A DNA stretch of 64,000 nucleotides from Thermincola carboxydiphila. GTDB taxonomy: Bacteria > Bacillota > Thermincolia > Thermincolales > UBA2595. Shown here in pieces: positions 1 to 64,000 of this stretch. The translations under genes were made by a program, and so were the position numbers. The notes below the pieces were generated by a model. That model did no database searches, was not told where the DNA came from, and saw nothing but the letters and a program-made list of their open reading frames with translations. Location: assembly GCA_016841045.1 (NCBI GenBank), contig JAENZX010000004.1:62001-126000 (forward strand). The letters are read 5' to 3'. Every line of letters starts with the position of its first letter. The first letter of the stretch is position 1.

Positions 1-386
1 GCATTGCCTATTTCAAGATTCACTTCAACATGCGGGAACTTTTCCTTGAAAAACCATATACCACATGGCAGGGCATAACTTCCGAACGAGGAACTGGCAC
101 CCACCAACAGTTTTTTATTATCTGTTTCTATCAACCTGTCAATCTCCCGTTCCAGGGCTTCATGCTGTTTCAGAATTTCCTTGGCGTATTTATAAACTAG
201 CTCGCCAAATTCATTTAAAGTAACCCCACTGCTGCTGCGGTTAAACAAGCTTGTACCGTAAAAATGTTCAATAGCCTGAATCTGTGCGCTTACGGCCGGC
301 TGACTCATGTGCAGCAGTTTTGCCGCTTTAGAAAAACTTTTGACCCTGGCAATCTCACAGAAAAGCTCCAACTGATATCGGTTCAT
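1..386 (-). CDS. LysR-family transcriptional regulator (3' part cut by window edge)
   Basis: The first 128 codons of a LysR-type regulator are present; the rest lies outside the window. The N-terminus opens with MNRYQLELF and carries the typical winged helix-turn-helix: the segment SFSKAAKLLHMSQPAVSAQI (residues 18-37) matches the LysR recognition-helix consensus. A linker helix follows and the effector-binding domain begins near residue 93 (LLVGASSSFGSYALP). The ATG at 384-386 is preceded by AAGGGGGAGA at good spacing. The family acts as a cytoplasmic tetramer that usually controls a neighbouring gene; the likely target lies to the left, outside the window. The N-terminus resembles CysL/CbbR-type members, but the ligand cannot be told. 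Confidence 0.9.
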   Translation of the reverse strand, partial: MNRYQLELFCEIARVKSFSKAAKLLHMSQPAVSAQIQAIEHFYGTSLFNRSSSGVTLNEFGELVYKYAKEILKQHEALEREIDRLIETDNKKLLVGASSSFGSYALPCGIWFFKEKFPHVEVNLEIGN

Positions 387-478
387 GTTTCTCCCCCTTA
401 AATAACTCTTTCTAAGCTATTAAAATTTATCCTTCCAAAAGAGCCACAGTTCTTTAGATGTAAGTATTCTATTGCTAA

Positions 479-517
479 TAAAGACCTTGCATTTCAAAAA
501 ACAATGCAAGGTCTTTT
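479..517 (-). terminator. Bidirectional intrinsic terminator between the tat genes and LysR
   Basis: A 13-bp perfect stem (481-493 with 503-515) closes a 9-nt loop and is followed by T-rich sequence in both directions. It lies just after the stop of the tatA-like gene at 548, so it probably ends that minus-strand operon. Confidence 0.8.
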
Positions 518-547
518 CTTCTAATCTTATAAATTGGTCCCGGAAGA

Positions 548-1069
548 CTACGGCTGATCTTCATTTGCCTTAGCTTGACCAGTTGTTACATTATCACTAC
601 TAGATATTTCAGTTCCCTGCAGTTCTGCAATTTGTATTCCGTCAGTTAGATCCTTGTTTTCGTTCTCTTCATTAGCAGCCCATTCCGGCATTGACCATTG
701 TGTACTGTTATTCACCCAACTGAGTCTTGACTCCTCGCCATCAGTTTCTGATATTTGTGAATCCGTCACTTCGTTTTTTTCTGTTGGTGCCTGCGTCTGA
801 TGATTTGAAGTAATATCAGGACCCATTACCATATCTTTAATGCCAGATTTAATATCTGTTTTTATATCTGTTACTTCCTTTTTAATGTCAGCAACATCTT
901 TTAGCTCTGATTCGATATCAATTGTTTGCTTAATATCATTCATTGCCTTTTTGAACTCTCTTAGCCCCTTGCCTACTGACCTGCCTACTTCCGGAAGTTT
1001 CTTAGGTCCAAAAACTACCAGACCCACCACTAAAATAAGTATTAATTCCGGAACGCCTAAATTAAACAT
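548..1069 (-). CDS. Sec-independent translocase TatA/TatB-like protein with long acidic tail
   Basis: This is a 173-aa Tat translocase subunit. An N-terminal membrane helix (residues 7-21) is followed by the hinge motif FGPKKLPE and an amphipathic helix (residues 28-50), the architecture of TatA/TatB. The tail of about 120 residues is acidic and Ser/Thr-rich and longer than a usual TatA, closer to TatB in length. It lies 11 bp downstream of a second tatA-like gene and is probably co-transcribed with it. No tatC is in the window. Two cytochromes at 5146-7157 carry twin-arginine signals and are natural clients. The ATG at 1069 has an AAGGGGTGGG-type ribosome site. Whether it acts as TatA or TatB cannot be decided here. 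Confidence 0.85.
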
Positions 1070-1080
1070 TGTCCCACCCC

Positions 1081-1275
1081 TTACTTATCATCCTTTTTTG
1101 CATCGGTGGGTTCCTCGTCTGATGCATCCTTTACTGATGATTTAAACTCCTTTATGCTCGTGCCAATCGCCTTACCCAATCCCGGCAGCTTATTTGCTCC
1201 AAATAATATAACAACGATCCCGAGTATCAGTACTAACTCTGTAACGCCAATACTAGGCAAAAATCCATAAGTCAC
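1081..1275 (-). CDS. tatA: Sec-independent translocase subunit TatA
   Basis: A 64-aa protein of classic TatA form: a short N-terminus, one membrane helix (residues 9-24), the motif [14 protein letters not shown] at the hinge, an amphipathic helix and a short charged tail. In the Tat pathway TatA multimers form the channel for folded, cofactor-loaded proteins. The start is GTG at 1275, preceded by AAGGGGG at 8 nt. It is the first gene of a two-gene operon with the longer TatA/B-like gene. In many Gram-positives TatA is bifunctional, so the pair might be two paralogues rather than a strict TatA plus TatB. Confidence 0.88.
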
Positions 1276-1988
1276 GCTTATACCCCCTTGTTCATATTAT
1301 GCTTGTCCCTCATATCACATTATAGCACTATTACCGAAAATCTGCTATAACTTTGCTTTATAGGGTTACAACTATTTCAAATTCCTTCGGTTTAAACACT
1401 TAACAAACGGGCAAGTCCTGAAGTTTCAACACCTCCATCCAACTTCATAGTCTTTGGTTATATGGGTATCATCTTTTACTAATACCCAACTACTGGATTT
1501 TTAATAAAATTTACATTATGATTCAATTAATAGAAGGATTTTCAGGGATTTACTCCCAGTTTATTAAGATTTTGAACTTATTAAGATTTTAAAGTTTCTG
1601 CAATTTTAGCTTCACATGTCTACTCACCACCCAAATATAAAATTTTTGTTAAAACTGTTAGACCATATCTTGTGATTTTAGCAACAAGAACCTGCAGTTT
1701 TTTCTTTTGTCTTTACATGTTTAAATGTCTTACCGCCTTGGGCAGGGGCGTACAAGTTATTTAAAACCCATTTTTAAAGTTACAAGGGAAGAAGGTGAAA
1801 CACAATAAAGAGTTTGCTTATCACAACCTTTATTCCTTTAAACCTAGCCTTTCAAGGGTGTAAACTCAGTTGACCTCCAGTTTAAAGACTCTTAAATCAA
1901 TTATCCCAGCTTATTACCAGCTGCTGTTGTATTCCGGAATTTCTTTAACTGTAAAAATCGATATGTAAATTAGAAAGGTGAGGAGAAA
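1276..1988. other. 713-bp intergenic region between tatA and the cytochrome operon
   Basis: No convincing gene. The sequence is AT-rich and separates divergent transcription units. A weak plus-strand promoter candidate (TTGACC at 1870-1875, 17-nt spacer, TAAATC at 1893-1898) precedes the operon starting at 1989, and a possible CRP/FNR-type dyad lies at 1669-1688. Its length suggests regulated expression, which is an inference. Confidence 0.4.
1669..1688. promoter_or_regulatory. Possible CRP/FNR-family box
   Basis: The dyad C-TTGTGA-N6-CAACAA-G resembles the CRP/FNR consensus TTGTGA-N6-TCACAA, with one perfect half-site and one at 4 of 6. It is about 300 bp upstream of the cytochrome operon, a fitting target for a redox regulator, but far from the weak promoter candidate. 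The match could be chance. Confidence 0.25.
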
Positions 1989-2627
1989 ATGTCAATTCAA
2001 GTCCCTAAGAAAAGTAAAAACAGTGTACTCCCTGAGCAGATAACAATAATAGTTCTTTTAGTGGCAATTGTAACTATAGGCCTGATAACGGTGTACAAAT
2101 ATATAGTTAAAGAGCCAGCCCTAACTCCAGCTGCTATGGATGTCAAGAGACTTAGTAGTGCTGTTAAGGCAAACCCCAGCGACCAGGCCTCCAGATTACT
2201 ACTGGCTTTTGCCTATCAGAGAGAAAAAGACTACGAACATGCCATTGCTGAATATAACGTGGCCTTAAAGAACAACCCGAATGAAATATCTGCTTTATAT
2301 AATCTTGGCCTTATTGCCATTGAACAGAAGAAATTTGACGATGCAGAAAAAAATCTTTTAAAAGTTTTGAAACTTAAAGACACCCATGTTCTTGGTGCAA
2401 TTGCCTTGGGCGAAGTCTATATCGCTAAGGAAAAATACGATGATGCTATAAAAGCCCTTGATAAAGCAATAGCCATTCAGAGCACCCTTGCAAAACCAAG
2501 GATTTTAAGAGCACAGGCTATGGAGAAAAAAAATAATAAGAAAGAAGCACTAAAGGAATATAATACCGTTCTCAAGTTTATCCCTGATCATGCAGAAGCC
2601 TTAGCTGGTTTAAACCGGTTGAAATAG
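1989..2627 (+). CDS. Membrane-anchored TPR protein
   Basis: A 212-aa protein with one N-terminal membrane helix (about residues 17-40, MTIIVLL-like hydrophobic stretch) and a soluble domain of about four tetratricopeptide repeats (residues 55-212) showing the usual W/LG/Y-F/A-P spacing, for example NPSDQASRLLLAFAYQREKD and NPNEISALYNLGLIAIEQKK. TPR domains act as protein-docking surfaces, so an assembly or scaffolding role on the outside of the membrane for the cytochromes encoded downstream is plausible but not shown. It has a good ribosome site (GGTGAGGAG) and lies 16 bp before the NHL gene in the same operon. Confidence 0.8.
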   Translation: MSIQVPKKSKNSVLPEQITIIVLLVAIVTIGLITVYKYIVKEPALTPAAMDVKRLSSAVKANPSDQASRLLLAFAYQREKDYEHAIAEYNVALKNNPNEISALYNLGLIAIEQKKFDDAEKNLLKVLKLKDTHVLGAIALGEVYIAKEKYDDAIKALDKAIAIQSTLAKPRILRAQAMEKKNNKKEALKEYNTVLKFIPDHAEALAGLNRLK

Positions 2628-2643
2628 GACAGGAGGCAAATAA

Positions 2644-3702
2644 ATGAAGACTAAAAAAAATCAAAAATTATTTTACCGGGCTATCATTTTAATTCTTTTA
2701 ATTGCATTCGCAATACTGGCTTACATTCTATTCTTCATCCTTCCTAAAGGTGTTGGAGTCATTGATTCGACACCGACAACAAGCGGCAAAATTAAGTTTC
2801 TTTTCTCCATCTATGGCCCTGGCGGAGGCAAAAGGCCTTACTTCAACAAGCCAATGTCAGTTGCAACAGATAGAGATAAAAACATTTACATTTCTGATAC
2901 CGGTAACAACCGAATATGCGTATTTGACAGCAAAGGAGCTTTCCTTTTCGAGTTTGGTGAGCGAGGTGTTGCTCACCCTGAGCCTGGACTCAAATCCAAC
3001 TGGAAGCCGGGTAAATTCAACTTCCCTTATGGAATTGATGTGGATAGTGAAACAGGAAATATTTTTGTAGCTGATATGCATAACAAACGTATTCAAGTTT
3101 TTGACGGTGGCGGAAAATTTTTAGACTGGTTCCCAAAAGGTCCGTATGGTGGGACAGCTCCAGATATCTATCCCACCGATTTAGCAGTAAGCAATGGAAA
3201 AGTATATCTCTGTAACCCCTATCAGGTTGTTATTTTTGATACAGAAGGAAAATTCATCAAAGACTTTGGTATGCCGGGAAGCGGAAATGGGCAGTTTGAC
3301 AGGCCCAATGGTATTGATGTCGGTTCTGATGGTACGATTTACGTTTCAGACTGCAATAACTTAAGGCTGCAGGCATTCACTCCCGATGGTAAACATAAAT
3401 GGACTATCGGTAAAAAAACAGGTATTGAAATGAAACAGGGCAGAGAGTTCGGGCTTCCCCGGAATATTGCCGTAGGTCCCGATGGAAACATTTATCTTTC
3501 AGATGCTTTTCATTTTCAAATTAAGGTCTTCTCCCCAACCGGCCAAAAACTTGCCCAAATGGGTAAACGCGGAAGCGAGGGAGGCACATTTAACTATCCC
3601 AACGGCGTAGAAGTCACCCATGACAAGACTATTTACGTTGCAGACAAGGAAAACAACAGGGTTCAGGCTATTCAGCTTGACGGTTTTGTTATCGAAAAAT
3701 AG
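2644..3702 (+). CDS. Membrane-anchored NHL-repeat six-bladed beta-propeller
   Basis: A 352-aa protein with an uncleaved-looking N-terminal membrane helix (residues 12-34) and about six NHL repeats spanning residues 55-345. Each repeat shows the pattern F.P.g(I/V)aVd..gnIYVsDt.NnRiqvF, for example IYISDTGNNRICVF and IYVSDCNNLRLQAF. NHL propellers are binding platforms and are common beside multiheme cytochromes in anaerobic Firmicutes. No catalytic residues can be named. It is the second gene of the TPR-NHL-cytochrome operon and probably acts at the outer face of the membrane as a structural partner. Confidence 0.85.
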   Translation: MKTKKNQKLFYRAIILILLIAFAILAYILFFILPKGVGVIDSTPTTSGKIKFLFSIYGPGGGKRPYFNKPMSVATDRDKNIYISDTGNNRICVFDSKGAFLFEFGERGVAHPEPGLKSNWKPGKFNFPYGIDVDSETGNIFVADMHNKRIQVFDGGGKFLDWFPKGPYGGTAPDIYPTDLAVSNGKVYLCNPYQVVIFDTEGKFIKDFGMPGSGNGQFDRPNGIDVGSDGTIYVSDCNNLRLQAFTPDGKHKWTIGKKTGIEMKQGREFGLPRNIAVGPDGNIYLSDAFHFQIKVFSPTGQKLAQMGKRGSEGGTFNYPNGVEVTHDKTIYVADKENNRVQAIQLDGFVIEK

Positions 3703-3803
3703 TTTTATTTTTACCTAAACAGGAGCCTAATCCAAATGAAAGGAGGACAGACATCTAAGTTTGGCACTGTTAGGTATGCATATGAAAGGAGGGAACATAT
3801 AAA

Positions 3804-5090
3804 TTGCGTAAGTTTGTATTAGTTTTAACATTAGCAAGCTTATTTGTTCTTGTAGTCGCCGGAACCGCTTTAGCAGCCGGCCACTTTGACAACGCCGGTG
3901 ATAGAACTATGGAAATCACCGCATCTAACTGTTTTGAGTGCCACGCTGGCGCAGCCGGACACACTGGAGGTCCTCACGGAGGTTACGCAACCGGTACTGA
4001 CAAATGCCAGGCATGTCATGATGTACACAGCACTTCAGCCAGAGCTAATGAAAACCCCGCATTGTTAATGGGCCAAACCACAACTGCAGCATGCCAATAT
4101 TGCCATGACTTAACTGCAACATGGGCAGGTCCATACAATTTCACGGGATTAAGTTCAATTGGTGCTGCCCACAGGGTAGTAGGTATCACAGCTTACGACT
4201 TTACAGATTCAGAAGGTAGTTTAAATGAGTTTGCACCCCTTACAGCAGGTTTAAGTGTTATCCCCGGTGGAAACGCCGCTGATGGTAGTGAAGGTGCTTA
4301 TACAGCCACCAAAAACCCACTGACAAACAAAGATCCCATTCTCAGTGGCGCAGTATTTACCTGCAATAGCTGCCATACTCCCCACGGTGTTAAGACAGTA
4401 AATAAGTATTTAGGTGAGTCTTTTGTAAAATACGCCAAGATTGGTAGCGAAAACAGACTCTATCTGACTAACAGAATCCTGAAGCAAAGACCCAATAACG
4501 TTTCTACCTCAGTTTATGAGTATTCTTCAACCTGGTGCTTAGGTTGCCACGCAGGTCGTGACGATCTTACCGGCGAGTACAAACACAACCACCCTGTTGA
4601 AGAAACTGCACCTGGTTACAGGCTCGTAGAATTAGCACTCCTTAACGGCAATGTTAACAACGGTGCTATAACTTCACAAACTGACTTCTATACCGCAATC
4701 AATGCTGGTACATTTGACGGTGGCCGTACTTACGTTACCTTTGGTGATGCCACTAAAGACTTTACTACCGACCCACGTACCAACCAGCAGTTTGCAATGA
4801 CTCCTACCGATTTCATGAGTAACGATACTGCACGGAGTACCTGGGATGGATATGATCCCATTGAAAGGAAAGACGGCGAAGGCAACTGGGTTTATGTTGA
4901 CAAAGGACCTGCCTGCCAGCAGTGTCATGGTAGCGCTCGTGAAGTTGAAGCCAAGTTTGCACAAGACTACTTCGCTGCCGGTGAGCCTGCAAGAGCTAAC
5001 TTCCCGCACATTAGTGCCAACAAAGCTCTGCTTACCGAAACAGCTGACGACTTCTGCACCAACTGCCACGACCCGAACATCCTGCCTTAA
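3804..5090 (+). CDS. Seven-heme c-type cytochrome, secreted or surface-exposed
   Basis: A 428-aa protein with a Sec signal peptide (residues 1-25, cleavage near LAA-GH) and seven CxxCH heme sites beginning at Cys43, 68, 97, 187, 245, 371 and 418. Extra His residues in the spacers could be distal ligands. The start is TTG at 3804 with AAAGGAGGG 10 nt upstream; no in-frame ATG sits near the signal peptide. This is an electron carrier outside the membrane, and its hemes would be attached by the Ccm system encoded at 36149-42871. It precedes two split-Soret-type cytochromes in the same operon. The terminal acceptor is unknown, and I do not recognise a named cytochrome family. Confidence 0.9.
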   Translation: MRKFVLVLTLASLFVLVVAGTALAAGHFDNAGDRTMEITASNCFECHAGAAGHTGGPHGGYATGTDKCQACHDVHSTSARANENPALLMGQTTTAACQYCHDLTATWAGPYNFTGLSSIGAAHRVVGITAYDFTDSEGSLNEFAPLTAGLSVIPGGNAADGSEGAYTATKNPLTNKDPILSGAVFTCNSCHTPHGVKTVNKYLGESFVKYAKIGSENRLYLTNRILKQRPNNVSTSVYEYSSTWCLGCHAGRDDLTGEYKHNHPVEETAPGYRLVELALLNGNVNNGAITSQTDFYTAINAGTFDGGRTYVTFGDATKDFTTDPRTNQQFAMTPTDFMSNDTARSTWDGYDPIERKDGEGNWVYVDKGPACQQCHGSAREVEAKFAQDYFAAGEPARANFPHISANKALLTETADDFCTNCHDPNILP

Positions 5091-5145
5091 TCGGCTGATG
5101 GGTTGATTTACAATGCATTAAATTTGAAACCTGGAGGTGTATAAA

Positions 5146-6129
5146 TTGGAAGAAAAGAAAGTCCGTATTTCCAGACGTGATTTCTTAACCGGGACCGGAG
5201 CAGCTATAGGTGGACTTACAGCCGGCAGCCTTATAGGTTATACTTCACAGGCAGAGGCATCAACCGGAATCGGCGGCTTCCCATTTCCTGCTGTCGATCT
5301 CGAAACTGTAACCATCTCAAGTACCGGTTATACACTAGGACAGCAAATTAAATATAGAGCGCTGGAAGCATATAAAACAATGGGTGGCTGCTGCATTGGC
5401 GGCTGGTATGGTATTGCTCAGGCAATGAGGGACTATTACACTCAAGAAGAAGGAGCAGAATCTGCCAATTTAGCTATCTGGAATGAAATTCCTGACGCTA
5501 TGTTTAAATGGGGCGCAGGTGGAGGCTATAGCTGGGGTACTGTTTGCGGAGCCCTGAACGGTACTGCTTTTGTAGCTCAAGCAGTGGCTGGATCCTCTGT
5601 TGGAGGAAAAATAATAGACGCAGTTTTCAAGTACTATCAGGAAACAAGTCTTCCTGATGCAGCCAATGCTGGTGATTACACAACTATCATTTCAGGTCAG
5701 GCAGCTTTATCTGCTTGGGCTGCAGTAGAAGACGGAACTGATACAATTTGTAATTCTCCTCTCTGCCACGCTTCAGTAAGTACTTGGTGTGATGCAAACG
5801 ATCCGTGGACTATTGGTTCCGACCAAAAGAAAAAGCGCTGCGCCAGGGTAACCGCAGATATGGCTTACAAAACAGCCGTACTGCTTGCCGCGTGGAAAGT
5901 TAATGCGGCTAATCTGCCAGCGGCCTTAAGTTACTCTGCCGAAACAGCTGACTGTGTGGACTGTCATCAGATTTCACCTACTACTGCTTCCCAACAGTCC
6001 AGTACTGGTTTCGGTCTGCAAGACGAGCAGGGTAAGATGGCGTGTGAAGTTTGCCATGAAAATGGCGGCCAAAACGTTGCACCCGGATGTACAGATGCCA
6101 AAGCCGGTGTTGGTAACGGCGAACTTTAA
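5146..6129 (+). CDS. Tat-exported split-Soret-like cytochrome c (diheme)
   Basis: A 327-aa protein with a twin-arginine signal (SRRDFLTGTG) ending near the cleavage site AEA. The mature part has Cys motifs typical of the C_GCAxxG_C_C redox family (GGCCIGGWYG, GTVCGALNG, SPLCHASVSTWC) and ends with two CxxCH heme motifs (CVDCH, CEVCH). This set matches the split-Soret cytochrome family known from Desulfovibrio, which binds hemes plus an Fe-S cluster; export of a folded Fe-S protein explains the Tat signal. The TTG at 5146 is preferred because GGAGGTG lies 6 nt upstream and would overlap the earlier GTG at 5137. Compared with its downstream paralogue it lacks a third C-terminal heme motif. Confidence 0.85.
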   Translation: MEEKKVRISRRDFLTGTGAAIGGLTAGSLIGYTSQAEASTGIGGFPFPAVDLETVTISSTGYTLGQQIKYRALEAYKTMGGCCIGGWYGIAQAMRDYYTQEEGAESANLAIWNEIPDAMFKWGAGGGYSWGTVCGALNGTAFVAQAVAGSSVGGKIIDAVFKYYQETSLPDAANAGDYTTIISGQAALSAWAAVEDGTDTICNSPLCHASVSTWCDANDPWTIGSDQKKKRCARVTADMAYKTAVLLAAWKVNAANLPAALSYSAETADCVDCHQISPTTASQQSSTGFGLQDEQGKMACEVCHENGGQNVAPGCTDAKAGVGNGEL

Positions 6130-6194
6130 TTTCGACCCTAACATTTCTTATAACCTTGCAATAGCAAGTTAATTCCAAGAACCGGAGGTGTTAC

Positions 6195-7157
6195 ATGTTG
6201 GAAGAAAAAAGGATTGACGAGACAATGGATTTGTCCCGTAGAGACTTTTTAATTAAAACCGGCGCTTTGACTGCAGGTATGGCAGTCGCCGGGGGACTCA
6301 TAGGTTCTCTTGCTGGCGATGCCCGTGCCGCGGTTACTGTTCCTATTGATTTTGAGCAATTAGATGTGGAACGCGTTAGAAAGTACGCGTTAGAGGGTTA
6401 CAAGGGTTATGCAACAGACTGGAATGGCACCGCTATTACTGGTGCCGGCGGATGTTGCTTTGGGGCTGCTTACGGCCTGCTTAGAGAACTTTGGACAAAC
6501 GGTAGTAACGAACAATGGAGAAATATTAATGCAACATTGTTCAATTATGGTGGTGGAGGAATTAACTCCTGGGGTACACTTTGTGGTGCATTAAACGGCT
6601 CATTATATATAATGAGCATCGCCCAGGGCGGTTATAGTGCTGCCGCTGGTAACGAGCTTATGACATGGTACTGCAGGATGCCGTTCCCTTCAGCTACATT
6701 GATAGACGGAACTGAAAATAAGGTTTTAACAAGCCCGCTGGAAAAACGCCAGGTAACCAGTGTGTCCGGGTCACCTCTCTGTCACGCTTCAGTTAGTACC
6801 TGGATTAAAGCTGTTAATGACAAGCAATTTGCCTCAGGTGGAGCCACTGTAGGCGGTACAGAAAAGGGTGACCGCTGTGCTAGGCTTACAGGCGATACTG
6901 CAGCAAAGGCTGCAATGATTCTTAATTCAATATTGGCAAACAGGTTCAGGGGTTTAGGTCTTCATACTACAGACACAAACTTCTGCATTGACTGCCATAA
7001 CCAGGGAGCAATATCCACAAACTACACTTCAAAAGGTGTAGCAAACAAGGCTGACGAACAAGGTATGATGCCTTGCGTCGAATGCCATGGTGAAGAACAA
7101 GGTCACGAAGCTAGCCACGATGCAGGTGCAGATTGCGCAACCTGTCATACCATTTAA
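6195..7157 (+). CDS. Tat-exported split-Soret-like cytochrome c (triheme)
   Basis: A 320-aa paralogue of the preceding gene. It has the Tat motif SRRDFLIKTG, the same Cys-rich core (GGCCFGAAYG, GTLCGALNG, SPLCHASVSTW) and three CxxCH motifs at the C-terminus (CIDCH, CVECH, CATCH), one more than its neighbour. The two proteins may form a hetero-oligomer, since split-Soret cytochromes are dimeric; this is inference. GGAGGTG precedes the ATG at 6195 (TTG at 6198 is an alternative). It is the last gene of the operon and is followed by a strong terminator. Confidence 0.85.
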   Translation: MLEEKRIDETMDLSRRDFLIKTGALTAGMAVAGGLIGSLAGDARAAVTVPIDFEQLDVERVRKYALEGYKGYATDWNGTAITGAGGCCFGAAYGLLRELWTNGSNEQWRNINATLFNYGGGGINSWGTLCGALNGSLYIMSIAQGGYSAAAGNELMTWYCRMPFPSATLIDGTENKVLTSPLEKRQVTSVSGSPLCHASVSTWIKAVNDKQFASGGATVGGTEKGDRCARLTGDTAAKAAMILNSILANRFRGLGLHTTDTNFCIDCHNQGAISTNYTSKGVANKADEQGMMPCVECHGEEQGHEASHDAGADCATCHTI

Positions 7158-7166
7158 TTTCCTTAA

Positions 7167-7197
7167 ACAAGCCGGTTAATAACCGGCTTGTTTTTTT
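7167..7197 (+). terminator. Intrinsic terminator of the cytochrome operon
   Basis: An 11-bp perfect GC-containing stem (7167-7177 with 7181-7191), a 3-nt loop and a run of seven T. It directly follows the last cytochrome gene. Confidence 0.93.
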
Positions 7198-7237
7198 GTA
7201 TCACGAATATCTAAAAAATTCTTGTTGATTAGATTTT

Positions 7238-7267
7238 ATCCGTGTTTATCAGTGTCCATCCGTGGCT
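7238..7267. repeat. Three 10-nt near-tandem units
   Basis: Three adjacent 10-nt units (ATCCGTGTTT, ATCAGTGTCC, ATCCGTGGCT) lie between convergent genes. Similar ATCCGTG...ATCCGTGG intergenic repeats recur in many bacterial genomes as far as I recall; the function is unknown. Confidence 0.5.
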
Positions 7268-7277
7268 GATGATTTAA

Positions 7278-7315
7278 AAGAAAAAAGAGTCTGAGGCAAA
7301 AAAACCTCAAACTCT
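7278..7315 (-). terminator. Intrinsic terminator of the stalk-domain gene
   Basis: On the minus strand an 11-bp stem with one mismatch (7315-7305 with 7296-7286) is followed by a T-rich tract, 28 nt after the stop of the gene at 7344. Confidence 0.85.
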
Positions 7316-7343
7316 CTTTATCTCTAACTTATTCTTATATATT

Positions 7344-8129
7344 TTAACGCTGGCCCGTCATGTCCCATTTCTTTATGTAAGGATGTTTGGGATCTGAGGC
7401 ATCCCTATAAGTAAAACTTCCCTTAAATGATTTCCCGTCAGCCGACATGGTTAGGGTTATACTCCCATTGTCAACAGGGTCAATATAATATTTTCCAGTA
7501 AAGGTATTGCCACTGACAGTTCCAGTAATCTTACCAAGACTCAGTGAGTCGAAGGCAGTCTCTACTTTAGTACCTGACTGAACAAATACAATGTTGCCCT
7601 GGTTTGTTGACCAGGCTCCAGTCCACTTACGGGAATCAAAGGCAACCGCATTAAAGGTAATAGTAACTCTTTTGGTTTTGCCGTCCCAGCCCACTTTAGC
7701 ACCAAGCTGCTCTGATACAAAACGCAAGGGTACCATAGTTCGTCCATTTATGGACTTTGGGGGAACATCCAGCGGTTTTATGGTCCATTCCCTCTGTCCG
7801 GTACTTATAACACCGGCATTCTTTAGATCAAGGCGCATTCTGATCCCCTTGTTATTTGCAAATATCATAACCTGTCTTAATCGGCCGTCCCAGGCAATGG
7901 AGCCCCCCATTTGCTCTACTATAGCCCGAATGGGTATCAAGGTTCTTCCGTTAATGATAACGGGTTTAGTTGCCCTGCCAGGGTCTATCTCCACCCGCTT
8001 TCCATTTATGGTCATATACGGATCGCCAATTTTTAGGATTGCCGTCTTTGTTTCGGCTGATGCAGAGACTGTCAAAGCCAGGCAAAGTACTGCCGCAACT
8101 AAAAAGATGGCAATTATTCTTTTTTTCAA
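7344..8129 (-). CDS. Secreted copper-amine-oxidase-like stalk-domain protein
   Basis: A 261-aa secreted protein. A signal peptide (about residues 1-25, ending SASA-ET) is followed by two beta-alpha units of the Cu_amine_oxidN1 stalk domain (residues 30-165), recognisable from INGRTLIPIRAIVEQMGGSI and INGRTMVPLRFVSEQLGAKV. These domains are common on clostridial surface proteins and probably bind the cell wall; they do not imply amine oxidase activity. The C-terminal 90 residues form a beta-rich domain with repeated G-K-Y/F strands that I cannot assign. TTG at 8129 is chosen over TTG at 8144 because GGGGGA lies 7 nt upstream. It is monocistronic. Confidence 0.82.
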   Translation of the reverse strand: MKKRIIAIFLVAAVLCLALTVSASAETKTAILKIGDPYMTINGKRVEIDPGRATKPVIINGRTLIPIRAIVEQMGGSIAWDGRLRQVMIFANNKGIRMRLDLKNAGVISTGQREWTIKPLDVPPKSINGRTMVPLRFVSEQLGAKVGWDGKTKRVTITFNAVAFDSRKWTGAWSTNQGNIVFVQSGTKVETAFDSLSLGKITGTVSGNTFTGKYYIDPVDNGSITLTMSADGKSFKGSFTYRDASDPKHPYIKKWDMTGQR

Positions 8130-8434
8130 TACATTATCCCCCAATCTTGTTTAAGTGAATTTGCGAACAAGGTTGAAACTAGTAATATGCAGTTTGTCCC
8201 GACTTTAGTACCACCCCCAGCCTGTCCGAAGCATTTGTAAACTTATATATATTTTAACATTTTTAGCTATGATTATCAATAAAGATGAACACCGGTAATC
8301 CTTTAATACTAAGTTTAATAAAGTTTTGACTGATAAAAAATATTTTCTTCTTTCGTGAAGGAACACACCCAAGATTAACGAATTATTTTTATCAATAAAT
8401 ACTTATAAACTAAGCACCAAAAGGAGGAAGTAAA
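8130..8434. other. Divergent intergenic region
   Basis: AT-rich region separating two divergent secreted-protein genes. It must hold both promoters, but no hexamer pair stands out. No repeat or RNA structure was recognised. Confidence 0.4.
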
Positions 8435-8926
8435 TTGAACAGATTTATTATTATGATTATCTCATTAATAACCGTTTTGTTATTCATTTCTGGTTGTAAC
8501 ACAACTACCAAGTCTACAGTATCCAGGAACCTCCCTTCCCAACAAATTAAGGACAATTCTGAAAGTTGGGATGCCATTCCAACTGACAAACAGCCTTCTA
8601 CGCCATCAGAAGCAGTCTTAAAATATTTTGATTCACTCGAAAAAGGCGATATTTCATCTGCTAAAACATGTTTATCCAAAGCCTACCAGGAACAAATTTC
8701 AGACGAATCACTAAAGGCTCAATCATTAGAATATAAACATAACCGCAAAAATTTGCGTATATGGAAAGAAAGCATTAAAGAAGATGTTTCCATGGTAAAC
8801 TATCTTTATAACAAAGTTAGTGATGATACAATAATTGAGGAAGTTATATATGTGGTGTTAGAGGAAGGTATCTGGAAAATTAACCTTGATACTCCTAACC
8901 CAAATCCTTTTAAAGAGAAAAATTAG
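8435..8926 (+). CDS. Putative lipoprotein of unknown function
   Basis: A 163-aa protein with a lipoprotein signal peptide: MNRFII, a hydrophobic core and the lipobox ISGC with the lipidated Cys at residue 21. The mature part contains a helical stretch around residues 60-110 (PSEAVLKYFDSLEKGDISSA) resembling DUF4878/NTF2-like lipoproteins, in which a short helix pair precedes a small cone-shaped beta domain; this family link is tentative. The start is TTG at 8435 with AAGGAGGAAG upstream. It stands alone, is divergent from the stalk-domain gene and is followed by a long hairpin. Confidence 0.75.
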   Translation: MNRFIIMIISLITVLLFISGCNTTTKSTVSRNLPSQQIKDNSESWDAIPTDKQPSTPSEAVLKYFDSLEKGDISSAKTCLSKAYQEQISDESLKAQSLEYKHNRKNLRIWKESIKEDVSMVNYLYNKVSDDTIIEEVIYVVLEEGIWKINLDTPNPNPFKEKN

Positions 8927-8962
8927 GCACTGAGCATAGTTTGATCTGATTATTTTTGGAAA

Positions 8963-9002
8963 TAGGAGAGCGTGGTTAGAATTAACTAACCACGCTCTCC
9001 TA
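8963..9002. terminator. Long perfect hairpin, probable terminator
   Basis: A 17-bp perfect inverted repeat (8963-8979 with 8986-9002) follows the lipoprotein gene. The downstream T tract is weak (AATTACCTTTT), so termination efficiency is uncertain, but position and stem strength fit. Confidence 0.65.
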
Positions 9003-9112
9003 ATTACCTTTTACCTGGGACAGCTGCCACACTCCCCACGATATAACCGGTTGACCGTAGACCGTACTTTGGTGAATCCCAATACGCTATTGTATAACTA
9101 TGTCTAATTATA

Positions 9113-9170
9113 TTAACCCCCGGCCTATAAATTCACCAAAAAAGGCCTATCTGCCAAAATTGGGGGTTAA
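9113..9170. repeat. Imperfect inverted repeat downstream of the small membrane protein array
   Basis: TTAACCCCC (9113-9121) pairs with GGGGGTTAA (9162-9170), with GGCC elements inside. It lies just past the last gene of a minus-strand array and may be its terminator, although there is no clear T tract. Confidence 0.4.
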
Positions 9171-9217
9171 GTAGTCATATGTAGCCTTAATCTGAATGGT
9201 ACCCTTTAAATCAGCAA

Positions 9218-9757
9218 CTACTTCTTGTTCCTTCTTAAAATTATTTTCCTTACCGGACTTGGCACTGGCGCAAATCTAACTTTTGAATTATGAGACATTT
9301 CTATTGCCTCATTTGCTGCTCTTTGATCTAACCACCTGTAAACGTATCCTAAGGAAATTCCCCAAACAGAAGCACTTACAAAATTTGAGAATGCATTACT
9401 AAATGTGACTGTAGTTATTGTTGGCAGCTTAAACATGACCGCAATTGCATAGATAAAAAACCATACCTTCTTTCCAAAAAACCAACTCTTAAAAATCAAA
9501 TTCCTACTTGATACTTTGGGGATTAGATAGGAGAATATCACACCCAAAAACCCTATAAAAAGAGTGGTATCAAAAGAAGCAAAAAGTTTCTCTATTAGGT
9601 TTTCGGGTGGTCTGCCATAAACAGCGATTGAATCAAAGTACAAAAACATCTTAGTATCAAAAAGCAAATGTGATATTAGATTTGCAAAAAATGTCGGTAT
9701 TCCTGCCAAAACCCCTGCCCAAAATCCTCTTGTTAGCCTATCCTCTATAATAAACAA
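9218..9757 (-). CDS. Small multi-spanning membrane protein, paralogue A
   Basis: A 179-aa protein with about four predicted membrane helices (near residues 10-30, 60-83, 92-113 and 125-147) and a basic tail (KIILRRNKK). I do not recognise the family. It is clearly related to the protein at 10594-11037: both share an opening DR(L/I)..GF..G..AG, a central NL(I/L)(F/L)K.W, a proline after (K/R)LP and a closing S.SVxG..L.YV..(W/R)LD. The array suggests repeated local duplication. The start is TTG at 9757 with GAGAGGGA upstream. No signal of function is visible. Confidence 0.7.
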   Translation of the reverse strand: MFIIEDRLTRGFWAGVLAGIPTFFANLISHLLFDTKMFLYFDSIAVYGRPPENLIEKLFASFDTTLFIGFLGVIFSYLIPKVSSRNLIFKSWFFGKKVWFFIYAIAVMFKLPTITTVTFSNAFSNFVSASVWGISLGYVYRWLDQRAANEAIEMSHNSKVRFAPVPSPVRKIILRRNKK

Positions 9758-9772
9758 TGTTAATCATCCCTC

Positions 9773-9856
9773 TCATGCTTTTAAACCAGTCCCAGCAGTC
9801 AACATAGGTGAATCTGCGTTTTGAGCCGAACCAATATGAATATTACCAATTTGCAT
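9773..9856 (-). CDS. Possible 27-aa peptide inside the membrane protein array
   Basis: An ATG-started ORF (opening MQIGNIHIGSAQN) begins 4 nt after the stop of the upstream gene and ends just before the ribosome site of the downstream gene, a layout that fits translational coupling. The opening resembles small spore germination (GerPA/PF-like) proteins, but the resemblance is short and could be accidental. Confidence 0.28.
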   Translation of the reverse strand: MQIGNIHIGSAQNADSPMLTAGTGLKA

Positions 9857-9859
9857 TTT

Positions 9860-10405
9860 TTACAAGACCCCATCTGATTTCGGACTTATAGTATTATCCT
9901 GAGTTAAATTTCCTATCAATGGCAGCTTCTCACCTTCGTTCATATTTCTATCAGGAAATAAAGAACTGTGACCAAATTTTGCTGCAAAAAGACCGCAGAA
10001 TGCTCCAAATACAGCATGGTCAATAAAACTTAGGAGAGAAGACAAAGGTTTTTTACTTCTAATAGTTAAACCTAGTCGTGCTGATAAACCATAAATGGCA
10101 ATCCATAAAACAGAACCTACTCCTGTTCCTTTAATTACTGCATTATCACGTCCAGTAGCAGATAAAAGATACGTTATTATAATGCCTGTAATACTTATAG
10201 TCGTATGGTTTGTTAACGAAGCAATTATTTTTGCTTCACTAGTGTTGACCTTATTTTTTGGTATAAACAAACTTGATGCTATTTGACCATACTTTACGTC
10301 TGTCAACCCTAAATGGTATTCAACTGAGTTCGTTACTCTACCAGGCAGACCACAAATTACACCTGCTAGTATCCCAAGTAAAACTCTGTCCCTAATTTTA
10401 AACAA
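9860..10405 (-). CDS. Small multi-spanning membrane protein, paralogue B
   Basis: A 181-aa hydrophobic protein with about four membrane helices. The N-terminus (FKIRDRVLLGILAGVICGLP) aligns with the other members of this local array (RDR/KDR followed by a GxxAG helix); the rest is more diverged. The start is set at TTG 10405, preceded by GGAGGGA at 5 nt; the reading frame is open further upstream but without a ribosome site. Function unknown. The neighbours are paralogues on the same strand. Confidence 0.65.
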   Translation of the reverse strand: MFKIRDRVLLGILAGVICGLPGRVTNSVEYHLGLTDVKYGQIASSLFIPKNKVNTSEAKIIASLTNHTTISITGIIITYLLSATGRDNAVIKGTGVGSVLWIAIYGLSARLGLTIRSKKPLSSLLSFIDHAVFGAFCGLFAAKFGHSSLFPDRNMNEGEKLPLIGNLTQDNTISPKSDGVL

Positions 10406-10593
10406 ATATATCCCTCCAAAATACAAAATTGAATGATACAACAATTTAGAATCTTAATTTTAAGTCAATGCAGTATTCATTCCAATTTAAATTCTCACTA
10501 AGTTGGAAATCAAACAACTGGTGCTTGAGAAGTCGCTTAAATCAGCGAACATTCTAAACAACCAGTAAAACTCCATTTTCTAAGTACTTGTGC

Positions 10594-11037
10594 TTATGTT
10601 CCTACTTTATCCAGTCTTTTCAAAACATAGGCTAAAACCAAACCATAGACTGATGCAGAGAGCAAATGAGAAATAGTTGCGTTAAATGTATGAACTTCGA
10701 GATTTGGTAACCTAAATGCTATTGCTAATGCGTAGGTTACTTCCTGCACAAATACTCCGTAAATCCATCCCTTCAACAAAAGATTCTTACTTGTTAATTT
10801 TAGGAGAACATAGGCAAAAGGAATGCCCATAAACCCCGAGAAAAGGATTTGTTCTAGCTGAGTAAACACTACTTCAAATGCTGTGTTGGGTAACCTTCCT
10901 AAAGTTATAGTTGATGCCCAATTCAACAATCTTTCGTTATACAAACCTAATAAGTACCCACCCCAATCAATAACAATCATGGCAGCTCCTGCAATTAATC
11001 CACTTATAAATCCTACACTAATTCTATCCTTAAACAT
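10594..11037 (-). CDS. Small multi-spanning membrane protein, paralogue C
   Basis: A 147-aa protein with four predicted membrane helices and little else. It opens with MFKDRISVGFISGLIAGAAM and ends LSASVYGLVLAYVLKRLDK, closely matching the layout of paralogue A. It looks like the most compact intact member of the array. The ATG at 11037 has AGGAGG 8 nt upstream. Function unknown; the fold could be related to other small four-helix Firmicute membrane proteins, but I could not confirm a family. Confidence 0.7.
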   Translation of the reverse strand: MFKDRISVGFISGLIAGAAMIVIDWGGYLLGLYNERLLNWASTITLGRLPNTAFEVVFTQLEQILFSGFMGIPFAYVLLKLTSKNLLLKGWIYGVFVQEVTYALAIAFRLPNLEVHTFNATISHLLSASVYGLVLAYVLKRLDKVGT

Positions 11038-11078
11038 CTTCTAGGCCTCCTAATCCTTTTAGATTTAAATCACGATAT

Positions 11079-11226
11079 TTAGTACCTATATATCATCAGC
11101 CCTGCCAGACCTCCTACTGCAGGCCCAGTCATAAATCCGATCCACCAATTCAGTTTCATAACCATAATCATGCTGGTAAATTCAAAGGCAGAATATCTTG
11201 TTAACCCAAAGTACATCGTATTTCAT
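11079..11226 (-). pseudogene. Degraded paralogue of the small membrane protein array
   Basis: A good ribosome site (GGAGGAAGG) precedes the start MKYD, after which the frame shifts by one and continues as YFGLTRYSAFEFTS...MIYRY to a stop at 11079. The second part aligns with the stretch VGFSKYYAFQISG...FYIRY of the gene at 11537-12009. The N-terminal helix is deleted and the frame broken, so this is a remnant of another family member. Confidence 0.6.
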
Positions 11227-11259
11227 AATCCTTCCTCCATTACCAAGAAAATTATTCTT

Positions 11260-11379
11260 TTACTTCATCTTTGAGTAAATACAGGCTCCACCCCACCAAT
11301 TTGGTTTATTCACGGACAACATACTATTTGCTTCGAATAGTGAACTGGGTGATAAATTTAAATACTTCATAATTTGCAT
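11260..11379 (-). CDS. Possible 39-aa peptide
   Basis: An ORF starting MQIMKYLNLSPSS and ending with GGACIYSKMK lies between two decayed paralogues. The N-terminus resembles the 27-aa ORF at 9773. No clear ribosome site was seen, so it may be chance or another remnant. Confidence 0.18.
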   Translation of the reverse strand: MQIMKYLNLSPSSLFEANSMLSVNKPNWWGGACIYSKMK

Positions 11380-11474
11380 CAATAACAAAACTATTCTTTA
11401 AATTTTTCCCCAAACTGGACTTAATTACTGTAGAAATATCTGTCAAGTTAACCAGAGCAATGATTCATGGCCAA

Positions 11475-11505
11475 CAAAATTAAAGGTTGACCGAATGGTC
11501 AACCT
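11475..11505 (-). terminator. Intrinsic terminator after the frameshifted paralogue
   Basis: A 9-bp perfect stem (11484-11492 with 11497-11505), a GAAT loop and TTTAATTTTG on the minus strand. It follows the stop at 11537. Confidence 0.75.
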
Positions 11506-11536
11506 CTGATAAAAAACAGTCTACATTTATAACTCG

Positions 11537-12009
11537 TTACCTTTTGAGAAGTGATTCATCACTCCAACGGACAACAAAATAAGACATTACTAACCCAAAA
11601 ATCACATTACCTAACAATATAGTAATATTAGTTGGAAAGTCAAATGGTACTAACCTTGATGCCCCCAGGGAATAGAGAAACCCATAAATAACGGTAAACA
11701 TGATTAAATCGAAACTATCAAACCTTTCAACCACCAAAATTCTACACCAGTATATCTAATATAAAAAACAGTCACGACTCCTAACAGGATCGCCGTTGAC
11801 TCCCAAACTATACCTCCAAGTAACAGCCCCGATAAATCATCGGTGGATTTTTTAAGCAAATAGACTGCTCCTGATATTTGAAAAGCGTAATATTTTGAAA
11901 AACCTACTTGAACCAATATAAAATCAAATATTAACTGAGGTATTGTAGCCACAATCCCTGCGATAGCACCTAATGCTGTGCCGTCACTTATCTTCATAAT
12001 TTCACCCAT
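11537..12009 (-). pseudogene. Frameshifted paralogue D of the small membrane protein array
   Basis: Two overlapping frames together make one family member. The first (from ATG 12009 or 11997) runs to VEFWWLKG and then stops within a few codons. The second frame, entered at about 11720-11735, continues with FDSFDLIMFTVIYGFLYSLG and ends VRWSDESLLKR at 11537. The join falls where paralogues A and C have LK(S/G)W, so a single-base insertion or deletion near the AAAGGTTT sequence is the simplest explanation. It could be a pseudogene, a sequencing error or, less likely, programmed frameshifting. Confidence 0.65.
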
Positions 12010-12023
12010 TCCTTTAATCTCAC

Positions 12024-12077
12024 TCAGTCGAGCAACATCGCAAACAATACTGCTATTAAAGGTTTATCGTATTTCAT
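12024..12077 (-). pseudogene. N-terminal remnant of another array member
   Basis: A 17-codon ORF starting MKYDKPLIAVLFAM, with a proper ribosome site (GGAG, 7 nt), ends abruptly at TGA just before gene D. The MKYD start matches the remnant at 11226, so it is probably the start of a deleted paralogue. Confidence 0.45.
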
Positions 12078-12327
12078 TCTTGTTCTCCAATAAAAAATAG
12101 ATTGTCCCAGTCATAAATAGGATACTAAAAATAATCTTTCCAGTATTGGCGATGATTATTACAGGAAATGTAAATGTAAATTAAAATTAGGCCATTTACC
12201 GGTCAAAAAGTGCAAAAAAAACAGAGGTCTAAGATGTCCTCAAAAATGCAAGGAAATCTTAAACCCCTACTCTAAATCTTAAACTCTCGCAAACCCTGTC
12301 AAACCGCTATTTATAAGACCTTCTCCC
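12078..12327. other. Intergenic remnant region
   Basis: No gene. A short stretch on the minus strand (around 12100-12130) shares a TTTATGACTGGG word with the remnant at 11130, which suggests more decayed array sequence. The rest shows nothing recognisable. Confidence 0.35.
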
Positions 12328-13869
12328 CTACTCCCACTCAATAGTAGCAGGCGGCTTGGAGGTAATGTCATACACAACCCTGTTAATATCCTTTACTTCA
12401 TTCACTATTCTATTGGAGATGCTTTCCAGTACATCATATGGAATCCGAGCCCAATCTGCTGTCATACCATCATGGCTGGTTACAGCACGGATAACACACG
12501 TATAGTTGTAGGTACGCTCGTCACCCATTACGCCAACCGACCGCATTGAGGGTAGGACGGCGAAGAACTGCCAAATCTCCCTATACAGCCCTGCCTTAAT
12601 AATTTCCTCATGAAAAATAGCATCGGCTTCCCTTAAGGTATCCAACTTTTCCTTTGTTATGTCACCAAGTATCCTTATTGCCAGTCCTGGCCCCGGGAAA
12701 GGCTGTCTCCATACAATGTGTTCAGGAAGACCTAACTGTTCCCCAACAAGCCTTACTTCGTCTTTGAAAAGCCACTTTAAAGGCTCAACCAATTTAAAAT
12801 GCATATCTTCGGGAAGTCCGCCCACATTATGGTGGGATTTAATTACTGCAGCTGTATCTGTTCCGCTCTCAACAACATCAGGATATAGAGTTCCCTGAAC
12901 AAGAAAATCTATCTCACCCAGTTTGCGGGCCTCTTCTTCAAAAACCCGGATAAACTCTGTACCGATGATTTTCCTTTTCTCCTCTGGTTCGGTGACACCC
13001 TCCAGTTTGCCTAAAAACCGCTCAGAGGCATCAACTGCCACAAGGTTTATATGGAACTGATCCCTAAAGGTCTCTTCAACCTGTTTACCTTCGTCTTTTC
13101 TAAGCAGACCATGATCTACAAAAACACATGTCAGTTGATCTCCAACTGCTTTGTGAACCAGCGCTGCGGCGACCGATGAGTCTACCCCACCGCTTAGACC
13201 GCACAGCACTTTATTACCACCAACTGCTGCCCTTATTTCCTTCACAGCTTGTTCAATAAAAGACTCCATTGTCCAGTCACCTTGACATTCACATACTTCA
13301 AACAGGAAACTGCGTAGCATATCCTGTCCCTTAGGGGTGTGGACAACTTCAGGGTGGAACTGCACTCCATAAAGTTTCCTTTCAGCATTGGCAAAAGCTG
13401 CTACCGGCGAGTGGCTTGTCCTAGCTGTAGTACAAAAACCTTCCGGAGGACATTCAACGTAGTCACCATGGCTCATCCAACATGAAAGTTCCTGATCTAG
13501 GCCGGTAAAAATTACATCATCAGGCTTAAGAACAGTCAAAGAAGTCTTTCCATATTCACGGTTTGCCGCCTTAGTTACCTTACCGCCTAACTGCTGTGTC
13601 ATGAGCTGGATTCCATAACAAATACCTAATACAGGAATACCAAGCTGAAGAATTTCCGGATCACACTGAGGAGCATTTTCCACATAAACACTTGATGGTC
13701 CTCCGGAGAATACTATTCCTTTAGGAGCAATTTCCTTTATCTTTGCAGCAGGCGTTTTATAAGATAATATCTCACAATAAACCTTTAGCTCCCTAATCCG
13801 CCGAGCTATTAACTGGGTGTATTGGCCACCGAAGTCAAGGACCAGTACCATTTCCTTATCTATAGACAT
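12328..13869 (-). CDS. guaA: GMP synthase (glutamine-hydrolysing)
   Basis: A 513-aa full-length GMP synthetase, which converts XMP, ATP and glutamine to GMP in purine synthesis. The N-terminal class I glutamine amidotransferase domain has its nucleophile in GICYGIQLM (Cys84) and the His-Glu pair in FHPEV. The ATP pyrophosphatase domain has the P-loop [14 protein letters not shown] near residue 225, and the C-terminal dimerisation domain ends in the expected KPPATIEWE. The ATG at 13869 has GGAGGAG upstream. It follows hpt on the same strand, linking GMP synthesis with purine salvage. Confidence 0.97.
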
Positions 13870-13910
13870 TAAGTCTCCTCCTAAACACCAAATAATTATT
13901 TAAGTACCAT

Positions 13911-13952
13911 TAACAGGTATTCTTTTAACAGTATTCTTTTAACAGTATTCTT
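13911..13952. repeat. Three copies of a 13-15-bp tandem repeat
   Basis: Units of the form TAACAG(G)TATTCTTT repeat three times between hpt and guaA. Probably replication slippage; no function inferred. Confidence 0.7.
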
Positions 13953-13996
13953 GCAAAATGGGTTTTTTAATCCTTCTAAGCTTATCTTTTACCACC

Positions 13997-14533
13997 TTAT
14001 CCATATATTTCTTTTTTCAGTACATACACCCCAGGCAGATTACGGTATTTTTCGTTATAGTCTAGACCATAACCTACAGCGAATTCATCTGGGATAACAA
14101 AACCATTGTAATGGATTGAAATTTCTATTTTCCTGCGGGCAGGCTTTTCCAAAAGTGTGCAAACGCGAACTGAACTGGGCTTTCTTGCTTCAAGGTTTTC
14201 CAAAAGGTATTTCAGTGTCAGACCTGAATCCACAATATCTTCTACTATTAGTACATCCTTGCCTTCAATACTTCTATCAAGGTCCTTTAAGATTCGCACA
14301 ACACCTGAAGATTCTGTCGATGAACCATAGCTTGATACTGCCATGAAGTCCAGCTCAACAGGTATAGTTATTTCCCTAACCAGGTCTGATAAGAATAGTA
14401 CTGCACCCTTTAAAATTCCCACTACTACCAAACTTTTACCCTCATAGTCGCGGGAAATAGCTGCTCCTATTTCGGCAACCTTCTGAGCAATTTCTTCTTT
14501 AGAAACAAGACACCTTTCAAGGTCGTTAATCAT
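13997..14533 (-). CDS. hpt: Hypoxanthine phosphoribosyltransferase
   Basis: A 178-aa type I phosphoribosyltransferase that makes IMP or GMP from hypoxanthine or guanine and PRPP. The PRPP-binding loop is seen as VLIVEDIVDSGLTL (residues 94-107), and the flexible-loop region SSYGSSTESSG and the base-contacting C-terminal FVIPDEFAVGYGLDYNEKYR are in place. The length is usual. ATG at 14533 with GGAGGTTT upstream. It lies upstream of guaA, a fitting purine pair. Confidence 0.95.
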   Translation of the reverse strand: MINDLERCLVSKEEIAQKVAEIGAAISRDYEGKSLVVVGILKGAVLFLSDLVREITIPVELDFMAVSSYGSSTESSGVVRILKDLDRSIEGKDVLIVEDIVDSGLTLKYLLENLEARKPSSVRVCTLLEKPARRKIEISIHYNGFVIPDEFAVGYGLDYNEKYRNLPGVYVLKKEIYG

Positions 14534-14614
14534 CTTGAAACCTCCGGCATTTTTATATAATAGATATTATATCAAAGAAACCAAGAGTTGTTAACCTGTT
14601 TGTATTCCTAAGTC

Positions 14615-16627
14615 TTACTTAAGTTTATGAGCCAGCTTATTTAAAATAGTTATTATCTCAATTTCTTCTAGGTATTCTAACGGTGTCGGGCTGAACCTAT
14701 GCTTTTCGTAAGCCCTGGTAATAAACATGATTTCATCAAAACTATGGTCAAATTTACCGGTGCTCTTTAATTGAATCGCAAATTCGAAAGGGGTCAAAGC
14801 TGCATCCTTATGATACCCTTTTCTGGACATTAGTTGTAAAAACTCCTTGTAAAAGTCTTGGGTTCCACGCTTGTAACGGCGTTTGTTCCTTATCTTAATT
14901 AGTAACATTATTAGGGTACCGACTGATACAACGAGTAAAACAATCTCGGGAGTGGAAATACCGGTTGCTTTGTTCGTACTGCTCACTGAAGGTTTTATAC
15001 TTTGCTGCCCCGGTTTCTCGGAAACAAGAGCAGGCTCTATCATGTTGGCTTCAGGCAAAGTAAAATCAGCTGTTGGTTCGAATGGTATCCACCCAACCCC
15101 GTTAATATATGCTTCAACCCAGGCATGAGCATCTGAAAGTTTAACCTTATAAGCGCCTTTTTCAGGCAGGTATTCACCAGTAGTAAACCCGGTAACCCAC
15201 CTGGCAGGAATACCAACCAACCGAAGCATTACAACCATTGCAGTGGAATGATATACACAGTAACCTCTTTTTAGATCAAATAGAAAAAAATCAGTCAGTT
15301 CCCGGCCTGGAGGCAGAGGTTTAACAGTAAGGTCGTATGGATATTTTGTAGAAAGAAAACGTTCTATCTCCTTGGCCTTTGCATAAGGCCCTATAGCTGA
15401 CTGGGTTATTTTTTCCGCCAGCGTCCCGACCCTTGTGGGAATCTTGGGAAGCTGAAGATATTTTGGGTTAACATCTAATAGACTCTGTGAACTGTTCTTT
15501 GAATAGTATTTTAGTTTAGAGTTTGTTAGTTCCGGTGGGTTTGTTACTTCCGGTGTATATGAAAGCACCCGGTAGGACAGCACGGGTTTGGATTCTGCAA
15601 AATAAAAGTTCCTACCTTCATCAGTTAACAAAGTTATGCCTTGCAGCTCTGTCGTTAGTGAATTAGTATCTATTTGGCTTATACCGGCTATTGTTCCACC
15701 AGAGAAAACGGTTTGAAAGCCTATCCCCTGATAGAAGCTAAAAACCTGCTCGATTTTGGAAACTGGGGCACTCTCCGGCAACGGCTCAAAATCTTCGTTC
15801 CCCGCTGTTCTAACAACCATAGAGTTCTGCCAGCCCCTGCCGGTATAGAAATCAATGGTCTCGCCCCTCCAGTAGGCAGGTCGCAATGACTTTACCTGCA
15901 TTATAGGTGTATCGTCAACGGGAACCTGCCCATTAAATTCGAAGTTTTGTAGCTTACCCCAAAAATCCTCATTAACAGTTTTTGAAGCTGCTTTTTGAGA
16001 AAAAAACAAAACCGGGTGGAGATTTGCATTCACTAAACCGTCCTTAAGAAACAAGAAAAGTACTGCGCTAAAAGAAATTAATATAATCAGGGATGCTGCA
16101 CTAATCACATTTTTTTTTATTCCCGAACCATTGACGAATCTAATCCGCGGGTCATTTTCAATTCTTATAATATTCAACTGGATATTTAATGCAAGAGCAA
16201 GTACAAGGTTGACTATTATGTAACTCAGGATGCCCTTGTCAGATGCAAAAATAGCCACGACCTGAAATAAACCACTGAGTATAAAGACTTCCCCGGCGCT
16301 ATTCCTCTCAAGAATAAAACCTCCTACAAGCAAAACAAGCAGAGAATAACAAAAGGTTACTGCGACATATAGCAATGTATGAGAAGCCTGACTTATGGCA
16401 GTCGGAACAATTATTGAAAATAATAAAAAGCCTGAAAAGAACCGCACAAGAGATGTCTTCACAGATGGCATCACATAAAAATAAGCCATAACAGCTATCA
16501 AAACAATAAGATCGATCCGGGAGTTCTCTAGTTTGAAGGCGTAAAAGACAATGAACTTAAGGCTTTCCAGATAAGCCATGATTAACAGTAACAACATTAA
16601 GGAAATTTTCTTCTTATCCAACACCAT
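14615..16627 (-). CDS. Membrane transglutaminase-like protein
   Basis: A 670-aa protein with about six N-terminal membrane helices (residues 5-210), an external beta-rich region, a transglutaminase core (residues 410-520), another helix near 560 and a cytoplasmic DUF4129-like tail. The Cys-His-Asp triad is visible: Cys in KRGYCVYHST, His in LSDAHAWVEAY and Asp in FEPTADFT. Proteins of this type always travel with DUF58 and MoxR genes, as here; a role in extracellular protein processing or cross-linking is assumed for the family. It overlaps the DUF58 gene by 14 bp, so the two are translationally coupled. Confidence 0.9.
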   Translation of the reverse strand: MVLDKKKISLMLLLLIMAYLESLKFIVFYAFKLENSRIDLIVLIAVMAYFYVMPSVKTSLVRFFSGFLLFSIIVPTAISQASHTLLYVAVTFCYSLLVLLVGGFILERNSAGEVFILSGLFQVVAIFASDKGILSYIIVNLVLALALNIQLNIIRIENDPRIRFVNGSGIKKNVISAASLIILISFSAVLFLFLKDGLVNANLHPVLFFSQKAASKTVNEDFWGKLQNFEFNGQVPVDDTPIMQVKSLRPAYWRGETIDFYTGRGWQNSMVVRTAGNEDFEPLPESAPVSKIEQVFSFYQGIGFQTVFSGGTIAGISQIDTNSLTTELQGITLLTDEGRNFYFAESKPVLSYRVLSYTPEVTNPPELTNSKLKYYSKNSSQSLLDVNPKYLQLPKIPTRVGTLAEKITQSAIGPYAKAKEIERFLSTKYPYDLTVKPLPPGRELTDFFLFDLKRGYCVYHSTAMVVMLRLVGIPARWVTGFTTGEYLPEKGAYKVKLSDAHAWVEAYINGVGWIPFEPTADFTLPEANMIEPALVSEKPGQQSIKPSVSSTNKATGISTPEIVLLVVSVGTLIMLLIKIRNKRRYKRGTQDFYKEFLQLMSRKGYHKDAALTPFEFAIQLKSTGKFDHSFDEIMFITRAYEKHRFSPTPLEYLEEIEIITILNKLAHKLK

Positions 16628-17876
16628 AGCCAGGCCTCCCTAGAATTTGCCGCAGGTCGGAATCCTTTTCCACTGTGGTAACCGGGATGCCTGAGTTCCT
16701 CAGCCGTGAGATAAGCTTCTCACGGTCCTTAATGTCTACATCAAGTTTGCCAAAAGTCTCAAGTAGGAGTAAAAAAATTGTTATGGCATGACCTTTGGCC
16801 CTTTTACTTAAAAGTATCTCAACAGCAGCATTATCAATTTCACCTGAAATAAGCATAAAATGCGCTTTGGGTGAAGCTGACATAACCCTGCCAAGGGCTT
16901 CTGCCAAGGGAGAAGCTTCTATAGAAACAGCGTGGGTAAGTTGTTTTAAAATTTTTATAAAATTGGCTTTTCCTTGACCGAAATTGACTTTATGTAACTC
17001 TTGTGCTGACATGTTTTGCTTGGGAGTACATAAAAACAGCTCTGTACCATGCCCTGCCTTCATCAAAGCTGCTGCGACAGAAGCTGTTAAAGAAACCGCT
17101 TGTTCAAAGCTCCCTTCAGGCCCGTTATCAAAGTGGCGTTCCCTGCCATTGTCCAGAAATAATACAGTGTTTAAATACTCCGCCTGCTGATTATTTTTTA
17201 CAAATAGATTTTGTGTCTTGGCTGAAATCTTCCAATGTATTCTGGACAAGCCGTCAGCAATATCATATTTTCTGACAGAAAAAACTTCATGTCCACGTCC
17301 CTGACGCCCTAACAAACCAGCCGCCATTTTTGCCTTCCATCCACGAATATCCGAACCGGCCAAGTAAATAATCTTCGGTAAGACCTCTAATTGTCTGGGA
17401 TTACCAAATGGTCCGGAGCATGTAAAAACACCTAGAAAACCTCCACCTTTGATAACCCCTCTTCCCCACTCAAAGCTCCCACGGATTTTGCATTCCAGTT
17501 CTTCACAAACGACTTTGCGTTCAAAACTCCTAAGAGAAAAAGTATAGCAGCACAAGTTATCGGGCAGACCAAAAGTCATGGGCATTTCTATCCAAATCTG
17601 TACCCATGGAATTGGCCAGGGTGAGTTATTTACTATTTCTGTATAGACTTTAACTTTGGTTCCAGCTAATGAATTGATCTCAACTAATGCGTCTGATGAT
17701 TCTATCCAACTGTCAGCTGCTGTTCTTTTACAGGCTGCAGACCACAAAAAGTCTATTAATAGAAGACCCAGAGCAATATAACATAATAGGTAGGGAATCA
17801 GGCCACTTGATAAAAATGATGCAGCAAACAGTGAGACAAGTATAACTGCCGCTTTAAAATAACCTTGCCCTCTCAT
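16614..17876 (-). CDS. DUF58 domain protein
   Basis: A 420-aa protein with two N-terminal membrane helices (residues 7-47) and a DUF58 domain, recognised from VRKYDIADGLSRIHWKISAK (around residues 205-225), followed by a von Willebrand A-like region (VLFLDNGRE). DUF58 proteins partner with MoxR AAA ATPases and probably help assemble or activate a membrane complex. The middle gene of a MoxR-DUF58-transglutaminase operon; it starts 2 bp after the MoxR stop and overlaps the next gene. ATG at 17876 with GGAGG upstream. Confidence 0.9.
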   Translation of the reverse strand: MRGQGYFKAAVILVSLFAASFLSSGLIPYLLCYIALGLLLIDFLWSAACKRTAADSWIESSDALVEINSLAGTKVKVYTEIVNNSPWPIPWVQIWIEMPMTFGLPDNLCCYTFSLRSFERKVVCEELECKIRGSFEWGRGVIKGGGFLGVFTCSGPFGNPRQLEVLPKIIYLAGSDIRGWKAKMAAGLLGRQGRGHEVFSVRKYDIADGLSRIHWKISAKTQNLFVKNNQQAEYLNTVLFLDNGRERHFDNGPEGSFEQAVSLTASVAAALMKAGHGTELFLCTPKQNMSAQELHKVNFGQGKANFIKILKQLTHAVSIEASPLAEALGRVMSASPKAHFMLISGEIDNAAVEILLSKRAKGHAITIFLLLLETFGKLDVDIKDREKLISRLRNSGIPVTTVEKDSDLRQILGRPGYGVG

Positions 17877-17878
17877 TA

Positions 17879-18820
17879 TTAACCTCCTATTAACAGAGGT
17901 ACATTCGCCAAAATATCGCTAATAATAAAGTCTGCCTGTTTACCTGTTATGTCAGCCTCGTGCTTTAGTACCAAACGATGGGCAATTACAGGCCCAAACA
18001 TGTATTTTAAATCATCAGGTATTACATAGTCCCGGCCATTAAGCGCTGCCAACGCCTTTGAAGTTTTCATCAAAGCGAGAGAGGCTCGCGGGCTTGCACC
18101 AAGGGCCACATAGGTGTGGCTTCGTGTCGCATGTATTAACCTGACCAAGTAGTCCTTAAGGCTTTCATCTATAAATACTTCCGAAACTTTCTCCTGTAGA
18201 TGAATCAACCCTTCAAGATCAAAAACAGGCTTAATATCCTCTACCGGATGTTTCCTTTCAAGCCTCTCAAGCATCTCAATTTCCTCGCCGTAGGAGGGAT
18301 ATCCTAAATTAGCTTTAATCAAAAACCTGTCCAACTGGGCCTCAGGGAGTGGGTAGGTACCCTCGTGTTCAACGGGATTTTGGGTCGCAAGAATCATAAA
18401 AGGCTGCGGCAATTTAAAACTGTACCCATCTACAGTAACCTGTTCTTCTTCCATACACTCAAGTAAGCTCGCTTGTGTACGGGGGGATGTTCTGTTTATT
18501 TCATCAGCAATCACAATTTGAGCCATCACGGGTCCTGGCCGGAATTGAAATTCGTGTGTCTTCTGGTTATAAATCGATACTCCGAGTATATCTGACGGCA
18601 TGAGGTCAGGAGTAAACTGAATTCTTTTAAAGGTACACCCCAGAGATTTAGCCAGGGTTCTGACCAGCATAGTCTTCCCCATTCCGGGAACATCTTCTAG
18701 CAGCATATGTCCGCGGCATAAAAGTGAGATCAGAATTAGTCTGACTACCTCAGACTTTCCTACGATTACTTTTTCAATATTCCGCATCAAACTAAACGAC
18801 AATTCCTGAACATCGTTCAT
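17879..18820 (-). CDS. MoxR-family AAA+ ATPase
   Basis: A 313-aa AAA+ ATPase of the MoxR group. Walker A is GMGKTML in LLEDVPGMGKT, Walker B is VIADEIN, sensor 1 is LATQNP and the AAA lid follows at the C-terminus. MoxR proteins act as chaperone-like ATPases that mature partners containing von Willebrand A domains; the DUF58 gene directly follows. I place the start at ATG 18820, which has GGAGG 8 nt upstream; the frame is open to ATG 18895 but without a good ribosome site, and family members normally begin close to VIVGKSEVV. Confidence 0.93.
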   Translation of the reverse strand: MNDVQELSFSLMRNIEKVIVGKSEVVRLILISLLCRGHMLLEDVPGMGKTMLVRTLAKSLGCTFKRIQFTPDLMPSDILGVSIYNQKTHEFQFRPGPVMAQIVIADEINRTSPRTQASLLECMEEEQVTVDGYSFKLPQPFMILATQNPVEHEGTYPLPEAQLDRFLIKANLGYPSYGEEIEMLERLERKHPVEDIKPVFDLEGLIHLQEKVSEVFIDESLKDYLVRLIHATRSHTYVALGASPRASLALMKTSKALAALNGRDYVIPDDLKYMFGPVIAHRLVLKHEADITGKQADFIISDILANVPLLIGG

Positions 18821-18924
18821 TTCGAGAACCTCCGCCATAAATCCACCAAGCTTACTGGTTCTAAATTTCGACACGATTCCACTCAATTCCTCCATTGGTG
18901 ATTTCTTTCCATAAAAATACCCCC

Positions 18925-19623
18925 TTATCTAGGGGGCGTAATTTTGATTCCTTTATTGAATTCACTAAACTCCACTAAAAGTTCTAATTTGTTTTGAGGT
19001 TTATCCTTCCCAACCCCAGTCAATAAAGCCCTTCTAATCAAAAGACTTTTGGGGGTCAGCCAAAGTCGGCATTTAAAATCCTTCCACAATATTTCCATGT
19101 AGGGGTTATTTACGCTAACGTCAGCAGTATAGACCCAGCAATTTCTTCCATCAATTGTTTCCGTTCCTGTGAACTTTGAGTTAATTATTTCTCTATACTT
19201 AAAGCTTGCCAGGGGGTTAATCTCCTGCATAAAAATATCCTGCTGATTAACTTCGCCGTTGGTTACTTGGTTCCATTCCCCTGTAATCTGATCTTTATAA
19301 TATGTGGTTGAATCAATCAGATAGAAATCCACTTCAGATTCAAAGATATTTCCGCTAAAGTGAATCCGGTTGTCCCTTTCCCGCTCCCCTTTTACAATAC
19401 TGGCTGCTTCTTGTTTACCATCAATAGTTGTAGTCATTTTAATGTTATATTTATAGCTTTTTGCTCGTTCTGTATTCTGTAGTCCCTGGCTAATGGCGAT
19501 ACGGGGCTCAATTTCAGGATCCCCCGGAAACAAAAAATATCCCAATAGTAACAAGATTACCACAATTCCCGTTGCAGCGCCAATCCACTTGGGCTCCAGT
19601 CTTTGCACCTGAAACTTCAACAC
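18925..19623 (-). CDS. Membrane-anchored LolA/LppX-like protein of unknown function
   Basis: A 232-aa protein with an N-terminal membrane anchor (residues 15-33, AATGIVVILLLLGYFLF) and an external beta-strand-rich domain. Alternating strands and the segment TETIDGRNCWVYTADV resemble the half-barrel fold of LolA/LppX-like lipoprotein carriers, in which such a strand carries the phrase 'V.G..c..y'. The relation is only suggestive. GTG at 19623 follows a GGAGGTGGGG ribosome site. It lies just upstream of the MoxR operon and may belong to it. Confidence 0.6.
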   Translation of the reverse strand: MLKFQVQRLEPKWIGAATGIVVILLLLGYFLFPGDPEIEPRIAISQGLQNTERAKSYKYNIKMTTTIDGKQEAASIVKGERERDNRIHFSGNIFESEVDFYLIDSTTYYKDQITGEWNQVTNGEVNQQDIFMQEINPLASFKYREIINSKFTGTETIDGRNCWVYTADVSVNNPYMEILWKDFKCRLWLTPKSLLIRRALLTGVGKDKPQNKLELLVEFSEFNKGIKITPPR

Positions 19624-19719
19624 TCATCCCCACCTCCTGGACTATATTTAATTTTTACTTCAGGCGGTTAGAATTTATGTCTTTTTAATTTTTTCCAGGT
19701 GGGCAAGAACTTACCTTAC

Positions 19720-20235
19720 TTATAACTTATATCCCTCGATTGCTAATAACTTTTTTTTCATATCTATTCCGGCCCCTGTAAAACCTCCTAAACTGTCTTT
19801 ACTAATAACTCTATGGCAAGGTATAATCACCGGAATATTGTTGTTTGCCAGCGCATTTCCGACAGCCCTGGCACCATTAGGCGAGCCTGCAAGTAATGCA
19901 ACCTCACCATAAGTGAGACAACTGCCCACAGGAATTGAAGCTACTATTTTCAGAACTTCTCTTTGGAAAGGAGTTGCCCATGACCAGTCGATTTTACAGT
20001 TAAGTTCTGAATGATCACCTGTAAAATAAGCCTTCAGCGTATCCTCCAGCAATTTGAAGCATTCCGGGGAAAACACCGGCATAAAGGACAGTTTCTTAAA
20101 AAGCTTCCTTTCTGTTTCTTCCTTGCTTCTCTGAGGCAATACCGAAGCAAATATACCATGATCGGTCGAAACAAGCCCCATCCATCCTAATTCAGTGTGG
20201 AAAATTGTATATCGGGACTGACCGATATACATCAT
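19720..20235 (-). CDS. Methylated-DNA--protein-cysteine methyltransferase
   Basis: A 171-aa O6-alkylguanine DNA repair protein. The suicide Cys140 lies in the diagnostic IPCHRV motif, followed by GGFTGAGIDMK. The helix-turn-helix that flips the base is seen in TPFQREVLKIVASIPVGSCLTYGEVA, with the arginine finger in NGARAVGNA. The protein removes alkyl groups from guanine irreversibly. The ATG at 20235 overlaps the stop of the HD gene (ATGATG), showing translational coupling. It is the ogt type rather than an Ada fusion. Confidence 0.93.
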   Translation of the reverse strand: MMYIGQSRYTIFHTELGWMGLVSTDHGIFASVLPQRSKEETERKLFKKLSFMPVFSPECFKLLEDTLKAYFTGDHSELNCKIDWSWATPFQREVLKIVASIPVGSCLTYGEVALLAGSPNGARAVGNALANNNIPVIIPCHRVISKDSLGGFTGAGIDMKKKLLAIEGYKL

Positions 20236-20891
20236 AGGAATCGTGCCTCATTTATATACAATTCAAAGTTACATCCCAACTGACTGGCTGCCCTTCGGCT
20301 TAATACCATTCTTGTCAGAAAGATTTCAAAATACTCCATTACCGAACTGATACTCAGGTCAATATTCAGCTCCATTGTAATTCTGCGTTCAGCAGGATCA
20401 ATTTTTAGTTCACCATGTTCAACAGCATAATTTACCCTGTCTCTTGTGGTAAATGTAGAAAAATCCTTCTTACGCACCCTCGCTCTATGAACATCAACTT
20501 TATCAGAAATAATTACTGCTGCTCCTATACTGCTTATGGGGCTCCCTGTCTTTTCCTCATGGTTGCCTATAGCTGAAACTACAGTCGCTATTTCCTCCGG
20601 ATCCATTCCCATTCTAAGCAGAAAGGTAAAGACCAAGACTGCACCAACTCTTCCGTGGTCATATCTGTTAATAACGTTTCCAATGTCATGAAGATAGCCG
20701 GCTATTGCAGCCAATTCGGCTTCTCTTTTGGGATAACCAAGCGCTTCTAGAATCCGGCGGCTGTTGTCAGAAACCGTGTTTGCATGACTGTAATCATGAA
20801 CAATGGCACCCATCTTCCCTAAAAAGGCATTGGTTTTTTGAAAATATGTATCTATCTCAGGGTCTTTTTTTACATCCTCCAGGGTAACCAA
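20232..20891 (-). CDS. HD-domain phosphohydrolase
   Basis: A 219-aa protein with a metal-dependent HD domain. Ligands are visible: His in YSHANTV (about residue 35), the HD pair in GYLHDIGNV (about residues 66-67) and Asp/His positions in RYDHGRVGA and GNHEEKTG. Family members hydrolyse nucleotides or phosphate esters; the substrate is unknown. The TTG at 20891 is preceded by GGAGGAGGG. A strong promoter lies at 20935-20964. It is coupled to the DNA repair methyltransferase, so a housekeeping or damage-related role is conceivable. Confidence 0.85.
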   Translation of the reverse strand: MVTLEDVKKDPEIDTYFQKTNAFLGKMGAIVHDYSHANTVSDNSRRILEALGYPKREAELAAIAGYLHDIGNVINRYDHGRVGAVLVFTFLLRMGMDPEEIATVVSAIGNHEEKTGSPISSIGAAVIISDKVDVHRARVRKKDFSTFTTRDRVNYAVEHGELKIDPAERRITMELNIDLSISSVMEYFEIFLTRMVLSRRAASQLGCNFELYINEARFL

Positions 20892-20934
20892 AAAACGCCC
20901 TCCTCCTAAGTAAAGCTTGGTATTCTCAATTAAT

Positions 20935-20964
20935 ATTGTATCTAAAATTCGTACTATCTGTCAA
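20935..20964 (-). promoter_or_regulatory. Sigma-A promoter of the HD/MGMT operon
   Basis: On the minus strand, TTGACA (20964-20959), an 18-nt spacer and TACAAT (20940-20935) stand about 45 bp upstream of the TTG start. It is the best -35/-10 match noticed in the window. Confidence 0.75.
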
Positions 20965-21068
20965 ACACCATAAAGCATACGCAAAGATGAACATTCTTTT
21001 TCTGCACTATAGTCAATACATTTTCAAAGAAAAATTTATAGAAATTACAATTTTGCTATCATAAGTGG

Positions 21069-21097
21069 TTGAAATTTATATTAATATGAATTACCAT
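21069..21097 (+). promoter_or_regulatory. Candidate promoter of the structured RNA
   Basis: TTGAAA (21069-21074), a 17-nt spacer and TACCAT (21092-21097) would start transcription near 21104. Both hexamers are imperfect; support comes mainly from the structured RNA and terminator downstream. Confidence 0.45.
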
Positions 21098-21103
21098 AAA
21101 GAT

Positions 21104-21279
21104 ATAAAGCAAGGTAATGAGCATATAAAAATATCAAATACCAAGTAAGATGCTTGTTTATTCTTTGCACCTCCGTGTACTTCAAATCAGGTAAATTACC
21201 TGTGGTGGGATGCGTAACCTCCGTGAGGACCGGCGGTGCCCCAAATGTAAAAGTTCTTGCATAGCGAGGACTTTTTTTT
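21104..21279 (+). ncRNA. Candidate structured small RNA, about 175 nt
   Basis: The plus strand holds a string of helices with no gene on that strand. Hairpin 1: GCAAGG (21109-21114) with CTTTGC (21163-21168), plus AGCAT with ATGCT inside. Next a multibranch unit closed by GCACC (21167-21171) and GGTGC (21235-21239), containing CAGGT-AAATT-ACCTG (21188-21202) and CCTC-CGT-GAGG (21218-21228). The word ACCTCCGTG occurs twice. An intrinsic terminator ends the unit. The next genes downstream are on the opposite strand, so this is unlikely to be a leader riboswitch; a trans-acting RNA is more likely. I do not recognise a known family (not 6S, SRP, tmRNA or RNase P by eye). Hairpin 1 and the closing stem share two bases, so the exact fold is uncertain. 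Confidence 0.5.
21251..21279 (+). terminator. Intrinsic terminator of the candidate RNA
   Basis: A 10-bp stem with three G-T pairs (21251-21260 with 21264-21273), an ATA loop and eight T (21272-21279). Confidence 0.8.
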
Positions 21280-21308
21280 GCGCCGTCAACATAGATTAAT
21301 GTTTTAAC

Positions 21309-21350
21309 ACAAAAAATCCCGTTTGACAACAATTGAGCCACAACGGGATT
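21309..21350 (-). terminator. Terminator of the nucleotidyltransferase gene
   Basis: On the minus strand AATCCCGTT (21350-21342) pairs with AACGGGATT (21323-21315), followed by six T. It lies 42 nt after the stop at 21392. Confidence 0.8.
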
Positions 21351-21391
21351 ACTATGGTTCAGTCCATTTGCAACAGCCCCATTTTTTAATA

Positions 21392-22402
21392 TTAACCTTT
21401 CACCCTGCTGTAATCACCCAATAAAACATTAAGTTCATCACTGACGTCCAGATCAGATATGTGAGCGTAACTACTAATGATACTATTGAAGACAACAGGC
21501 TTAATATTAGACAATACTACGTTATTCATTAACAAAGAATTATTGGTTTGCACATCATTAAGTTTACTGTCACTGCCTAAAGTTACATATGGCCCCACTT
21601 TTGAATCAGTTAGTGTACATCGATCTCCTATTATTACCGGGGGTATTAACTGACAGTTACTCACAATACACTCCTTACCAAGCTTAACCTCTTGGTCTGA
21701 GGTTTCAAGCAGGCACCTGTTAGCCTTTAACAAATTCTCGGGCGACCCGGTATCCAGCCACCATTTAGTTGTCCTAACAGTTACTACGTTTTTACCGTTA
21801 GTTACAAGCCATTGTATAGCATCTGTAATTTCCAGCTCGCCCCGCTTAGAAGGTACAATGTTGGCAATTGCGGTAAAAATTTCAGGCCCGAAAATATAGG
21901 CACCGGTAATAGCCCAATTGCTGACAGCTACCTTTGGTTTTTCTATTACTTTGGACACTCTATCTCCGTCAAAAACGACCACACCAAATTTCTCAGGTTT
22001 ATCTACATAAGTAACCATTATTACTGCATCAGTAGTAGGTACGAATTTGTTGGTTAAAGTACAGAGATCTTCCGAAAAGATATTATCTCCAAGCAAAAGA
22101 AGGAATGACTCCCCCGAAATAAAATCTTTGGCTTCTGACACGGCGGCAGCTATGCCGGCAGGTCTATGTTGAGTTATGAAAACCGGATGGAGGTCTGGAA
22201 AATTTGTATCAACAACTGCCTTTATCTCATCACCATTAGGACCGATTACAATTCCAATGTCTCTGATATTTATATCAAGAAGTTTTTCAATGCAGTAACA
22301 TATCATAGGTTTGTTTGCTAACATAACTGCTGGCTTTGCCTTATTTAAAGTTAGTGGTCTAAGCCCAAGACCTTTTCCTGCACAAAGTATTAATCCCTTC
22401 AT
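21392..22402 (-). CDS. Sugar-phosphate nucleotidyltransferase with C-terminal beta-helix
   Basis: A 336-aa protein. The N-terminal nucleotidyltransferase domain opens with LILCAGKGLGLRPLT (the G-x-G-T/L-R-x-(L/T) signature, with an unusual GLGLRP variant) and has the metal-binding GDNIF motif near residue 103. A left-handed beta-helix tail (hexapeptide repeats such as VIIGDRCTLTDSKVGPYVTLG) follows from about residue 245. This layout is that of long RmlA-like or GlmU-like enzymes that make dTDP- or UDP-sugars; the exact sugar is open. ATG 22402 is chosen because the domain starts there and AGGGG lies 8 nt upstream; the frame also allows a TTG overlapping the previous stop. It is the last gene of the transcript with the GT2-Ugd gene. 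Confidence 0.85.
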   Translation of the reverse strand: MKGLILCAGKGLGLRPLTLNKAKPAVMLANKPMICYCIEKLLDINIRDIGIVIGPNGDEIKAVVDTNFPDLHPVFITQHRPAGIAAAVSEAKDFISGESFLLLLGDNIFSEDLCTLTNKFVPTTDAVIMVTYVDKPEKFGVVVFDGDRVSKVIEKPKVAVSNWAITGAYIFGPEIFTAIANIVPSKRGELEITDAIQWLVTNGKNVVTVRTTKWWLDTGSPENLLKANRCLLETSDQEVKLGKECIVSNCQLIPPVIIGDRCTLTDSKVGPYVTLGSDSKLNDVQTNNSLLMNNVVLSNIKPVVFNSIISSYAHISDLDVSDELNVLLGDYSRVKG

Positions 22403-22422
22403 CACATCAACCCCTGTTTCGG

Positions 22423-24495
22423 TCAACGGCCGACACCCTTATATTTAAACCCAAAAGCGTTCATTTCAGTTGGGGAAAAAATGTTTCGGCCATCCACAAT
22501 AATTGGCTTGTTAATTAAGCTCTTAATCTTTTTAATGTCTGCATTGGCAAAAAGTTCCCATTCCGTCATAATAACTAAAGCATCACAACCTCTGATTGCA
22601 TCATACATGTCAGCGAACATTGTCACGGCAGCAGGAAGCATCTTTTTGGCATTTTCCATACCAACCGGGTCAAAAGCTGAAACAGCAGCTTTTTTCTGCA
22701 GCAAATATTTTATTACGGAAATTGACGGCGCAAACCTCATATCATCAGTGTTGGGTTTAAAAGTAAGACCCCAAACTGCTATTTTTTTGTTTTCCAGAGA
22801 CCCTACCATCTTTTCTAACTTTTCTACTATTATTAACGGTTGGTCTGTATTAACTTCCTGTACCGCCTTTAATAACTGCGAATTTCTGCCGGCCTTTTGA
22901 GCCAGATGTAAGAGTCCGCTTAAATCCTTTGGCAGACAGGACCCGCCATATCCGGCTCCTGCCCTAAGAAAATGCGGGCCTATCCGGGAATCCATGCCTA
23001 CCCCACGGGCAACTTCATTAATATCTACTTTATATTCCTCACATATACCAGCTAACTCGTTGATATAGGATATTTTTGTCGCCAGGAAAGCGTTGGAAGC
23101 ATATTTAATCATTTCTGCTGCTTCATTTGATGTTATCATTACAGAAGAGTCTATCCGCTGGTATAAAGAACGGGTGATTTCAATGGCTTTTTGGTTGTCT
23201 GAGCCTATAACTATGCGGTCAGGGTGGAAGGAATCAAATACTGCAGAGCCTTCGCGGAGAAATTCAGGATTGGAAACAATGTCAAAGTTCTTGCGCTCTA
23301 CACCAATATCCAGAAGATGCTTTTCCACTATTTTACTGGTACCTACGGGAACTGTACTTTTCATAAGAATAACTTTATATCGCTGCAGATAAGGAGAGAT
23401 TTGTTTTACAACTTCGAGAACAAACTGTAGGTCGGGAGAACCGTCCTCTGCCGGTGGTGTGCCAACTGCAATCATTACTACATTATCCGTTTTAAGAGAA
23501 GAGAGGCTGGTAGTAAACTTCAAATTTCTGCCTGAATGTTTTTGAATCAAATTGTCAAGTCCAGGTTCAAAAAAGGGTACTTGCCCATTTTTAAGAGTTT
23601 CAATTTTACCTTCGTCTTTATCTACGCAGGTTACTTCATGGTTTAACTCGGCAAACATCGTTCCGCTGGTAAGTCCCACATAACCTGTTCCAATAACAGT
23701 TATCCTCATTTTTTGGTCTCCTTTACTAGAACATGACCATTTAGGATTAATTGAGTATGTTCTTAAAATTTCTTCAGTTTTTTGGGGGGGATTTGCGAAA
23801 CTTCTGAAATCAGATGTAACTGCTAGTTTCTTGGATGTTTTGAAGAAATACTCTAGACCGGGATTCCACGTATGACTTTTATTATCTCTTCTCAAATATG
23901 TATAGTTAAAGCGGCTTGTGGAATAAATGCGATATCCCTTTTTACGTGAATCGATAACAAACCTTATTGCAGTTCCTACTTGTCGATCGACTAGCGGCAC
24001 CTCTCGAAAAACTTTCTTTTTAGCAACGATGGTTCCACCAGCAATAAGTGGACACCATCTTTTTTCATGGGAAGGATGTCGTAACATCAGTAGTTTTTCA
24101 TCAGCTAGATACATATGATATGTGCGCTTTCCAACCAGATCAGCATCTGTCAGATCAAAAGCCCTCATGGCCTCAGATAAATATAAAGGAGCGTAGTAAT
24201 CATCATCATCAAACTTAGCTATATAGTTAAACTTTGATTTATTTACAGCAAAATTGATACAAGCCCCAAGGGAATCCTGTTCCGGCAGCTGGTAGACCGA
24301 AATAAAAGCATTAGTATACTTCACCCATTCAGAAAGATTCATTAAATTATTGTTCAATATTACAATAAGCTCTTTCTCGGGCCACAGCTGACTATTGAAG
24401 TTTCTTAAGATATTTTCCATGAAGCCAGGTTTATTGGTACTAACTACCACAGAAACGCCGTTTTTCGGATTATCTGCTTTAATCTGAGGCATCAA
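22423..24495 (-). CDS. Glycosyltransferase family 2 fused to UDP-glucose 6-dehydrogenase
   Basis: One 690-aa open frame holds two enzymes. Residues 1-255 form a GT-A glycosyltransferase (VSVVVSTNKP at the start, FDDDDYY as metal-binding DxD, a CgeD-like spore glycosyltransferase layout). Residues 263-690 form a complete UDP-glucose/GDP-mannose dehydrogenase: the Rossmann motif VIGTGYVGL, the catalytic Cys in GYGGSCLPKDL and the C-terminal domain with VWGLTFKPNTDDMR. It oxidises UDP-glucose to UDP-glucuronate. The dehydrogenase part has its own ribosome site and ATG at 23709, so it may be made separately as well as fused. It sits in a spore/surface polysaccharide cluster, upstream of a nucleotidyltransferase gene. 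Confidence 0.88.
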   Translation of the reverse strand: MMPQIKADNPKNGVSVVVSTNKPGFMENILRNFNSQLWPEKELIVILNNNLMNLSEWVKYTNAFISVYQLPEQDSLGACINFAVNKSKFNYIAKFDDDDYYAPLYLSEAMRAFDLTDADLVGKRTYHMYLADEKLLMLRHPSHEKRWCPLIAGGTIVAKKKVFREVPLVDRQVGTAIRFVIDSRKKGYRIYSTSRFNYTYLRRDNKSHTWNPGLEYFFKTSKKLAVTSDFRSFANPPQKTEEILRTYSINPKWSCSSKGDQKMRITVIGTGYVGLTSGTMFAELNHEVTCVDKDEGKIETLKNGQVPFFEPGLDNLIQKHSGRNLKFTTSLSSLKTDNVVMIAVGTPPAEDGSPDLQFVLEVVKQISPYLQRYKVILMKSTVPVGTSKIVEKHLLDIGVERKNFDIVSNPEFLREGSAVFDSFHPDRIVIGSDNQKAIEITRSLYQRIDSSVMITSNEAAEMIKYASNAFLATKISYINELAGICEEYKVDINEVARGVGMDSRIGPHFLRAGAGYGGSCLPKDLSGLLHLAQKAGRNSQLLKAVQEVNTDQPLIIVEKLEKMVGSLENKKIAVWGLTFKPNTDDMRFAPSISVIKYLLQKKAAVSAFDPVGMENAKKMLPAAVTMFADMYDAIRGCDALVIMTEWELFANADIKKIKSLINKPIIVDGRNIFSPTEMNAFGFKYKGVGR
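23707..23724 (-). promoter_or_regulatory. Internal ribosome binding site and start of the ugd part
   Basis: AAGGAGACC ends 8 nt before the in-frame ATG at 23709, exactly where the dehydrogenase domain starts. Spacing and sequence are ideal for an independent start inside the longer frame. Confidence 0.7.
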
Positions 24496-24531
24496 AACTT
24501 CTCTCCCTTGTGATGTAATTCCAACGAGGCT

Positions 24532-25290
24532 TTATGGCAGCAAGTTCTTGTGTGCCTGGTGAGAATCATATTGTAAACCTGCCTTCTTTTGAACAATAAA
24601 CATAAGTGATTTTCCAAAATCAATTGCAACTTTCCCTGTTAATTCAGCGATTTGATGAGATAGAACAACTGCATTCACGCCGCAGGATATTAATGCTACA
24701 TCAAATTGATCTTTTATTAGCAGGACTTTCACTAATGTTTCATTCATATGGTCATAATTTGGGAATGAACAGGTATGAGTAATATTAATCTCGTATGGTT
24801 TCGCTGCCAAGATTGGCTGAACCTGATCGGCCCATTCACCGATAAGTAAAATTCTTCTGTCCTTAAGAAGATTCCAAAACTCACTTTTTTGGGTCAATAC
24901 CCGGTTGACGAAGGTATGACACATCTGGGTTGGTCTAATATCAAAATAATTAAAAATAGCTTCTGTCAAGGGCCTCTTCACCAATTGGTCAGCCAATATA
25001 GGGTCGTTATGCCAAAAAGGTATCCCTACAACGTCTGCTTTCTTTATTGAATCTATCATCATATCTCTTAGTTTAAGGTTGGGAAGAGTAACACCCTTTT
25101 TACCTTCATTAGCCGCTTTTGCCCATCCTCTTTGAAGCAGCTCATTTATCGGCATCACTGAATCCTGAGCTAAAATAAGATTTTCCCCATCACCAATCCT
25201 TACAAGCGAAAAGGGTATTTTTTTTTCAACTGCTTCCTTGACAATATTAAAAACCTGGTTGACTTTCAAAAGTTCCTCGTCTGGACGCAC
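24532..25290 (-). CDS. GT-D fold glycosyltransferase (DUF1792-like)
   Basis: A 252-aa protein with the diagnostic SLVRIGDGENLIL near residue 28, matching the LRxGDGE motif of GT-D (DUF1792) glycosyltransferases, whose first member adds glucose to streptococcal adhesin glycans. A Rossmann-like core follows (RRILLIGEWADQ and DVALISCGVNAVVLS, then AIDFGKSL). The sugar and acceptor are unknown. The start is GTG at 25290 with a weak AGGCAGG ribosome site. It lies upstream of the GT2-Ugd gene in the same direction. Confidence 0.8.
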   Translation of the reverse strand: MRPDEELLKVNQVFNIVKEAVEKKIPFSLVRIGDGENLILAQDSVMPINELLQRGWAKAANEGKKGVTLPNLKLRDMMIDSIKKADVVGIPFWHNDPILADQLVKRPLTEAIFNYFDIRPTQMCHTFVNRVLTQKSEFWNLLKDRRILLIGEWADQVQPILAAKPYEINITHTCSFPNYDHMNETLVKVLLIKDQFDVALISCGVNAVVLSHQIAELTGKVAIDFGKSLMFIVQKKAGLQYDSHQAHKNLLP

Positions 25291-25304
25291 AATATATCGC
25301 CTGC

Positions 25305-25332
25305 CTCTTAAAATACTCCTCTTAAAATACTC
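25305..25332. repeat. Two perfect 14-bp tandem copies
   Basis: CTCTTAAAATACTC is present twice in direct succession just upstream of the GT-D gene. It may be a slippage product; it could overlap that gene's promoter region. Confidence 0.75.
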
Positions 25333-25476
25333 CTATTGTAGTAATATGTTAAAAAAGCCCGGGACGTTATAGCTAAATTACATAATCTATGAAATATTTT
25401 ATACTCCTTCTACAAAAAATCTGGTTATTTTCGTATTCTTTCTCCATTTTTATCTCGTTAACATATAATAACGTGA

Positions 25477-26601
<1,125 letters not shown>

Positions 26602-26617
26602 TTGGGGGAAGCATAGG

Positions 26618-27568
26618 ATGCATAAACATGAAAAAATTTTAGTAGCAGGCTCCAGCGGATTAGTCGGATCAGCAATAGTGAGGAAACTCAAAGAAATGGG
26701 TTATACAAGTATTTTGACCCCCTCCCACCAGCAGCTTGATTTAATTGACCAGCGAAAAGTTTTTGAATTCTTTGCCTGTGAGAAGCCTGATTATGTACTC
26801 CTCGCTGCTGCAAAAGTAGGTGGAATCCTCGCTAACATAACTTATCCGGGCGAATTTATTTATCAAAACATTATGATTCAAACTAACATCATTGAAGCTT
26901 CATACAAGTACAAAGCTAAAAAACTCCTTTTTCTAGGTAGTTCCTGTATCTATCCAAAGCTTGCCCCCCAACCCCTCAAGGAAGGATACCTGTTGAGTGG
27001 ACCTCTCGAATCCACCAATGAACCCTATGCAGTTGCAAAAATATGTGGTATAAAAATGTGCCTCGCTTATAATCAGCAGTATGGAACTGATTTCCTCTGT
27101 TTAATGCCCACTAACCTATACGGTCCCAATGACAATTTTGATTTACAAGATTCACATGTACTGCCTGCTTTAATACGAAAATTTCACGAAGCAAAAGTGA
27201 ATGATAAAAGTTTTACTGTAATCTGGGGTAGTGGCAGCCCGAAAAGAGAGTTTTTATATGTTGATGATTTAGCCGATGCATGTGTTTATTTGCTCAATAA
27301 TTATAATTTTAAAGATATTAGCCCTTTTATAAATGTAGGTACAGGTCAGGACTTGCCTGTGAAACAATTAGCTTATATTGTAAAGAGCATAGTCGGGTAC
27401 ACAGGAGATATCAAGTTTGACCATAGCAAGCCCGATGGTACGCCTCGAAAATTGCTCGATATCTCTAAAATGAACTCTCTGGGGTGGAAAGCGAAAACCT
27501 CCCTTGAAGACGGAATTCGGAAAACTTACAATTGGTTCCTGGACAAATATGGGATGGAATATAGCTAA
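26618..27568 (+). CDS. fcl: GDP-L-fucose synthase
   Basis: A 316-aa extended SDR enzyme that epimerises and reduces GDP-4-keto-6-deoxymannose to GDP-L-fucose. The NADP site is VAGSSGLVGSAIVRKL; the active-site Ser is in FLGSSCIYPK and the YxxxK pair in EPYAVAKICG, with family features LLAAAKVGGI and GSGSPKREFLYVDD. It lies 16 bp downstream of the interrupted gmd and is intact. GDP-fucose would feed the fucosyltransferase at 27620. Confidence 0.95.
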   Translation: MHKHEKILVAGSSGLVGSAIVRKLKEMGYTSILTPSHQQLDLIDQRKVFEFFACEKPDYVLLAAAKVGGILANITYPGEFIYQNIMIQTNIIEASYKYKAKKLLFLGSSCIYPKLAPQPLKEGYLLSGPLESTNEPYAVAKICGIKMCLAYNQQYGTDFLCLMPTNLYGPNDNFDLQDSHVLPALIRKFHEAKVNDKSFTVIWGSGSPKREFLYVDDLADACVYLLNNYNFKDISPFINVGTGQDLPVKQLAYIVKSIVGYTGDIKFDHSKPDGTPRKLLDISKMNSLGWKAKTSLEDGIRKTYNWFLDKYGMEYS

Positions 27569-27570
27569 AA

Positions 27571-27607
27571 AAAGACAGAACCACTTAAAATGTGGGTTCT
27601 GTCTTTT
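27571..27607. terminator. Bidirectional terminator between fcl and the fucosyltransferase gene
   Basis: A 12-bp stem (27571-27582 with 27595-27606) flanked by A- and T-rich runs on both sides; it serves the converging genes. Confidence 0.85.
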
Positions 27608-27619
27608 ACTTAGATTCGT

Positions 27620-28459
27620 TCAATAAAAACTCCTGAAACGGTTTAGCAGCGGAAGGCTATCCCAGGGATCATAGGCAATTAATTTTTTAAAATCAATATC
27701 GGGTCGTACAAAAGCTGTTGCTTTGTTGTTTAACATACTTGCAGTAAACGAAAAGGTACTATTTGAAATTGCCATAGCATCACATTGGGTTAGCAAATAA
27801 AAATCCGGATAAAAACTAGCTTTGGGGAACGAATCAAATAAATCCCGGGAAACAACCGGGCAGTATTCTGAGAAATCAGGAGCCACAACGTCTATCTCGT
27901 CACTTGAGAGGAATAAAACCGGGTCATTCAAATTTGGCCATATAGAATTTAACCAATTTTTATACCAGGCAGTCGGTGCAATAAAAAAGACTTTTTTTCT
28001 GTCTGAATTCTTATATTTTTTATAATCCCCTCTCCTAATATGCAGGCCAACTATTGTTTTCCCCCTGGAATACAGTTTATTCAGGCCTTTTTCCATTTGA
28101 GCATTTATTTTTGGAGCTGGTTTAAACAACGACTGGAAATAATCTTTATAAGGTACAAAATACGAGGTATGAAATTGATAAAATCCGAAAAAATCAGCGT
28201 TTTGATACCGCGGTTCAGCTTCACTAAAAATCCTTTGCAGGTTTGTTTGTTCCTCTTCAAGTATCATAGGCAGTTTTTTTGTTATGGGAGGGTCTTTATG
28301 CCCAAATAGGTACTGGCCAATCCACTCAGGGGTTTCGACCCGAAAACCAAACACTTGTGCATAAATTTTAAGAAATGCATACTGAAAAATTTGATTACCG
28401 AACCGGCCTTTTCTTCCCAACGTAGACATAGTTACAACCGGTCTGTCAGATTCAGTCAT
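27620..28459 (-). CDS. Alpha-1,2-fucosyltransferase-like protein (GT11)
   Basis: A 279-aa protein with GT11 hallmarks: the N-terminal G-R-FGNQ-FQYA motif, the central donor-binding HIRRGDY (around residue 138) and a C-terminal MAISNSTFSFTASML segment in which the Ser/Asn-rich loop is typical. It would transfer fucose from GDP-fucose to a surface or spore glycan, consistent with adjacent gmd/fcl. The ATG at 28459 is preceded by a weak GGGGGT-type site. The acceptor sugar is unknown. Confidence 0.83.
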   Translation of the reverse strand: MTESDRPVVTMSTLGRKGRFGNQIFQYAFLKIYAQVFGFRVETPEWIGQYLFGHKDPPITKKLPMILEEEQTNLQRIFSEAEPRYQNADFFGFYQFHTSYFVPYKDYFQSLFKPAPKINAQMEKGLNKLYSRGKTIVGLHIRRGDYKKYKNSDRKKVFFIAPTAWYKNWLNSIWPNLNDPVLFLSSDEIDVVAPDFSEYCPVVSRDLFDSFPKASFYPDFYLLTQCDAMAISNSTFSFTASMLNNKATAFVRPDIDFKKLIAYDPWDSLPLLNRFRSFY

Positions 28460-28574
28460 TCTTTAAAGCACCCCCTTTTAATTGATTCTTATCTGATTGT
28501 AACGGTAATTCATTAGATGACGTATTATGTAGAAACATATTCAGATACAGAAAAGTAAATGGACAGGTGATTAA

Positions 28575-29927
28575 ATGATGTATTATAAAGTCTATATGGA
28601 TGACGGGGAGGGTAAGGTCTGGCAGGTGCCGCCTCAACTCGCAGTAAAATTCAATCTCAAAGAAAATGATTTGGTAATACTAAAATTCGGTTCATTATCA
28701 ATTCAAACGAATGTTAAACTAGTAAGTTTATCTTTCGAGGTCAAACAACGCATGGGATTTTCAAGAGAAGTTCTGGCAGCGCTCAAGATTCCAGAAGATT
28801 TAGCACTGGCGATTCAACCTGATGGTACAGGACAATTTCGCTTCGGTCCAATAATAGGGATTTTAACTTTTTCTCATGTCATCAGGAAAAAGCAGTTAAA
28901 CCGGTACATTAATTATGCAAATTTCATGAAGGATAGTGGGCTGCTTTACGTTTTCGAACCTTCAAGTATTCAGCCGCAGACAAAAACTATAAGAGGTTTC
29001 CACTATGACAAGATTAAAGCAGCTTGGGAAGAAGGGGAATACCCATATCCTAATGTGGTTATAGACCGAATGTATCCAAATGACTATAAAACCCATTTCG
29101 AACTTGAAAAAGTCATTGGAAAAAACAGGATCTTTAATAAAAAAACACTGATAAATAAAATAGAATTCAATACTGCGCTTGAGAAGGATCCTTTACTGAA
29201 AGATTATATCCCGGAAACGAAGCTGTTACTGACTTTAAAAGATTTAAATTATTTTTTGACCAAATATGATGAGGTCTTCTTAAAGCCAACGGATTCAATG
29301 AGAGGAAGAGGTATCATCTATATAACTGCCAATCAAAACGAATTAATTTGCAGGTATATGGATGGCAGAATTCCTGTGAAAAGAAAAATACACAAAGCTG
29401 AATATGTATTCGAAGTCCTAGGGCAGGTGTGCGAATATAAAAGACCTTTTGTGATTCAGGCTGCGATAAACAGGATGAAATTTATGGGACGCCCATTTAG
29501 CTTTAGGGTAATGACAACCAAAGACGGCTCCGGGTGCTGGTCAGTTCCAATTATTGTTGCAAAAGCAGCAGGCCCAGGTGAATTGCTTACAAATATCTCA
29601 GCAGGGGCTGACTATGTATTGCTAAAAGACCTTGGGAATTGGATCAAAGAGCAGCTGCCTGATAAAAATACCGATTTTCTTAATCAGCTGATTAATTTAT
29701 CTCTCAAAACCTCAAAAACCCTTGACATTCAATTTGGTCCCCTTGGTAAACTTGGAATAGATGCGGTAATGGATGCATCTGGAAAAATATGGTTAATAGA
29801 AGCAAACGGCAACCCGGGTGTTATTTTCCGCAGAGGTCAAAGAGAATTTCCCGCCTGGCACACTCAAGTCTATGAGCATCCACTTTCTTACGCTATGTTT
29901 CTGGCTGGTTTCTCTAAATTTCAATAG
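28575..29927 (+). CDS. YheC/YheD-family ATP-grasp protein (spore coat associated)
   Basis: A 450-aa protein with an N-terminal YheC/D domain (residues 1-115) and an ATP-grasp domain (residues 165-440). The ATP-grasp lysine strand is VFLKPTDSMRGRGIIYI and the metal-binding end is LIEANGNPGV. Bacillus YheC/YheD proteins are associated with the spore coat; the ligation they catalyse is not established. This is one of the better signs that the surrounding glycan genes concern the spore surface. ATG at 28575 with a modest AGGTGAT site. It is convergent with the next gene by a 7-bp overlap. Confidence 0.85.
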   Translation: MMYYKVYMDDGEGKVWQVPPQLAVKFNLKENDLVILKFGSLSIQTNVKLVSLSFEVKQRMGFSREVLAALKIPEDLALAIQPDGTGQFRFGPIIGILTFSHVIRKKQLNRYINYANFMKDSGLLYVFEPSSIQPQTKTIRGFHYDKIKAAWEEGEYPYPNVVIDRMYPNDYKTHFELEKVIGKNRIFNKKTLINKIEFNTALEKDPLLKDYIPETKLLLTLKDLNYFLTKYDEVFLKPTDSMRGRGIIYITANQNELICRYMDGRIPVKRKIHKAEYVFEVLGQVCEYKRPFVIQAAINRMKFMGRPFSFRVMTTKDGSGCWSVPIIVAKAAGPGELLTNISAGADYVLLKDLGNWIKEQLPDKNTDFLNQLINLSLKTSKTLDIQFGPLGKLGIDAVMDASGKIWLIEANGNPGVIFRRGQREFPAWHTQVYEHPLSYAMFLAGFSKFQ

Positions 29928-31207
29928 ACAGCAAAAAAACGATTATTAATAAGTTGAGACTGTGGTTCAATGGCGGACATAAAATTTTGTGTAATTAACA
30001 TCTGTTCCTTATTTGCGTTCAAAAGTCTTTCTGCCGACTCGTGCGATAAGTTTGATATAATATGCTTTTTGGGTTCAAACTGCTCCCCCCTGAAGGAGCC
30101 GGGTAAACCGGAATACAAATCATAATTTTTATCATAGCAGGATACTCTTACAAGAGGTGTTCCTGCTTTTTTGAACAAGGAAGATAAAGCAGAGCAAATG
30201 CCCATAACTGTATCCTCATCAGAACTGCCTTTTTTCAGGAAAACCTCTTCACCAAAACCGTTGACTTTATTTGTTACTTCCTCAATTACATCCAATGCTG
30301 TTTTTTTATTCATTATCTCATCCAGCGGCCTTCCATTAACTTTCACTGTTTCCGGTGGAATAAAACCTGTATGGTTATGAGGACCTATATAATCTAGCGA
30401 AATTGATCTTATATTAATTCCTTGTAATTTAAGCTGCTTTCTTAAGAAGAATCTCGCCCTTATATTATCATTCTCACACGGAGATGTGATTGTTTCCGGT
30501 TTTAAGCCCGAGAAATGTTGTAAGATACTGTTTGTTGTATCGACTTCATTTATCATATTAAAAATGTTTCCGTTATAATTTTTCAGGACCTGGGATAAGT
30601 ATTTGACGCCGATACCCGAATGTTCCAGGTTATACAAACGGGTAAATCCTGCCGAAATGCTTTGGGATAATTCGTTTATCGCTCTACGCAGTAAAATTCT
30701 TTCATTTAGAATGTGTTTTGAATTAAGAAGAATTTTTTTACGCAAGTCATAGCCTTGTGAAATGTAAAGACTACTTATTCCAGGTATGATTAGTTTCATT
30801 CTTGATAGCAATAGCTCAAAATGACTTAAGTAATCAGGTCTTATTTTTTCTTTTTTAGCTTTGTCGATATAAATCAGCTCATCCAAATTATATTTTGCTG
30901 CAAGAATTAATACTTTCTTACCATTACCGTTGCTTAATTGAACAAGGTCATCTATACAATTGAACGTCTTAAACTCTACTTTTTCATCTAATTTGTTTAA
31001 TTCATTTTTCTTAGCCCGCTGCATTAAATAAATTCTGAAGATGTCTTCATTTATGCTGTCCTTTTTATTAATCACTTTATCATTAGAAAGGGATTCTCTG
31101 CACCAGACGTTAATCTTCTTGATATACCTATCCAGCTGCTGACCGAAAATGGTCTTTAGCAGTGAAAGAGTAACCCTTCCGTTCCCAACAATATCTAATT
31201 GATACAT
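29921..31207 (-). CDS. Divergent malate/lactate-dehydrogenase-fold protein
   Basis: A 428-aa protein that I place, with moderate certainty, in the LDH/MDH superfamily. It has a Rossmann start (LDIVGNGRVTLSLLK), then after about 200 residues N-E-V-D (220-223, where LDH has N-P-V-D), D-N-I-R (247-250, matching catalytic DxxR) and G-P-H-N-H-T-G (275-281, matching the GEHG loop with the catalytic His). The order and spacing fit the LDH core, but the protein is about 110 residues longer and very diverged. No metabolic context suggests lactate or malate; a polysaccharide-linked oxidoreductase or a binding role is possible. It is flanked by glycosyltransferases on the same strand. Confidence 0.55.
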   Translation of the reverse strand: MYQLDIVGNGRVTLSLLKTIFGQQLDRYIKKINVWCRESLSNDKVINKKDSINEDIFRIYLMQRAKKNELNKLDEKVEFKTFNCIDDLVQLSNGNGKKVLILAAKYNLDELIYIDKAKKEKIRPDYLSHFELLLSRMKLIIPGISSLYISQGYDLRKKILLNSKHILNERILLRRAINELSQSISAGFTRLYNLEHSGIGVKYLSQVLKNYNGNIFNMINEVDTTNSILQHFSGLKPETITSPCENDNIRARFFLRKQLKLQGINIRSISLDYIGPHNHTGFIPPETVKVNGRPLDEIMNKKTALDVIEEVTNKVNGFGEEVFLKKGSSDEDTVMGICSALSSLFKKAGTPLVRVSCYDKNYDLYSGLPGSFRGEQFEPKKHIISNLSHESAERLLNANKEQMLITQNFMSAIEPQSQLINNRFFAVY

Positions 31208-31219
31208 ACTATCAGCCTT

Positions 31220-32017
31220 CTAAATTTTATTTTTTTTGTTCTTTCCTTTGAGGCTCTTAGGTTCACGGTGATGATTTAGTAATGTAGCATATGGCGAATT
31301 AGTATATGGCGTTGAAGCGTAACCGCCAGTCTCCCCAGGTTGGCGAAATTCCTTCATTTTATGTCTGTTTCCTGTTTGGTTTGGGTTTCTATATATTTCA
31401 ATGTCATGCTTTACAGCCAATAAAGATAGAATAGACTGATCATGGCGGTGTTCTTTGAATTCGGGAAGATTCTCCAAACCACAAATATTTTCAATATCTG
31501 TTACAATATTTTCATTACAGCAGTAATGCAGCCACTCTTCTACAAAATTCCTGTTTCTTTCATTATTAAGATAAATGGAAAAAGAGCCCATTATCTGTTC
31601 TCCATTCCAGTATTTGGTATAATCACAATCCATCATGACAAAACAGTCCCTTTTGGTCCACTTTTTGTTTAGCTGGCCATGAGTCCTAAATAGCATAATT
31701 CCATCCTGTTGGCTGCAAATCTTAAAGAGAGGATCCAAGGGCTTGATTATCTCAATTCCACAATCACAGTAAATTACAATATCATCTTCTGGAACCTTAG
31801 ACATTGTCTGTAAAATAAAGTAAGGCTTCCAAATCCAGTACCCTGCTCCCCTTTTTTTGTCCAATATTTTTTTGTTATTTCGATAAAATTCTGTTTCAAA
31901 AAGATCCTTTTCCTGGTAAGCAAAAATCTTATCTACTCCAAATTTACTTGCTGAACGATTTAACTTTTCCTGGGAATCATAAAACCGGGGATTTGCATAA
32001 TTAACTAAATTAATCAT
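31220..32017 (-). CDS. Putative GT-A type glycosyltransferase
   Basis: A 265-aa protein. The segment RGAGYWIWKPYFILQTM followed by IVIYCDCGIEI resembles capsule-synthesis-type glycosyltransferases in which a WKP motif precedes a DxD-like metal site. A C-terminal HDQSIL element is typical of the acceptor end of GT-A enzymes. Donor and acceptor cannot be told. ATG 32017 is chosen because AGGTG lies 9 nt upstream; an upstream TTG at 32050 has no ribosome site. It lies between the GT4 gene and the dehydrogenase-fold gene, 12 bp from the latter. Confidence 0.65.
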   Translation of the reverse strand: MINLVNYANPRFYDSQEKLNRSASKFGVDKIFAYQEKDLFETEFYRNNKKILDKKRGAGYWIWKPYFILQTMSKVPEDDIVIYCDCGIEIIKPLDPLFKICSQQDGIMLFRTHGQLNKKWTKRDCFVMMDCDYTKYWNGEQIMGSFSIYLNNERNRNFVEEWLHYCCNENIVTDIENICGLENLPEFKEHRHDQSILSLLAVKHDIEIYRNPNQTGNRHKMKEFRQPGETGGYASTPYTNSPYATLLNHHREPKSLKGKNKKNKI

Positions 32018-32062
32018 TAATTCGCACCTACTTAAAGTTTTTGAAATCAAGCCTAAAACAAA

Positions 32063-33241
32063 TTACTTGGGCTTAATTTGCTCTTTAGGTTTGTTTTGCT
32101 TTTTGAGCTCTAATGCTTTAAATATTTCCTTTAATTTCAGCGCATATTGACCAAAATTATATCTCTCACAAATTAAGCTGCGATTTCTCTTCCCAAATGT
32201 TTCTCTTAGTTCCTCATTATCTAACAATTTGTTTATTGCATCTGCATAAGCCAAGGGTTGATCATATTGTTCAATTATGAAACCATTTTGACCATTTGAG
32301 ATGACCTCAGGCATTCCTCCACGATTTGCAGCCACAACCGGCAGACCGGCAGCCATCGATTCATAAAGTACTCGGCCTAAGGGTTCTTCCCACTGAGACG
32401 GGCAGACAAAGATATCACTCATGGTATAGTAGTTTGTTATTTGATTTACAGGTATAAAATTGGTGAAATAAATATGTTTTGATATTTCCGCAGCACTTGC
32501 CTTTAGTTCACTGATATAATCATTAATTCCCTTGTTTCCAAACCCCTTGCTGCCGACAATGACCAATGCTGTTTTAGCGTGTCGCTCCTGCACATACTTC
32601 ATCGCTTGAATCAGGTGATGGCATCCTTTATAATCAACAAGCCGGCCAACAAAGAGTACAATACGATAATCGTCCGGGATGCCCAATTCCTGCTTCATCT
32701 GATATGTGATATTTTGGCCTTCCGGCGTAAAACGGGGAGTAAAACGCCAGGGGTCTTCACCGGTATAAATTGCTGTAAGTTTACCCGAAGCTTCCTTATA
32801 CCTTTTAAGCAAATCTGAAGCTAAAAATTTGCTTACCGTAACAATGTAATCCGCTGTGTTAATAATTTGCTTTGACTTGTTGTCATCCGTGGTATGGCCT
32901 AGCCTTAAATTATGAAGGGATAATACAAGAATAGATTTTCGTGCAACTTTTCTAATTCCCCAAATCCATTGGTGGTTGTTATATACCTGTATAAGATCAA
33001 AGAACTCTTTATTAAGGTGATCCAATACATCCTTTATGTATGTTGCCTTGGGATAGCGGATAAACTTTACACCATTAACCTTTTCTGAATTGGGTAATGA
33101 CCGGTCCTGGATGGAGAAAACTGTAACATCATAATTCATGCGGGCCAAATACGGAGCAGAACGATCGATTGTTAATTCTATAGCTCCACTCCGGATGGGA
33201 GGGCATGGAAGTGAAGCCGGGCAAATCAGGGCGATTTTCAT
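32063..33241 (-). CDS. Glycosyltransferase family 4
   Basis: A 392-aa retaining GT-B glycosyltransferase. The N-terminal Rossmann domain opens with MKIALICPASLPCPP; the C-terminal donor domain has VLFVGRLVDYKGCHHLIQA and the E-x7-E element EEPLGRVLYESMAAGLP that binds the nucleotide sugar. Family members build polysaccharide, teichoic acid or spore glycans. ATG 33241 is chosen because GAAGGTG is 7 nt upstream. It appears to be the first gene of a three-gene minus-strand run. Confidence 0.9.
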   Translation of the reverse strand: MKIALICPASLPCPPIRSGAIELTIDRSAPYLARMNYDVTVFSIQDRSLPNSEKVNGVKFIRYPKATYIKDVLDHLNKEFFDLIQVYNNHQWIWGIRKVARKSILVLSLHNLRLGHTTDDNKSKQIINTADYIVTVSKFLASDLLKRYKEASGKLTAIYTGEDPWRFTPRFTPEGQNITYQMKQELGIPDDYRIVLFVGRLVDYKGCHHLIQAMKYVQERHAKTALVIVGSKGFGNKGINDYISELKASAAEISKHIYFTNFIPVNQITNYYTMSDIFVCPSQWEEPLGRVLYESMAAGLPVVAANRGGMPEVISNGQNGFIIEQYDQPLAYADAINKLLDNEELRETFGKRNRSLICERYNFGQYALKLKEIFKALELKKQNKPKEQIKPK

Positions 33242-33340
33242 GTTATTCACCTTCAAATATAGTAGTTTACTATAATATATTAATATGTCACTAAAATGCT
33301 CCTTATGGAAAAGATGATTGGGTCACTCACGCCCTGCCAT

Positions 33341-33377
33341 TAAAAACAAACAGAGCCATGGTTCAAAACCATGGCTC
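33341..33377 (-). terminator. Terminator of the BlaI/BlaR1-like operon
   Basis: An 11-bp perfect stem (33377-33367 with 33363-33353), a 3-nt loop and a T-rich tract on the minus strand, 11 nt beyond the protease gene. Confidence 0.88.
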
Positions 33378-33387
33378 CTTCCACAAG

Positions 33388-34362
33388 CTAACATAATATA
33401 TATAAGGTTACCGTTGAGATAATAACTAATACAGAGAATGCCACTGGTCCTAACAGGCGATCATTTATCAAACAAAAATCCCCATTTACCAGCCTTTCAA
33501 CTCTCTGGTCAAGAATCCCGGCATGGCTGACGAAGTTTGGAAACGGAACAAGCTCGTCCATAATACTGCCACGCGACATTTTCCAGACTTTAATGAGTGC
33601 TTCGGCAAATGCCATCGGTTTATTTGTAAGCTTAATAGCAAAATCATCAGATGCTTTTTCCTTCTCAGAACTGTAATCCCTATAAATAAAGAATATCAGC
33701 GGAGTAAAAAACATGAGGTCCCTCAAAAAGACCACAATCCAATTAGAAAGGGAATCTCCCCGGTATATATGGCCAAGCTCATGAGCTATAACTGTTTCAA
33801 GTTCCTCATCATCCAGCGCATTGATCAATCCCTCTGATAGAACAATAACCGGTGAACGATAACCCATGGTAAAGGCTCTCGCAAATACACTTTTTGTAAT
33901 GACAAGTTTAGGGATATCCATGTCCGCCTTCTCACAGAGCATTTCAAGGATAGAATATACCCGAACATTCTCTGACTTAGTCACGAATCCATATCTTTTT
34001 GCAAAATTCCTGGCAGCAAAAATACTTAAACCAGCTCTGGTTACAGCAAAAACAACGGAAGCAATAAAGAGTGGTGTAAGAATTGTTGCTAAAACATTGC
34101 CACCAACACAGACCCAACTGCTAACTACATCAGGCTTATCTCCAAAGACAAAACACTGGCTCAGGAAAAAAGATTGGCGAAAAAAATATGAAGCAAAGGG
34201 AATAATAAACGGAATGGAGTAAACCACACTACGCCATTTGGCATCTCGAAAAAGCCCAAGGCGTATCAGTACACGGCAAAGCAGGTAACTTATCAAAGTC
34301 CCTATTAATACATATATAATCAAGGGATGGATATAATTTTCAATTATTTGTCTGTAAGCCAT
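33388..34362 (-). CDS. M56/BlaR1-type membrane metalloprotease without a sensor domain
   Basis: A 324-aa membrane protease. Membrane helices lie near residues 14-32, 43-63, 85-110 and at the C-terminus (LLGPVAFSVLVIIST). The zinc motif HELGH (in TVIAHELGHIYRGDSLS, about residues 191-195) is intact. BlaR1/MecR1 proteins share this protease, cleave or trigger cleavage of the adjacent BlaI repressor and usually carry an external penicillin-binding sensor; here it is absent, so the signal must be something else, perhaps in the membrane. It starts 3 bp after the blaI-like gene, forming a two-gene unit. Confidence 0.85.
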   Translation of the reverse strand: MAYRQIIENYIHPLIIYVLIGTLISYLLCRVLIRLGLFRDAKWRSVVYSIPFIIPFASYFFRQSFFLSQCFVFGDKPDVVSSWVCVGGNVLATILTPLFIASVVFAVTRAGLSIFAARNFAKRYGFVTKSENVRVYSILEMLCEKADMDIPKLVITKSVFARAFTMGYRSPVIVLSEGLINALDDEELETVIAHELGHIYRGDSLSNWIVVFLRDLMFFTPLIFFIYRDYSSEKEKASDDFAIKLTNKPMAFAEALIKVWKMSRGSIMDELVPFPNFVSHAGILDQRVERLVNGDFCLINDRLLGPVAFSVLVIISTVTLYILC

Positions 34363-34365
34363 AAC

Positions 34366-34797
34366 TTATCCCTCCCCTTTTTTCCTACGCTCCTTAATTA
34401 GTTGTTCAAGTCTGCTTAGCTTATTTTCATCTTTAGAACTAAGTGTGTCGACAATATGTGAAATAGCCGGCTCTGCAAAATCCTCAAGAAGTCCGTCAAG
34501 TACTTCGGATGCAACCTGGCTGGCAAATTCTTCTTCACTAATGGCCGAGGAATAGATAAATACATTTCCCCGGGATTGTTTCTTCAGCAGCTGCTTATCA
34601 GCTAAGCGGCTCATAATAGTCATAACAGTAGTATAAGCAAGGTCTTTCTCAAGCCTTAACTTTTCATAAACATTTCTGACTGTAACTTCATCTGAGTTCC
34701 AGACGATTTTCATAACATCAGCCTCTAAATCTCCCAGAACCTTTTTAAAACCCATTTTATGAGGTTTAAAATCAGAAATCCCCTTAGGTAATATCAT
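34366..34797 (-). CDS. BlaI/MecI-family transcriptional repressor
   Basis: A 143-aa winged-helix repressor. The DNA-binding domain (residues 17-85) shows LEADVMKIVW, VRNVYEKL and TTVMTIMSRLADKQLLKKQSRG, all typical of BlaI. The C-terminal dimerisation helices follow. BlaI dimers bind ACTACA-N-TGTAGT-type dyads and are inactivated through the partner protease. Matching dyads lie on its own promoter and on the promoter of the divergent cytochrome maturation operon, suggesting autoregulation and control of that operon. ATG at 34797 with GGAGGG upstream. Confidence 0.92.
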   Translation of the reverse strand: MILPKGISDFKPHKMGFKKVLGDLEADVMKIVWNSDEVTVRNVYEKLRLEKDLAYTTVMTIMSRLADKQLLKKQSRGNVFIYSSAISEEEFASQVASEVLDGLLEDFAEPAISHIVDTLSSKDENKLSRLEQLIKERRKKGEG

Positions 34798-34867
34798 CGT
34801 TTACCCTCCTTTTTCTGTAACATCAGTATTTACATTTAAATTTAACTAAAATATTAGCTTAATAAAC

Positions 34868-34915
34868 TTAACTATATATTAGTTTAATATTTATACCTAC
34901 TACAGTCAATAGTAG
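34868..34915 (-). promoter_or_regulatory. Promoter and operator-like dyads of the blaI-like gene
   Basis: Minus-strand promoter TTGACT (34909-34904), 17-nt spacer, TAAACT (34886-34881). A dyad CTACTA-N7-TAGTAG (34897-34915) covers the -35, and TTAACTA...TAGTTTAA (34868-34887) covers the -10. The placement fits autorepression, but the dyads are looser than those at 35065 and 35087. Confidence 0.5.
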
Positions 34916-35026
34916 TTTTTGCCTGTCTAACTGCTATGCACGTTGTTATTTCGCGTAATAATCAGCTTTTAGTGCCAAATATCATGTAAAATCTATTTAA
35001 ACACCAAATACGCCGGATTTTGGGGT

Positions 35027-35056
35027 TTGTGTTTCTTAGAACAAACAATATACAAT
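35027..35056 (+). promoter_or_regulatory. Candidate promoter of the cytochrome maturation operon
   Basis: TTGTGT (35027-35032), 18-nt spacer, TACAAT (35051-35056); transcription would start near 35063, right before the two BlaI-type dyads. Confidence 0.5.
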
Positions 35057-35064
35057 CATATTGC

Positions 35065-35081
35065 TACTACTCGTCGTAGTA
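35065..35081. promoter_or_regulatory. BlaI-type operator O1
   Basis: TACTAC-TCGTC-GTAGTA, a perfect 6-bp dyad with 5-nt centre, just downstream of the predicted -10. It contains the TAC/GTA arms of BlaI/MecI operators. Confidence 0.6.
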
Positions 35082-35086
35082 ATACC

Positions 35087-35101
35087 ACTACAACATGTAG
35101 T
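35087..35101. promoter_or_regulatory. BlaI-type operator O2
   Basis: ACTACA-ACA-TGTAGT, a perfect 6-bp dyad with 3-nt centre. It matches the ACTACA...TGTAGT core of known BlaI/MecI operators almost exactly and lies 5 bp from O1, allowing cooperative binding. Confidence 0.68.
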
Positions 35102-35130
35102 ACTACCTATAATAACAGGAGGTAAATTCA

Positions 35131-36120
35131 ATGAGGAAGAATTTAAAGGTATTCAGAATGATGGGGATTGCACTTATTTTAACAATGGCACTTACACTTA
35201 TCCCTTTCGCGCCACCATCATTGGCCGCACCACAAGATGATTCGTTTGAAGTGAAAACAATGGATTTACAAATCTCACCTGAATATGATGACCCACGAGT
35301 ACTGGCTGTTATATCTGGTACACTTGTGAACACTTCAGGGAAAGAATACAACGGCAGAGTATATTTTAATGTACCTAAAGATATCGAAGTAAACATGGCC
35401 TGTGAAATCGTAAATGGCTCAGGTCACTCATGCCAGCCCTATGAAATTGAGGATAAAGGCAGCTACCAGGTATTAAGCTGGAAAATAACCCGTACCATCA
35501 ACCCAGGTGAAGAATACCCCATTTGGCTGGAATATTACTACAATCCTCTAAAAGGCACACCTGACAAAACTATGACCCTTGAATATATCCCCTACTATAA
35601 GACTCTTGAGTTAAAAACTGCTATAAAAGAGCCTCTTAAATCATCTAATTTTAAACTCGATCCTGCTCCTACAACAACCGGCCAGGATGGTGAAGGATTT
35701 AAAAACGACTACTATACCTTCCAAAATATAGACTCCACGACTCCTGTCGTTATTAACATTAGTTACACCAAAAATGATAACAAACCATCAATAGAAAAAC
35801 AACAACCAGATAGTGGTCAGCAGGCAGGAACATCCGAACTTGGTACATCGGCCTGGAAGAAGCCCGAGGTCCTAATCCCGGTTATCCTTTTTGTAATCGT
35901 GTTAATCATATTCATTTTTTACTCTCTGAACTCATCCAGAAATGTATCACCCAAGGAACGTATTACACGGATCCAAAATAAATATGGAGACTCAAATACA
36001 AAGCCCAAAAAGCATGCGGGTTCAAATAACAATGCCAGTGAGAAAAAACGTATCCGTCAAATGCTGTTAGATGGCGAAATCAGTGAAGAAACTTACAGAG
36101 AGTTAATGGAAAACCTGTAG
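35131..36120 (+). CDS. Exported membrane-anchored protein, first gene of the ccm operon
   Basis: A 329-aa protein with a signal peptide (residues 1-33, ending SLAA), an external beta-rich domain (35-225), a membrane helix (about 245-266) and a cytoplasmic tail ending in a SHOCT-like helix pair (IRQMLLDGEISEETYRELMENL). I do not recognise the external domain. The same layout (signal, beta domain, helix, coiled tail) recurs in the protein at 39552, so the two may be related partners. ATG at 35131 with AGGAGG upstream. It lies directly behind the BlaI-type operators and 28 bp before ccmE; a role in heme delivery or cytochrome assembly is inferred from context only. Confidence 0.7.
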   Translation: MRKNLKVFRMMGIALILTMALTLIPFAPPSLAAPQDDSFEVKTMDLQISPEYDDPRVLAVISGTLVNTSGKEYNGRVYFNVPKDIEVNMACEIVNGSGHSCQPYEIEDKGSYQVLSWKITRTINPGEEYPIWLEYYYNPLKGTPDKTMTLEYIPYYKTLELKTAIKEPLKSSNFKLDPAPTTTGQDGEGFKNDYYTFQNIDSTTPVVINISYTKNDNKPSIEKQQPDSGQQAGTSELGTSAWKKPEVLIPVILFVIVLIIFIFYSLNSSRNVSPKERITRIQNKYGDSNTKPKKHAGSNNNASEKKRIRQMLLDGEISEETYRELMENL

Positions 36121-36148
36121 AGAAAATCAACGCCGGGAGGGACTATTT

Positions 36149-36586
36149 ATGAATAAAAACCTTCGGATGGGGATTGCCCTGATTGTGATTGTCGGGGCAA
36201 TAGGCCTCCTCATAACAAGTGGATTAAAAAATAATACCGGTTCCTACCTTACCATCGAAGAAGCCTTGGCAGTCCAAAATACTTCTGATGGTAAGTTCAT
36301 TCAGATGGAAGGAACCCTGGTTGAGGGCAGCGATACCTGGGATGCTGACAATGTAATGCTTAAATTCACATTAACCGATGAAAAAAATAACAAAATTAAT
36401 ATTTCTCATAACGGTGTAAAACCGGATAATTTCAACTCCGGATATCCCATTATAGTTGAAGGCAGATTTAACAATAACACGGAGTTTGTTGCAGAATCTA
36501 TCAAGGTAAAATGTCCTTCTAAATATGAAGCAGAAACTATAGACGAGTCCAACCAACCATACGGTAAATCGGAATCTAAACAATAA
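36149..36586 (+). CDS. ccmE: Cytochrome c maturation heme chaperone CcmE (Cys-type)
   Basis: A 145-aa protein with an N-terminal anchor helix (residues 7-25) and an OB-fold periplasmic-type domain. In Escherichia coli CcmE heme is held by His in HxxxY; here the matching site reads CPSKY (Cys122, Tyr126), the CxxxY variant known from archaea, sulfate reducers and some Gram-positives. It carries heme from CcmABCD to the CcmF/H ligase. It precedes ccmF by 16 bp. Confidence 0.9.
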   Translation: MNKNLRMGIALIVIVGAIGLLITSGLKNNTGSYLTIEEALAVQNTSDGKFIQMEGTLVEGSDTWDADNVMLKFTLTDEKNNKINISHNGVKPDNFNSGYPIIVEGRFNNNTEFVAESIKVKCPSKYEAETIDESNQPYGKSESKQ

Positions 36587-36602
36587 TACAGGGGGTATCT
36601 CC

Positions 36603-38564
36603 ATGGTAGACATTGGCTACGCTTCACTTTTCATTAGTTTTTTCTTGGCTATTTATTCAATTGTTGGTCAATTGCTGGGTCAAAAACTTGACAATAAAAA
36701 ATTAATAAAGAGTGCTAGAGGATCGGTACTTGCTGTTTCCATCCTCACCACATTATCTTCGCTTATACTGATCTATTTACTGGTTATTGGCGATTTCTCA
36801 GTAAAATATATTTATGACTATACCAGTTCCGACCTTCCTCTTTTGTACAAGATCTCAGCTTTATGGGCTGGAAATGCAGGATCTCTTCTGCTATGGCTCT
36901 GGGTTCTAGTTATTTACACGGTTAGTATCACTTATTCTGATAAGCTTAAGGAATTAACATCATACGCCTCTTCAATCCTTATGACAAACGCTGTATTTTT
37001 CCTTTTTATTTTAGCCTTTGTTACAAATCCTTTTGAAAAGTTCGATTACATCCCTGCCGAGGGTGCGGGTATGAATCCCATGCTGCAGAACTTTGGCATG
37101 ATAATTCATCCGGTCACTACCTACCTGGGATACGTAGGTTTTGCCATACCCTTTGCCTTTGCCATGGCAGCTTTAATTATAAAAAATACTGATGACCTAT
37201 GGATAAAAATAACCCGTAAATGGACAATCCTCGCCTGGCTGTTCCTTACCCTCGGCAACCTTTACGGTGCCCAATGGGCATATGTTGAGTTAGGGTGGGG
37301 CGGTTACTGGGCCTGGGACCCTGTTGAGAATGCTTCTTTCATTCCCTGGCTTACAGGTAGTGCCTTTTTACACTCGGTAATGATACAGGAACGAAAAAAC
37401 ATGCTGAAAATTTGGAACGTTTCCCTCATTACCTTAACTTTTCTCCTAACACTCTTTGGAACCTTTCTTGTAAGAAGTGGTATCCTTACTTCAGTTCACG
37501 CATTCGGAAATTCTGACCTGGGTATGTTCTTCCTGGTATTTACCGGTATAGTTTTTGTCGCTTCCTTCTGGCTCATTATCGACAGACTTAATATGCTTAA
37601 AGAAACTCGAGAATTTGAATCCTACGTCTCTAAAGAAAGCAGTTTCCTTCTGAATAACCTTATCCTGGTGGGAATAGCATTCGCAACATTCTTTGGGACT
37701 ATCTACCCATTGATTGGTGAAGCAGTCACAGGTTCCCGGCCTACAGTTTCAATTCCCTATTTTAACGCTGTTAACGCACCCCTTGGTCTCTTAATGGTTG
37801 CATTAATGGGTATTTGTCCCCTTATCGCATGGCGTAAATCCGATATGAAAAGTCTTCGTGACAATTTCCTTGTTCCCGTAGCTCTTTCCCTGGTTTTTAT
37901 GGTAACTGCATATATCCTTGGGCTGAGAAAAATTTACGCTCTTATTGCATTTACCACTGTATTCTTTGTGACCGCATCAACCCTAATCGAATTTATAAAG
38001 GGAACCAGGGTACGGATGAAAATGACCGGAGAGAATCCTGTTACAGCCCTATTCAAGCTTATGTTTAAAAACAGGAGACGCTACGGAGGATATATCATTC
38101 ACTTGGGTCTGATAATGCTGATTATGGGTGTTATTGGTTCTAATGCTTACGAAAAGGTTGAACAGAAAACGATCGATTTTGGTGAAACAATCACAATCGA
38201 GGACTACACTCTGACCTACACTAATTTAGCGGAACGTAAAGAAGGTAAAAACGATGTGGTTTATGCAGATCTGTCTGTAACAAAAGGTGGTAAAGAATTT
38301 GGTATAGTTCAGCCTGAAAAAGTCTTTTACCCAACCCACCCCAACCCTTCCACAGAAGTTGGCATAAAAGGAAGTCTTAAAGAAGACCTTTATGTTATTC
38401 TGGCTGGTTGGGATAAAGAAGGCAAAGCTACTTTTAAAGTATTGGTTAATCCTTTGGTTGCCTGGCTTTGGATAGGTGGATATGTAATGGTTATAGGGAC
38501 TATATTTGCACTCTGGCCGGGACGCGGAGCTGAAGTTGGACCAAAATATGTTAGGGGGAGCTGA
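36603..38564 (+). CDS. ccmF: Heme lyase CcmF/NrfE-type
   Basis: A 653-aa multi-spanning membrane protein with about 14 helices. The tryptophan-rich WWD heme-handling segment is GWGGYWAWDPVENASF (near residues 230-247), and conserved His residues flank it (for example IIHPVTTYLGYVG). The C-terminal periplasmic domain (residues 520-630) and last helix are present. It attaches heme to apocytochrome CxxCH sites. The length is usual for the family. ATG at 36603 lies 5 nt after GGGGG. Confidence 0.95.
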   Translation: MVDIGYASLFISFFLAIYSIVGQLLGQKLDNKKLIKSARGSVLAVSILTTLSSLILIYLLVIGDFSVKYIYDYTSSDLPLLYKISALWAGNAGSLLLWLWVLVIYTVSITYSDKLKELTSYASSILMTNAVFFLFILAFVTNPFEKFDYIPAEGAGMNPMLQNFGMIIHPVTTYLGYVGFAIPFAFAMAALIIKNTDDLWIKITRKWTILAWLFLTLGNLYGAQWAYVELGWGGYWAWDPVENASFIPWLTGSAFLHSVMIQERKNMLKIWNVSLITLTFLLTLFGTFLVRSGILTSVHAFGNSDLGMFFLVFTGIVFVASFWLIIDRLNMLKETREFESYVSKESSFLLNNLILVGIAFATFFGTIYPLIGEAVTGSRPTVSIPYFNAVNAPLGLLMVALMGICPLIAWRKSDMKSLRDNFLVPVALSLVFMVTAYILGLRKIYALIAFTTVFFVTASTLIEFIKGTRVRMKMTGENPVTALFKLMFKNRRRYGGYIIHLGLIMLIMGVIGSNAYEKVEQKTIDFGETITIEDYTLTYTNLAERKEGKNDVVYADLSVTKGGKEFGIVQPEKVFYPTHPNPSTEVGIKGSLKEDLYVILAGWDKEGKATFKVLVNPLVAWLWIGGYVMVIGTIFALWPGRGAEVGPKYVRGS

Positions 38565-38566
38565 AA

Positions 38567-39067
38567 TTGATTATGAAACTGAATTCTATTAAATTCCCCC
38601 TTGTATTAATCCTGACTGCTTTATTTATACTGTCATCAGTGCCGGTTTTGGCGGTCGAAGTTGATAAAAACCTGCAGAAGGAAATCGAAGACAGCCTGGT
38701 TTGCCAGGACGGATGTGGTATGATTCTCGCAGCATGTGAGAACCAAACCGCAGAATATATGCGTAAAATCGTAGTTGACCGTCTCGCCAAAGGGCAGACC
38801 AAGGATGAAATAATGGGTTATTTTGTTGACATCTACGGCGTAAAAGTACTGGCCGCCCCTCCCGCAGAAGGTTTCAATATAACGGCATGGGTGACACCCT
38901 TTGTAGCATTAATCCTGGGGGGAGTTCTGGTGTATCTTGTCCTTGATAAATGGGTCTTTCAGGCAAGACTTGAAAGAATGGACCAGGAAGATGAACAAAA
39001 TAAAAAGGAAATAGATCTTTCCGAGTATGAAGATAAACTTGATACCGAATTAAAAAAATACCTCTAG
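38567..39067 (+). CDS. ccmH: Cytochrome c maturation protein CcmH (thiol oxidoreductase type)
   Basis: A 166-aa protein with a signal peptide (to about residue 29), a helical external domain with Cys46, Cys50 and Cys57 (VCQDGCGMILAAC), and a C-terminal membrane helix (residues 108-127). Classic CcmH has LRCxxC; here the first two cysteines are four apart (CxxxC), and a third follows, an unusual arrangement. The protein reduces apocytochrome disulfides or presents them to CcmF. TTG at 38567 is taken as start (GGGGGAG at 6 nt); ATG 38573 is an alternative. Confidence 0.85.
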   Translation: MIMKLNSIKFPLVLILTALFILSSVPVLAVEVDKNLQKEIEDSLVCQDGCGMILAACENQTAEYMRKIVVDRLAKGQTKDEIMGYFVDIYGVKVLAAPPAEGFNITAWVTPFVALILGGVLVYLVLDKWVFQARLERMDQEDEQNKKEIDLSEYEDKLDTELKKYL

Positions 39068-39109
39068 GTTGAAAAGGGCTGCCTGGAGAGAATCAGGAGG
39101 CTATATAAA

Positions 39110-39532
39110 ATGATTGAGGGCATTTCACTGTTTATCATCCTGTTGGTGGTAGCTTATTTCGTACTTGTCCCGTTAATTGTAAACAAACCGGAAAAAAATT
39201 CCCGGCTTTTGGATCAGCTGGTTGAAGATGATGATGAAGATACTCTCTCAAAGAACAAGGAAGCGCTGTTTACGACTATCAATGAAATTGAGTTTGATTA
39301 CAGCATGAATAAGCTTTCTGAAGACGATTATAATCAGCTTAAAAATCAGTACCGTCAACAGGCGCTAAAACTTCTGCACGAGGAGGACGAACTGGAGCTT
39401 GAAACTACAGCTCAATCTCCAGGCCCAGTATCTCCAAATAAAACAGATAAAGCAGATAAAACAGATATTGAAAAAGAAATAGAACGTGAACTTGCGGCTT
39501 TGCGTAAGCAAGTGGTTGTGGAAAGTGAGTAA
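39110..39532 (+). CDS. CcmI-like small membrane protein
   Basis: A 140-aa protein with one N-terminal membrane helix (residues 4-24) and an acidic, coiled-coil cytoplasmic or external segment. The stretch ALFTTINEIEFDYSMNKLSEDDYNQLKNQYRQQALKLL resembles the N-terminal part of CcmI, but the TPR domain of full CcmI is absent. CcmI holds apocytochrome for CcmF/H, so position and form fit an abbreviated version. AGGAGG precedes the ATG. Confidence is limited by the low information content of coiled coils. Confidence 0.6.
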   Translation: MIEGISLFIILLVVAYFVLVPLIVNKPEKNSRLLDQLVEDDDEDTLSKNKEALFTTINEIEFDYSMNKLSEDDYNQLKNQYRQQALKLLHEEDELELETTAQSPGPVSPNKTDKADKTDIEKEIERELAALRKQVVVESE

Positions 39533-39551
39533 AGTTCGGGAGGAATCATTG

Positions 39552-40595
39552 ATGAAACTGAAAAACAAGGTAATTTCTTTAATCCTTACAGTTATGTTTA
39601 TATTTACGATGACCGGTGCTGCCATAGCTGCTGATTCTGGTTCAGAAAGTCAGCAAACCAATAATGCTGTACCTGCAAAACCTAGTGGAACAGGGATAAA
39701 GATTGACCTTCACCATGTACTTTTTGAAGCCACTGTAGGTACTGATGTCGCGGTTAGGGAGACATTAAAAGTCAACAACACCTCCAATAGTATCTATTCA
39801 GGAGAAGAAACTGCCGATGGAAATAAAAAAGTAGTATTAAAAGTTTCTCTTCCCGACAGCTATAAAGACCTAAAGGTCACCGGGATCTCTCAAGACTCTT
39901 ATACCATAACACCTGAAGGTCTGGTTACCACCTCCCCTCTTAACCCGGGAGTAAGCCAGATTAGCATCACATATCTGTTTAACAGTGATGATGTTTTTTA
40001 TAAAACATTAAATTACCCGACAGAAACAATGTACTTTTTGGCCCCCAAAGGGCAGCTCCGCCTTAAAGGTGAAGTTGGAGTTATCGACTATGGAATTCAA
40101 AACTTACAGGGTTCAGAATATCACGTGTTATTAGGAAACCAATTCAGTCCCAGCCAAAAAATTGCGCTGACCATGGATCCTACCAGGGTAGGCCAGGGCT
40201 ACAGCAGCTCCAGTTCCGGTTTTCACAGCGCTTCCCACCTGCAAAAGTGGTATGAATCCCCACTAGCCTCAACTAATCCACATATGTGGGTAGCAGTAAC
40301 TATAATCCTCTTTTTTGCAGCAGTGGCTGTCACAGGTTACTACCTTAAGAGAAAATATTTACTTCAGAAGGAAAAAGAAACAGAGGAACGGCTGGCAGGA
40401 ATGCTGGACAATCTGGTCATCAGGCAAAAAAGGCTTTTGGCCAAAATAAATGCCCTTGACCGGCAGAATGACGCCGGAGAAATTAGTTCAGCCGACTATA
40501 CTAGTCTCAGGGAACAGTATATGGACAAACTTGTAAAAATCAAGCTCAAAATCAAAGAACTGGAAGCCCTTGAGAATGCGGGTTTGACAAGCTAG
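39552..40595 (+). CDS. Exported membrane-anchored protein of the ccm operon
   Basis: A 347-aa protein with signal peptide (residues 1-27, ending AIAA), external beta-rich domain (40-225), a membrane helix (about 244-265) and a long cytoplasmic coiled coil (275-345). It resembles the operon's first gene product in layout, and both have N/T-rich external strands. The family is not recognised. ATG 39552 is preferred over the longer frame from 39486, which would overlap the previous gene and lose the signal peptide; GGGAGG lies upstream. Confidence 0.68.
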   Translation: MKLKNKVISLILTVMFIFTMTGAAIAADSGSESQQTNNAVPAKPSGTGIKIDLHHVLFEATVGTDVAVRETLKVNNTSNSIYSGEETADGNKKVVLKVSLPDSYKDLKVTGISQDSYTITPEGLVTTSPLNPGVSQISITYLFNSDDVFYKTLNYPTETMYFLAPKGQLRLKGEVGVIDYGIQNLQGSEYHVLLGNQFSPSQKIALTMDPTRVGQGYSSSSSGFHSASHLQKWYESPLASTNPHMWVAVTIILFFAAVAVTGYYLKRKYLLQKEKETEERLAGMLDNLVIRQKRLLAKINALDRQNDAGEISSADYTSLREQYMDKLVKIKLKIKELEALENAGLTS

Positions 40596-40619
40596 AGCCC
40601 AAGAACAGGAGTGGTAGCG

Positions 40620-41324
40620 ATGATTAATGCAATGGGAATATCAAAAACCATCGGCCATAAGACTATTCTTCATAACATCCATCTGCATATAAAACCCGGC
40701 CAATTTGTTACAGTTTTTGGTCCTAATGGTGCCGGCAAGAGCACATTGCTCAAAATTCTTTCCCTGGTAACCAAACCCTCCAAGGGAGATTTAGTTATAG
40801 ACGGAAAGAATGCAAATAATTTTGCAGATGAGATCAGGAAAAAAATAGGTGTAATCTCCCATAACACATTCCTTAATGAGAACCTCACTGCAAAAGAAAA
40901 CCTCTTGTTCTACGGCAAAATGTACGGTGTTACCGATTTAAAGGATAGGATTTTCGATGTACTACACCAAGTTGGGCTTGAACTATCAATGAATGAACCT
41001 GTCCGGACCTTCTCACGGGGCATGCAGCAAAGGTTGGCAATTGCCCGCTCGATACTACATGACCCCGCCATCTTATTTCTTGATGAACCATATACAGGTT
41101 TAGACCCTCACGCTATCCAAATTCTTAACAATGTACTTGCCCAACTAAATGCTGATGAACGAACGATATTCCTAATAACACACAATTTTGAAGAAGGAGT
41201 AAATTTGAGCGACAGAATATTATTTATTGTCAACGGTAAAATCCGTTATGATGGTGAGAAAACAGCAATGAGCAAAGATGACCTTAAAAATCTCTATCTT
41301 ATGAAAGTTAAGGATACGGCTTGA
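40620..41324 (+). CDS. ccmA: ABC transporter ATPase CcmA
   Basis: A 234-aa ABC ATPase. Walker A is GPNGAGKST, the signature FSRGMQQR and Walker B AILFLDEPYTGLD. With CcmB and CcmC it powers release of heme-loaded CcmE. The start is set at ATG 40620 (AGGAG at 8 nt) rather than the upstream GTG 40611. The stop overlaps the ccmB start by one base. Confidence 0.93.
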   Translation: MINAMGISKTIGHKTILHNIHLHIKPGQFVTVFGPNGAGKSTLLKILSLVTKPSKGDLVIDGKNANNFADEIRKKIGVISHNTFLNENLTAKENLLFYGKMYGVTDLKDRIFDVLHQVGLELSMNEPVRTFSRGMQQRLAIARSILHDPAILFLDEPYTGLDPHAIQILNNVLAQLNADERTIFLITHNFEEGVNLSDRILFIVNGKIRYDGEKTAMSKDDLKNLYLMKVKDTA

Positions 41325-42004
41325 TGAACTTTTTTTCCGGTATCAGTGCAATCATATGGAAGGATCTCAAAGCAGAGTTCCGGACAAAACAGTTGTTAAG
41401 CTCAATGCTCATCTTTGCTGTACTCACCCTGATTATATTTGTTTTTGCTTTTGATCCCACTAAGGATGTCGTGAGGCAGGTGTTCCCCGGAATGATCTGG
41501 GTCTGCATTGTTTTTGCAGGTGTTCTGGGTGTTAACCGTTCTTTCGTTTCAGAGAAGCAGAATGACTGTCTGACAGGTATACTCCTTGCTCCTATCAACC
41601 GTACTGCCATTTACTACGGTAAAACAGGAGGCAACCTTATTTATATGGCAATCGTAGAAGTCATTGCCCTGCCGCTGTTTGCAGTTCTCTTTAACTATAA
41701 CATTCCTGCTGCCTCAATTTTCCCCCTGATTCTTGTCGTTTTTCTCGGAACCCTGGGATTCATTGCAGTAGGAACTTTTCTGGCAGCCCTGACCTCAAAT
41801 GCACGCAGCAGCGAGATACTACTGCCAATCATCCTGTTCCCTGTAATGGTACCGGTGATACTTAGTGCTGTCCAGGCAACAGGGGCAATTCTCTCAGGAG
41901 CACAAACGGCTGACTGGGTATCATGGCTTAAGATTTTAACTGCTTTTGATGTAATATTCCTTACCGTCCCCGTCTTACTCTTTGAATATGTTCTGGAGGT
42001 ATAA
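41324..42004 (+). CDS. ccmB: Heme exporter subunit CcmB
   Basis: A 226-aa membrane protein with six predicted helices. The N-terminal cytoplasmic stretch IIWKDLKAEFRTKQLLSSM is characteristic of CcmB and the length is usual. It forms the membrane part of the CcmAB ABC module. ATG 41324 overlaps the ccmA stop, giving tight coupling; ccmC follows in 3 bp. Confidence 0.92.
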   Translation: MNFFSGISAIIWKDLKAEFRTKQLLSSMLIFAVLTLIIFVFAFDPTKDVVRQVFPGMIWVCIVFAGVLGVNRSFVSEKQNDCLTGILLAPINRTAIYYGKTGGNLIYMAIVEVIALPLFAVLFNYNIPAASIFPLILVVFLGTLGFIAVGTFLAALTSNARSSEILLPIILFPVMVPVILSAVQATGAILSGAQTADWVSWLKILTAFDVIFLTVPVLLFEYVLEV

Positions 42005-42007
42005 AAC

Positions 42008-42709
42008 ATGACAATTCATAACATAACCTCTAAAGGGAGGTTTCACAATATACTGGCCTGGGCTACTTTTATAGCGGTATCAGTTTCAATCTATATGATT
42101 TTCATGTGGGTGCCGAATGAAAAGGTTCAGGGCCCGGTTTCAAAGATAATCTACTTCCATATTTCATCAGCATGGCTGGCATTTTTCGCCTTCTTTTTAG
42201 TTATGGTCTGTAGTGTTGCATATCTGAAAACCAGGGATTTAAAGTGGGATGTTATAGCTTACTCTTCTGCAGAAATTGGGGTCCTGTTCACAACAATCGT
42301 ACTGGTAACAGGCCCAATATGGGGACGAGCTTCATGGAATGCTTGGTGGACGTGGGACCACAGGCTTACAACCACCCTTATTCTATGGTTTATATATATC
42401 GCCTACCTTATGATCAGGTCATCCTTTAGTGAAGAAGAGAAAAAAGCAAGGTTTTCTGCAGTATTCGGTATAATAGGTTTTATTGATGTCCCCATAGTAT
42501 GGATGTCTATTAGGTGGTGGCGCACTATTCACCCTACTGTTGTCAGTTCAGGCGGGTTTGCTATGGACCCGAGAATGGTCGCAACACTTCTGGTAAGCCT
42601 GTTAGCATTTACCCTTCTATTTTTCTATCTGCTCCAAAAAGGTATTTTTATTCTGAATATAAAAAACCAAACCCAAATAATAAAACAAAAAATCACAGAA
42701 ATTCGTTAA
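42008..42709 (+). CDS. ccmC: Heme-handling protein CcmC
   Basis: A 233-aa protein with six membrane helices and the WWD motif (ASWNAWWTWDHRLTT), flanked by conserved His residues (IYFHISSAW and HPTVV). CcmC delivers heme to CcmE. The order ccmA-B-C-D matches the Escherichia coli operon. The C-terminal tail is Lys/Gln-rich. Confidence 0.95.
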   Translation: MTIHNITSKGRFHNILAWATFIAVSVSIYMIFMWVPNEKVQGPVSKIIYFHISSAWLAFFAFFLVMVCSVAYLKTRDLKWDVIAYSSAEIGVLFTTIVLVTGPIWGRASWNAWWTWDHRLTTTLILWFIYIAYLMIRSSFSEEEKKARFSAVFGIIGFIDVPIVWMSIRWWRTIHPTVVSSGGFAMDPRMVATLLVSLLAFTLLFFYLLQKGIFILNIKNQTQIIKQKITEIR

Positions 42710-42730
42710 TGATTGAAAGGAGGAACCTAA

Positions 42731-42871
42731 ATGAGTTACCTTTTTGCAGCATATATGGCTATCTGGATTCTGATTTTCGGATATACCCTAATTCTGGGGC
42801 GCAGAGAAAAACAGACACAGGAAGAGCTGTTTCTTCTGAAAAAGACAATGGAAAAAAGATTAGAATGTTAA
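42731..42871 (+). CDS. ccmD: CcmD-like small membrane protein
   Basis: A 46-aa protein with one membrane helix (residues 4-23, MAIWILIFGYTLIL) and a charged, basic/acidic helical tail (GRREKQTQEELFLLKKTM). Size, topology and place right after ccmC fit CcmD, which is needed for release of holo-CcmE. AAAGGAGG precedes the ATG. It is often missed because of its size. Confidence 0.85.
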   Translation: MSYLFAAYMAIWILIFGYTLILGRREKQTQEELFLLKKTMEKRLEC

Positions 42872-42886
42872 TAGGGAGGTTTAAAC

Positions 42887-43435
42887 GTGACTGATAAAAG
42901 ATTTAAGATTTCCGGAATCATCCTGTTCTTGGCTGCTTTTTTTGTAATAGCAATACTTCTGTATAATTCATCAGGCAAAAATACAAAGCCTTTTAATGAA
43001 GGTTCGTTCCCCAAAAACCTTCAGGGACTAACACTTCAACAAGTAATAACTGGTCCCCAGGCACTGGGTATGATAAGCAAACTTCATGGAACCGATATAA
43101 CTATAAAGCAGGGGTATATAGCTTCTTATGCTGGCCCTCAGGGTCAGATAATGATATGGGTATCTGAATCAGATAATGTACCAGACGCTATAGAACTATT
43201 TGATGTAATGGATAAAAAGATTGCAGCAGTAAATGAGCCAGGGCAGGACAGTAATTCCGGACAACCTCCATTTACTAACCGCCGTGAATTAAAAGAAAAT
43301 GGTATTAATGTAATTGCGGTTGAAGGAATGGGAATGGAAAACTATTATTATCAGATTGATGACAAGGTATACTGGATTGCGGCGGGAGGGGTTACCCCTA
43401 TTGATGCCCTCAGGGAAGTTATGAACAAGATCTAA
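42887..43435 (+). CDS. Membrane-anchored hypothetical protein of the ccm operon
   Basis: A 182-aa protein with an N-terminal membrane helix (residues 8-27) and an external mixed alpha/beta domain ending YYQIDDKVYWIAAGGVTP. No heme motif or cysteine is present. The start is GTG at 42887 with GGGAGG upstream. I do not recognise the family. It lies between ccmD and the DUF2318 gene, so a role in cytochrome or metal handling is possible. Confidence 0.6.
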   Translation: MTDKRFKISGIILFLAAFFVIAILLYNSSGKNTKPFNEGSFPKNLQGLTLQQVITGPQALGMISKLHGTDITIKQGYIASYAGPQGQIMIWVSESDNVPDAIELFDVMDKKIAAVNEPGQDSNSGQPPFTNRRELKENGINVIAVEGMGMENYYYQIDDKVYWIAAGGVTPIDALREVMNKI

Positions 43436-43475
43436 TTCCCAGCGCAAACAGATTATCGCTATTGGAGGTATATAC

Positions 43476-44111
43476 ATGGATGAAAGCAGAGAAGCTAAAC
43501 GTGCCAAGTTCCTCGAAGACCAGGCCCTGGTAAGAAAAAAGAGAAATAAGAAAATTATTGGATTTGCAGCAGTTTTAATCTTTGTCGGAGTAGCTTTATT
43601 CTCATATTTCACCAGGCCCTATACAAACCCCAAGGGCGGCAACTTTAACATCGGAGATGTACAGAATTATAAAAATAAGAAAATTGATATGACAGATGTT
43701 ACCCCTGAAATTAAAAACGGTAAAGTCATGATCTCTTTAGATACATTAAGAGAAAAGAAGATTGTATATACTGAGTACAGGGAGGTAAAGAAAAAGTTTT
43801 ATGGTGATTTTGATTACCTTCCCCTTAATGCCTTTATAACTCCGGCAGGAAGAGTAGTCCTTGCCTCAAGTATTTGTGAGCCATGTTATGGAACCAGGTT
43901 TCATATTGACAACACCGACCTTGTATGCGAGGCCTGCGGCACCCGCTGGCGGCTTGATGACTTAATGGGCATCGGAGGAGGCTGTGTAAACTATCCTCCC
44001 GAAGAATTTAAATATAAAGTTGAAAACAACAAATTAGTCATAGATGAAAACATGCTTAAGAACTGGAAACCCCGGTATTTCACTGATGAAATGGAATCAC
44101 AAAGCTCTTAA
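43476..44111 (+). CDS. DUF2318/FtrD-like Fe-S membrane protein
   Basis: A 211-aa protein with an N-terminal helix (residues 25-45) and an external domain with cysteines in SSICEPCYG, LVCEACGTRW and GGGCVNYP, the pattern of DUF2318 proteins that carry an iron-sulfur site and occur with metal transport (FtrD). The five Cys are conserved in order. A redox or metal-reduction role near the membrane is inferred. It is followed 42 bp later by a cupredoxin, suggesting a metal-redox pair. Confidence 0.78.
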   Translation: MDESREAKRAKFLEDQALVRKKRNKKIIGFAAVLIFVGVALFSYFTRPYTNPKGGNFNIGDVQNYKNKKIDMTDVTPEIKNGKVMISLDTLREKKIVYTEYREVKKKFYGDFDYLPLNAFITPAGRVVLASSICEPCYGTRFHIDNTDLVCEACGTRWRLDDLMGIGGGCVNYPPEEFKYKVENNKLVIDENMLKNWKPRYFTDEMESQSS

Positions 44112-44153
44112 GCAAAAATGAGTTAATTAAATTATTTTCGGGAGTGTTCGTTT

Positions 44154-44600
44154 ATGAGTAAAAATTCCAAAAAAGGCACTAGAAAAGCAGCTTCCAGAAG
44201 CGGCACAAATAAGAATCCCATTATTATCATGAGTGTAATTCTGGTTGGACTGTTTATATGGATCATGTCGCAATTATCCGGTCCAGGCACCCCCTTGGCA
44301 ACAAGTAACCAACCAGTCACTGCTCCGGTGGTCAACGGAGTTCAGATGCTTTCAATGAACCTGACCGCTGCAGGATATGAACCTAACAATATTACTTTGA
44401 AGAAAGATATTCCTGTACAGATAAATACTAATGCAACTGCGGACGCAGGCTGTGTCAGAGGGTTGATGATACCTGATTTTGACATAAATAAAGCCCTTGA
44501 TGTCGGACAGGACTCCTTTGTCTTTATACCTAATAAGACCGGGAATTTTGAATTTTCCTGTCAGATGCGGATGTCTACAGGGACCATCAATATCGTTTAG
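44154..44600 (+). CDS. Membrane-anchored cupredoxin-like protein
   Basis: A 148-aa protein with an N-terminal anchor helix (residues 23-41) and a beta-sandwich of cupredoxin type (60-148). The C-terminal FEFSCQMRMSTG carries Cys and Met ligands, and AGCVRGLMIPDF an upstream Cys; the usual His ligand is not evident, so copper binding may be atypical. It could pass electrons or copper to cytochromes or oxidases. Last gene of the operon, before a strong terminator. Confidence 0.78.
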   Translation: MSKNSKKGTRKAASRSGTNKNPIIIMSVILVGLFIWIMSQLSGPGTPLATSNQPVTAPVVNGVQMLSMNLTAAGYEPNNITLKKDIPVQINTNATADAGCVRGLMIPDFDINKALDVGQDSFVFIPNKTGNFEFSCQMRMSTGTINIV

Positions 44601-44631
44601 AGTAAATATCTGATATTGTAGAAAGTGATTT

Positions 44632-44660
44632 TCCCGCCTCGAATTTGGGGCGGGATTTTT
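44632..44660 (+). terminator. Intrinsic terminator of the ccm operon
   Basis: A 7-bp GC-rich stem (44632-44638 with 44649-44655) with a 10-nt loop and five T. It ends an operon of about 9.5 kb. Confidence 0.85.
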
Positions 44661-44663
44661 GTT

Positions 44664-45212
44664 TTAAGGAGCTATTTTGCAGACTATTAACCGCCAAAAT
44701 TCCAGCCATAAGAAACTGTATCCTAAACTGAAAACACTAATGGGGGCAATAATTAGCAGCTGCCCTGGCTGAACCCAAGGGCCCATTATTGGAAAACCAA
44801 AAGGGCCCATAGCCAGTAACAAACCGGCTGTCAGTACCGCAGCTGAGGCAGTTGCTACAGAGAGCCTCCAGCGGAAAAGAATTAGAGCATTTCCCATGCC
44901 CAACCCAAAAAAGCCGGTAGAGAGTCCAAATACCAAAGCCTCCTGAGGAAACATAAAAGAAAGTAAAATTAAAACTACTAAATATGACAAAAATGCGTAA
45001 GCTCTGGAAACGAGTACAGCCATAATTACTGGGCAGGTGGCCAGGGGACTTATAAAATATCCTACAGTCGGCAGCAGCTCACCGGCCGACTGTAGGAGAA
45101 AAGCAATAACACTCAGCTGAGCAGTTACAACCATTTTCTGCGTACTGCTGTATTTTTGCCATTGTCGGGATAAAGCTTTTGATTCCTGAGTTATATCATT
45201 AAATAAGAACAT
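44664..45212 (-). CDS. Six-helix membrane protein of unknown function
   Basis: A 182-aa protein with about five to six membrane helices and a short polar N-terminus. Its small hydrophobic layout with a glycine-rich loop (LVFGLSTGFFGLGMGN) resembles ECF transporter S components or DUF2232-like proteins, but I cannot confirm either. It lies 5 bp downstream of the propeller gene and is probably co-transcribed with it. Confidence 0.6.
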   Translation of the reverse strand: MFLFNDITQESKALSRQWQKYSSTQKMVVTAQLSVIAFLLQSAGELLPTVGYFISPLATCPVIMAVLVSRAYAFLSYLVVLILLSFMFPQEALVFGLSTGFFGLGMGNALILFRWRLSVATASAAVLTAGLLLAMGPFGFPIMGPWVQPGQLLIIAPISVFSLGYSFLWLEFWRLIVCKIAP

Positions 45213-45217
45213 ATCTG

Positions 45218-46567
45218 TTACTCTCGCCTAATGTGCCAAAGTGTTCCCGATTCAGACCAGGGTATTATTTCAGCCTTATTGACTTGTATTTTCCCAAAAT
45301 CAAGTACATACAACGATTTCCCGTCAGGGCTAAACTTTGCCTCTATTGGTCTTATTGTAGGATGGTCATTGTCGTGCTCAGCACCCGGAGCAAGAAATTC
45401 GTGAACAGTACCAGTTTTAAGATTCACCCTGACTATGCGATGACCCGGATGATTAGATACCTTACCGGTCATTGGCGTCAATGAACCAAATAAGGCAACA
45501 AAAGCGTCACCTACATAGCCAAACGCAGGATTTCTTGAAAAATCAAATTTCATGGCAGCAGCATGAGGTTCAATGGTGGTCAACAGCGTACCCGAAAGGG
45601 GTGGATGCTCCGCGAGGACAAATTCCGGGATATCCTCATTTTCCGGTTTAAACCTTGGGTTTGTAACAGGAATGCCGGCAACATAATCAGGGAATCCGTA
45701 CCATCCGCCTCTTTTTATTTGCCATATTGGATCAGGTGCATTGGCAATGGGACGACTTCCTCTGGCGTCATAACCCTGGTCCACGCAAATTAATTTTTCT
45801 TCAAGTGAAAAGCCAAGTGCAAAGGGATTCCGCAGCCCGTTAGCGTACTGCTCCAGTCCGGTACCATCGGCATTTGCCCTATATATTACGCCATTTGCTT
45901 TTAATTTACCTCTTACTATTTCACCAGGCTGGCTTGGAGCTCCAAATTGATGAAAGGCTCCCGTGATGACAGTATTCGGTTCATCTAAATTAAATGGATT
46001 TAAAGATCTATAATTTTTCCCGCACAGCACGTAATCACGTGGGGGAATGTCATGCCAATCAGAATGGGAAGCAAGCCACCCCATCATAAAGTTGTCTATA
46101 CCAACTATTGCCGAGTTTGTGTAAGTACCGGTCCCAAAATACATTCTATCCAGTGAATCAAAAATGATGTTTGAGGTATAATGATCACCGCCAGTTGGCA
46201 GCCCATCTATTAAAACCTTACTTCTCCCCGATTTATCCACTCTAAAAACCTTTCCTGGATAGCTGCCTGTAATAGCATAAAAATAACCTTTATGCCATGT
46301 AACTCCTGTCAGCGGCCCATCAAATCCTGAGGCAATTGTAGTTACTCCTCCGTCAGGATCAATTCTCTTAATTTTCCCACCGCCTTCAACTTTTGCCGGT
46401 CCGTAGGAGTAACCAGCCTCCCCTATATAGATATATCCTTGATCATCAAAAGTCATTGAAGTAGGATAGGTAAGCCCTTTTTTAATGAGACCAATTCTGT
46501 ACCCTGCTTGAAGATTAAATTTTGTACCCTGCCTGAAAGTTTTTGGGGAACTTTTATTTGACTTCAT
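45218..46567 (-). CDS. Sugar/sorbosone dehydrogenase-like beta-propeller protein
   Basis: A 449-aa protein resembling soluble glucose/sorbosone dehydrogenases. It has propeller blades (IDPDGGVTTIASGFDGP and YAITGSYPGKVFRVD), an ANGLRNPFALGFS element and the closing blade FSPDGKSLYVLDFG. No signal peptide or PQQ-binding His set can be confirmed, so the enzyme activity is uncertain. ATG at 46567 with AGGAGG upstream. It pairs with the membrane protein downstream. Confidence 0.75.
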   Translation of the reverse strand: MKSNKSSPKTFRQGTKFNLQAGYRIGLIKKGLTYPTSMTFDDQGYIYIGEAGYSYGPAKVEGGGKIKRIDPDGGVTTIASGFDGPLTGVTWHKGYFYAITGSYPGKVFRVDKSGRSKVLIDGLPTGGDHYTSNIIFDSLDRMYFGTGTYTNSAIVGIDNFMMGWLASHSDWHDIPPRDYVLCGKNYRSLNPFNLDEPNTVITGAFHQFGAPSQPGEIVRGKLKANGVIYRANADGTGLEQYANGLRNPFALGFSLEEKLICVDQGYDARGSRPIANAPDPIWQIKRGGWYGFPDYVAGIPVTNPRFKPENEDIPEFVLAEHPPLSGTLLTTIEPHAAAMKFDFSRNPAFGYVGDAFVALFGSLTPMTGKVSNHPGHRIVRVNLKTGTVHEFLAPGAEHDNDHPTIRPIEAKFSPDGKSLYVLDFGKIQVNKAEIIPWSESGTLWHIRRE

Positions 46568-46644
46568 TAAAGAACCTCCTCACATTTGGGTCCTTATATA
46601 TGATATTTTAGATTATTTTCAGACGTGACTAGACATCAGAGCAC

Positions 46645-46675
46645 AAAAACAAAACTCCCGTAATCCCTTGCGGGA
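46645..46675 (-). terminator. Terminator-like hairpin related to the tRNA-Thr terminator
   Basis: An 8-bp stem (46675-46668 with 46663-46656), a TCCC-type loop and T-rich sequence on the minus strand. The sequence matches the terminators at 59033-59056 and 63498-63521 in stem, loop and flanking A-tract. No minus-strand gene upstream needs it, so it may be a relic. Confidence 0.6.
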
Positions 46676-46775
46676 ATACCCTTCGGTTTATTATAACTGA
46701 TAAAAACATACTTTCATGAGGATTACAATATAAAGTCCCTCCATGACGGTCAGTCTGCATTAAACGATTTTAAAC

Positions 46776-47138
46776 TTGAATACCCCGGAATCGGTAGGCC
46801 CGTCCGGCCATGGAAAAAGTACTTTGCTTCATCTAATGGGCGGGCTGGATCGTGCCACTGAGGGCACCGTTATGGTACTAAGTGGCGGCCAGATGCAGAG
46901 AGTTGCCATAGCCCGGGCTCTGGCCAACAATCCTGACATTCTGCTTATGGACGAGCCTACCGGTAATTTGGATTCAGCCTCTGAGGCCGGCATTATAGAA
47001 TTGGTACATCATCTTAATCGGCAAGGTAAGACAATAATTATGGTAACTCATAACATGGACATTGCTCAACAAGCACAGAGAATAGTTAAAATTAAAGATG
47101 GACTGGTTGGTGACGACGAACTGCTAAATTGCAGTTAG
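46776..47138 (+). pseudogene. ABC transporter ATPase (MacB/LolD type) with internal deletion
   Basis: A 120-codon frame carries Walker A ([18 protein letters not shown]), then jumps after EGTVMV straight to the ABC signature [15 protein letters not shown] and Walker [12 protein letters not shown]. The roughly 85 residues that lie between in LolD/MacB-type ATPases are missing, as is the usual N-terminus. It is a deletion remnant and unlikely to be functional. No permease gene is nearby. Confidence 0.85.
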
Positions 47139-47239
47139 GTAACAAAAACTTAGGCGAATAACAAAAAGTGCTTGACACGTTGCTAAACAGGTTTGTATAT
47201 TTATAAAGAAGGTGATAGTGACAAATTGGAGGATAGAAA

Positions 47240-47719
47240 ATGCTGATTTATGAAAAAGGAAAAACCGTTAGCGTTGAACAAGAGGATATAAACATGAAGA
47301 TTATCGTCCATTTTAAGGACTACTTCCATGAGATAAAAACTACAGTAACCGTCAATAGTAATACTATGGTGATCTTGGCAGCAGAGGCTGAAATAATTAG
47401 CGTTCCCTGGGATTTATGTCATGAAATTGGATCAAAAATGGAAGGGATTGTCGGTTTGAAAATCCAAAAAGGGATTAAAGAACAGGTGCGGAGAATACTG
47501 GGAGGAGCTCAGGGCTGCGTGCATTTGGTGGACCTTACGATGGACTCAATCACAGCCATGGTTCATCTTGGGGATTTCCATCAAATGCCCAAAGCAATGT
47601 CCTATAAAGAAAAAATGGAAAAAATCAAGGAAATAAATAAGGGGATATGCCACACTTACAGCAGCTCTGACAGAAATCCTAAATTATTGAGGGAAAATTT
47701 GCAAAGCCAACTTGATTAA
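47240..47719 (+). CDS. DUF2889-like protein
   Basis: A 159-aa protein with the segment VRRILGGAQGCVHLVDLTMDS and a conserved end (GICHTYSSSDRN), both typical of DUF2889 proteins, in which a Cys-His pair may bind metal. Function unknown. GGAGG precedes the ATG at 47240. It stands alone, followed by an inverted repeat. Confidence 0.7.
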   Translation: MLIYEKGKTVSVEQEDINMKIIVHFKDYFHEIKTTVTVNSNTMVILAAEAEIISVPWDLCHEIGSKMEGIVGLKIQKGIKEQVRRILGGAQGCVHLVDLTMDSITAMVHLGDFHQMPKAMSYKEKMEKIKEINKGICHTYSSSDRNPKLLRENLQSQLD

Positions 47720-47744
47720 ATCAATGGAAGTGCACCCTAGTTAA

Positions 47745-47770
47745 AACCCGTTAACTGTCGTTAACGGGTT
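47745..47770. terminator. Terminator-like inverted repeat
   Basis: AACCCGTTAAC (47745-47755) and GTTAACGGGTT (47760-47770) form an 11-bp perfect stem after the DUF2889 gene; the T tract is weak. Confidence 0.6.
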
Positions 47771-47819
47771 AATTAATTTATCTGTATTTGAATTATACAT
47801 TTTCCCCTTAGAGCCTTTT

Positions 47820-48014
47820 TTATGCTCTGATATCAATTTGACTACCTATATGCGGCTGAACGGACTGTTCCATAACCCTGGCTTGACCTAACATTTCCAC
47901 TAGATTGGCAGCGTCGGTTTTAGCGGTATCCATGGCCATATTCATGACAGAATTACTGACTGCTTGCATTACCTTCACCTGGCTTAGGGACATTGAAAAA
48001 GCTGCAATATCCAT
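47820..48014 (-). CDS. YjfB-like putative motility protein
   Basis: A 64-aa protein opening MDIAAFSMSLSQVKVMQAVS, the signature of the small YjfB family annotated as putative motility proteins in flagellated Firmicutes. It has no membrane segment and is rich in Met and Ala. AAAGGAGGGA precedes the ATG. No flagellar genes are near, so this is a stand-alone copy. Confidence 0.82.
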   Translation of the reverse strand: MDIAAFSMSLSQVKVMQAVSNSVMNMAMDTAKTDAANLVEMLGQARVMEQSVQPHIGSQIDIRA

Positions 48015-48147
48015 CTAATCCCTCCTTTTATTGCCACAAAACATGGATTCTACACATGCTTCAATTATTCCTGCCACTATTAGCTAGTTTACTTTAATAC
48101 ATCAAGTGTTTAAGAAATGTTTGTTCAAAAAGAGGACCTGTCAATAA

Positions 48148-49929
48148 TTATTTCCACTTTCCACTTAACATTTTACTGGCTGCTTCGGCTCTATTGGAAC
48201 AATCCAATTTTCGATAAATAGTTGCCAATAAATTTTTTACTGTACTGACGCTAATAAATAATTCTTTAGCAATTTCAGTGTTTGTGTGTCCTTTTGCCAC
48301 CAGAATTAACACTTCCAATTCCCGCTGTGACAGCTTTTCTTTAATATTTATTTTAGGAGATTGTTTTTTTCTGTTATATACGACAGACCATATAATTTCA
48401 TCAATTAAAACCTTTCCAGAATCTACTATCTGTAAAATTTCTTCAGGATTTAACAGGAATGAGTCCTTTAATACTAACGCATTTATAGATAAAGGAGAGT
48501 CAGCAAGAAACTCACTGCCTTCATTTTCATCGTTTACAAGGAGCAACAATTTAAGATTAGGAAATCTATCTTTTAAATCATAACAAGAATCATATACAGT
48601 CAATAAACTTGAATTTGATGTATCTAGAATCAATATGGCAGGAATCTTCTTAAATTCTTTCAGCTTAATATTTAATTTTTCAAATGCTATTGTTTCCTTT
48701 ATATAAAACTTACCCTTAGTTTTATTAATATGAAGTGATTTTTCGAGAAAAACTGTGTCATTAGTTACTAAGATAACTTCTTTACGGCCAAACTTTAAAC
48801 TGCTATTTTCCCTTTGCAACGGAAGTTCTATTTCAATAGTTGTACCTGTATTTATTTTACTTGAAATTTTAAATGTACCACCAACCATCTTGATCCGGTA
48901 TTGCATCGATATTATGCCGCACTTATTAAACATTGTATATTCCTGAGGTGTAAATACTTCCTTTTCAATATTAAATCCTTTACCATTGTCGCTTATTAAA
49001 ATGAAGAGTCTGTTATGTTTTACATGTATTTTAACAATCACATGATTAGCGCCAGAATGTCGTTTTATATTTCTAAATGCTTCGTCAAAACTTCGGAATA
49101 AATTAGCGGTAACAACAGTATCCAATTGGGGTACATAATTATCTGAAACTAAATTGACTTCAATGTTCGTTTGTTCTTCAAATTGGCTGATATATGTACG
49201 TATTGCCGATATTATCCCTTCCTCTTTAAAATTAAAGGTATTATGATGTGAAAGGTTCCGCACAGTTGCCAGAATTACTTTTAGAGCCTCAGTCACAGCA
49301 TTTAATTGCTGTCTGCCAGTAAGATTATAATGATCTTCTTTACAAATCTGTTCTAAGTACAAAAGCTGCGTTCCTAAAGGTTCAATTAATTCATCATACA
49401 ATAAGTTTGCTAATCTTTCTTTGTCTTTATCCTGTGATTTTAGTATTTGGCTAATTTTACGTTCAAGCATTTCCTGATCGTTTCTTAAACTTATTATTGA
49501 GCTTAACCAAAGATCTTCATAAAATCTGCCAATAATATTAACTAATATTTCAAAAACTTTGTATGGGTGTGACAATAATAACTGTTTAGGTAATAAATTT
49601 ATTATTTCAGAGATAACAATAAGTGGAAATAATTTAGTTCCTTCGAACATCTTATATATTCTTTCGGTTTCCTCTGCCTTAGGAAGGAGAAATCGTTTAG
49701 CAAACTCTATTTCTGCACTATTACTATTTAAGCTTTCTTTTCCTGATTTAAGAAAGTTAATTTGTTTAAATAGAATAGATCCAGCTCTTTGTACTACTAT
49801 TTTCAAAGCCTTTTCAGATACTTTACCATATTTCTCCTCGGAAAACTCTCTCAGTAGTTCACAATCTTTTTCGAGTATTGCCTGATAACGGTCTTCCAAT
49901 ATTTCAGCGATAACGGCTTCTATATTCAT
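48148..49929 (-). CDS. One-chain sensor kinase/response regulator with LuxR output and degenerate His site
   Basis: A 593-aa soluble protein. An N-terminal helical sensor domain (1-155) is followed by a HisKA_3-like helix pair in which the phospho-acceptor His is Tyr178 (RLANLLYDELIEPLG against the usual ELHD), an HATPase domain (N box SFDEAFRNIKRHSG, G box SDNGKGF), a receiver-like domain (375-500, acceptor Asp in ILILDTSN) and a C-terminal LuxR helix-turn-helix (LSQRELEVLILVAKGHTNTEIA). Kinase and output are on one chain. With Tyr in place of His, normal phosphorelay is doubtful, and ATP binding or direct sensing may drive it. It may control the divergent-free operon at 50337-58615, which lies upstream on the same strand. 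Confidence 0.85.
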   Translation of the reverse strand: MNIEAVIAEILEDRYQAILEKDCELLREFSEEKYGKVSEKALKIVVQRAGSILFKQINFLKSGKESLNSNSAEIEFAKRFLLPKAEETERIYKMFEGTKLFPLIVISEIINLLPKQLLLSHPYKVFEILVNIIGRFYEDLWLSSIISLRNDQEMLERKISQILKSQDKDKERLANLLYDELIEPLGTQLLYLEQICKEDHYNLTGRQQLNAVTEALKVILATVRNLSHHNTFNFKEEGIISAIRTYISQFEEQTNIEVNLVSDNYVPQLDTVVTANLFRSFDEAFRNIKRHSGANHVIVKIHVKHNRLFILISDNGKGFNIEKEVFTPQEYTMFNKCGIISMQYRIKMVGGTFKISSKINTGTTIEIELPLQRENSSLKFGRKEVILVTNDTVFLEKSLHINKTKGKFYIKETIAFEKLNIKLKEFKKIPAILILDTSNSSLLTVYDSCYDLKDRFPNLKLLLLVNDENEGSEFLADSPLSINALVLKDSFLLNPEEILQIVDSGKVLIDEIIWSVVYNRKKQSPKINIKEKLSQRELEVLILVAKGHTNTEIAKELFISVSTVKNLLATIYRKLDCSNRAEAASKMLSGKWK

Positions 49930-50202
49930 TTATACTTCATCCCCCTTAAGAAATTTTTTAGGTATGGCCGGACCTATAAGATCTCAATAGTTTAACCTTA
50001 AAAAAATAAATAGGGATGTAGGAAATTCAGGTTCAGATAAGACACTATTAAAATTAACTGTTGGAGCTATATGGTAATCTTATTAAAGTTTCTAATGCAC
50101 ATCCATTACTTTATTGTGAGTTGCAAAATATTACGTTCTAACGGCTAGCCTGTGAGTCTAGTGGTTTTTCGGCCGGGTCCTTTATTAACAGGGAATACCC
50201 AT

Positions 50203-50229
50203 AAACAAAAGCGGCCGATAAAAGGCCGC
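50203..50229 (-). terminator. Terminator of the carboxylase-like operon
   Basis: On the minus strand GCGGCC-TTTTATC-GGCCGC is followed by TTTTGTTT. It lies about 110 nt beyond the creatininase-family gene. The rest of 49930-50336 shows nothing else that I recognise. Confidence 0.8.
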
Positions 50230-50336
50230 AGAAAGTTGATATTTCAGCTATGATGCTAGTCGCAGATTTGGAATCAAGCAGTAATGACATAGCGGATTGT
50301 AGCTATACATGTAAAGATATTAGTTAACGCCCCCAG

Positions 50337-51155
50337 TTATTTATTTATATTTCCATAAAATCCAGGCTCATCAGTATAACTACCCTGTTTATACTTAGTC
50401 GCGGAATCAACGATTAAATCAACAATTGTTTCATAAAGCCTGTTTCCTTCCTCAACTGATGCCTGTGCAGGTGAACCGCAGTATGCTTCTTTTAAGCCCA
50501 TTTGTTTAAAATCTTTCATTCCCTTATCAATCACTTCTACCAGGTTAATAGGTACATAGGGGAGACTTTTTTTAATATTTTCTCTAACTAAATTTAAGTC
50601 TGCAGCCATTACCAAAGAAGTTTCGTAAGAACCGGCATGACATTCACCACTTCTAAATTCCTCACCTAACAGTTCAGCTCTATCTTTTCGGGTAAGATCA
50701 AGATAACAAATTTGAACCCCTGTAATTTTACAGATATTGTCGATAATAGAATAAATAAGCTTAACATGTTCAGGCTCAAAATGATTATTGATAATAAATA
50801 TTTTGTTAAAACCTTGATTAATCAAAGCTAAACAAATATCCTCTACTAAGAATCTGAAAGCATTTTCAGAGATAGATATTGAACCGGGAAAGCATGAAGC
50901 ATAATTAGCTACTGCATAATTTATTGAAGGTAAAATGAAAGTTTCCATACCCATCTTTCTAAGTTTCTTGGCCGCACGAATAGATGTTTCTGAAGAAATT
51001 ACCAGGTCAGTATTTAGAGGACCATGAGGTCCATGGGGTTCCACAGTACCCATGGGTAATAAAAGTAACGGGTTTTCTTTTACAATCTCTCCGGCTTCTG
51101 CCCATGTTAAATTGTTAAAATAATATGGAAGTGGATTTTCTTTAATTTCTTTCAT
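50337..51155 (-). CDS. Creatininase-family amidohydrolase
   Basis: A 272-aa metal-dependent hydrolase of the creatininase family. The metal-binding motifs are in LLPMGTVEPHGPHGPLNTD (Glu, His, Asp), FIINNHFEP and GECHAGSYETS (His and Glu). Members open creatinine or other cyclic amides (for example formamide or mycofactocin-type peptides). It is the last gene of the five-gene operon and would act on a ring or amide product of the pathway; the real substrate is unknown. ATG at 51155 with GGAG upstream. Confidence 0.85.
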   Translation of the reverse strand: MKEIKENPLPYYFNNLTWAEAGEIVKENPLLLLPMGTVEPHGPHGPLNTDLVISSETSIRAAKKLRKMGMETFILPSINYAVANYASCFPGSISISENAFRFLVEDICLALINQGFNKIFIINNHFEPEHVKLIYSIIDNICKITGVQICYLDLTRKDRAELLGEEFRSGECHAGSYETSLVMAADLNLVRENIKKSLPYVPINLVEVIDKGMKDFKQMGLKEAYCGSPAQASVEEGNRLYETIVDLIVDSATKYKQGSYTDEPGFYGNINK

Positions 51156-51158
51156 TAA

Positions 51159-52757
51159 TTAAACACTCCTCTCCCCGTCAAGCAAAAAGTTTTTAAGAGC
51201 GTTTCGATCTACTTTGCCCTGAGCGTTTTTAGGTAATTCATCTAAGAAAACTATAACCCGCGGGTACTTATACGCTGCCAATTTACTTTTGACGAAAGAC
51301 TTCAGCTGACCTGCCAGGGAATCATTGGCCAGATTTTTATCTCTTATCACCAAAAAAGCGCTAAGTGTCATCAAGCCTTCCCCATTGTCAGCGCCTATCA
51401 CTGTGCAGTCCTTGACATCAGGGTGTGTAAGAAGGCAGTTCTCCACTTCGTAAGGAGAAACCATTACCCCGCTTATCTTGAGCAATTGATCGGCCCTGCC
51501 GCTATACCAGAATGTACCGTCGGCATCTTTTTTAAAGAGGTCCCCGGTGTTAATCCAGTCCCCTTGAAAAGTTGCTTTAGACTTCTCGTGATCCTGCCAA
51601 TAGAATAATGCTGCACTGTCTCCTTTGACCATCAATCTGCCAATTTCCCCGGCCGGTAATTCCTCAAGGTCAGGGCCGACAATCTTGGCTTCATAACCGG
51701 GCACTACTTTACCGGCACTTCCGGGGACAACATTTTCCAAGGTATTCGAAAGGTAAACGTGATAAGCTTCGGCTGATCCCACTCCTTCCAGGACTTCAAC
51801 CCCAAAAGTCCTTTTCCATTCCTTATATATTTCGTCTGGAAGTTTTTCCCCTGATGAAGTACAAAATCTCAAACTTTTAAGGCTGGTGGTTTTTGCAGAA
51901 GGACTTTTTAGCATGGCGTTCATCATTGTGGGAACTTGTATTAAAACTGTTGGTTGATGTTGTTTGATCAGATCAAACATAAGCTCCGGGGTTGACCTCT
52001 CTGGAAAAATTATGGTAGTAGCCCCTACCCCAAATGGATAAACAAGAGCAGCATCCCTAGCGTACCCGAAAAACAGTTTGGGAACAGACAAGATAATATC
52101 ATCCTGCCGATAACCGAGAACTTTTAAACCATATGTTAAAAAACTGTAAAGAGTATCATGTTGGCAATGAACCGCTGCTTTTGGCTTTCCTGTCGTCCCG
52201 GTCGTAAACTTCCACAGTGCTATGTCGTCTTTGTGAGTCTGCGCCGGTTCCAAAGAAGACGAACATTTCAGGACTTCACTAAAAGGTACTTCGACCCCGT
52301 CATCCAAGATGTCATCGTCACCCACTACCAAAATATGTTTTAAATAAGGGGAATTCTTAGCTGCAGACCTGACTTTGGCTAACGTAGACTTGTCAAAAAC
52401 AACTATTTTGGCCCGGGTGTAGTTCAGGTAATATTCATAGTCCTTTTCTTGCAAGTGTGTATAAATAGTACAAGCTACACCGCCAACTTTAATGGTGGCA
52501 AACCAACTAGCAACCAATTCTATTGAGTCATTGAGAGCCAAAAGAACCCTGTTTTCTTGTTCGAGACCAAGTTCTAAGAATTTATTTCCCACACAGTTAG
52601 TTAAGCTGCTGACTTCCCCATAAGTATATTTTCGCCCAGCTTGCACAATTGCTGTTTTATTACCTTTTCCTTCAACAATATTTCTGTCCAAAAAATAGGA
52701 AGTAATATTAAAATCAACCGGAATTTCAATTTTCATCTCGGCATCTAAAGCGTTCAA
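51159..52757 (-). CDS. Benzoate-CoA-ligase-like acyl-CoA synthetase
   Basis: A 532-aa ANL-superfamily enzyme. The AMP-binding loop is KFTTGTTGKPKAAVH, with A5 motif GSAEAYHVYLS and the adenylate hinge TGDLF; the C-terminal domain has WYSGRADQLLKISGVMVSPYEVE, very like benzoate-CoA and benzoylacetate-CoA ligases, and the catalytic Lys in NAQGKVDRN. It converts a carboxylate to its CoA thioester with ATP. TTG 52757 is chosen as start (GGTGAG ribosome site overlapping the previous stop) over the longer frame to 52826 that would overlap the HyuB gene by 68 bp. Confidence 0.85.
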   Translation of the reverse strand: MNALDAEMKIEIPVDFNITSYFLDRNIVEGKGNKTAIVQAGRKYTYGEVSSLTNCVGNKFLELGLEQENRVLLALNDSIELVASWFATIKVGGVACTIYTHLQEKDYEYYLNYTRAKIVVFDKSTLAKVRSAAKNSPYLKHILVVGDDDILDDGVEVPFSEVLKCSSSLEPAQTHKDDIALWKFTTGTTGKPKAAVHCQHDTLYSFLTYGLKVLGYRQDDIILSVPKLFFGYARDAALVYPFGVGATTIIFPERSTPELMFDLIKQHQPTVLIQVPTMMNAMLKSPSAKTTSLKSLRFCTSSGEKLPDEIYKEWKRTFGVEVLEGVGSAEAYHVYLSNTLENVVPGSAGKVVPGYEAKIVGPDLEELPAGEIGRLMVKGDSAALFYWQDHEKSKATFQGDWINTGDLFKKDADGTFWYSGRADQLLKISGVMVSPYEVENCLLTHPDVKDCTVIGADNGEGLMTLSAFLVIRDKNLANDSLAGQLKSFVKSKLAAYKYPRVIVFLDELPKNAQGKVDRNALKNFLLDGERSV

Positions 52758-52758
52758 T

Positions 52759-54939
52759 TTACTCACCAACCTTTGGCACCGATTCACTCGATTGAGGTTC
52801 GGAAGGCCATCCGAAAACTTTGTCATGAAGAGGAGGATCGTCTTTAAATACTACCTCCGTATCTAATAAAACTGCACAACTTGGGCAGAAAAACTCATTT
52901 AAAAAGAAATCATTATTAACTGGCCGGAGTGGTCCTGCCTGGCTTAGTGGAGATTTTCGTAAAACAACCCTGTCCTTCCATGATTCAGCTGCACCAGATA
53001 CTTTGTTACCACAATGGGTACACTGGATATAATTCTCTTCCTTTTCTTTAACCATTTGTAAGTTTGCATTAATTGGGAAACCATTTGCAGCAACTTTTTC
53101 TTTTGATCGAATTACTACATTTCTTCCCGATAATCTAGATTTTCTAATATCCTCCCTTTGCTTAAGGGTAGCATCATTTTTGACAACTTGCTCTTTATCA
53201 TCAATAATTACTCCAAAAATCTCTTCTGCCGCTTTAGCGGAAACCAATCCTAGCAGTGTGTCTTCCAATACTAGGTTTACATCCCGTTCCAGCGGGTCTC
53301 CATAACCCCCGCCTCCCATGAAGCGGACATAAAGAGTATCATTTCTTTCTAAATCATAAATGCCCCATTGAGCAGTTTCTTCTTCACCCTTGGTCGAAGG
53401 AAGATCAGGAGGTAATTCCCTCCCATTACTATCTCTAAAGATAATATAGTCAACGTTACATCCCGGATAGCCACCAAAAACACCATGACTCATCGGAGAT
53501 CTGAGGCCTTTGCCAAACAAAACTGTGCCCAATTTGCCATCGAGACTGTCATGAGGCAAAATCGCATATTCATGGCAAACCCCGCCCCTAAATTTTCCTG
53601 GTCCCCCAGAATCCACTACGGGACGCCTGAACAGATAAATTAAAGGGAAAGTCATTTCATGGGTTTCTACATTTGCCCATCGAGAAACAACATTTGGTAT
53701 TTCCCCGCCTATATCAACACCGTCCTTAAAGGCCCTTGCTCCACCAGCGCCGGCAAAGGTATCAGTTAATGGTGAAACAAAATATTCGCCTGTTTGGTTT
53801 AATCCATGTAATTCTACGTGGGCATGACTTCCATGCCATACTGCTGTTGCCCTGTCCTTATATTTGGGGCTGGCACCCATCATTTTTGAAATTACAGTTG
53901 TTGATAGATTATTTACAATCTGAATTGCTCCCACCGTGGCTATGGAAATAGGGGCAGGACGCTGGCAATTTACTATTGTACCTTCAGGGGCAATAACCTT
54001 AAATGCCCTAGTTACACCCTCATTCCATGTTATGTCATAGGCTAATAGCGGAAAAATAGGGGCGAACATGCCGCCTAAGGTTGCCCAGTAACAGCAGTTA
54101 ATACCTAAAGAAGCCTGTGCACTGGTACCGGTAAAATCATAGGTAAGAGTATCACCTTCTTTTGTCGCTGTTAGCTCTACCTGATACACTTGATCAGGCA
54201 TATCTATATACTGCCGGGCCTTCCATACTCCATCCGACATCTCACTTAACCTTTGGCGTATCAGTTGTTCAGATTGCTCAATCAATATTTTCCCTATTGT
54301 ATCTACTGTTTCATAGCCGTAATCCTGATAAAGTCTGTGCATCCGCTCTTTGGCCACATGGTTTGCTGCCCATTGTGACCTGAAGTCAAGAGCAGTCATC
54401 CCCGGGTCTCTAACAACGTTCAAGATGGTCTCAAAGATGTCTTTACGAATCTTCCCTTTTTCAACTATTTTAAGGCCTTTGGACACAAATCCTTCTTGGT
54501 AACACTCCGTTGCATTTGGACTAAAACCTCCCGGATCAATGGCTCCAATGTCAGTAACGTGAACAAAATTAGCTACAAATCCTGTGAGTTTTCCCTCCCA
54601 GTGAATAGGTGATATCATATAAACATCTGGTGGGTGAAGGGCCGCGGTATAGGAATCATTAAGGAAAAATACATCGTCTTCATATATACCAGGGTCTTCA
54701 GAAAAGTTTTCTATAACATGTTTAACAGCTTGTGCAGCACTGGTCAGGTGGTGGAGGAACCCCACGCCCCCTATCAAAAGTTCTCCATCTGGTCCGTATA
54801 GAGAAACCATCATGTCGTGTCCTTCGTTTGTAATTGGAGAACCAGAAACATTTTCTAAAGCAATAATGGCTTCATCTACAACCCCATAAAGTTTATGCCT
54901 GACTATCTCAAACGTAACAGGATCTATCCCTCTTAACAT
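52759..54939 (-). CDS. HyuB/hydantoinase-B family subunit with C-terminal zinc ribbon
   Basis: A 726-aa protein. Residues 1-560 match hydantoinase B/oxoprolinase/acetone carboxylase alpha-type subunits (DPVTFEIVRHKLYGVVDEA at the start, DVYMISP, FGGYPGC and MGGGGYGDPLERD). After a linker, the last 90 residues hold a four-Cys zinc ribbon (Cys640, 643, 685, 688) followed by DTEVVFKDDPPLHD, which resembles the separate small gamma-type subunit of acetone and acetophenone carboxylases. Such a fusion is unusual for simple hydantoinases and points to a carboxylase-like or oxygenated-substrate enzyme. It starts 33 bp after HyuA with a strong AGGAGG site. Confidence 0.85.
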   Translation of the reverse strand: MLRGIDPVTFEIVRHKLYGVVDEAIIALENVSGSPITNEGHDMMVSLYGPDGELLIGGVGFLHHLTSAAQAVKHVIENFSEDPGIYEDDVFFLNDSYTAALHPPDVYMISPIHWEGKLTGFVANFVHVTDIGAIDPGGFSPNATECYQEGFVSKGLKIVEKGKIRKDIFETILNVVRDPGMTALDFRSQWAANHVAKERMHRLYQDYGYETVDTIGKILIEQSEQLIRQRLSEMSDGVWKARQYIDMPDQVYQVELTATKEGDTLTYDFTGTSAQASLGINCCYWATLGGMFAPIFPLLAYDITWNEGVTRAFKVIAPEGTIVNCQRPAPISIATVGAIQIVNNLSTTVISKMMGASPKYKDRATAVWHGSHAHVELHGLNQTGEYFVSPLTDTFAGAGGARAFKDGVDIGGEIPNVVSRWANVETHEMTFPLIYLFRRPVVDSGGPGKFRGGVCHEYAILPHDSLDGKLGTVLFGKGLRSPMSHGVFGGYPGCNVDYIIFRDSNGRELPPDLPSTKGEEETAQWGIYDLERNDTLYVRFMGGGGYGDPLERDVNLVLEDTLLGLVSAKAAEEIFGVIIDDKEQVVKNDATLKQREDIRKSRLSGRNVVIRSKEKVAANGFPINANLQMVKEKEENYIQCTHCGNKVSGAAESWKDRVVLRKSPLSQAGPLRPVNNDFFLNEFFCPSCAVLLDTEVVFKDDPPLHDKVFGWPSEPQSSESVPKVGE

Positions 54940-54972
54940 TTAATTTACCTCCTTTGTTAGGAATTAGTGGCA

Positions 54973-57072
54973 TCAGTTATTGGTGATTATCATATTTTTA
55001 TATTGATCGCAAAACACTTGCTGTCCTGGATGTACCACTATTGTAGTAATTGGTGTCCAAACAACAGCAGGTCCTTGAATAACATTACCAGAACGAAGTT
55101 TTTGGAAATCATAAGCCCTTGTTTCAATCAATCCGCCGGCTTTTTCAAAATACACCTGCCTCAACTCCACTAAAGCAGCTTCAGGGTCTTTTCCTTCTAA
55201 TTTTTGCGGTGTGATTTCCGGTTTATTGAGTATTCCCGTTCCTCTTAACCTGAAGCTCACCATCTCTACGCCGGCTTGTTTATAAGCAGAGTCTTTTCCG
55301 TATTTTCCTGTATAAAGCTCTTCAAAGTAATTGCAAACATCGTCAATACTTTGTTCAGTGAAAGCAGATGATGTAGTTACCGGAGTTGTTACTATATGAA
55401 CCTGACGCCGATACCGCATATCAATTGAACGGCTAATAGTTATATTGCTTCTGTCAAAACCCCCCGCTTCTAATTCTTTCATTACCTTTGTATGCAGCTG
55501 ATCATAAATTTCGTTTATCTGTTCTGGATTGACCGGCAGCTTAAGCGGATGGGTGATTTGTTCTTCATGAACAATGTCAGAAGTGGCAACACCAAAAGCG
55601 CCATTAACTGATGCAGAATAAGGAATTACTATTTTACTTACACCCAACTCCTCGGCATAAGCTGCAACATGCATTCCACCATTACCTCCGGAGGCAAACA
55701 ATGCAAAGCGCCTTGGATCTAAGCCTCTTTCTACTGTAGTTTTATGAAGCAAATCGTAAATCATACTGGTGGCAAGTTTATACATAGCTCCAGCAGCTTC
55801 TACGACTTCCATATTAAGTGGATCTGCAATCTTCTCTTTAAATACTTTAATAGCCTTGTCTTTATTTAAATCGGCCCGCCCGCCCAGGTAAAACCTCGGA
55901 TCTAAATAACCTAATATCAAGTCAACATCAGTAATAGTCGGTTCGGTTCCACCGAAATCGTAACAAACAGGGCCTGGATACGAGCCGGCGCTGTTGGGAC
56001 CAATGTGTGGTAAACCGGTGCGTTTATCTAAAGAAATGATGCTTCCCCCAGCGAGACCTATAGATACAACATCCATTTTGGGTAAAGAATAATGATATCT
56101 CAGGACCATTGGCTCCCGTTGATACTCTATAAAACCATCCCTGACAATACCCGCTTTAAAGGTTGTGCCTCCCATATCTGTTACTATAATGTTTTCACAA
56201 TCAATCATTTCGCCCAGCCGTTTGCTGCCCACCAAGCCACTTACCGGCCCCGATTCTATCATAGCTACCGGTCTTGCTGCGGCTTCTTCAAGTGGAAGTA
56301 ACCCCCCATAGGCCTGCATTACTAACAATGTACCATTAAAACCGTGATTCCCCAGTTTGTTTCTTAAATTTGTTAAATAATTAGTTACCAAAGGACCAAG
56401 TGAAATGTTCAAAGCAACCGTTGAAGTTCTTTCATATTCTCCCAAAATAGGTGCAATTTCATTAGAGGCCGTCACATACATATCGGGGTACAATTCTTTT
56501 ACAATAGCTTTCACTGTTTCTTCATTAGTTGCATTTTGAAGAGACCAAAGAAAACTTATCCCGATGGATTCTGCACCATTGTTTACCAATTGTTTTATTT
56601 GTTCTACAACACTTTCTTTGTCTACATCGCACAAGATTTCCCCTTTATAATCGGTTCTTTCCTTGACTCCTTTAATCATAGTTATTGGAATAACTGGGGG
56701 TAGTTTATCTGTTTCAATCGGGTTTCTCTTTTCCTCTTCAGTAAGGCCCGACCATCTGCCATACCCCCCCCTCATAGCAAATAATGTTTCTTCAAAGCCC
56801 CTTGTTGTAAGCAATCCGCCTTTAGCCAAAGTACCATCAACTACAGCATTTTCAGCAACAGTTGTGCTATGAAGGAAAAATTTTGTGTTACCTAGCAATT
56901 CTTTCACGTTAGTGTTTAGTTCTTCAGCTAGTACCTGTATGGCGTTAAAAATTCCTTCAGAAAAGTCTGGGGGTGTTGAAAATGCTTTGCCAAGTGTAAC
57001 TTTTCCATTTTCATTAACAACGACACAGTCAGTGCAAGTTCCTCCTATATCTATTCCAATTATATATGCCAT
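54973..57072 (-). CDS. HyuA/hydantoinase-A family ATP-dependent subunit
   Basis: A 699-aa protein of the hydantoinase A/oxoprolinase family with the ASKHA-type phosphate motifs IIGIDIGGTCTDCVVV at the N-terminus and VTDMGGTTFKAGIV near residue 295, and GSYPGPVCYDFGG further on. These ATPases phosphorylate a carbonyl/enol of the substrate, enabling ring opening or carboxylation together with HyuB. It lies between the permease and HyuB genes. ATG at 57072 with GGAGGGC upstream. Whether it is a hydantoinase, 5-oxoprolinase, caprolactamase or carboxylase subunit cannot be read from the sequence. Confidence 0.9.
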   Translation of the reverse strand: MAYIIGIDIGGTCTDCVVVNENGKVTLGKAFSTPPDFSEGIFNAIQVLAEELNTNVKELLGNTKFFLHSTTVAENAVVDGTLAKGGLLTTRGFEETLFAMRGGYGRWSGLTEEEKRNPIETDKLPPVIPITMIKGVKERTDYKGEILCDVDKESVVEQIKQLVNNGAESIGISFLWSLQNATNEETVKAIVKELYPDMYVTASNEIAPILGEYERTSTVALNISLGPLVTNYLTNLRNKLGNHGFNGTLLVMQAYGGLLPLEEAAARPVAMIESGPVSGLVGSKRLGEMIDCENIIVTDMGGTTFKAGIVRDGFIEYQREPMVLRYHYSLPKMDVVSIGLAGGSIISLDKRTGLPHIGPNSAGSYPGPVCYDFGGTEPTITDVDLILGYLDPRFYLGGRADLNKDKAIKVFKEKIADPLNMEVVEAAGAMYKLATSMIYDLLHKTTVERGLDPRRFALFASGGNGGMHVAAYAEELGVSKIVIPYSASVNGAFGVATSDIVHEEQITHPLKLPVNPEQINEIYDQLHTKVMKELEAGGFDRSNITISRSIDMRYRRQVHIVTTPVTTSSAFTEQSIDDVCNYFEELYTGKYGKDSAYKQAGVEMVSFRLRGTGILNKPEITPQKLEGKDPEAALVELRQVYFEKAGGLIETRAYDFQKLRSGNVIQGPAVVWTPITTIVVHPGQQVFCDQYKNMIITNN

Positions 57073-57133
57073 GAGCGGCCCTCCCTTTTTTATTAAAAAA
57101 TCACAAAACGAAGAGTTGTAAAATGCCGGCTTT

Positions 57134-58615
57134 TTAAGAAAAATTTGCTTTACTCTTTTCAGCTAAAAGCTGGTTCTCGCCGAGACTGCTTTTAATAGGT
57201 GTTAAATTATTACTAAGAATTTTCATTAATCCTAAATATACAAAAAACCCTGAAATTGCTGAAATAAAGGTTCCACCGTAGTTAATAAATTTCGCCCCTA
57301 AGACAATTGATACAATGGCAGCTAATATTGCGACCCAGTTAATCCCCCCCCAAAAATGATAGATACCCGTGGGATTATATAATTCCGGAAAATTGATTTG
57401 GCGTTTCCGAATTATCCAATAGTCAGCTACCATAATAAGCGCTATTCCGGCTAAAACTGCTCCTACATTTGATAAATAGATCATCATTGTGTCTTGATGT
57501 GCTAAGAATACCCATGGAAAAGTAAACAGAGAAGCGAATGTCGTAACAGCACTTGCTTTCTTCAAAGTCGCTGTTTTCGGGAACAAATTTGCCAGTGTTA
57601 TCGCGGGAGACAACATGTTAGCTTGCGGGTTTGTAGTAATTTGTGCAACAAAAACTAAAATAAGAATCAAGATTGCAACAAAAGGATTAGGGAATTTCAC
57701 TATCCAAACAACAGGATTCCATTCACTGCCTAATCCAGAAGCAATAGATAACGAAAGGGTTGTCATACCAATAACAGCAGCCAAAATCATTCCTACTGCA
57801 TAACCTAATGTTCCAGAGACTGCAATTTTCTTACTGTCAATTTTCATTACCCTTGTTAAATCAGAAAAATTAATAATCATAGTACACCAAGAACCAAATA
57901 ACATGGCAAAACCGGCCAAGAATTGCTTGCCACCACCCCAGGCAGCGAATTCGCTTCCTTGTTGCCAAACTGGGCCCCAATGTCCTACTTGACTTCTCAT
58001 CATGAACAGAGCAACTATTAGAACCATGACGCAAATCGGCATTCCCCAAATCGCCGCAACTTTAAAAGCTTTATAACCATAAAACATCAATAAATATTGA
58101 ACAGCCGAAAAAAGAACAAACAATACAAAAAGACGAGGAAATTGAGCGATTTGTAACCAACCAGAAGACAAAATTCCAAAAATTCCATCCATACTCATAG
58201 CCACTATCCACGACTGAATTCCGAAAAAGAAAAGTGCTACACTCGCCCTAATAATTCCTATAATATGGGCTCCGGCTTTATTGCCGAATACCGCCCGCAA
58301 CTGAACTGTATGAGGAATACCAAAACGCCTCCCCATATCACCATTCAATGCAAATAATAGACCTAATAAAATTGAGCTAAGGATCATTATTAGGATTGAC
58401 TGAATGTAGTTGTTACCAAAAAGAATTAATAAAGCACCTTGCATAATTAAAATAATATTGAAGGCCATTCCCATTGCTGTGAAAAACATGGTACCCCAAC
58501 CCCAAGTTTGCTTGTGTTTGGCTATGGGGAATTGGTCTTCTCCTAAAAGATTACCTCTCTGAATCTCAAATTCCCCCTCAATCCCAGCTTCTACCTTAAT
58601 TAAATTATCAGCCAT
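57134..58615 (-). CDS. NCS1-family nucleobase/allantoin-type permease
   Basis: A 493-aa membrane protein with about 12 helices. The N-terminal motif WGWGTMFFTAMGMAFN and RRFGIPHTVQLRAVFG are typical of NCS1 (cytosine, uracil, allantoin, hydantoin) cation symporters. It is the first gene of the operon, so the pathway's substrate is likely a small N-heterocycle or cyclic amide. AGGAGGTC precedes the ATG. The exact solute cannot be told. Confidence 0.9.
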   Translation of the reverse strand: MADNLIKVEAGIEGEFEIQRGNLLGEDQFPIAKHKQTWGWGTMFFTAMGMAFNIILIMQGALLILFGNNYIQSILIMILSSILLGLLFALNGDMGRRFGIPHTVQLRAVFGNKAGAHIIGIIRASVALFFFGIQSWIVAMSMDGIFGILSSGWLQIAQFPRLFVLFVLFSAVQYLLMFYGYKAFKVAAIWGMPICVMVLIVALFMMRSQVGHWGPVWQQGSEFAAWGGGKQFLAGFAMLFGSWCTMIINFSDLTRVMKIDSKKIAVSGTLGYAVGMILAAVIGMTTLSLSIASGLGSEWNPVVWIVKFPNPFVAILILILVFVAQITTNPQANMLSPAITLANLFPKTATLKKASAVTTFASLFTFPWVFLAHQDTMMIYLSNVGAVLAGIALIMVADYWIIRKRQINFPELYNPTGIYHFWGGINWVAILAAIVSIVLGAKFINYGGTFISAISGFFVYLGLMKILSNNLTPIKSSLGENQLLAEKSKANFS

Positions 58616-59028
58616 TTAATTGACCTCCTATTTTCATTATTAGAGGATAACCCCGTTTCAATAGGTAAAACGCTGGCACCGACAAGCTATAAAGCAAACC
58701 TAATGCAAATTCACCACGGCAAACTTCATTCTAATTTCCTGCAGTTTTAGATATTCTCGGTACTTCGGTCAGACAACAATTTTTACATATCTGGCCTCCT
58801 TTCTTAGAAGCAGTCAACTCATTATTCTTAATAAGAAGATATCATGGTTGTTTTTCCTTTAAAATAGTTCATCCGGACAAATCGGTAGCCATTTGGCTAA
58901 AACCCTGATAAAAATACACCAGTTTAATTCTAAAAAGTTCGGCAGTTCACCATTTACTTGAAAAGGATAACCCAAGCAGGAGAGACAATTTTGTAATTAA
59001 ATGCTTTTTTTGTCTTTTTTATAAAAAC
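58616..59028. other. Upstream region of the permease operon
   Basis: No gene. It should carry the promoter of the five-gene operon, but no clear hexamer pair or sigma-54 site was found. A strong ribosome-site word (AAAGGAGG at about 58797-58804, minus strand) stands before no usable start codon. Confidence 0.4.
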
Positions 59029-59092
59029 AAAAACTCCCGCAATCTCTTGCGGGAGTAATCTTTTCCAATGGAGCCGATGATGGGAGTTGAAC
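59029..59092. repeat. Left copy of 64-bp direct repeat (tRNA-Thr 3' end plus terminator)
   Basis: This stretch matches 63494-63557 at 61 of 64 positions. It contains the same terminator hairpin (10-bp stem, TCTC loop) and 24 nt of the tRNA-Thr 3' end including the CCA. Here the tRNA part is truncated and followed directly by the stop of the phosphatase gene, for which the hairpin now serves as terminator. Confidence 0.88.
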
Positions 59093-59096
59093 TCTC

Positions 59097-60287
59097 TCAG
59101 GTAATTTCAAAAGCAAGAATTGAAATATCATCCTGGGGTTCGCAATCTTTTACATGTTTTTCTATTTCCTCCATTGTTGTTGTTGTAATTACTGATACAG
59201 ATTCTTTTTTATGAGTATCAAGAATATTCAGCATCCTCTCAAGTCCGAATTGGTTTCCGTCAATGTCTTCGGCCTCAACTATGCCGTCGGTATATAGTAA
59301 CATCTTGTCTCCGGAGTTAAGATCCAGAGTATAATCTAAATAGAGTGCATTGGGCAAAATGCCAACAGCCGGGCCTCCCCGGTTAATTAATGATAGACTT
59401 CCGTCATTAGACATCAGAACCGGTGGAATATGTCCCGCCAAAGAATATGACAAGGTCAGTGTTTTAATATTTAAAACACCGTAAAAGATGGTAAAGAAAT
59501 CACCGCCGGAATTATCAGTAAACTTTTGATTTAAATAACTGATTGTTTTTGACGGACTGTAGATCTGGTTTCTAATTATTTTGGCACCCATGCATGATTC
59601 GGTATCGGAAAAGGCTTTCAACATATGGCTTATTGTTACAGCCTTAAGAGCAGCAGAAACACCATGACCCTTTGCGTCTAAGATATAAATACCAATATTA
59701 TCGGGGTCAAGAGAAAAAACATTAAGCATGTCGCCAGCCACATAAACTTTCGGCTTAAATTTCCACGAAAATTTGACAGATTCATTATTTGGACAGTTAA
59801 TTGGCAAAAGTTCCTGCTGAACTTTAGCTGCCATTTCCAGTTCAAACTTCATACTCTTATTCTGCCGGATAATCTGTTCTTCAAAAAGCTTCCGTTTAGA
59901 AATGTCTTCAATTATGCCAATATAGTAGTCTGTTTTTCCATTAGCGTCCCTAACCAGTGAAACAGATAAATTTACCCAAACTAATGATTTATCTTTTCTG
60001 ATATATCGCTTTTCCATAGAAAAATTCTGACTAATTCCCTTGGAAAGCTTCTCAAACTGTTCTAAATTCGATTCCAAATCATCAGGGTATGTTATATCCT
60101 TAAAACTAAACTTCAGAATATCTTCTTGGGGATAGCCTACAATTTCGCTGAATCTTTGGTTAACTCTTAAAAACTTACCTTCCGGACTGGCACATACAAT
60201 CCCAACAGCTACTTGCTCCAAAATTTTGCTAACCATTTTATCCTCTTTTTTAAGTTGTTCCAAAACTATCGCATCCTTATTTACCAA
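59097..60287 (-). CDS. PAS-SpoIIE (PP2C-type) phosphatase
   Basis: A 396-aa protein: a PAS domain (residues 18-140, ILEQVAVGIVCASPEGKFLRVN), a linker coiled coil and a SpoIIE phosphatase domain (175-396) with the metal-binding Asp in VAGDMLNV, ILDAKGHGVSAAL and LLYTDGIVEAED. Such proteins dephosphorylate anti-sigma antagonist proteins of partner-switching systems in response to signals sensed by PAS. It is divergent from a histidine kinase gene. A fragment of a paralogue lies at 63370-63490. The start at 60287 has no strong ribosome site, so it is approximate. Confidence 0.88.
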   Translation of the reverse strand: MVNKDAIVLEQLKKEDKMVSKILEQVAVGIVCASPEGKFLRVNQRFSEIVGYPQEDILKFSFKDITYPDDLESNLEQFEKLSKGISQNFSMEKRYIRKDKSLVWVNLSVSLVRDANGKTDYYIGIIEDISKRKLFEEQIIRQNKSMKFELEMAAKVQQELLPINCPNNESVKFSWKFKPKVYVAGDMLNVFSLDPDNIGIYILDAKGHGVSAALKAVTISHMLKAFSDTESCMGAKIIRNQIYSPSKTISYLNQKFTDNSGGDFFTIFYGVLNIKTLTLSYSLAGHIPPVLMSNDGSLSLINRGGPAVGILPNALYLDYTLDLNSGDKMLLYTDGIVEAEDIDGNQFGLERMLNILDTHKKESVSVITTTTMEEIEKHVKDCEPQDDISILAFEIT

Positions 60288-60441
60288 ATATTAATCATTT
60301 AACAAGGACTGCTGTCGAAATGTGACGAAAATAAATATATATATATAATATTTTACTATTTCTTCACCGTATATTGGCTAAAGGCAACCTTAAGAAACCT
60401 TAAAATTCTCTTTAGGTACTTTTCCTTGCATGGAGGTAAGT

Positions 60442-62604
60442 ATGCTTAACAAGCACCGTAATGCATTCTCTTTAATGCTCTTTATTGGGGCCTCATGCTT
60501 CTTTTTTCTAATATTAGCATTTAATTCTAAACCTGCTGAGGCAAATGACAAACTTCTGGCAAACAACGGTTTATTAGACCTGACTAGCTGGAACTGGTAT
60601 CAAAAGGGTACTGTTTCTCTTGACGGTCAATGGGAATTTTACTGGCACCAGTTGTTTACTCCACAAGATTTCCGGAAAAAAAGTGTATTAAAAAGAAAAA
60701 CCCTGATCACAGTGCCAAGGGCTTGGAATAAATATACACTCATTGACAAAAAACTTTCTGGTGACGGATATGCTACCTATCGTTTGGTGATAAACGTACC
60801 CGATAATCGATTATTGGGAATTAAAGTCCCCAGGGTTTTTACTTCGTACAAGCTTTGGGTCAACAGCCAACTCATAGCATCCAATGGAAAAGTGTCATTG
60901 AATAGAAATGAAATTGTTCCACAGTATCTTCCCACGGTAAAATATTTCAAACCGGAAACCGATAAAATTGAACTGGTTATGCAGGTGGCCAATTACACGC
61001 ACCGCAGCGGAGGCATTTTAGAAAGTTTACTGCTCGGAGATGCAACTCAAATCAGTGAACTTTACACCAGGAACTTGGCACTCGAGCTCTTTCTGTTTGG
61101 AAGTTTGTTCATCATTGGTTTTTACCATTTTGGACTTTTTATATTTAGAACTAAAGATAAGTCTACTCTATATTTTGGCGTTTATTCTGTCCTGATTAGC
61201 TTAAGAACCCTGTTAGTTGGTGAGACCTATTTCATACACCTGTTTCCAAGCTTTAGCTGGGAAATTGCTCATAAAATTCAAACCCTTGCTTACTATTTGG
61301 GTGTACCATTAGTATTTATGTTTTTAGAATCAATTTTCCCTAAGGATATATCAAAAAAAGTTGTTCGGTTTATTCAGATAGTTGGTATAAGTTTTACTCT
61401 TTTAGTAGTTTTGACACCGGCCAAAATATTTACTCAATTCAATCCACTGTATCAGGTTTTTACCCTAGCCTCAATGCCCTATGCTCTTTTTGTAGTGTTA
61501 TCAGCCTGCTACAAAAAAAGGGAGGGCTCTTGGCTTATTGGACTAGGTGTGACAATTCTTGTTCTATTTACTATAAACGACATTGTCTTTCTGAGTATCC
61601 TGTTTAGCGATTCGGACAACCACTTCTTAAGAAGTATTGTTACAAAAGGCAATTTGTCTTCCTGGGGATTGTTGATATTTGTCTTTGCTCAATCTTTAGT
61701 GTTAGCCCAAAAGCTCTCAAAAAGTTTTACTAAAGTGGAAATGATGACAGGAGAGCTTCGGCACCTAAACGAAAATCTGGAACTGAAGGTGTATGAGCGA
61801 ACTCACGCTTTGGAAGCTTCAAAAAAAGAACTGGAGATAGCCTATCAGGCTGTTCACAGGTCTGAGAAGTCCCGCCAGCACTTGGTACAAAATATATCCC
61901 ATGACCTGCGTACCCCCTTAACTTCTATTCTGGGTTACGTTAATGCAATATTAGATGGAGCGGCGAGCGAACCAGAACAACAGAAGAAGTACCTGAAACG
62001 GGTTATTGAAAGAGTCACCGGTCTTAACCGAATGGTGCAGGATTTAATGGACTTGTCTCAGCTGGAATCCCGTCGGCTTAAACTAAATTTCAAACCGGTT
62101 CCAATTAAACTGCTAATTGATGCTGCCGTAGAAAAATATAGCCTAGATCTGAAAACAGGAAAAGTAAGGTTTCAAACAAAGTATCCCTCCGAATGGAAGG
62201 TTAATGGTCATTGGAAGGAACATCTATCTGTAATGGTCGACATTGAACAACTGGATCGAGTATTTACCAACCTGTTGAGTAATGCCCTTTCCCATACATC
62301 TGAGGGAGATCAGGTTTGCCTCAGGTTTGATTTGATAAATAACGAGAGCAATCTGCTTATAGAAGTTTCAGATACAGGTACAGGAATTCCCTTAGAAGAT
62401 TTGCCTTACATATTTGAACGGTTCTATAAGGTGACAAAGGCCAGGCAAACCAGTCAAAAAAGCAGTGGTTTAGGTTTGGCAATTACCAAAGAAATTGTGG
62501 AATATCATGGTGGTCAAATCGGGGTCGAAAGTGAGGTTGATAAAGGCAGCAGATTCTTCTTTACAATACCGGTATATGGTAAAAACGAGACCAGATTCGT
62601 GTAG
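60442..62604 (+). CDS. 7TMR-DISM sensor histidine kinase
   Basis: A 720-aa membrane kinase. A signal-anchor helix is followed by an external DISMED2-type carbohydrate-binding-like domain (45-215), seven membrane helices (about 220-425), a coiled coil, HisKA (HDLRTPLTSILGY with acceptor His) and HATPase (DTGTGIPLEDLPYIFERFYK, then GSGLGLAI-type G2 box). The external domain suggests sensing of an extracellular ligand. The start is ATG 60442, as GGAGG lies 5 nt upstream; the track's ATG 60430 would overlap that site. It is 26 bp upstream of its regulator. Confidence 0.93.
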   Translation: MLNKHRNAFSLMLFIGASCFFFLILAFNSKPAEANDKLLANNGLLDLTSWNWYQKGTVSLDGQWEFYWHQLFTPQDFRKKSVLKRKTLITVPRAWNKYTLIDKKLSGDGYATYRLVINVPDNRLLGIKVPRVFTSYKLWVNSQLIASNGKVSLNRNEIVPQYLPTVKYFKPETDKIELVMQVANYTHRSGGILESLLLGDATQISELYTRNLALELFLFGSLFIIGFYHFGLFIFRTKDKSTLYFGVYSVLISLRTLLVGETYFIHLFPSFSWEIAHKIQTLAYYLGVPLVFMFLESIFPKDISKKVVRFIQIVGISFTLLVVLTPAKIFTQFNPLYQVFTLASMPYALFVVLSACYKKREGSWLIGLGVTILVLFTINDIVFLSILFSDSDNHFLRSIVTKGNLSSWGLLIFVFAQSLVLAQKLSKSFTKVEMMTGELRHLNENLELKVYERTHALEASKKELEIAYQAVHRSEKSRQHLVQNISHDLRTPLTSILGYVNAILDGAASEPEQQKKYLKRVIERVTGLNRMVQDLMDLSQLESRRLKLNFKPVPIKLLIDAAVEKYSLDLKTGKVRFQTKYPSEWKVNGHWKEHLSVMVDIEQLDRVFTNLLSNALSHTSEGDQVCLRFDLINNESNLLIEVSDTGTGIPLEDLPYIFERFYKVTKARQTSQKSSGLGLAITKEIVEYHGGQIGVESEVDKGSRFFFTIPVYGKNETRFV

Positions 62605-62630
62605 CAATTAACCAATTGGAGGTTGATACT

Positions 62631-63332
62631 TTGGCAGGAGAAACCATATTAATTGTAGATGACGACGAGGATATCAGGGAAGTGATTTCTTTATATCTGG
62701 AAAAACAGGGTTATCAGGTAATTTCAGCCTGGGACGGCAATCAGGCAATAAAATGTGCACTGACTGATAACCCTGATTTAATTATTTTGGATATGATGCT
62801 GCCAGGATTAGACGGAATCGAGGTGTGCCAGGAATTGCGCAAGAATTTGGCTACTCCTATAATATTTCTCAGTTGTAAAGGTGCTCCCCTTGATAAATCC
62901 ATGGGGTTGACCGCAGGTGGAGATGACTATATGAGTAAGCCGTTTGATGCGTTAGAATTGATGGCAAGGGTGAAAGCCCATCTGCGTAGAAACCGAATGC
63001 TGCAAGGCTCATATACCTCAGGCAACATATTAAGATTTCCAGGATTAACAATTGATTTAACGAGCTACAGTGTAATAGTGAATGAGCAACTTGTTGATCT
63101 GTCCCCCAAGGAGTTTCAACTTCTGGCCTTACTAGCCCAGAAACCCAATACAGTGTTTAGCAGTGATGACTTGTTTCAGACACTTTGGGGCACAGAAAGC
63201 CTTGGAGATCACCGAACTGTGATGGTTCACATCAGTAATATACGAAAAAAAATAGAGCAGAATCCGGGCAACCCTACCTTTATACAAACCGTTAAAGGTA
63301 TTGGTTATAAATTATGTGTATCAGAAGTTTAG
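62631..63332 (+). CDS. OmpR-family response regulator
   Basis: A 233-aa regulator with receiver domain (ILIVDDDEDIREV acidic pocket, phospho-acceptor Asp in LIILDMMLPG, Lys in YMSKPFD) and a winged-helix DNA-binding domain (LVDLSPKEFQLLALLAQKP ... RTVMVHISNIRKKIEQNPGNP). TTG 62631 is preferred (GGAGG at 8 nt) over the in-frame TTG 62616. It pairs with the kinase upstream. Targets are unknown. Confidence 0.94.
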   Translation: MAGETILIVDDDEDIREVISLYLEKQGYQVISAWDGNQAIKCALTDNPDLIILDMMLPGLDGIEVCQELRKNLATPIIFLSCKGAPLDKSMGLTAGGDDYMSKPFDALELMARVKAHLRRNRMLQGSYTSGNILRFPGLTIDLTSYSVIVNEQLVDLSPKEFQLLALLAQKPNTVFSSDDLFQTLWGTESLGDHRTVMVHISNIRKKIEQNPGNPTFIQTVKGIGYKLCVSEV

Positions 63333-63369
63333 GCCAATTACTTGAGCCGGCCAAAAGCTAAGACCATAG

Positions 63370-63490
63370 TTAACCGACAACCTCAAAACTAGAAATATGT
63401 CCAGTAATAATGCCATCAGTATAAAGCACTATCTTGCCTCCGGAATTCAAATCAAGGGTAGACTCCAAAAAATTTATACATTCAAAACAT
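63370..63490 (-). pseudogene. Fragment of a second SpoIIE phosphatase gene
   Basis: The minus strand encodes STLDLNSGGKIVLYTDGIITG, matching the stretch YTLDLNSGDKMLLYTDGIVEA of the phosphatase at 59097-60287, but without start, Asp-rich N-terminal part or the rest of the domain. It is a decayed paralogue next to the tRNA-linked repeat. Confidence 0.75.
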
Positions 63491-63493
63491 CGT

Positions 63494-63557
63494 AAAAACT
63501 CCCGCAATCTCTTGCGGGAGTAAGTTTTTCCAATGGTGCCGATGATGGGAGTTGAAC
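63494..63557. repeat. Right copy of 64-bp direct repeat (tRNA-Thr 3' end plus terminator)
   Basis: Second copy of the repeat, overlapping the real 3' end of tRNA-Thr and its terminator. With 59029-59092 it flanks about 4.4 kb holding the phosphatase and two-component genes. Confidence 0.88.
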
Positions 63558-63608
63558 CCACGACCTACGCATTACGAGTGCGTTGCTCTACCACTGAGCC
63601 ACATCGGC
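63534..63608 (-). tRNA. tRNA-Thr (anticodon CGT)
   Basis: Cloverleaf read by eye: 7-bp acceptor stem GCCGATG/CATCGGC, D arm GCTCAGTGGTAGAGC, anticodon stem ACGCA/TGCGT with loop CTCGTAA (anticodon CGT, codon ACG), T arm GTGGG-TTCAACT-CCCAT and encoded CCA at 63536-63534. A terminator follows at 63498-63521. Confidence 0.95.
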
Positions 63609-63772
63609 ATATTCAGTATTACTGCACAAAATATTATAGCAGAGAAAATCATGAAAAGCAACCATAGCTAATGGCCGCTAGATCCCACGTACATCACGAT
63701 AATTCTATATAAATAGCAATAGGCGCATACAAAACGCATACGCCTCATAAAACCTTCATTATGATATTCTAT

Positions 63773-64000
63773 CTAGTTGGAAAACACCGGTGTAGACAAA
63801 TATCTTTCTCCGGTATCCGGCAGAATCACGACAATTATCTTACCCTTACTTTCCGGGCGTTTTGCCACTTCCATGGCTCCGTAGAGTGCTGCACCCGAGG
63901 ATATTCCTGCCAACACCCCTTCCTCCCTGGCCAGGGCGCGTGTGGTGGCAAAAGCCTGTTCATTGGTGACCTTTATAATTTCATCCAGCAGCTTTACCTG
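63773..64000 (-). CDS. cysK: Cysteine synthase, C-terminal part (cut by window edge)
   Basis: The last 75 codons of a cysteine synthase A-type protein (fold-type II PLP enzyme that makes cysteine from O-acetylserine and sulfide). Visible are [20 protein letters not shown], the segment binding the PLP ring, and [16 protein letters not shown], the usual end of CysK. The start lies beyond 64000, so length and neighbours are unknown. Confidence 0.9.

Follow-up and report, generated by a model that had tools for sequence, protein, structure and literature searches.

The window, by which we mean the whole 64-kb stretch of DNA analyzed, encodes a BlaI-family repressor and an M56 (BlaR1-type) membrane zinc protease whose genes apparently form an operon, divergent from a cytochrome c maturation (ccm) operon that starts at position 35131 (Table 1). 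The original prediction of a BlaI/BlaR1-like pair in this arrangement is borne out by the Pfam matches (PF03965 and PF05569) and by the gene coordinates. The Ccm (system I) gene set, CcmA, CcmB, CcmC, CcmE, CcmF, and CcmH, is present in full in the window operon. The product of the first gene, orf329, matched no Pfam or NCBIfam model, and its AF2 model (pLDDT 84.7) loosely resembles M1 aminopeptidase and OST domains in fold; its conserved tail reads RQMLLDGxISEETY.

Table 1. Genes, promoters, and predicted operators of the blaI-M56/ccm locus in the window
Feature	Coordinates	Strand	Basis or remark
M56 (BlaR1-type) membrane zinc protease, 324 aa	33388..34362	(-)	Pfam PF05569, E 1e-23
BlaI-family repressor, 143 aa, without cysteine	34366..34797	(-)	Pfam PF03965 Penicillinase_R, E 9e-29
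blaI promoter: -35 TTGACT (34909-34904), 17 nt, -10 TAAACT	34881..34909	(-)	
blaI auto-operator (predicted): TACTACAGTCAATAGTA (forward), TACTATTGACTGTAGTA (blaI strand)	34898..34914	(-)	1 mismatch
ccm promoter: -35 TTGTGT (35027-35032), -10 TATACA (35049-35054) or TACAAT (35051-35056)	35027..35056	(+)	inferred, alignment with relatives
ccm operator 1 (predicted): TACTACTCGTCGTAGTA	35065..35081	(+)	0 mismatches to TACTAC-N5-GTAGTA
ccm operator 2 (predicted): CACTACAACATGTAGTA	35086..35102	(+)	1 mismatch to TACTAC-N5-GTAGTA
orf329, ccm operon gene 1; predicted exoplasmic β-sandwich, TM helix, conserved cytoplasmic tail	35131..36120	(+)	AF2
CcmE	36149..36586	(+)	PF03100, E 3e-23
CcmF	36603..38564	(+)	PF16327, PF01578
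CcmH	38567..39067	(+)	PF03918
orf140, small membrane protein, CcmI position (inferred)	39110..39532	(+)	syntenic in relatives; no Pfam match
orf369, conserved ccm-operon protein	39486..40595	(+)	start codon uncertain; ORF as listed overlaps orf140
CcmA (ABC ATPase)	40611..41324	(+)	PF00005 and place ahead of ccmB
CcmB	41321..42004	(+)	PF03379
CcmC	42008..42709	(+)	PF01578
orf182	42887..43435	(+)	kept in ccm operon of relatives
FtrD-like (DUF2318) membrane protein	43476..44111	(+)	PF10080, E 1e-17
Membrane-anchored cupredoxin-like protein, last ccm-operon gene	44154..44600	(+)	PF13473, E 3e-10

Predicted operators between blaI and orf329

Three sites with no more than one mismatch to TACTAC-N5-GTAGTA occur in the 64-kb window, all within the 333 bp that separate blaI from orf329. 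Order-1 Markov shuffles of the window gave a chance rate of approximately 0.065 sites per 64 kb, and two dyads within 250 bp were found in 0 of 400 such shuffles. Two of the sites, ccm operators 1 and 2, are the dyads originally described as lying right after the ccm promoter; the dyads are real, and the promoter is inferred. The second dyad, first written as ACTACA-N3-TGTAGT, occupies the same 17-bp TACTAC-N5-GTAGTA frame, and the two are 21 bp, or two helical turns, apart. The ccm promoter was not called by a simple sigma-70 scan, but in the alignment of relatives the order TTGTTC or TTGTAC, 17 nt, TATAAT, 7 to 9 nt, and dyad recurs at ccm. The window dyads start ∼8 to 10 bp past the putative -10, a geometry that would be expected of a repressor blocking initiation.

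The dyad claimed for the blaI promoter is likewise real, and the -35 box TTGACT lies inside it because the dyad on the blaI strand reads TACTATTGACTGTAGTA. Operators at blaI read TACTATTG(A/C)..GTAGTA and are kept upstream of blaI in relatives; the arms of the dyads are nearly invariant, and the spacers are free at ccm and ftrD but constrained at blaI, where the TTG of the -35 is kept. The dyads could also be read not as DNA operators but as RNA hairpins in a 5′ leader that would act through attenuation or through the stability of the RNA, given that both ccm dyads fall in the presumed leader and, judging by their sequence, could fold with a 6-bp stem and a 5-nt loop. We rejected this highly improbable reading because the blaI dyad covers the -35 of blaI, ahead of where the transcript begins, the distances and numbers of sites vary widely, and the arms do not show compensating changes. 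Across the organism's own genome, 130 dyad sites with no more than two mismatches were counted against 283 control sites, and 7 TACTAY-N5-RTAGTA sites against 7 control sites; these counts are not above control, and thus only placement and conservation are informative.

Conservation of the dyads and linkage of blaI-M56 to ccm

A sample of 399 Bacillota genomes was searched with orf329 only, to avoid selection on BlaI. As the first gene of a ccm operon, orf329 was detected in 30 of these genomes, and a dyad is present within 400 bp upstream of it in 17 of the 30 loci, 10 of the 17 being in genomes outside the taxonomic order of the window. Each of 89 scrambled half-sites was found at no more than 1 of the 30 loci, and in an exhaustive palindrome search of the orf329 loci, TACTAC with a spacer of 5 ranked first (11 loci), with the next unrelated palindrome at 2. 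A lack of conserved dyads in relatives had been named beforehand as evidence that would count against the original prediction; the opposite was seen, and apart from the 17 Bacillota loci, dyads precede ccm in all other Thermincolales ccm operons of the window type (L034-L036, L038, L039, and L137). The upstream regions of these Thermincolales operons contain two or more dyads with 0 to 2 mismatches and unrelated spacers. A second, divergent ccm operon (L037; CcmF 57%) has no dyads and adjoins a two-component system.

The M56 type of the window was found in 15 of the 17 dyad-bearing genomes versus 4 of the 13 dyad-less genomes (Fisher p = 0.002, which is optimistic since the genomes are related), and the two dyad-bearing genomes without it are 61 to 63% complete. 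Four genomes (G011, G118, G129, and G132) encode the protease and have no dyad near orf329; in G118 a dyad is found at about -590 from orf329, and in G132 orf329 is directly behind a MacB permease gene. The same blaI-M56 pair was found beside ccm in related genomes, at a distance of ∼13 kb or less in most dyad-bearing orf329/ccm loci, and ccm directly adjoins the pair in metagenome-assembled genomes (MAGs) of Thermincola, Desulfosporosinus, and Dethiobacter. Distant Bacillota commonly show the arrangement (copA, copZ)-dyad-orf329-ccmEFH...ABC-orf182-dyad-blaI-M56-ftrD-macB-ABC-macB. Conservation of the dyads and linkage of the two gene groups support the idea that the pair would control ccm. 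In two Thermincola MAGs (L034:12654 and L035:7134), ccm and blaI-M56 are separated by genes resembling those for cysteine synthase and for the synthesis of sulfur amino acids, with dyads near. Another locus (L213, genome G004) has no CcmE match, yet blaI-M56-ftrD is found there together with a cupredoxin-like gene and densely clustered dyads.

The most widespread unit is blaI-M56-ftrD-macB, which also occurs without ccm and is carried by Carboxydocella thermautotrophica. A FetABCD/Fls-like module (DUF2318 protein plus MacB-like ABC transporter) is linked to blaI-M56 in a second locus of the own genome (contig C47, L027) and in relatives; of such a module, the window encodes the DUF2318 protein alone. 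The FetA DUF2318 protein and FetBCD ABC transporter of Campylobacter fetMP-fetABCDEF resemble ftrD-macB-ABC-macB, and FetABCD has been proposed to relay extracytoplasmic reducing power, but a Fur site is found there and no BlaI-M56 pair is described (PMC10783030). The C47 locus (L027:5996-11838) encodes a second blaI-M56 pair, behind which come two dyads and then ftrD-macB-ABC-macB. Its repressor, BlaI2, is 70% identical to the window BlaI, with the same recognition helix and its own dyads, and its M56 protein likewise ends in cysteine. The window operators are therefore not assignable to one repressor, and BlaI2 could act at them too. It could be argued from the spread of the ftrD-macB unit, and from BlaI2, that the pair serves mainly the ftrD-macB/ABC (FetABCD-like) operon, with the window ccm dyads bound by BlaI2 and the adjacent BlaI redundant. 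We consider this unlikely: where ccm adjoins the pair, both ccm and blaI carry dyads, and in the window the same dyad is on the adjacent blaI promoter. The promoter of a further BlaI with an M56 neighbor in the own genome (contig C27, L001) is covered by a dyad with a different spacer, ACTAC-N4-GTAGT, consistent with separate BlaI specificities.

The repressor and the BlaR1-like protease

The window BlaI scores 100.6 bits against Penicillinase_R PF03965 (cut-off 22.6), and its recognition helix, AYTTVMTIM, is identical across the relatives in the group. By sequence, its closest solved relative is Mycobacterium tuberculosis BlaI (Rv1846c; 2g9w), with the similar helix AYTTVMAVL. That protein regulates bioenergetic genes, including the ATP synthase operon (PMC12565901), and we found no link to ccm for it in the literature examined. 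CopY/TcrY belong to the same BlaI superfamily, but the window BlaI falls below the NCBIfam CopY cut-off (TIGR02698; 74.5 versus 121.95 bits), lacks the C-terminal cysteine metal-binding motif, and has a partner protease; since it contains no cysteine, the repressor cannot have a metal site of the CopY kind. BlaI_0696 of Clostridium thermocellum, which was studied by DAP-seq and EMSA, binds inverted repeats five nucleotides apart, with paired dyads at targets and autoregulation (PMC8457756), all features predicted here. It differs in its half-site, GTCTAT, and in its targets, which were read as a beta-lactam response (PMC8457756).

The M56 protein contains HEXXH at 194-198, has two cysteines (C70 and C85) in its TM2-TM3 loop, and ends in C324; M1, H194, E195, H198, D239, K258, R287, and C324 are invariant in the alignment. 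The best Foldseek PDB matches of its AF2 model (pLDDT 85.5) are Staphylococcus aureus BlaR1 cryo-EM structures. The protein corresponds to BlaR1 residues 6-323 only, a core with four TM helices that ends after TM4. The C-terminal penicillin-binding sensor domain is absent, as had been predicted, and the score against the NCBIfam model blaR1_generic is 45.6 versus a cut-off of 400. Among aligned M56 homologs, the terminal cysteine is present in 31 of 31, C85 in 30 of 31, and C70 in 25 of 31. Over all loci, nearly all complete high-scoring M56 ORFs have the terminal cysteine and none of the low-scoring M56 relatives do; the exceptions are L055, which ends in VCQF, and ORFs that are disrupted or cut by a locus end. 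Positively charged residues are scarce in the TM2-TM3 loop but abundant in the loops TM1-TM2 and post-TM3, in line with an exoplasmic position of C70, C85, and C324. As judged from sequence, the protein is a BlaR1 core stopping after TM4 and ending in an invariant cysteine, a form that is new here.

The locus resembles BlaI-BlaR1 and MecI-MecR1 of staphylococci and Bacillus licheniformis in having a winged-helix repressor, an adjacent M56 zinc protease, and dyads on its own and target promoters. It differs from them in the conserved cysteine end after TM4 where the penicillin-binding sensor would follow, in its putative targets, ccm and redox/iron genes, and in the 5-nt operator spacer. Despite this family resemblance, the chance that it is an ordinary beta-lactam response system next to ccm by accident is negligible, and we rejected that reading: the M56 protein has no penicillin-binding domain and falls far under the cut-offs of the NCBIfam BlaR1 models, and linkage to ccm and ftrD is kept across the phylum.

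A proposed derepression circuit and its signal

We consider it probable that blaI-M56, here and in many anaerobic Bacillota, is a BlaI/BlaR1-type derepression circuit serving redox and heme chemistry outside the cytoplasm, in which BlaI represses ccm and itself and M56 removes BlaI. In a step that the sequence supports strongly, BlaI dimers would bind TACTAC-N5-GTAGTA on the blaI -35 and, at the ccm promoter, between approximately +1 and +40, repressing both, and would also repress ftrD-macB-ABC-macB and, in some species, lgt, the OsmC-like gene, and copper-cluster genes. By homology to BlaR1, activated M56 would cleave or remove BlaI and thereby derepress the regulon.

In this circuit the regulon would extend beyond ccm to ftrD-macB/ABC, lgt, an OsmC-like gene, and others; its members come from pattern searches and are given among the matches listed. 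In Thermincola relatives (L215, L216, L218, and L230), dyads lie ahead of lgt and/or an OsmC-like gene, which suggests that these are additional members. Three dyads among the matches listed (contig C55, L024:7532, 16654, and 19715) surround genes for CopA, two CsoR-type repressors, an FtrD-like protein, an ICMT-like methyltransferase, and lgt in the own genome. No obvious cytochromes were detected outside ccm, blaI, and ftrD in the regulon loci examined. A dyad that precedes a membrane TPR gene by 54 bp (contig C49, L029:8888; CcmH/CycH TPR domain-like, CcmI-like) was rejected as a target site, being unconserved in homologs, and sites near the multiheme genes of C23 and in C20 were set aside as probably due to chance.

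With the penicillin sensor replaced by outward-facing cysteines, the signal is likely to be other than antibiotics, and the putative targets (ccm, ftrD-macB/ABC, nearby copper genes, lgt, and OsmC-like) suggest redox, heme, or copper outside the cytoplasm. The exoplasmic cysteines (C85, C324, and usually C70) may functionally stand in for the penicillin-binding sensor, a replacement to which we give about an even chance; the stimulus would be thiol oxidation, Cu(I), or heme, such that ccm is made when exoplasmic redox or heme handling needs it. A copper-specific signal is a tentative alternative, in which Cu(I) would be bound by the exoplasmic cysteines, and derepression of ccm, the CopA/CopZ neighbors, and ftrD-macB would safeguard or restore cytochrome maturation under copper stress. 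The pair would then correspond in function to CopY, with metal sensing shifted into the protease. Cu(I) is readily bound by two or three thiolates, copA/copZ-like genes are directly ahead of the dyad-ccm unit in many Bacillota, own-genome dyads lie near the CopA/CsoR cluster, and the ccm operon ends in a cupredoxin-like gene. However, the CsoR-type copper repressors present would already cover CopA, and many linked clusters (L058-L063) have no copper genes in the flanks examined. We favor direct sensing through the cysteines, with thiol oxidation, Cu(I), and heme left unranked. The broader proposition, that BlaR1-like proteases with an exoplasmic cysteine pair or triad, including the C-terminal cysteine, sense envelope thiol redox, heme, or copper throughout the phylum and control ccm via BlaI degradation, could equally well prove right or wrong.

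We found no paper in the open-access literature linking BlaI-family regulators with cytochrome c maturation, and transcriptional control of ccm in Gram-positive anaerobes, including genera such as Thermincola that perform extracellular electron transfer, seems little described. The conserved operator and the protease make this a circuit open to direct testing. The circuit would tie ccm to a FetABCD-like redox module and to copper genes, and a minimal cysteine "sensor," if true, would mean that BlaR1-type proteolytic signaling is not tied to antibiotics.
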